This document shows positions 1 to 20,262 of a stretch of DNA of 20,262 bases, one piece after another (position 1 is the first letter of the stretch; every line of letters starts with the position of its first letter). The notes beneath the pieces were generated by a model, which saw only the letters and a program-made list of their open reading frames with translations, had not been told where the DNA came from and did no database searches. The stretch lies in the IMG/VR virus record IMGVR_UViG_3300025141_001007, positions 1-20,262 of that record; one strand, written 5' to 3'. The position numbers and the translations under genes are program-made. Origin of the DNA: a virus.

Positions 1-32
1 CCACCGTCTTGATACCCCGGTATATACGTCAT
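1..32 (-). CDS. 5' end of a minus-strand gene cut by the left edge
   Basis: An ATG at 32-30 opens a frame reading MTYIPGYQDG that stays open to the window edge. It starts one base after the TAA stop of the upstream gene (TAATATG), the same tight spacing seen throughout this operon. Ten codons are too few to identify the product. Confidence rests on position and spacing only. Confidence 0.45.
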   Translation of the reverse strand, partial: MTYIPGYQDG

Positions 33-33
33 A

Positions 34-366
34 TTAACTTGTCTCTACGCCGAAGATGCTGAATGCTATTTCGTCTGCCGCTGAAGACCTAACGGTTATC
101 ACATCATTCTCGCTTAGGGTTATGCCAATGATTGTGAAAACAGAATCATTAGCGGCTAGGACTTTCCCGTAGTAGATGTAATGCTCATTCGCTACGGTTG
201 CACCAGACGGACGCACCGCAATTCTAAAATTCGGCGTGTTCCCGGTGATATTGCAGGCAACAATCGAACTCACTGTAGTAACGGTATCATCCGGCACCGT
301 ATACAGGTCTGCGTTATTAGTATCCGCAGGAGCCGCTTGTCCCAGTACCTTTAAGGTATCAGCCAT
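34..366 (-). CDS. Small conserved phage protein, probably virion-associated (110 aa)
   Basis: The protein starts MADTLKVLGQ and is rich in Thr, Val and Ala with alternating hydrophobic residues, suggesting a small beta-sandwich. The pattern (LKVLGQ near the start, a YTVP motif, then FRIAVRPSGA and HYIYYGK) matches a small-protein family I recall from marine phage genomes, without known function. I chose the ATG at 366; an upstream TTG at 378 would add four residues, but neither has a clear ribosome binding site. It overlaps the end of the upstream 67-aa gene by 8 bases. Its place after the tail-hub gene suggests a particle component, which is inference. No signal peptide or membrane segment is visible. 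Confidence 0.75.
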   Translation of the reverse strand: MADTLKVLGQAAPADTNNADLYTVPDDTVTTVSSIVACNITGNTPNFRIAVRPSGATVANEHYIYYGKVLAANDSVFTIIGITLSENDVITVRSSAADEIAFSIFGVETS

Positions 367-562
367 TACTAGCACCAAGCAATAAGAATTGATATTTACG
401 AAGTGACAGTGAACTGTCGCTATCAGCTTGTATCTTCACAGCATGGATGTCACTGCTGACATCTTCAAAGTTCTGTTCGATAGTTCTACGAGACATACTC
501 TCGTCGTATTCCTGATATTCCTGTGGTGCGCGATTAAGCGCACGATACGATTTGATGCTCAT
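359..562 (-). CDS. Small conserved hypothetical phage protein (67 aa)
   Basis: A 67-residue charged, probably helical protein beginning MSIKSYRALNRAPQEYQEYD, with an SRRTIEQNFED segment in the middle and a hydrophobic end (YQFLLLGA). Its ATG overlaps the TGA stop of the gp10-like gene as ATGA, so translation is probably coupled to the tail hub. I recall similar short proteins beside tail genes in marine phages, but no function is known to me. A coiled-coil adaptor or chaperone for the neighbouring tail proteins would fit the size and position; this is a guess. Confidence 0.75.
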   Translation of the reverse strand: MSIKSYRALNRAPQEYQEYDESMSRRTIEQNFEDVSSDIHAVKIQADSDSSLSLRKYQFLLLGASNG

Positions 563-2940
563 CGTCTACCATCCGTTCTGCCGTCTAACCGTACATAACC
601 GACACGCCAACCGTATCCGGCTCCCGTACTCTGCACCTTCATAGACATCTGCCTAGCTCTGGCACGGATAAACGCTTCTCCCGTACTAGGTGTGATCGCC
701 GCTGAAGCCACTGAGGACTGTGCCTCGCCGGGATAGTTGTGCCCGTTAATACTGATTGTAACCTCGTCTGTAGACTGGGCATCCCTGAAATGAACATCTG
801 GAATCATTCTATGCAGGAACCAGAATTGATCCCCTTCGCCCATGTCCATATCACCTGTTTCGATATACGCCGTCATGGCAGATCCATCATCATCGTGACC
901 ATTTTCATGGCTATACAACAGATTAGAACGAATCTGCCTAATGTTACTGCCCCCTCCTGTGGCCGCAGTAGCAGTGTCCGCTATAGTGATGACATAGTTA
1001 TCAGAATCTGTGACAGACACTACGGTATGCTGATCATTCAGCACCACAGTCGATAGACCGCCAACTGTCGATACACTGTCCCAAATAACTTCATCATCTG
1101 CCACTAACCCATGATCTTGAGCATAGATTGAGACATTGCTTGTAGCATTGGTGTTAGTGGTAATCGGATTTGCACTTAACGTGTCTTCTCGTATTGAAGA
1201 CGCGAGTGGATAGGCTTTTGTACCAGCATGGCTCCATGCACCACGCACCAGCGTTCCGGTATACCAGATATTTTCGGCATAGTTGAAGATGACATACTTG
1301 TCGATTTCCCCATTACCAGACTCAGATGGATAGAACCACATGACTTCGGAGAAGTCCGTATTTGATCCCGAAACCACCTTGTAGGCTTGGCTATCGTCAA
1401 AGTCATCGAATATGGTGCCCAGAACAGGACAGGTAAGCCTTTGTGCCGTTCCGGTATAGGTATAGAATGCGCCCCGATCCATGAAATAGACTGTACCACC
1501 TGCGTTTACCGCCGCATTAGGTGATACCATCGACATACCCTTGGCTGTCTCCGTAAAGGAGAAATAGAAGGGGCTACCGATGTACCTCATGCTGACAATG
1601 CCACAATCGGTCCATATCAGGATCTCTTGGCGCGTCATTAACGCACCTACGATCTCCGAACAGGATGATATCTCCTGACCACCAGCACTGTTGGTCGATA
1701 GCGGTTGCCATACTCCAGCGGCTTCCGAACTTGACCATCTGACAAGCAATGGGTTGATCGTGGTTGCGCCAATCTCATTACAGCCAATCGCGATAACATG
1801 ACGGGCAACATCCGACATCATCACTTGGTGGGCGGCTACGGGAGTGTAGTAGGTTCCGGCCTTATAGGTCGCGACTACTGAGGAGCCGCCACCTGTCGCA
1901 CTACCACTAGCATTTGCACCACCAATATCTGCCGTGAACGTGGCTTTATTTGTAACGGAGGCTACCGTCATCTCTACATTCAGTCTTGCCGCACTTATTC
2001 CACCTATAGCCCCACTTACTCCAGATATGGTAACCGTATCCCCGGCAGTTGCTCCGTGACCACCTTTGTCGATGATCGTGACAACGGTAGAACCACTGGC
2101 AACCGTTACCGGATCGGTCGAAAGAGTCACGGTACGGCGCGTTACATTACTGAGTGCCGTGGCGACGATTGATGTACCTGCACTTGCATCCCAATAGTAG
2201 ATATTTCCCTGTCTGACATTGGCAATCATATCATCACCAAAGTTCGCCATCGACCATAGACGCAACTGATTGGCTTGGCCTATACCCACACCAGATCCCC
2301 AAGTACCAGATCCCCAAGGATCTGCACTCCAACCGGATGCCCCCATATAAGTGTTGAGTCCGGTATTGATCTGGAATGCGGCAGTTACACTACCACCACC
2401 ACCGCTCGCACCAGACGTTGCTTGTGTAGAGCATACAACCCGGAACTTGGTATCAGAATCAGCATCACTGGGATCACCAAGTGCGGCAATCCGGTGTGTT
2501 GTATTAAGTGCGCCTGTACCAATACCTCCCACGGCAGTTGCACCTGCGATAGTTACATAATCGCCCTTAACCGCTCCGTGGGCACTTGTCGTGTCTACAG
2601 TGACAACACTGGTTTCATCGACAGTTGTAATCTTATCCGTACCAAGGGTGATTGTGGTACGGGTAGGGGTAATATCGTAGTAAAGATCACCAAGATTTAC
2701 ATACAACTTCAGATTGGTCCCGACTCCGACATACTTGTCGCCAGAGTCGGTAACCCAGTCGTGGAGCTTTCTCGCGGTTCCCAGATAGGTTGCCGAAACG
2801 TACTTGGTCCAACCGCCGATCTTTTCCGCGAAGCCTTTACGAAAGCGTACTTTATCAGAATCGTACCAAGTACCCTCTGCGGAGTATCTTGTACCGTCCG
2901 TGAATAGCCCCGGCTTCGGGGCAATCTTCATAAAGGCCAT
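559..2940 (-). CDS. P22 gp10-like tail hub / packaged-DNA stabilisation protein with three inserted repeat modules (793 aa)
   Basis: The body reads as a beta-propeller-type tail hub of the P22 gp10 family: an N-terminal 'KPGLFTDGTRYSAEGTW' / 'VRFRKGFAEKIGGW' region, a central 'IVGALMTRQEILIWTDCGI' stretch like the 'gtwrdfivcfGsstIEyf' part of gp10, and a C-terminal 'WRVGYVRLDG' ending. P22 gp10 is about 470 aa, so this protein is much longer. The excess is largely explained by three related insertions at about residues 112-184, 275-354 and 590-665. Each has HG, then GD or DD five residues on, a GGI/GGL, an LN pair about 24 residues after the HG, and a closing GGGS-type linker. A Trp/Gly motif (DPWGSGTWGSG) lies at 208-218. 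Known role of the family: it seals the portal-adaptor channel after DNA packaging and carries the tail. The family call comes from recognition, not a search. Confidence 0.7.
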   Translation of the reverse strand: MAFMKIAPKPGLFTDGTRYSAEGTWYDSDKVRFRKGFAEKIGGWTKYVSATYLGTARKLHDWVTDSGDKYVGVGTNLKLYVNLGDLYYDITPTRTTITLGTDKITTVDETSVVTVDTTSAHGAVKGDYVTIAGATAVGGIGTGALNTTHRIAALGDPSDADSDTKFRVVCSTQATSGASGGGGSVTAAFQINTGLNTYMGASGWSADPWGSGTWGSGVGIGQANQLRLWSMANFGDDMIANVRQGNIYYWDASAGTSIVATALSNVTRRTVTLSTDPVTVASGSTVVTIIDKGGHGATAGDTVTISGVSGAIGGISAARLNVEMTVASVTNKATFTADIGGANASGSATGGGSSVVATYKAGTYYTPVAAHQVMMSDVARHVIAIGCNEIGATTINPLLVRWSSSEAAGVWQPLSTNSAGGQEISSCSEIVGALMTRQEILIWTDCGIVSMRYIGSPFYFSFTETAKGMSMVSPNAAVNAGGTVYFMDRGAFYTYTGTAQRLTCPVLGTIFDDFDDSQAYKVVSGSNTDFSEVMWFYPSESGNGEIDKYVIFNYAENIWYTGTLVRGAWSHAGTKAYPLASSIREDTLSANPITTNTNATSNVSIYAQDHGLVADDEVIWDSVSTVGGLSTVVLNDQHTVVSVTDSDNYVITIADTATAATGGGSNIRQIRSNLLYSHENGHDDDGSAMTAYIETGDMDMGEGDQFWFLHRMIPDVHFRDAQSTDEVTISINGHNYPGEAQSSVASAAITPSTGEAFIRARARQMSMKVQSTGAGYGWRVGYVRLDGRTDGRR

Positions 2941-2946
2941 AGCTGA

Positions 2947-3255
2947 TTACTCTGGATCTTTGACCAAGAAATAAGGCTTCTCAGCATCCAGATCCCCGCC
3001 GATAACTGCTTGATCAGCAATACCAGCCGCTACAAGCGCGAACTGCACCTGAGTCTGCGCTTCCTGACTAGCCGCAAGCAGTTGCTTAAACAAATCCGCC
3101 TGTTGTACAGACAGATAAACCCTATTCCCATCCTTTTCATTCCAAGGAAGGCCGCTTTGTTGCGTCTCGCCGTTAGTTACCGGCTCTTGTGACGCTTGCG
3201 ACTCTTTCTTTGAGGTTTGCTGTTTGTGTTTCGACTGATGCGAGGCGTTCGCCAT
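2947..3255 (-). CDS. Small conserved phage protein with an overprinted N-terminus (102 aa)
   Basis: The C-terminal two thirds look like a normal small folded protein (YLSVQQADLFKQLLAAS, then VQFALVAAGI and GGDLDAEKPYFLV). The first 27 residues are almost entirely Lys, Gln, Ser, Glu and His, and are encoded in DNA that also encodes the end of the upstream 75-aa membrane protein in another frame. No later start codon is apparent, and the ATG at 3255 has an AAGG ribosome binding site nine bases upstream, so the overlap looks real. It ends six bases before the gp10-like gene. I recall proteins ending in a similar QVQFALxAAGI pattern in marine phages; function unknown. Confidence 0.7.
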   Translation of the reverse strand: MANASHQSKHKQQTSKKESQASQEPVTNGETQQSGLPWNEKDGNRVYLSVQQADLFKQLLAASQEAQTQVQFALVAAGIADQAVIGGDLDAEKPYFLVKDPE

Positions 3256-3400
3256 GGGTATCTACCTTCTCGTCTAAACGGTTAACAATGCGCTCTATCT
3301 GAGCGAGGGACTGCTTGGCCCCATTCAAGCCTGCCTTCACGCCGCCATAGGCCGCGCCAGCGGCGGCAGGAATTGCGAGCAGGGACAGTAATGTAGCCAT
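3173..3400 (-). CDS. Small membrane protein with a coiled coil, holin- or XhlA-like (75 aa)
   Basis: An N-terminal hydrophobic segment (LLSLLAIPAAAGAAYGGV) is followed by a heptad-like amphipathic helix (IERIVNRLDEKVDTHGERL, then VETQTANLKERV). One membrane helix plus a coiled coil is the layout of XhlA-type haemolysin/holin accessory proteins and of some spanin-like proteins. I chose the ATG at 3400 because GGAG lies six bases upstream; an ATG at 3412 would place that GGAG inside the gene. With 3400 the start sits one base past the TGA of the upstream gene. The last 27 codons overlap the start of the next gene. A role in lysis is inference; no endolysin is visible nearby. Confidence 0.75.
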   Translation of the reverse strand: MATLLSLLAIPAAAGAAYGGVKAGLNGAKQSLAQIERIVNRLDEKVDTHGERLASVETQTANLKERVASVTRAGN

Positions 3401-3401
3401 T

Positions 3402-3755
3402 TCAAGCTCCATTGTCCTCGTCCCACGGCATCGTGCGATTCGTTTCGCGTGTGGGGGAAACTTGCTCTTCTATATTCGCGTCTAATCGCAACTTCATTTC
3501 CGCGAGTTCGTCTTCGCCAATCTGCTCCTCTACCCATCCTTCAACATCGGATTCAGTGAGGTCAGCGTATTCGATCCACGAATCACCTTCCTCCCAGACA
3601 ATAGAAGATGTGCCGATATTCTGTGCCGTGTGCCCATCACCGTCATCAGCATTATACCGCCAATGGACCGTGTAAACGATATCCGTGTGATCCTCTGCAT
3701 CAGGCCCCAATTCTAAGTCGATAGCGTAAAACTGCCATGAATATGAGATAGCCAT
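3402..3755 (-). CDS. Small acidic conserved phage protein (117 aa)
   Basis: The N-terminal half is beta-rich (YSWQFYAIDLE, DIVYTVHWRYNA, then a short G-rich turn), and the C-terminal half is a strongly acidic helix (WVEEQIGEDELAEMKLRLD) ending in a Pro-Trp tail. This 'tVHWrY' sandwich with a helical tail resembles a domain of unknown function that I recall next to tail-fibre genes in marine phages, including cyanophages. Its ATG shares a base with the stop of the tail-fibre gene (TAATG), so it is probably translated together with the fibre. That makes a fibre chaperone or fibre-attached protein a reasonable but untested idea. Confidence 0.75.
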   Translation of the reverse strand: MAISYSWQFYAIDLELGPDAEDHTDIVYTVHWRYNADDGDGHTAQNIGTSSIVWEEGDSWIEYADLTESDVEGWVEEQIGEDELAEMKLRLDANIEEQVSPTRETNRTMPWDEDNGA

Positions 3756-6142
3756 TATTCTTCTTCCTCTGGTTTCTCAGGCTCGACAATCACATGGCCG
3801 TCATCATCAGTCCAATTGGTGTCTAGTATATGTGGATCGCAGCGTTCTGCTACAACCATCCAGCTTACAGTGTCATCGGAGTCAGAATCAGCACAGGTAA
3901 TCGAAAGCGTATTTCCCTCGACTGCACCCCTGACCGCATCCCAGCCAGAATCATTCTGAATGAAACACTGGGCATCACGGCACAGAACTTCAAAGGTGCC
4001 TTCACTCATGCCAGCGGCATCGTCCAGATCCACCTGTACCCATCCAGAAACAAGATCAGTGCTACCTCTGTAAATTAGGTCAGCTTGCGGGCCTTCAATG
4101 AAGCTGTGAACTAGGTGGTGGGTATCTTTTTTATCTGGTAGTGGATGGTCGATTTTGAATGAGCCAGAGCCTTTTGATAAGGCACCAGTACAATGAAAAG
4201 TGCCAGCGACTTCTAGCTTGTACGATGGAGAACTATCACCGATACCGACCCGATCATTGGCCTTGTCCATATAAATCAAGCCGCCACTGAGGCTCAAGTC
4301 AGTGTAGTGGCTGTTCGTTCTGTCGTAGCCGTAGATGCTCCACTTGGTATCTGTCCCAGCCTCAAAGTGAAGCACGTTTTCCAAGCCATTCGGGCCGTTG
4401 GAAAGATTGAATTCCTTACTCAGGTTGGCACCGATACCGATTTTACCGTCCGACAGAATCGTCATCCTAGTCGTTGGTGACCCTGACCCGTCAGCACTAG
4501 TGTTGAACGTCAACCTTCCCGGCGTATCATTCTCACCGGGGGTGCCGTCTATATAGGCAATGATGGAAGCCGCCGCATTACCCCGATCAACACCATCTGC
4601 GGCTACAAACATTATTGAGCCAAGAACATCATCGTCTTGGACGATTGTGTCAGAATTAACCGCTGTACCTCTGGACTTACCTAAAAACAGGTAAGGTCCA
4701 CCAGCACCATTCTCGTTTCTGAACGCAGATAAACCAGCGTCAGAGCCAGTGGTTTCAACTTGAAGTTTAGGAGTTAATGTGTAGAGGACATCGGGTGTAA
4801 CAGTTCCAAGAGTGAGAACACCAGATGTATTTAGAACGAATTTTGCGCTGGAGGCACTGCTTCCAGTTCCCATAAAGAATGGAGTGCCATCGCCCCAGTC
4901 ATCGCTATCCTGCATCCCGATTGTCCAAGTGCTACTACCAGCAGTCTGGAAATTGACCTTCGCACCCTCAGTAGTCGCTGACCTGTCGATGTCTATAGAC
5001 GCAGTAGAAGATGAATCAACAATGACCTTAGCCGCCGCCTTGGCGACTTCGATGTTACCAGCGGCAGTGAGGGCACCACCGACACCCAGAGTGCTATCGA
5101 ACTGTACCGCCCCAGCATCCACCCAGAGTGCGTAGTTGGTCGCTCCTGATGCCGCTGTAGCGTCTGAGATATAAACGGTGGCGGCGTTCGTTACTGTTGC
5201 ACTTCCACCAGTGATTGTCGGCGGAAGGAACCTCGCCCCATTCAACATGGCGTGGGTGCCACTTCCCGCTTCAACGATAGTCCCCGTGGAGACCATCATC
5301 GCACCTATCTCATCTGCATCCAGATTCAAGGTGGAGTTGATTTGGAACCCGATATTCGCCGTGGTTGAGCCTTGGATATAAAACTGTCGAGCAGAACTCA
5401 CTGCCCCACCGAACGTATGAGGTCCGACACCAGAAACAATTAAGTCTTGAGTAATCGTGGTATCTTGATTCTCGTCTATTGTAATGGCTGGTGTTGTACC
5501 AACAGTTGAACCAAGGCCGATTTTCAGATCATCATCTGTATCGTCCAGTCCAACGTAATAGTCCTGTGCGGCACCATCGAATACGATTTTGGTATCTTCG
5601 GCTCCAGCATCACCAATAGTGAGTGTCGGAGTCGTTCCGGTCATCGTGATTCCAGCGGCGGCAGTAACAGCACCAGTAAGCGTACTCGCACCAGCCACGG
5701 TCAGGGTGCTACTCAACTCCAGATCAGCGAACGCATCCAGAACAGCCGCGCCAGCACCAGCACCATCAGTGAAGATTGCCGCGACCTTACCATTACCGAT
5801 TGTAATGTTGGCCCCGGAACCCTGACTTATGATGATGTTCTGAGAACCACTTGTAGCGTTCTCAACGATCCAGAACTTGTTAACGGTATTTGGTAACAGA
5901 GAGATGGTACACGCTGAATCCAGTGTGCCCGTATACTTCATGTATATGGCACGACCTTCGTCAGCCGCACCGTCTGCTATGGTAGTGGTATGAGTGTCGG
6001 CATTGGTTGTAATGGATTCCGTGCCGGAACCGAACGCATCTGCTATAAGTTCTAGGTTCGTATTAGTGGAAGTACCCCAAGTACCCGATTCGGCACCTGT
6101 AGCAATTTCCTTCAGTCTCAGATTGTTGACATATGTAGCCAT
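3755..6142 (-). CDS. Large tail fibre protein (795 aa)
   Basis: The N-terminus (VNNLRLKEIATGAESGTWGT, followed by NLELIADAFG) is a widespread marine-phage fibre/baseplate attachment start. It is followed by a low-complexity, Thr/Ala/Gly-rich beta body with repeated 'STLTVAGASTLTGAV' and 'VGGALTAAGNIEV' strands typical of trimeric fibres. Around residue 640 a 'RVGIGDSSPSYKLEVAGTF' segment leads into a C-terminal domain (about 661-795) with FKIDHPLP, HHLVHSFIEGPQADLIYRG and a closing DTNWTDDDG. I recall this C-terminal domain from cyanophage and other marine fibres; it is not the S74 self-cleaving chaperone, whose Ser/Lys motif I do not see. The start has AGGA seven bases upstream. The protein very probably contacts the host surface. 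Confidence 0.85.
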   Translation of the reverse strand: MATYVNNLRLKEIATGAESGTWGTSTNTNLELIADAFGSGTESITTNADTHTTTIADGAADEGRAIYMKYTGTLDSACTISLLPNTVNKFWIVENATSGSQNIIISQGSGANITIGNGKVAAIFTDGAGAGAAVLDAFADLELSSTLTVAGASTLTGAVTAAAGITMTGTTPTLTIGDAGAEDTKIVFDGAAQDYYVGLDDTDDDLKIGLGSTVGTTPAITIDENQDTTITQDLIVSGVGPHTFGGAVSSARQFYIQGSTTANIGFQINSTLNLDADEIGAMMVSTGTIVEAGSGTHAMLNGARFLPPTITGGSATVTNAATVYISDATAASGATNYALWVDAGAVQFDSTLGVGGALTAAGNIEVAKAAAKVIVDSSSTASIDIDRSATTEGAKVNFQTAGSSTWTIGMQDSDDWGDGTPFFMGTGSSASSAKFVLNTSGVLTLGTVTPDVLYTLTPKLQVETTGSDAGLSAFRNENGAGGPYLFLGKSRGTAVNSDTIVQDDDVLGSIMFVAADGVDRGNAAASIIAYIDGTPGENDTPGRLTFNTSADGSGSPTTRMTILSDGKIGIGANLSKEFNLSNGPNGLENVLHFEAGTDTKWSIYGYDRTNSHYTDLSLSGGLIYMDKANDRVGIGDSSPSYKLEVAGTFHCTGALSKGSGSFKIDHPLPDKKDTHHLVHSFIEGPQADLIYRGSTDLVSGWVQVDLDDAAGMSEGTFEVLCRDAQCFIQNDSGWDAVRGAVEGNTLSITCADSDSDDTVSWMVVAERCDPHILDTNWTDDDGHVIVEPEKPEEEE

Positions 6143-6151
6143 GTTCTATTC

Positions 6152-6580
6152 CTATAGCGTCCAAGTCCAAAGATGTATCAAGATAGGGCCAAGGGTATCC
6201 ATGATACCATCAATCCCCCAACCGTAAGGCAGATCCCATTTTCCCGGCGTACCTTCCTTCGCATGGTGACGCCAGTCATAGACCTCCCTCGTTCCGTAAA
6301 GTGCAAGCGCGATACCTGATCCAATCCGTGCGCCCGTAACCACACTATCCGGCAGAATTACCGCCCAAAGTACAACGTAGAGCGTGATCAATGCCGCGAT
6401 CAGCGCGTGATGTACCCATGTTGTCCATTCCTTACCACTCTTGAGAAAAGCAGGAAGACGAGGCTGTAGATACTTATTTGCCCACACATTGAATGTGGCA
6501 AAGTCATCTAGCAGTGCCGCCCACAGTATCACTGGTAAGTGAAGTGCAAGAACAAACCATGCAGTGCTACTTAGGATCAT
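6152..6580 (-). CDS. Polytopic small membrane protein, function unknown (142 aa)
   Basis: The protein has a long hydrophobic N-terminal segment (STAWFVLALHLPVILWAALL), a second one (ALIAALITLYVVLWAVIL, about residues 59-76) followed directly by a shorter Gly/Ala-rich segment (about 84-96), and a hydrophobic, Trp-containing C-terminus. That is three or four membrane passes. I chose the ATG at 6580 because it overlaps the TGA of the upstream repeat gene as ATGA; the alternative TTG at 6598 would add six residues. Size and topology would fit a holin, but it also resembles uncharacterised membrane proteins carried by marine phages. No catalytic motif is visible. Confidence 0.75.
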   Translation of the reverse strand: MILSSTAWFVLALHLPVILWAALLDDFATFNVWANKYLQPRLPAFLKSGKEWTTWVHHALIAALITLYVVLWAVILPDSVVTGARIGSGIALALYGTREVYDWRHHAKEGTPGKWDLPYGWGIDGIMDTLGPILIHLWTWTL

Positions 6581-7275
6581 GTAATTATAGTCTCCCAACT
6601 AGGCGTCTGTGCGTCTGACAGATCCGACCAACTTGGTGTCTGTGAGTCGCTGACTGCCGCCCAATTTGGTGTTTGTGAGTCATCTATCTCCGCCCAAACA
6701 AGTACATTTCCTACTTCTCCTGTAGCGGCTAGTCCCGTTACGTCGATACTTACATCTACCGTCGTTGTAACGCTTCCTAACGCGCTCGTTCCTGCCAGCC
6801 CTGTAACAGTGACATTTCCATCTCCCGTCACCGTTACCGAACTCAATCCACCAGTTGCGGCAACTCCGGTTGGGCTAACATTTGCATCACCCGTTACCGT
6901 TACCGTACCAAGTGCGCTTGTCCCTGCCAGTCCCGTGACTGAGAGATTCGCATCACCTGTTACAGTTACTGAGCCAACTGCGCCCGTTCCCGCTAGTCCC
7001 GTCAGCGTAACATTTGCCGTACCTGTTACGGTAACGCTTCCTATACCGCCCGTAGCCGCCAAACCAGTGACAGTTACGTTCGCATCTCCGGTAGCTGTTA
7101 CGGTTCCTACCGCCCCAGTACCAGCAATTCCTGTTACAGTTACATTCGCATCACCTGTTACAGTGACACTTCCTACCGCTCCTGTTGCCGCTAGACCCGT
7201 TACATCAACGGGAACTGGCTGGCCCCAAGGCCCGGAACCCCATGTTGAGCGGCCCCAACCAGTTACATTTGCCAT
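6577..7275 (-). CDS. Beta-repeat virion protein with 22-residue and 11-residue repeats (232 aa)
   Basis: Three parts are visible. Residues 1-22 carry a Trp/Gly motif (GWGRSTWGSGPWGQP). Residues 23-194 are eight head-to-tail copies of a 22-residue unit of the type VTVTGLAATGGIGSVTVTG, the last one truncated. Residues 199-231 are three exact-length 11-residue units (DSQTPNWAAVS, DSQTPSWSDLS, DAQTPSWETII). The repeat has two short beta strands per unit and would build a solenoid or elongated fibre. It lies between small structural genes and the membrane protein/tail fibre genes, so a surface fibre or spike component is likely. No enzyme motif is present. The gene starts one base after the preceding stop. 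Repeat number may vary between relatives. Confidence 0.8.
   Translation of the reverse strand: MANVTGWGRSTWGSGPWGQPVPVDVTGLAATGAVGSVTVTGDANVTVTGIAGTGAVGTVTATGDANVTVTGLAATGGIGSVTVTGTANVTLTGLAGTGAVGSVTVTGDANLSVTGLAGTSALGTVTVTGDANVSPTGVAATGGLSSVTVTGDGNVTVTGLAGTSALGSVTTTVDVSIDVTGLAATGEVGNVLVWAEIDDSQTPNWAAVSDSQTPSWSDLSDAQTPSWETIIT
6583..6681 (-). repeat. Three tandem 33-bp units encoding an 11-residue Gln-Thr-Pro-Trp repeat
   Basis: Each unit encodes D-[SA]-Q-T-P-[NS]-W followed by four variable residues. Period is exactly 33 bp, at the C-terminus of the 232-aa repeat protein. I recall similar QTPNW repeats in other marine phage fibre proteins; their function is unknown to me. Confidence 0.85.
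6694..7209 (-). repeat. Eight tandem 66-bp units encoding a 22-residue beta repeat
   Basis: The period is exactly 22 codons with no insertions between units. Conserved positions are T-G-[LIV]-A, a Gly five or six residues later, then S/T-V-T-V-T-G-D-A-N. Codons differ between copies at many third positions, so the array is not a recent amplification and has probably been under protein-level selection. The last copy is cut to 18 residues. Confidence 0.9.
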
Positions 7276-7276
7276 A

Positions 7277-7720
7277 CTACGCTATACGAATAATCGCGTT
7301 ACTCGCATCTGCCGCAGGGAAAGCAATCGTGAACGTACCAGCAGTGGCCGTTTTCAATGCACCGAAATCTAGAATAACAACAGATGGATCACCGCTCGCA
7401 CTATCATTAAAAATCATTGCACCCATAGCCGAAAACGTAGCAGTAGACCACGAAGTATCAGCAAAATCAGTATAGGCAGTCGTACTAGATGTCGTAGGAT
7501 CTACACGAGTTAGTGAATTGCCTTTGGCAGAGTAGGCAGATCCTGCATCATTGCTAATCTCATTAGTAGCAGTATACGCCGTAGTGGCGGCAGTAAATGA
7601 AGCACTATCTGTGTACAATGCGATATTGAATGTACTTCCACCCGAAAGGAGGAAGTTGTGCTTTGCTTCCATCAATTCCTTTTTGAAAGAAGTACACATA
7701 AAATTTCCTGAAAATGCCAT
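7277..7720 (-). CDS. Conserved marine-phage structural-type protein (147 aa)
   Basis: A beta-rich protein with an N-terminal 'CTSFKKELMEAKHNF' helix, then FNIALYTDSA, YTATNEIS, 'TAYTDFADTSWSTATF', a 'GAMIFN' strand and 'VVILDFGALKTATAGTFTI' near the end. I recall this whole arrangement from many uncultured marine phages, where it lies among virion genes without an assigned role. It has no transmembrane segment or enzyme motif. Its ATG overlaps the upstream stop as TAATG, so it is tightly co-translated with the 92-aa neighbour. A virion surface or tail component is the likeliest role. Confidence 0.8.
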   Translation of the reverse strand: MAFSGNFMCTSFKKELMEAKHNFLLSGGSTFNIALYTDSASFTAATTAYTATNEISNDAGSAYSAKGNSLTRVDPTTSSTTAYTDFADTSWSTATFSAMGAMIFNDSASGDPSVVILDFGALKTATAGTFTIAFPAADASNAIIRIA

Positions 7721-7998
7721 TATAGTTTCTCCACTGAATTAGCTAGATCATTATGACCTGCTGAACGTAATAGGGTGATTACCTTGGAGCGATCCTCTTT
7801 GATCGCTTCCTTGATATAATAGTTGAAAACATGGCGAATACGATCTTTGAAAGCCTTCGCCTGATCCACAATCAAGGGATGCGCGTCCTCGCCTATTGCA
7901 ATAACCTGCTCCGTAGCACGGTCAGCCCAATGCTCCGGTCCCAGATTACAGTGTTCAGTAGTCGTTACGATCACATTCCCAATCTCACCGTTGATCAT
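7720..7998 (-). CDS. Small conserved phage protein, predicted helical (92 aa)
   Basis: A short N-terminal strand region (GEIGNVIVTTTE) is followed by GPEHWADRATEQVIAIGED and two charged amphipathic helices (IVDQAKAFKDRIRHVFNYYI and EDRSKVITLLRSAGHNDLA). I recall this HWA-[DE]-R-x-T, 'helix, YY, helix' pattern from other marine phage genomes beside head-tail genes. Function is unknown. It overlaps the upstream adaptor gene by ATGA and the downstream gene by TAATG, so it is embedded in the neck-gene translation unit. Confidence 0.75.
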   Translation of the reverse strand: MINGEIGNVIVTTTEHCNLGPEHWADRATEQVIAIGEDAHPLIVDQAKAFKDRIRHVFNYYIKEAIKEDRSKVITLLRSAGHNDLANSVEKL

Positions 7999-8627
7999 GC
8001 CACAGCCACCCTTATCGTACCATCACGATATTCATCACCAGTCATGCGACCTTCCGCTTGCATTTTCAGTAGATCCAACGCTTCCTGATACCTCTGCTGA
8101 TACAACTGCATCATGTCCGCATCACCTTTCATATAGGTATATGCCTCCACGAGGGAGCCATAGAGCAGAACCGTGTCTGCGTTAGTACCAAGCCACGAAG
8201 GACTCGTATCAACAATGGAAACTGGCTGATAGTAGTAATGTAGTTCCGTCACATAGTTCGCATCAGGCGTAGGCCCGATAATGAACGAATCAACAGCAAA
8301 GGTCGCATAGTATTTGGGCGTACCCTTGGTAGATGCGTTTGGATACGTCGATCTGATAAAGTTTGAATCTTTATTCAATAAAAATATTTGGTTACTAGAA
8401 CTTGTGATCGACAACGATAAGGGAAGCAGAAAGTCGGTAGGCATGGTTAAATACTGATTTCCATCCGTCAATGTACCTGCCACGTTCTTACGATTTACAG
8501 GCAGGTTAACCGAACGATAGATACGTTGTTCAGCTTGCTTTACAAACGTAGGAATTGCCGCAACAAAATTTGTTTCAGTATTGTTCGTGTAATCCTTGAT
8601 AGCGGCTACAAGTTCAGCGTAGGTCAT
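7995..8627 (-). CDS. Neck/adaptor protein, SU10-type adaptor-like (210 aa)
   Basis: The N-terminus (MTYAELVAAIKDYTNN, then FVAAIPTFVKQAEQRIYRSV) is the helical start I recall for the podoviral adaptor family named after phage SU10, distantly related to T7 gp11-like tail-tube A proteins. The middle is beta-rich (YLTMPTDFLLPLSLSI, KYYATF.VDSFIIGPTPDA, ELHYYYQP). The C-terminus returns to helices (LLYGSLVEAYTYMKGDADMM, then YQQRYQEALDLLK). Known role of the family: a dodecameric ring between portal and distal tail. The start overlaps the upstream stop by ATGA. The family assignment is from pattern recognition and needs a profile search. Confidence 0.7.
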   Translation of the reverse strand: MTYAELVAAIKDYTNNTETNFVAAIPTFVKQAEQRIYRSVNLPVNRKNVAGTLTDGNQYLTMPTDFLLPLSLSITSSSNQIFLLNKDSNFIRSTYPNASTKGTPKYYATFAVDSFIIGPTPDANYVTELHYYYQPVSIVDTSPSWLGTNADTVLLYGSLVEAYTYMKGDADMMQLYQQRYQEALDLLKMQAEGRMTGDEYRDGTIRVAVA

Positions 8628-8959
8628 GTGGTCACCTTCACGATGCCCACCTGCCCATGTGCTATAAGGTTGCCTCCCCCACCTCCATTACCATTTCCAA
8701 CTGGATTAAACGCAAACAGTCTTCTGCTGGTATCCTGTGCAATATCCGGTCGCGCATTCCTGAGAGCTTCGGGATCAGCATAATCACCAAGCCTACCTAA
8801 AAAGTTCTGCGGCTGATCTTCGTCCAACATATTTCTACCAACCATCAGCCCAGTCTTACGGCCAGCCTTAATCTGTGGCACGAGATCCTTGATCTTATAC
8901 CTGAACCCAGTACGGTCGCAGAATCCGAAAGCATACTTCCCATTAGCATAACGAGCCAT
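8624..8959 (-). CDS. Small conserved phage protein in the neck cluster (111 aa)
   Basis: The protein begins MARYANGKYAFGFCDRTGFR, with a conserved-looking 'KYAxGxCDRTGFRY' segment, then a basic 'LVPQIKAGRKTGLMVG', a 'DPEALRNARPDI' helix and a Gly/Asn-rich linker (NGNGGGGGN) before a short C-terminal strand. I recall this family from marine phages between the two adaptor genes. Its consistent place between them suggests a neck component. The start shares one base with the upstream TGA (TGATG), and the stop overlaps the downstream ATG. There is a single Cys in the CDRTG motif and no other metal-ligand pattern. Confidence 0.75.
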   Translation of the reverse strand: MARYANGKYAFGFCDRTGFRYKIKDLVPQIKAGRKTGLMVGRNMLDEDQPQNFLGRLGDYADPEALRNARPDIAQDTSRRLFAFNPVGNGNGGGGGNLIAHGQVGIVKVTT

Positions 8960-9636
8960 CAGGAATAACCTCCTGGCACAAAGTGCACAGAAGCTCTATC
9001 ACGATCTTCCTGTTCTGCTAATTGCCATTGAAACTCATATTCGGCTTTAAGTTCAGGAGATCTTACAAAGGCTTCCGGGTATTTCTGTGAAATTCTGAAT
9101 GCCAGTCCTGAAACCAACGCAGGAAGAAAGCGAGCAGGAACATCAGGATTAGTAGATCCCACCGCTCCCGTGTCTTCGATTCGTCTGATACGCTGATAGG
9201 CGAAGGTGTAGACCTTATCTGGTGTCGGCCATAGATACGCAACCGGAGCAGCACCCTGCTTATCAATGTAGATATTTACAGGACGCCCTTCGGTAAGCTT
9301 GTTGGGTATCGTGGAATATTGGGATACACTGAACCTCGAAAGGGGCTGATCATTCTGTGATGTGCCCGTTCCTGCGCGAATCCAATATTCGATAAGATCA
9401 ATCGTATCTGCTGGTAGCGTGATTGTGGAAGTACTGGCTGTTGTGCTGGCAGTTCCTTGTTCCACGGTCCAGAAGTTGAGTCCGCGATTCGCCCATTCAA
9501 GACTCATCAGATTCAGAGAACGACGAGCCGTTTCGATATCGTAGCCTGTCTTGGACTGAAGGCCACATCTTTCAAACGCCTCTTCAATAACCTCTGCAAT
9601 CTCAAGGTTGAATGTCGCAGTGCCTGATGTAGCCAT
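8959..9636 (-). CDS. Head-to-tail adaptor, P22 gp4-like (225 aa)
   Basis: An N-terminal helical hairpin (NLEIAEVIEEAFERCGL, then ARRSLNLMSLEWANRGLNFW) matches the 'VRAALRKLGV ... EAMMAEWYQDGI' pattern of P22 gp4-type adaptors. It is followed by a beta-rich middle (TASTSTITLPADTIDLIEYW) with a 'NKLTEGRPVNIYIDKQ' loop and a C-terminal helix pair (PALVSGLAFRISQKYPEAF, then AEYEFQWQLAEQED). Known role: twelve copies bind below the portal and start tail assembly. At 225 aa it is longer than P22 gp4 (166 aa), mostly from the middle beta region. Coupled to the 83-aa gene by TAATG upstream and to the 111-aa gene by TGATG downstream. Confidence 0.75.
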   Translation of the reverse strand: MATSGTATFNLEIAEVIEEAFERCGLQSKTGYDIETARRSLNLMSLEWANRGLNFWTVEQGTASTTASTSTITLPADTIDLIEYWIRAGTGTSQNDQPLSRFSVSQYSTIPNKLTEGRPVNIYIDKQGAAPVAYLWPTPDKVYTFAYQRIRRIEDTGAVGSTNPDVPARFLPALVSGLAFRISQKYPEAFVRSPELKAEYEFQWQLAEQEDRDRASVHFVPGGYS

Positions 9637-9887
9637 TAGCTATCCCTAAATTTGTTCTTACATTGTGCTTTGAATGACCTAACCTTACCAGGCGTCAAAG
9701 AGCCATTACCGATCAGGCCACCACTTCTCATTTTTGCATAATTTTGAAGTGATGGATTTTTAGAAAGATTATTGGCAATCGCTTTCTTAATCATACCACC
9801 ACCTGCATACTTCTGCTCCCAGTCTCTTGCAACTTCAGGTTCATTTGCCCATAGAAACTTTCTCTGCTTTTCACTCTTGAAGGGCAT
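9636..9887 (-). CDS. Small basic phage protein, 'MPFKSEKQRKFLW' family (83 aa)
   Basis: The N-terminus (MPFKSEKQRKFLWANEPEVA) is highly characteristic of a small basic protein family I recall in many marine phages. The rest is Lys/Asn/Gly-rich with a basic C-terminus, suggesting nucleic-acid or protein contact. I chose the ATG at 9887: it forms a TAATG overlap with the upstream 59-aa gene and has GGAGG eight bases upstream. A TTG at 9902 would extend the frame by five residues but would put that GGAGG inside the coding sequence. Function is unknown. Confidence 0.8.
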   Translation of the reverse strand: MPFKSEKQRKFLWANEPEVARDWEQKYAGGGMIKKAIANNLSKNPSLQNYAKMRSGGLIGNGSLTPGKVRSFKAQCKNKFRDS

Positions 9888-10066
9888 TAGAAAGCCCTCC
9901 AATTGGGATATTCTTTAGCAATATGGCTTGTATGAGCAACTTCTTCCTCATAATCGGGATAATTTTTAACTAATCTACTGTAGTATCCCCAATTATGATC
10001 TGCATCAGCCTTCTTCTTGGCGATCTCGTTGTATTCGGGAACGCTGCCTTTCTTACTTTCGGCCAT
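9887..10066 (-). CDS. Small hypothetical protein (59 aa)
   Basis: A 59-codon frame starting MAESKKGSVPEYNEIAKKKA and ending HIAKEYPNWRAF fills the gap between two neighbours exactly. It begins with TAATG overlapping the upstream stop and ends with TAATG overlapping the downstream start. The protein is helical, charged and aromatic (HNWGYYSRLVKNYPDYEEE). The exact fit at both ends and the sensible composition make it a real gene despite its length. I do not recognise a function. Confidence 0.8.
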   Translation of the reverse strand: MAESKKGSVPEYNEIAKKKADADHNWGYYSRLVKNYPDYEEEVAHTSHIAKEYPNWRAF

Positions 10067-10464
10067 TAGTAACTCTTTCTCAGAGCCAGCATGATGGTAT
10101 ATCGGTCACCGCTATCATCACCCGCAGTGGTGAATAAAATATCTCCCGTCTTGCCTGACCCAGCATTATTCGTAAGGGGTCCAGCCTGTCGGAAATCGTA
10201 GAAACCATATCCGCTAAGAGTCCAGCAGAGAGCATTACTAGTGGCATCCCACAGAATATCTACGGTCATACCGGAGCAGTCATACCACATCTGCTGGATT
10301 GTAGCCCCAGCGCAGGCTTTTCCGGTGCCGGATTCGGCTTGGAGGGCGGAAACATCTACCTTGGTCACGGCACTTTCGCCTGTGCCATCGGAGATGTTGG
10401 TGAACTTCATAACGGCGATTCGGTCGCCGTCTTGGATCGTTTGGGACGTTACTGCATCAGCCAT
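10066..10464 (-). CDS. Conserved beta-rich structural-type protein (132 aa)
   Basis: The start (MADAVTSQTIQDGDRIAVMK, then FTNISDGTGESAVTKVDVS) and the 'MTVDILWDATSNALCWTL' and 'NNAGSGKTGDILFTT' segments match a protein family I recall from marine phages, placed among virion genes. A compact beta-sandwich is likely. The start has GGGAG six bases upstream. It follows a weak terminator-like hairpin, so it probably opens a second transcription or processing unit. Possible roles are capsid decoration or neck protein; nothing in the sequence decides between them. Confidence 0.8.
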   Translation of the reverse strand: MADAVTSQTIQDGDRIAVMKFTNISDGTGESAVTKVDVSALQAESGTGKACAGATIQQMWYDCSGMTVDILWDATSNALCWTLSGYGFYDFRQAGPLTNNAGSGKTGDILFTTAGDDSGDRYTIMLALRKSY

Positions 10465-10517
10465 CTCATTCTCCCCGCGAGGACAGGACTCCTAGTCCCG
10501 CTCACAATAGGAAATAT

Positions 10518-10543
10518 GACCACCCACCCTTAGATGGGTGGCC
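10518..10543 (-). terminator. Terminator-like hairpin downstream of the 175-aa gene
   Basis: On the minus strand the arms GGCCACCCA and TGGGTGGTC form nine base pairs, one of them a G-U wobble, around an 8-base loop. The wobble would be an A-C mismatch on the plus strand, which supports minus-strand use. The tail after the stem (TCATATTT) is only moderately U-rich, so termination may be partial. A second small hairpin (GGACT/AGTCC, plus-strand 10486-10498) sits between it and the next ribosome binding site. Confidence 0.5.
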
Positions 10544-10559
10544 TTATCTCAGTTAAACA

Positions 10560-11087
10560 TTACGACAGTGCCGCAATCGGTACATATTCGATAATGAATG
10601 TGAACGATCCCGCAGTAGTAGCATCTACGGTGTTCGTAATATTGCAGTAAATCGTCCGCTCAGAAGCGGTATACTGAGCCGACACGGGAGCCGTAGTAGT
10701 ACTCTCCGTTGTGGCTACCAGTGTGCAACCTACAACATTACCCACTACAACTGTCGTTCCACCATCTAGAATTTGATCGGTGATTGCCGCAACAATCTGG
10801 GCACCGGAACTTGATGTTCCAACCTCATACCCGATGTCTCCCGTTCCGATAACCGGAGCAGTGATACATACAATTTTGATTGCGGTAATAACAGTGTTAG
10901 CTGGCTGAGTAAACTCACCGATAGCTGGGCTGTCGCCTGCCGTTGTGTTGACTGTAACGCCTGAAGCGTATCCAACACCCTTACCTAGAACGACTCTAGT
11001 AGTGTAGGCACCAGTTGAACTGCTTTTATCGACGGATTGGAATCCGTTTTCCGACCGTACTGGTCCTGAAAAAGTTGTGTTAGCCAT
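10560..11087 (-). CDS. Conserved marine-phage virion-type protein (175 aa)
   Basis: The start (MANTTFSGPVRSENGFQSVD) is a pattern I recall from many marine phage genomes just downstream of the capsid gene. The rest is beta-rich and Thr/Val/Gly-rich (VVLGKGVGYASGVTVNTTAG, TVITAIKIVCITAPVIGTGD, TFIIEYVPIAAL), suggesting a trimeric beta structure. The ribosome binding site is strong: AGGAG five bases before the ATG. It lies between two terminator-type hairpins as a single-gene segment, downstream of the capsid-gene terminator, so its level may be set separately by read-through. A decoration or fibre role is plausible but unproven. Confidence 0.8.
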   Translation of the reverse strand: MANTTFSGPVRSENGFQSVDKSSSTGAYTTRVVLGKGVGYASGVTVNTTAGDSPAIGEFTQPANTVITAIKIVCITAPVIGTGDIGYEVGTSSSGAQIVAAITDQILDGGTTVVVGNVVGCTLVATTESTTTAPVSAQYTASERTIYCNITNTVDATTAGSFTFIIEYVPIAALS

Positions 11088-11111
11088 GATTTCTCCTGTC
11101 TTGGCTAGTGT

Positions 11112-11129
11112 CTATCAATCTCTTGATAG
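11112..11129 (-). other. 7-bp hairpin with GAGA loop between capsid gene and the 175-aa gene
   Basis: On the minus strand CTATCAA and TTGATAG pair perfectly around GAGA, a GNRA-type tetraloop. It lies just after the terminator U tract and about 24 bases before the start codon of the next gene. It could stabilise the 5' end of a read-through or processed transcript; an operator is an alternative. Confidence 0.45.
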
Positions 11130-11133
11130 TCAG

Positions 11134-11182
11134 GAAAAAAAGAAAGGGTGGGAACAGTCCAAACATAGAACCGTCCCCACCC
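11134..11182 (-). terminator. Strong intrinsic terminator after the major capsid gene
   Basis: On the minus strand GGGTGGGGACGGTTC pairs along all 15 positions with GGACTGTTCCCACCC, three of the pairs being G-U wobbles that would be mismatches on the other strand. The loop is 7 bases. The stem is followed directly by CTTTCTTTTTTTCC. It begins nine bases beyond the capsid stop codon. This is a textbook minus-strand terminator, and it would raise capsid mRNA relative to downstream genes. Confidence 0.85.
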
Positions 11183-11190
11183 CCTACTCA

Positions 11191-12099
11191 CTACGCTCCG
11201 GGTGATCCCCAGATCCCTAATGGATCTGAGACACCAAAGCTGTACCGCTCGCGAGCCTTGTAACGCACGTTTCCGGTGTCAAAGTCACCGTCCATGCTCG
11301 TTTCAAGTGCAACACGATTAAAGTGCTTCAGTCCATTCGGAATATCAGTAAGAAGGAACCACGCATCCGTATCTGTCAGATAGTGATTCACAACTGTTCC
11401 GCCAGGAACAACACCCATCGAACGCACAGCGTTGATATCGTTGTCCGCAGTTCCGGGGCGAAGCTCAGATTTCATTACCCTTTGCGCTACAAATTGTAGA
11501 TCGGGCGGGATAACGAGCGTCTGGGGACGAGCAGCGATCAATAGACCACGCTCATCTGTCCATTTGCCAATCTGAATTACAGCGGCCTCAAGAGAGGTCT
11601 CGTTGAGATCTGCCGCTGTTGACTGAGTGTTTGAATTCGTTCCACCCGAAACAAGTGGGTGAGAAGCCGAAAACAATGCTACACCATCACCACTTGAATA
11701 AGCCGTGGTAAAGCCATTGTTCAATGGAACAACAGCCTTCACTTGCTTAGTGTGAGCCATGGCACGAGCCAAGGCTTTGGTGTAACGAGCCGACAGAGAA
11801 TCATAAAGATTGTCTTCCATGGCTTCTTCTGTAATAGCAAAGCCCATGGCAATCGTTTCATGGTTGTACCGCGCCGTGAACGATTCCTGTGCAGCGTCAT
11901 ACGAAATTGCCGATCCCTCATCCTTGACGGGAGCAGCATCGAAGCCCGAAAGCTTCACTTCTTCTTCAAAAGACCTATCTGAACTTTCCGTATCATAGAT
12001 TTCGCTATGCTCTGCATCGTAATTAGCATATTCCAATCCAAAAAGCGCGTTAAGCCCAGGAAGTAGTTCCTTGAGAAGTTGTGCGCGTGATATAGCCAT
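11191..12099 (-). CDS. Major capsid protein, Mu gpT-like, HK97 fold (302 aa)
   Basis: The layout matches the Mu gpT-type head subunit: 'LLPGLNALFGLEYANY' at the start, 'YNHETIAMGFAITEEAMEDN' in the elongated region, a central 'LFSASHPLVSGGTNSN', and 'RPQTLVIPPDLQFVAQRVMK' followed by 'AVRSMGVVPGG' and a C-terminal 'RYSFGVSDPLGIWGSPG'. Known role: hundreds of copies form the icosahedral shell. No N-terminal scaffold fusion or protease site is evident, in line with a separate scaffold gene upstream. The start has AGGAG eight bases upstream, one of the best ribosome binding sites in the window, and the gene is followed at once by a strong terminator, both consistent with high expression. Family call by recognition. 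Confidence 0.85.
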   Translation of the reverse strand: MAISRAQLLKELLPGLNALFGLEYANYDAEHSEIYDTESSDRSFEEEVKLSGFDAAPVKDEGSAISYDAAQESFTARYNHETIAMGFAITEEAMEDNLYDSLSARYTKALARAMAHTKQVKAVVPLNNGFTTAYSSGDGVALFSASHPLVSGGTNSNTQSTAADLNETSLEAAVIQIGKWTDERGLLIAARPQTLVIPPDLQFVAQRVMKSELRPGTADNDINAVRSMGVVPGGTVVNHYLTDTDAWFLLTDIPNGLKHFNRVALETSMDGDFDTGNVRYKARERYSFGVSDPLGIWGSPGA

Positions 12100-12113
12100 T
12101 GATCAATCTCCTA

Positions 12114-12731
12114 TTATACGCCAGTGGCGTTTAAGTATGAATGATTGGAGGCTGACCCACTCGACGCCGCATTGAACTTAACGATAACGTCGGGATAAGC
12201 ATCACTCGCCGTGGTCCCTTTCGGGGGCAAACTCTTAGGTCCATCAACAAAGTCGATGATCCGAAGTGGAAGCGTGTTCGTTGTAGCTGGTGTGCTTCCA
12301 TCCAAAGCATTCTTGGATTTACCAATAGAGGTGCTACCAGCCGTTTGAACCACAGATGCATTAAGACCACGATCCGTGGTGTTTAATGCTTCATCGGATT
12401 GCATCTGAAATACAACATGCGGGTCATCTATAACGTAAGCCATCGCATCAGTTGCCGTTGTAGACGCAGGCCACTGCGTGTTAAACGTCTTCTGATTTGT
12501 TGTGCTTGGCGTATAGGAACACCCTACGAAAATTCCTACTGCTGTTAGCGCAGTGGTGCCAGAATCCAACTCAATTTCACCATCTGCCGCTAACTTCACA
12601 AAATCACCGTTAAAAATGGCGGTGCCATAGGTACTACCTATCGGTAAGTGCCTCACCTTGCCCGTATATGAGCCGGAAGCACTTAGCGTACCAATTGGCC
12701 TCGCACCATACGGTGCCGCTGAAGTAGCCAT
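12114..12731 (-). CDS. Head protein, probably capsid decoration (205 aa)
   Basis: The protein begins MATSAAPYGARPIGTLSASG, followed by SYTGKVRHLPIGSTYGTAIF and NGDFVKLAADGEIEL. A beta-barrel with 'AVGIFVGCSYTP' and a late 'KSLPPKGTTASDAYPDVIVK' is apparent. I recall this family from marine phages directly beside the major capsid gene. Position between scaffold-side genes and the capsid gene, plus beta-rich composition, points to a decoration or cement protein, analogous in place to lambda gpD (110 aa) but not clearly related. The ribosome binding site is AGGA seven bases before the ATG. Fourteen bases separate it from the capsid gene, room for that gene's own strong ribosome binding site. Confidence 0.75.
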   Translation of the reverse strand: MATSAAPYGARPIGTLSASGSYTGKVRHLPIGSTYGTAIFNGDFVKLAADGEIELDSGTTALTAVGIFVGCSYTPSTTNQKTFNTQWPASTTATDAMAYVIDDPHVVFQMQSDEALNTTDRGLNASVVQTAGSTSIGKSKNALDGSTPATTNTLPLRIIDFVDGPKSLPPKGTTASDAYPDVIVKFNAASSGSASNHSYLNATGV

Positions 12732-12758
12732 AATAATTTCCTAATTAAATTTAGGCAT

Positions 12759-13229
12759 TTAGCGGCCTTCGCCGCCGAATACCACACGAGTTTTACGATT
12801 TGGTGCAAGAACGGGCATCCGTGGATCGTTCTCACGCATATAATTGTTGTCAACGGCCTGCATCTGGGATTCAGCATGACTCTTGTAATAATCACGCCTC
12901 TTCTCCACTTGTTCCTGCGGTGCCTTGCAGAGCAGTAGTCCACCGACTTCAATACCACCCTTCGTACCCCATTCAGATTTATGATCACTCATAATTTGAA
13001 GTTCTGGGTGATCTTCGGCACGAACTGGTTCCCAGCCTTCACGAAATTTCTTAGAAACATTCGTGTTATCAGGATTACCAATCATAGATGTTCGTATCCA
13101 TCGAAAAGCCCAGCCATCTTGCGGATCGGGGTCTGGAAGTAATGATGCGGGTTCCCAGGGCGTATCACGAGTTTCGTTTTCACGAGTCTCAAGATCACGG
13201 GGTTCCCGTGTAGCGCGTTCTTCAGCCAT
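12759..13229 (-). CDS. Conserved head-region accessory protein (156 aa)
   Basis: An acidic/basic disordered start (MAEERATREPRDLETRENET) leads to a conserved-looking core with PDPDPQDGWAFRWIRTS, NVSKKFREGWEPVRAEDHPE and KGGIEVGGLLLCKAPQEQVE. It ends with a helix and 'SQMQAVDNNYMRENDPRMP'. I recall this Trp-rich core from many marine phages, always between scaffold and capsid genes. Function is not known to me; a scaffold partner or minor head protein fits the place. Its ATG overlaps the scaffold stop as TAATG, so the two are co-translated. No enzymatic motif is visible. Confidence 0.8.
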   Translation of the reverse strand: MAEERATREPRDLETRENETRDTPWEPASLLPDPDPQDGWAFRWIRTSMIGNPDNTNVSKKFREGWEPVRAEDHPELQIMSDHKSEWGTKGGIEVGGLLLCKAPQEQVEKRRDYYKSHAESQMQAVDNNYMRENDPRMPVLAPNRKTRVVFGGEGR

Positions 13230-14248
13230 TAGACCATCTCCTTCATTAACTGGGCCGCATATTGCTGAGGTGAAAGTCCCAAGCGTTTCGCGAGTCTGAC
13301 TTGGGTCTCCGTCAATCTGACGGTGCGTGGTCTGGCTCCGCTATTTCTAGAAGCAGATGCTACCACGGATTTTTTTCGAGGCGGTGCGGCATCAACAACC
13401 ATCGTATTATTGGTGCGTTGGCTGCTACTACCGAATTGCGTAGGAAAAACTTCTTTCATACGAGAATCAATCAATTCATAATATTGTTCGGACTCAGGGT
13501 CAATACCTTCATCTCCAACCAACTTTTCATGTACTCCATAAGCAAAGCTGGTCATTTCCTTATCAACACCAAACCACTGGTTACGTTCCTGCCATTCCAT
13601 AGCCTTTGCATCCGGCTGAATCGGCTCTGGAATGTACTGTTGTTGCTGTGCAGCGATCTGTTGGTTCTCTGCCAACACCTGTTGCTTCCAATTATCTATA
13701 ATTTTCTGTGAAACAGCAGGTGCATAGGCTTGAGAAAGCTGCGCGTTAGTCAAATGTTGCTGTGCAGAGGCAATTTGATCGGAATCACCCGATTCATGTG
13801 CTCTTTTGAAGTTTTCCTGGGCAATTACGAGTGAAGCATCTGCTTTATCCTTACTTTGCTGCGTTAAAGCGGTCTGAGAGTCCTGAACAAGCCTTAAAAG
13901 CCGCTGATTTTCGACTTGAAGGTTCTGAGTGTAGTTAACAGCCTCATTTGCAAGCCTATCCGACGATTCTTTGGCTCTACGCTCTTCGTGGTACTCCCAT
14001 TTCAGCTTTTTTATGCGTTTTTGGGCACGTTGACCTAATTGTGCAAGCTCTTCATCCGATGCAGCCCCGTCATCTTCACTTTTTGACGCCGGAGCACCCC
14101 TTTGGTCCTCTGCCGGGCGATCATCTACGACTTCAATGTCGATTTCACCCGTATCAGCACTCGTTTGCGTCTCCGCAGGAGGCTCTATCGTAGTTCTAAC
14201 ACCTAAAAACTTGTCTTCTTCGCTCATTCTTCCGGTTTCTTCACTCAT
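13229..14248 (-). CDS. Scaffolding-like head assembly protein (339 aa)
   Basis: The protein has the layout of a phage internal scaffold. Residues 1-66 are acidic and disordered. Residues 67-205 are a long charged and Gln-rich coiled coil (AQKRIKKLKWEYHEERRAK, QVENQRLLRLVQDSQTALTQ). Residues 218-269 hold an aromatic 'EWQERNQWFGVDKEMTSFAY' module ending 'RMKEVFP'. The C-terminus is a basic helix (VRLTETQVRLAKRLGLSPQQ) suited to binding the capsid protein. I recall the WFG...VFP module and the LTETQVRLAKRLGL ending from scaffold-position proteins of marine phages. Known role of scaffolds: shape the procapsid and then leave it. The start follows the GroES stop by one base. A second ATG seven codons in is possible. 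Confidence 0.8.
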   Translation of the reverse strand: MSEETGRMSEEDKFLGVRTTIEPPAETQTSADTGEIDIEVVDDRPAEDQRGAPASKSEDDGAASDEELAQLGQRAQKRIKKLKWEYHEERRAKESSDRLANEAVNYTQNLQVENQRLLRLVQDSQTALTQQSKDKADASLVIAQENFKRAHESGDSDQIASAQQHLTNAQLSQAYAPAVSQKIIDNWKQQVLAENQQIAAQQQQYIPEPIQPDAKAMEWQERNQWFGVDKEMTSFAYGVHEKLVGDEGIDPESEQYYELIDSRMKEVFPTQFGSSSQRTNNTMVVDAAPPRKKSVVASASRNSGARPRTVRLTETQVRLAKRLGLSPQQYAAQLMKEMV

Positions 14249-14249
14249 T

Positions 14250-14648
14250 TTAGGCCCTTTCCACGCCTCTGGGGTCTTCCACGACCGCCTCTACAGTATC
14301 ATCGTTGATTAAACGGAATTCTTTACCATGTATTTTAATTCTTGTGCCACTGAATGCCCTAAAAATGACAAAATCGCCCACCTGACAGTACGGTCCATTG
14401 GGAAATCTGTTGTAATTAGCATACGCATCCGGTCCCATACTCATAACCCAGCCTACAACAGTAGCAATTGACTCTTCATGCTGGGACTGGGCCGACTTGA
14501 TGATGCCACCTTCAGTGGCTTCTTCGACTTCGGGGAGTGCAATCAGCAGTTTGTAGCCTTTTGGCTCCGGCAACTGTGATGCAAAATTTTTAGTTTCTTC
14601 GTCAGGAAGAACCATTTGATCCAAAACTTCTTTTGCGAGTGTAGCCAC
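14250..14648 (-). CDS. Phage GroES-like co-chaperonin (Cpn10, 132 aa)
   Basis: Residues 30-125 align with Cpn10: 'KGYKLLIALPEVEEATEGG' corresponds to the first strand and mobile loop, 'ATVVGWVMSMGP' to the following barrel strand, and 'QVGDFVIFRAFSGTRIKIHG' with 'INDDTVEAVVED' to the C-terminal strands (E. coli GroES: KVGDIVIF... and SDILAIVEA). Residues 1-29 are an extra N-terminal extension. GroES caps GroEL; phage versions such as T4 gp31 let the host GroEL fold the phage capsid protein. The place between portal and scaffold genes fits that. In the mobile loop the GroES GGIVL is GGIIK here, so the third aliphatic residue that contacts GroEL is Lys. The start is GTG with GAGG five bases upstream. 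Confidence 0.85.
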   Translation of the reverse strand: MATLAKEVLDQMVLPDEETKNFASQLPEPKGYKLLIALPEVEEATEGGIIKSAQSQHEESIATVVGWVMSMGPDAYANYNRFPNGPYCQVGDFVIFRAFSGTRIKIHGKEFRLINDDTVEAVVEDPRGVERA

Positions 14649-14671
14649 TATGACCTCTCGTTGAATTGTTG

Positions 14672-14686
14672 CGCCCCGAACGGGCG
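14672..14686 (-). other. Small G+C hairpin in the leader of the GroES gene
   Basis: CGCCC pairs with GGGCG around a 5-base GTTCG loop on the minus strand, in the 52-base gap between the 62-aa gene and the GroES start. No U tract follows, so it is not an intrinsic terminator. It could be a processing site or mRNA stabiliser. Confidence 0.3.
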
Positions 14687-14700
14687 TTGCGTCCTACTGA

Positions 14701-14889
14701 CTAAAATTCTCTAATTCGATCTTCCAAATCTATTACTTCTCGTTCTGCCCATGCTAATCCTTCGATAATACCGCACATCTTGCGATATTCTTCCATATTT
14801 TTTGCAGAACCAAGGGAAAGCAGATCGGCTATTTCGTTCATCTGTTGTCTTAATTTCTTTCTGAGCAATGATAAAGGATCATCACTCAT
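14701..14889 (-). CDS. Small helical protein after the portal gene (62 aa)
   Basis: An all-helical 62-residue protein: DPLSLLRKKLRQQMNEIADL, a short Gly/Ser turn, then 'YRKMCGIIEGLAWAEREVID' and a charged end. The 'YxxxxGxIEGLAxAERE' pattern is one I recall in short proteins just downstream of portal genes in marine phages. It overlaps the portal stop by 8 bases (ATGAGTGA), so it is co-translated with the portal, and AAGG lies five bases before its start. An assembly helper or minor head protein is plausible. No function is known to me. Confidence 0.75.
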   Translation of the reverse strand: MSDDPLSLLRKKLRQQMNEIADLLSLGSAKNMEEYRKMCGIIEGLAWAEREVIDLEDRIREF

Positions 14890-17491
14890 CCTTACCTTCC
14901 TCTTCTTGCTGCATCTTTAGATTAAGCTTCACGCCTTCAATTTCCTGTTCAGCATCAAACCTTTCTTGCTCTAGATTTAATTTCATACCCTCAATTTCTT
15001 TTTCAGCATTAAACTCTTCTTGATCTAGTTGAGTCTTGAGTAACATCTCTTCACGTTCTTGTTCCAGCGCAGCAGTATCAGAGCGTTCCTTCGCTGCAAG
15101 TTTCTCAGCCTCAAGTTGCTGTTTTGCCTGATCAGCTTGCTGTGTCGCCATAAGTCTCTGTTGTTCAAGCTGAGATCTGAGTTGATCAGACTGCTGCGTA
15201 GCCGCAAGCTTCTGTTGTTCCAACTGCGACTTGGCCTGATCGGCTTGTGATTTCCGCTGAACATCCTGCTGCCTAATCTGAAGTTCCTTCTCACGCTGCT
15301 GCACGATAGGATCTTTCTGCATCTTCGCGTCTTTCTCTGCCTTGGCCTTGGCTTTCTTTTTGCCCAGCATCTGTTCAGCCGCATCGGCAACAAGTGTACT
15401 AAGCCGCTTTTCAATATCTTCTGGCAGAGGCTGATTAGTCGGCGGAAGCGGAATACCAAGCTCTTCTTCGATTTGATCGCGGAATATAAATGCCAGGTGT
15501 TCACGAATATGCGAATCCAATGCAGCAACTATCGCACCACCCATTTTGTTATTCTGCATCTGCTCTTTAATCTGCGGATCATTTTTAAGTACCATATGCA
15601 CTTTCATATGTGCTTCATGGTCTTGGTACTCAAATGCCTTCACAGGTTTCAATGTAAGAAGATCCTCGTTTTCACTAACCGGATCTGTAGGATGAATTTC
15701 ATCCGGCATTGGAACAATTTTCTCCGCATTCGGAATACCGATCAACTCCATCATTTCACGATGAAGAAGCGGCATATCGTAGAGACCAGGCGATTGCTGT
15801 GCTAATTGCATTGCCGCTTGGTATTGCATGATCCGTTGTGCCATAGTGGACGCATTGGGGTCCGAAACAGGCACAACATCAATACGATCATCAAAATCTT
15901 CAAGTTTGATACCCTCCCCTTCTTCGGTCTCATAAGGATAATCCGGTGATGTATAGTCATGGATCACCTCAGAAAGAATCTTATACTCCTGTTTCAGGCT
16001 GGCGTGAATTCTAGCCTGAATAGCAGACTGTACTTTCATTGCACGTTCCATGATTGCAAGAGTGGTCCCAACGGGAGCCTCTTGATTCATATCTGCTACT
16101 TTGAGGTCGGCCATCGACGCAAAGCGTCGGCCTTCCTCCACGATGTTACCCAGAAGTTGATATAAGACCGAAGAAGGTTCTTTATAAGGAAGGAAGGTGA
16201 TATTGTCCCTGATAACGCCGCCCGGAACATCGACATCCCTAAATTCTCCCGGCATGATGGGCGTATCATCGCCCTTGATTCTCAACCCACGGGTTTTCAA
16301 TCCCCCAGGCAAGTTGGACAAAGTGCCCGCATCAACGAGTTGACGCAGCAGACTCGTCGCTGATTTCGCGAGTCCACCGATCATATGTATCAATCCAAGG
16401 TTATAGAACCCGATCCCAGGAACGTATCCGTAGTGGACGAAATGTTGTTTCTTTATTCGATGTGGATCGTCTTCGGCCCAGTTCCTGTAAATCGACAGAA
16501 TCGTGGAACTACTTTTGTCGATGGTAACGACATAAGGCAGTGCAACTCCATCGGGATCTTCAAACCCTGGTACATCAATGTCACAATGCATTTCAAGTAG
16601 TTGGTGCCGTTCGTTATCATCCCACGAAGGACTGACGCCACCAATCTCGTTGAACTTGCTTGTGATCGGATTGTCTTCGATATGCGAAGTAGTGAGTTCC
16701 ACATCACGATAAAAGCCACTGACTTGAAGTTTTCTTACCTGATTAGTACTACGGTTCATGACATGGGTATAGCGTTCCGCATGCTGTAGCTCAGATTCAT
16801 TATATGACACAACAAAATCCTCCGCCGGAACAAACATCGAAGTCGGTCTGCCCAACGAAGGATCAAAGTAGATTTTACGGAATGCCGAACCAGCAAGCGG
16901 TAGACTGAACAGAAGCTTTTCGGTTTCAGACCGATATTCGGTCATCACTTCGATAAGCTGATAGTTCATATATTCTTGAACACGCCGTGCCTGCTTCTCA
17001 CGATCATCGGTAACAACACCCCAGATCTGTGTTTTGACCGGACCCTTGGCTGGCATGATTTCTTGAATCGTCTGCGCCTGGAACCGTACCACGGCTTCGG
17101 AAAGCATCGGATGGAATACCCCGCAGGCTCCAGCCCACGGGGTAGTACGGTCTTCGATCTCCAGACCTAGCTGGTCGAGACCTTCCTTGTACGTTTCTTC
17201 CCAATCCGAACGGCTGCTCTTGTCGGAATCGAACATCCCGATACAGTCGAGTGCCAGGGTACGAAGTTCGTCATCATCAACATACTCAGCCAGATTGGAA
17301 TCGAATTCTTCTGCTCCGGCACCCATGAGATCTGCCATGGGATCGAAATCAATCTCAACGCCACCGTCTTCCAATTCCGTAATCAAGGAATCGCCAATAG
17401 GCATTTCCTCTTCTGCAACCATAAGCCCTTCAGGACTCATCTCGAAATCGTCTTGATCGAAAAGCCCGTTAAGGGGTTTATCTATAGGCAT
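14882..17491 (-). CDS. Portal protein, P22-like, with long C-terminal helical repeat tail (869 aa)
   Basis: The body (about residues 80-700) has portal-type features: 'WEETYKEGLDQLGLEIEDRT', 'TPWAGACGVFHPMLSEAVVR', a wing/stem region with 'PLAGSAFRKIYFDPSLGRP' and 'VPAEDFVVSYNESELQHAER', and 'AKSATSLLRQLVDAGTLSNL' followed by 'APVGTTLAIMERAMKVQSAI'. P22 gp1 is 725 aa, so this protein is about 140 longer. The excess is a Gln/Glu/Lys-rich helix (711-869) with three 18-residue repeats (748-801) and two further 18-residue repeats (823-858). Known role: the dodecameric ring at one vertex through which terminase drives DNA. The acidic N-terminal 80 residues look disordered. It lies directly downstream of the terminase gene, the usual order. 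Confidence 0.85.
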   Translation of the reverse strand: MPIDKPLNGLFDQDDFEMSPEGLMVAEEEMPIGDSLITELEDGGVEIDFDPMADLMGAGAEEFDSNLAEYVDDDELRTLALDCIGMFDSDKSSRSDWEETYKEGLDQLGLEIEDRTTPWAGACGVFHPMLSEAVVRFQAQTIQEIMPAKGPVKTQIWGVVTDDREKQARRVQEYMNYQLIEVMTEYRSETEKLLFSLPLAGSAFRKIYFDPSLGRPTSMFVPAEDFVVSYNESELQHAERYTHVMNRSTNQVRKLQVSGFYRDVELTTSHIEDNPITSKFNEIGGVSPSWDDNERHQLLEMHCDIDVPGFEDPDGVALPYVVTIDKSSSTILSIYRNWAEDDPHRIKKQHFVHYGYVPGIGFYNLGLIHMIGGLAKSATSLLRQLVDAGTLSNLPGGLKTRGLRIKGDDTPIMPGEFRDVDVPGGVIRDNITFLPYKEPSSVLYQLLGNIVEEGRRFASMADLKVADMNQEAPVGTTLAIMERAMKVQSAIQARIHASLKQEYKILSEVIHDYTSPDYPYETEEGEGIKLEDFDDRIDVVPVSDPNASTMAQRIMQYQAAMQLAQQSPGLYDMPLLHREMMELIGIPNAEKIVPMPDEIHPTDPVSENEDLLTLKPVKAFEYQDHEAHMKVHMVLKNDPQIKEQMQNNKMGGAIVAALDSHIREHLAFIFRDQIEEELGIPLPPTNQPLPEDIEKRLSTLVADAAEQMLGKKKAKAKAEKDAKMQKDPIVQQREKELQIRQQDVQRKSQADQAKSQLEQQKLAATQQSDQLRSQLEQQRLMATQQADQAKQQLEAEKLAAKERSDTAALEQEREEMLLKTQLDQEEFNAEKEIEGMKLNLEQERFDAEQEIEGVKLNLKMQQEEEGKDE
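14918..15025 (-). repeat. Two tandem 54-bp units encoding a second 18-residue repeat in the portal tail
   Basis: The units are DQEEFNAEKEIEGMKLNL and EQERFDAEQEIEGVKLNL. Period is the same as the upstream array but the sequence differs, with an EIEG[MV]KLNL core. Confidence 0.9.
15089..15250 (-). repeat. Three tandem 54-bp units encoding 18-residue helical repeats in the portal tail
   Basis: The units are SQADQAKSQLEQQKLAAT, QQSDQLRSQLEQQRLMAT and QQADQAKQQLEAEKLAAK. Eighteen residues is exactly five alpha-helical turns at 3.6 residues per turn, so equivalent residues lie on the same face along a straight helix. Confidence 0.9.
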
Positions 17492-17550
17492 ACAAGATCT
17501 CTCTGCGGCATGGTTGCTCCATCACACAATGACGATATACACCGGCTTAG

Positions 17551-19044
17551 TCAATAATAGTCTGCTTTGCGCCCTGGAATCAACTCGTCCATCGGATAGT
17601 CGCTATTCATACTGATAAAACCACCCTGCCTGAATCTTATAAGTGCTTGCGTAGACGAATCTACAAGATCATCGTGGTCGCCGTAAGGAAATGCCGCAAA
17701 CTGTTCTATCACTTCTTCGGCCCAACGCTTTTTCGGAGCATAAACGTGCCCACTGAAAAAGAGATCCGATACAGCATTCACCCTGGCAACCTTGTCCTTG
17801 CCCCTACCAGGCGTGTATTCCGCGACAGGGATTCCAATTCTGCGAAGCTCGAAAATCAAAGGACTACCCGCCGCCTTCGCTTCCACGATAAAAGCATCGG
17901 GTTCGTATTCCTTGTACATCTCATACGCACGGACCTTCAGATCGGGAAACTCTAGACGTTCCTGCAACGCATCCAACAAAACAATTTTTGCATGACCATC
18001 TTCCGTATAGAAAACGCCCCAGGTCGTGCAAGCACTGTAATCGGCTGTTTCCTTCGCAAGAAATGCCGTATCCCAGGATTGGATCACAAACTCGCAGTTC
18101 GGCGGATCTTTTTCCGTCCATTCCTTCCACCACTCCCGTTTGATGAGTGCGCCTTCTTCGGAAGTCGGATCTTGCTGATACTGAGCACTCCACTTCGGAA
18201 CTGGAAGCTCTGCTCTCAGGGATTCAAGCTGATCCAGGGGCCAGAACCCAGGCCATAGCGGTTTACCGCTTGGAAGGATCGCAGGCAGTTCGATAATTTC
18301 CCACTCGTCAGAACCGCCTCTTTCGATAGATGCCTTCAGAATGCTGCCCGTTAGATCCTTGGTTGACCAACGAGTCATCACCAAACAGATAGCCCCACCA
18401 GGCTGCAACCTCTGGCGAGGACCGGAAGTGTACCACTCGTAAGTTTTGTTGTAGACATCGGGATCGTTCAAGGCCGCTTCCTGCTCAGAATGCGGATCAT
18501 CCACAATCAGGATATCCGCACCCTTACCAGTTACCGCACCACCAACTCCGATAGCGAAGTAGTCTCCTTCCTTGTTCGTGTTCCAGCGTCCAGCAGCTTT
18601 CGAGTCCACACTAAGCGCGACACCCGGAAATATCTTGGAATAGTCGTTAGATCCAACAAGGTTACGAACTTTACGTCCGAAACCAACAGCAAGTTCCGCT
18701 GTATGAGCAGTTTGAATTACCTTACGATCAGGAAACTTCCCCAGATACCATGCAGGAAAGAGATGTGAAGCAAACTCAGACTTGGTGTGACGCGGAGGCA
18801 TGTTGATGATAAGCCGCTTCAATTCACCACTCGCTATACGGTTAAACGCATCTGCCATGACACGGTGATGATTACCTTCGATAAACGCAGGCCAGACCTC
18901 TTTGACAAATGCCAGAAAGTCATCATTAGATTCAGCGCGTACACGGGCATCCGCCAACTCATCCAGAAGAATGAGTATCTCGCGCTTCTCACCAGGGGGC
19001 AGCGTATCAAGCTGCCCAACTACAGTTTCGATATCCACTTTCAA
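17551..19044 (-). CDS. terL: Terminase large subunit (497 aa)
   Basis: The two terminase domains are clear. The ATPase has a Walker A-type MPPRHTKS at 82-89, Walker B ILIVDD at 178-183 followed by PHSE, and a coupling motif VMTRWS at 222-227. The RNase H-like nuclease has D325 (QSWDTAF), E388 (VEAKAAG) and the D456/D458/D459 cluster (GDHDDLVDS). All key residues are present. It cuts concatemeric DNA and pumps it through the portal. It is first in the minus-strand operon. The start is not ATG: the frame is closed by TAA two codons before a TTG at 19044, and a GTG at 19038 is the only near alternative; neither has a good ribosome binding site. No small terminase gene is visible. Confidence 0.95.
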   Translation of the reverse strand: MKVDIETVVGQLDTLPPGEKREILILLDELADARVRAESNDDFLAFVKEVWPAFIEGNHHRVMADAFNRIASGELKRLIINMPPRHTKSEFASHLFPAWYLGKFPDRKVIQTAHTAELAVGFGRKVRNLVGSNDYSKIFPGVALSVDSKAAGRWNTNKEGDYFAIGVGGAVTGKGADILIVDDPHSEQEAALNDPDVYNKTYEWYTSGPRQRLQPGGAICLVMTRWSTKDLTGSILKASIERGGSDEWEIIELPAILPSGKPLWPGFWPLDQLESLRAELPVPKWSAQYQQDPTSEEGALIKREWWKEWTEKDPPNCEFVIQSWDTAFLAKETADYSACTTWGVFYTEDGHAKIVLLDALQERLEFPDLKVRAYEMYKEYEPDAFIVEAKAAGSPLIFELRRIGIPVAEYTPGRGKDKVARVNAVSDLFFSGHVYAPKKRWAEEVIEQFAAFPYGDHDDLVDSSTQALIRFRQGGFISMNSDYPMDELIPGRKADYY

Positions 19045-19197
19045 AAATTACACAAAAATTTTTCTCCAGAAAAGAGGGGGGCCTATTCCTGAGAAAAAAT
19101 CCCCCTTACTAGTACTAGTATATACTAGCTAGTAAGAACTAGACCAGATACATACTAAAAAACAAAAAACCTAGATTAAACCAGCTAGATAGAATCT
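19045..19197. promoter_or_regulatory. AT-rich divergent intergenic region with a CTAG cluster
   Basis: The region separates the minus-strand terminase operon from a plus-strand gene, so promoters for both directions are expected. It contains CTAG at 19109, 19115, 19125, 19129, 19139, 19171 and 19185, and a perfect 14-bp palindrome CTAGTATATACTAG at 19115-19128 that holds a TATACT (one base from TATAAT) on each strand. I find no convincing -35 box at the right distance. Two runs of six A around 19157-19169 and a G6/C5 pair (19075-19080 with 19101-19105) are the other notable parts. Promoter function is inference. Confidence 0.45.
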
Positions 19198-19560
19198 ATG
19201 TACCACGAAAACGAAAATGACACGTTTGAGAACGTACTTCCGAAGTACGGGATCACGCCAGAAGAAGAAGTGGTGGTCAACAAAGCCGTGATCGCATACC
19301 AGATTCACAAATTTAAAAATAGAATCGTGCGAGACAAGAATGAAAAATGGTCCAGCGAAGATTATCTGGAAGCATATCCAGAATATTTCGAGAGACACGG
19401 CAATAATAAACTCAGATCGAAAGGAAAAACCGCTTCAGACATCATAGATGACTACTTCATCGAAAAAGGTGAAGATACAAACAACAGACGTTGGTATAAT
19501 TTAGTAAGATGTGTTATAGCAATAGGTGAACATATAGCAAAATATGAAATGCAGTTCTAG
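19198..19560 (+). CDS. Hypothetical protein on the plus strand, AT-rich (120 aa)
   Basis: A complete 120-codon frame from ATG to TAG, divergent from the terminase operon. The protein is charged and probably mostly helical, with EEEVVVNKAVIAYQIHKFKN, 'SEDYLEAYPEYFERHGNN', a basic 'KLRSKGKTASDIIDDYFIEK' and a C-terminal 'WYNLVRCVIAIGEHIAKY'. I counted 139 G+C in 360 bases (about 39%), lower than its neighbours. I do not recognise the family. It sits where a small terminase could be expected but on the other strand. The ribosome binding site is weak. A host-takeover or regulatory protein would be usual for this place, without evidence. Confidence 0.65.
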   Translation: MYHENENDTFENVLPKYGITPEEEVVVNKAVIAYQIHKFKNRIVRDKNEKWSSEDYLEAYPEYFERHGNNKLRSKGKTASDIIDDYFIEKGEDTNNRRWYNLVRCVIAIGEHIAKYEMQF

Positions 19561-19608
19561 AACGTGCAAAACTGTGTTTATTGCTCCCGGGTGCGCCGCC
19601 GGAAAAAA

Positions 19609-19629
19609 GGGGGGGCCGGGGGGGCGGGG
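19609..19629 (+). other. G-quadruplex-type G tract
   Basis: Runs of 7, 7 and 4 G are separated by CC and C, directly after six A. The runs are long enough to supply four G-triplets with one- or two-base loops on the plus strand. The same pattern is also what a two-colour sequencing artefact or bad join would leave. Confidence 0.6.
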
Positions 19630-19699
19630 TCAGACTCCTCCGGCCATTCGGAAAAACTGGGAGCCAGTTTCGACACTCGACCGGACCAGCTTCACCGGT

Positions 19700-19729
19700 C
19701 GCCGGTGGTCAGTTCGCCGGTACGCCGGT
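19700..19729 (+). repeat. Three direct CGCCGGT repeats
   Basis: CGCCGGT starts at 19700, 19715 and 19723, immediately before the first palindrome. Two more CCGG tetramers lie at 19681 and 19695. The cluster resembles iteron- or operator-type arrays, but copies are short and spacing is uneven (15 and 8 bases). Confidence 0.5.
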
Positions 19730-19749
19730 CTAACCCTCATGAGGGTTAG
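19730..19749. promoter_or_regulatory. Perfect 20-bp palindrome, copy 1
   Basis: Sequence CTAACCCTCATGAGGGTTAG, perfectly self-complementary, sharing the 16-bp core AACCCTCATGAGGGTT with a second palindrome 318 bases on. As RNA it could fold to an 8-bp stem with a CAUG loop. An operator for a dimeric repressor is the simplest reading. The central ATG opens a 15-codon frame (MRVSAEKVTSYRVD) of doubtful reality. Confidence 0.6.
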
Positions 19750-19840
19750 TGCTGAAAAGGTCACGTCGTATCGAGTCGATTAGGGGTATCAGGAAGCCGT
19801 TAAAAAAAGCTTCAAGTCGGTCCTTGATTCGATTAAATTT

Positions 19841-19934
19841 CCTGTGTAGTTCAGTTGCTTGCCCGACCGCCTCGCGGGGTCCGGTTGACCCCAGGCTCGT
19901 AAGAGTCGGTCGAGCTTCCGAACTACGGGACAGG
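19841..19934 (+). ncRNA. Candidate structured RNA with nested stems
   Basis: The outer stem pairs CCTGT (841-845) with ACAGG (930-934) and GTAGTTC (846-852) with GAACTAC (920-926), leaving a GGG bulge (last three digits; add 19000). Inside it CGACCG (864-869) pairs with CGGTCG (907-912). The apical arm pairs GGGGTC (876-881) with GACCCC (887-892) around CGGTT, and GCCT (869-872) with AGGC (893-896) across a CGC bulge; position 869 can serve only one of the last two stems. The nesting is unlikely by chance but strand and function are unknown. No tRNA features are present. Confidence 0.4.
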
Positions 19935-20047
19935 CTGATTGACATACTTGCTGACGGACTTCACTGGCCCGCTCATTCTCTGCTAGGAGCGGCGGACCAG
20001 AGGCCAGCAAACCAAGGACTCAGATCAGGGTGCTATCACACGCTGAG

Positions 20048-20069
20048 GGGAACCCTCATGAGGGTTCCC
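20048..20069. promoter_or_regulatory. Perfect 22-bp palindrome, copy 2, over a start codon
   Basis: The core AACCCTCATGAGGGTT (20051-20066) is flanked by GGG and CCC, giving 22 bp of perfect symmetry. The central ATG (20058) is the start of the candidate 23-aa gene. As RNA it could form a 9-bp stem with CAUG as tetraloop, exposing or hiding the start codon. It could equally be a DNA operator, the pair with copy 1 then allowing looping. Confidence 0.6.
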
Positions 20070-20129
20070 GCACTGATCAACTTGATCGGGAAGAAGCTCA
20101 AAGCCGCCAAGGAGCGGCTGAAATTATGA
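20058..20129 (+). CDS. Candidate 23-residue cationic amphipathic peptide
   Basis: The ATG lies in the centre of the second palindrome, with GAGGGG about seven bases upstream as a possible ribosome binding site. The peptide (MRVPALINLIGKKLKAAKER followed by LKL) has a hydrophobic N-terminal half and a Lys/Arg-rich helical second half. Its TGA overlaps the ATG of the next gene (ATGA), the junction style used across the phage operon. That overlap is the best evidence for translation. It could be a leader peptide coupling expression of the downstream gene, or a membrane-active peptide. It is also the end of a longer open frame reaching back to 19749, whose first part does not look like protein. 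Confidence 0.4.
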   Translation: MRVPALINLIGKKLKAAKERLKL

Positions 20130-20262
20130 GCACGATTTCATTCCCAGAAGTACCCGCGAAGGACGTAGGACTAGTTGACGCCGTAGCCGCAAGACTGACT
20201 GGCGTCGGATCGAATGTTGCCAAGGTTAAGGACCTAGGCCCAGAGGTTACAGACGCGAGCAA
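20126..20262 (+). CDS. 5' part of a plus-strand gene cut by the right edge (at least 45 aa)
   Basis: The frame opens with ATG overlapping the preceding TGA and stays open to the edge: MSTISFPEVPAKDVGLVDAV, then AARLTGVGSNVAKVKDLGPE. The composition (Val, Ala, Gly, Asp, Lys) is ordinary for a soluble protein, unlike the frames just upstream. There is no close ribosome binding site other than a weak GGAG about 11 bases back, which fits translational coupling. Too little is visible to name the product. Confidence 0.6.
   Translation, partial: MSTISFPEVPAKDVGLVDAVAARLTGVGSNVAKVKDLGPEVTDAS

Follow-up and report, generated by a model that had tools for sequence, protein, structure and literature searches.

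A 20,262-bp stretch of viral DNA (hereafter the window) carries, close to its right end, two perfect palindromes with a common core. What do these palindromes do, and what reads them? The preliminary description offered two answers, a pair of operators for a dimeric repressor or RNA hairpins presenting AUG in a tetraloop as a translation switch.

The two palindromes of the window

The window is part of the genome of a tailed phage; its structural genes all lie on the minus strand, including the head genes left of the portal gene. Its right edge is the beginning of the early arm, which is continued in the related contig L003. The features on which the argument turns are as follows.

14882-17491, minus strand: portal
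17551-19044, minus strand: terminase large subunit
19730-19749, no strand: dyad A, a 20-bp perfect palindrome, CTAACCCTCATGAGGGTTAG
19750-20047, plus strand: noncoding leader between dyads A and B (319 bp core to core)
20048-20069, no strand: dyad B, a 22-bp perfect palindrome, GGGAACCCTCATGAGGGTTCCC
20129-20262, plus strand: start (44 codons) of the cassette gene, preceded by AGGAG and complete in L003 as 3223-4257 (344 aa)

Two further observations concern the structural arm. A protein encoded at 6577-7275 (minus strand) is built of near-repeats of VTGLAGTGAVGSVTVTGDANVT. A second, conserved palindrome, TATACTAGTACTAGTATA, lies ~80-90 bp 5' of the large terminase gene in ~20 relatives (L013-L029, L041-L044, L085), with ACTAGACTAGTCTAGT or AGTCTAGTACTAGACT in its place in other relatives; the window has a degenerate CTAG-rich form of it at 19105-19130, directly before the large terminase start.

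Dyads A and B share the 16-bp core AACCCTCATGAGGGTT at 19732-19747 and 20051-20066, exactly as first described and far above chance: allowing up to three mismatches, the 20,262 bp contain two occurrences of the core where shuffles predict 0.03, no shuffle contained two, and the structural genes of the window hold no copy. Both sites recur at the same 319-bp spacing in L003 and L004, which come from other metagenomes, were assembled independently and are 99.3% identical to the window around both sites; the palindromes are therefore not the assembly artefact that had been considered. Single, non-dispersed occurrences of the 16-mer in L005, L006 and L007 were treated as chance, several such matches being expected, by our estimate, for a collection of that size.

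That symmetry itself is selected, as the preliminary description proposed from the flanks of the two cores, is well supported, and one of these flanks differs symmetrically in related contigs. In L003 and L004 the right-hand site reads GGAAACCCTCATGAGGGTTTCC, with 20050 G>A and 20067 C>T relative to the window at mirror positions about the centre of dyad B. We estimate the chance of such a mirrored pair at ~1-2%, but because the sequence around it has diverged locally, with 12 differences in 75 nt, this single compensatory pair is supportive rather than conclusive, backing selected symmetry without settling it. The L003 leader is identical to that of the window as far as 20049 and diverged from there to ~20124.

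Dyad A, the outermost copy of a dispersed set, lies upstream of the cassette gene in a noncoding stretch, and dyads of different sequence occupy the syntenic position in L009 (4586) and L012 (2837). Dyad B lies 59 nt upstream of the cassette-gene start. The surrounding ~570 nt (19561-20128), which precede the cassette gene, are probably noncoding and G/C-rich, with long G runs at ~19605-19628. Neither an Rfam family nor a tRNA was recognised in the leader at 19750-20047, which also gave no sigma70-like promoter or terminator; near the window's own two dyads no promoter was recognised either. The open reading frames described as starting at the central ATGs are real but incidental, since both dyads have CATG at their centre; the left one has 14 codons and the right one 23 with an overlapping ATGA, ending earlier in L003.

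Private dyad sets across the clade

In L003 the 344-aa cassette gene is followed by the small terminase gene (terS) on the opposite strand and then by small early genes. Seven exact dyads and a decayed eighth are spread over this early arm, so that the operator reading of the preliminary description is well supported while the set proves much larger than a pair. The exact copies, all intergenic or at gene junctions, are distributed as follows.

Two dyads: 5' of the cassette gene
Two dyads: in the convergent gap 3' of terS
One dyad: upstream of early gene D
Two dyads: at early-gene junctions, with AACCTATAGGAGG and then a start codon downstream

Relatives retrieved by terminase were searched de novo for inverted repeats in multiple copies, which uncovered dispersed dyads of other sequence in ~65 related contigs (some of them near-duplicates). 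These sister dyads are 13-17 bp long and present in about 3-18 copies per phage (17-21 for ACTAATWATTAGT). Their versions include, not exhaustively, ATCTTACATGTAAGAT, WTCTTTCRYGAAAGAW, GGGGAAAATTTCCCC, GTGGGATTTTTTCCCAC, TGGTAAATTACCA, AAGTTTARTTAAACTT, CAAAAAAGTTTTTTG, CAGAAAAATTTCTG and GGCAAAAAATTTTTGCC. When the initial loci were Markov-shuffled, dyad clusters never exceeded two. Sister dyads occupy the same, syntenic places as the L003 dyads, and at least 10 different specificities are found at syntenic sites within the clade. On long contigs each dyad is confined to one arm (10/10 copies inside ~4 kb of a 58-kb contig, and 7/7 inside 2.5 kb of a 42-kb contig) and is private, with zero copies in any other phage searched. 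Directly 3' of terS, between dyads, some contigs also have direct-repeat arrays with units of 22-31 bp that contain TCGATYCC (L129 8567-8683, L138 8499-8628, L145 4781-4933, L156 4178-4386); these are candidate packaging or TerS-binding iterons.

The clade is marine and podovirus-like. Its nearest cultured relatives by terminase (54-58% TerL identity) are pelagiphages HTVC027P and HTVC023P and phages DSL-LC04 and 023Pt_psg01, and no dispersed dyads were found in these four; a published account of related HTVC023P-type pelagiphages mentions neither palindromes nor promoters. Since no integrase (PF00589) was found in 16 long incomplete contigs and no ParA in 15, and bacterial genome contigs held no close relative of these phages, lysogeny in the clade is unproven.

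The cassette gene and other candidate readers

Each dyad-bearing phage has one hypervariable, dyad-flanked cassette gene encoding 250-345 aa, and no such gene was found in ten dyad-less relatives. The preliminary description had suggested looking for a helix-turn-helix gene just beyond the right edge; the best candidate regulator does begin there, at 20129, though no helix-turn-helix (HTH) or other DNA-binding fold is recognisable in it. The cassette protein matched nothing in Pfam, PHROGs, the PDB (sequence/profile search) or BFVD. The model is mostly helical with a beta hairpin (mean pLDDT 87), and Foldseek searches of cassette models returned no significant match. Homology between the cassette families of different dyad classes is demonstrable only in part: profile comparison united the CTTTC, CTTACA and AAGTTT classes (probability ~96%) and not the remaining ones, and the window gave no match to the profile of another class. 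As no relative of the window/L003 protein was found other than itself, the case for it as candidate cognate DNA-binding protein comes from its position and from comparison with its sisters. The cassette proteins are possibly a new DNA-binding family. L135 encodes two paralogous cassette genes (103-723 and 1740-2390) on either side of terS with dyads nearby, a pair reminiscent of paired regulators sharing the same operators.

When cassette proteins were clustered blind by BLASTP, the clusters coincided almost perfectly with the dyad classes (CTTTC 9/9, GGGGAA 7/7, AAGTTT 5/5, CARAAA 5/5, CTTACA 3/3). Two other products of the early arm compete for the role of reader: the dyads might bind TerS, in autoregulation or packaging, or the gene D product, the cassette gene merely travelling along. 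In raw correlation with dyad similarity, TerS similarity ranks first (0.62), and terS is flanked by dyads on both sides. Gene D encodes small early proteins (L003 5033-5464, L009 2327-2626, L041 7400-7744) whose N-terminus is modelled with confidence as three helices and whose tail is disordered; it is the first gene of the early operon, 3' of the main early promoter, and had neither a database match nor a significant Foldseek match for its model.

Because dyad similarity also follows terminase phylogeny, pairs of phages in which these genes dissociate are decisive. L135 and L144, whose TerS proteins are identical, match at ~88-93% in the flank downstream and again past the cassette, but they have unrelated cassette genes, and each of the three dyads lying between terS and cassette has switched. 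Between L129 and L134/L131, the flanks of four dyads are ~95% identical, the cassette proteins ~80% identical, and every one of the four dyads has gone from AAAAATTCCGAATTTTT to AAWAAATCCTATGTKTTTT. In both L135/L144 and L129/L134 the dyad bases changed at the same positions inside conserved flanks. L129 and L136 combine identical TerS and a related D-locus gene with strongly diverged cassettes and different dyads; L143 and L144 combine a similar gene D with unrelated cassettes and different dyads, and gene D is likewise similar in L142 and L143 although the dyads switch. Automatic gene D picks were wrong or doubtful at L135, L156, L109 and L127, and the pairs depending on them were left out of this evidence.

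Statistical comparisons gave a less direct answer. Within groups of similar TerS, dyad similarity was 0.90 with related cassettes against 0.67 otherwise (restricted permutation, p=0.0008), but the same permutation was significant for gene D and TerS too, so that the case for the cassette rests on the dissociating pairs. A rank-based Mantel test alone is not decisive either, because cassette similarity saturates and TerS carries phylogeny. Of the two halves of TerS, the C-terminal one follows the dyad more closely than the HTH one, which is what phylogeny predicts. One exception to the cassette pattern was seen: L077 and L103 have near-identical dyads and no detectable cassette similarity. Gene D, which we initially favoured from the comparison of L070 with L082, was rejected as reader for being a single homologous family across most dyad classes, and TerS was rejected on the identical-TerS pairs with different dyads (L135/L144, L129/L136). 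Overall, we regard it as unlikely that either protein, rather than the cassette product, reads the dyads.

Placement of the dyads and a proposed circuit

In 41 phages with 257 dyads between them, 154 dyads are followed within 55 nt by a Shine-Dalgarno sequence and start codon (60%, against 22% of random positions); they lie upstream of the Shine-Dalgarno sequence and at a median 19 nt from the start. A TTGACA-N16-18-TANNNT promoter was recognised upstream of 35 of these 154 (23%, against 1.6% in the null). The sigma70-like promoters most often end 29-36 nt before the dyad, which places the dyad near +25; in L003, for instance, TTGACT-N17-TATCTT stands at 4950-4978 and the dyad starts at 5010. 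The dyads in the convergent gap 3' of terS are not promoter-proximal.

This placement bears on the remaining alternatives. The dyads might serve DNA maintenance, as parS-like partition sites, sites of condensation or replication initiation, or packaging marks. parS and KorB operators are palindromes of 12-16 bp in several copies per replicon, similar to the dyads in size and copy number, and a ParB-like gene stands between the large terminase and portal genes in some relatives (L012 4972-5886, L018 11521-12429, L016 5019-5927). However, the window and the dyad-bearing contigs L003 and L009 lack this gene, the 15 long contigs yielded no ParA, and the dyads differ from parS and KorB sites in being private to each phage and in lying at promoters and start codons, where regulatory sites lie; we consider a maintenance function improbable.

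Slightly less probable still are hairpins in mRNA leaders acting as a translation switch, processing site or mRNA stabiliser. The dyads do lie in transcribed leaders directly 5' of Shine-Dalgarno sequences, and G/C-rich classes, including that of the window, fold at -7 to -13 kcal/mol, but the many A/T-only dyads at the same positions reach only ~-1 to -6 kcal/mol. Sister phages have dyads of odd length, giving a one-base loop, or centred on CGTG/CACG without an ATG; neither ATG, loop nor mini-ORF is conserved, the last not even in L003, and the AUG-presenting tetraloop of the preliminary description is not supported. In the version carried by L134, A/T arms enclose an asymmetric core, and both orientations occur, which also speaks against an RNA structure, and we hold this reading to be distinctly improbable.

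Selfish or gene-converted REP-like palindromic repeats, homogenised by copying and devoid of a regulatory role, would account for copies that are often identical within a phage and for their concerted change. Yet the same-position changes inside conserved flanks (L135/L144 and L129/L134), the co-occurrence with the cassette gene and the placement at promoters and start codons make this very improbable. Promoters of a phage-encoded single-subunit RNA polymerase are scarcely credible: the dyads are dispersed, phage-specific and upstream of genes, and the half-site AACCCTCA resembles the T3 promoter, but they are palindromic, their spacing is wrong for T3, sister dyads are unlike any such promoter, and recognisable sigma70 promoters stand upstream of dyads. 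A search for the RNA_pol family found none, with a search control that was also silent.

We consider it probable, then, that the palindromes are operators of a phage-specific circuit, read by a dimeric, autoregulated cassette protein that acts as a stoperator-like roadblock. In this model the cassette protein would bind the dyads as a dimer, and its own gene would probably be controlled through the dyads that flank it. As a dyad near +25 implies that polymerase binding is not simply blocked, the protein, once bound, would interfere with escape or elongation, and copies between genes would work likewise; bound just downstream of early promoters and between genes, it may form a roadblock after initiation that turns down the early operons and the cassette gene itself. 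Its biological role might be early shut-off, or competition between co-infecting phages.

Several described systems resemble this one in part. L5/Cluster A stoperators are many short, phage-specific sites in short intergenic spaces and near promoters, with a consensus that varies between related phages in step with the regulator and a proposed role in stopping elongation (PMC9283540, PMC6550527). The dyads share with them the use of one short site in multiple copies (about 3-18 per phage), and placement at ~+25 and between genes would be compatible with an L5-like elongation halt. L5 stoperators, however, are asymmetric 13-bp sites in one orientation, bound by the monomeric HTH repressor of temperate phages (PMC9283540, PMC6550527). 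The dyads are perfect and hence without orientation, no N-terminal HTH or stoperator domain like those of the L5 repressor is recognisable in the cassette protein, and the clade's long contigs gave no integrase.

Bacillus prophage SPbeta has ~10 dispersed 15-bp sites (SPBRE) in promoter regions, and their repressor MrpR, which maintains lysogeny, has a tyrosine-recombinase fold (PMC10516654). Dispersed sites at promoters and an unusual phage protein as reader (here a candidate) are common to both systems, whereas the cassette model has no such Foldseek match and PF00589 is missing from the 16 long contigs. In Cluster K mycobacteriophages, SAS repeats of unknown function lie just 5' of start codons in the non-structural arm, and the ESAS are inverted repeats with one consensus per genome (PMC3203893). 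The dyads likewise precede start codons in a non-structural arm; unlike the SAS, an asymmetric sequence that overlaps the ribosome-binding site and hardly varies among phages (PMC3203893), they end upstream of the Shine-Dalgarno sequence and differ wholly between phages. The system would work like stoperators and SPBRE/MrpR, yet departs from what defines them: asymmetric sites, an HTH and a recombinase fold.

Diversity of regulators and operators of the immunity type is known mainly from temperate phages. Here such diversity stands at syntenic sites in a clade with no detected integrase, tied to one uncharacterised protein locus. We tentatively suggest, with rather less confidence than for the operator reading, that an undescribed, fast-diversifying DNA-binding family of no known fold and its private palindromic operators form a system of swappable specificity in apparently virulent marine phages. 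If so, the protein gene would be exchanged as a cassette with every dispersed operator changing along, and a single locus would hold a large series of orthogonal regulator-operator pairs. The natural cassette swaps are ready-made mutant comparisons in which the co-evolution of an operator set and its reader is directly testable. The system would also supply a rich set of orthogonal DNA-binding proteins, and perhaps a mechanism by which phages compete in the ocean.
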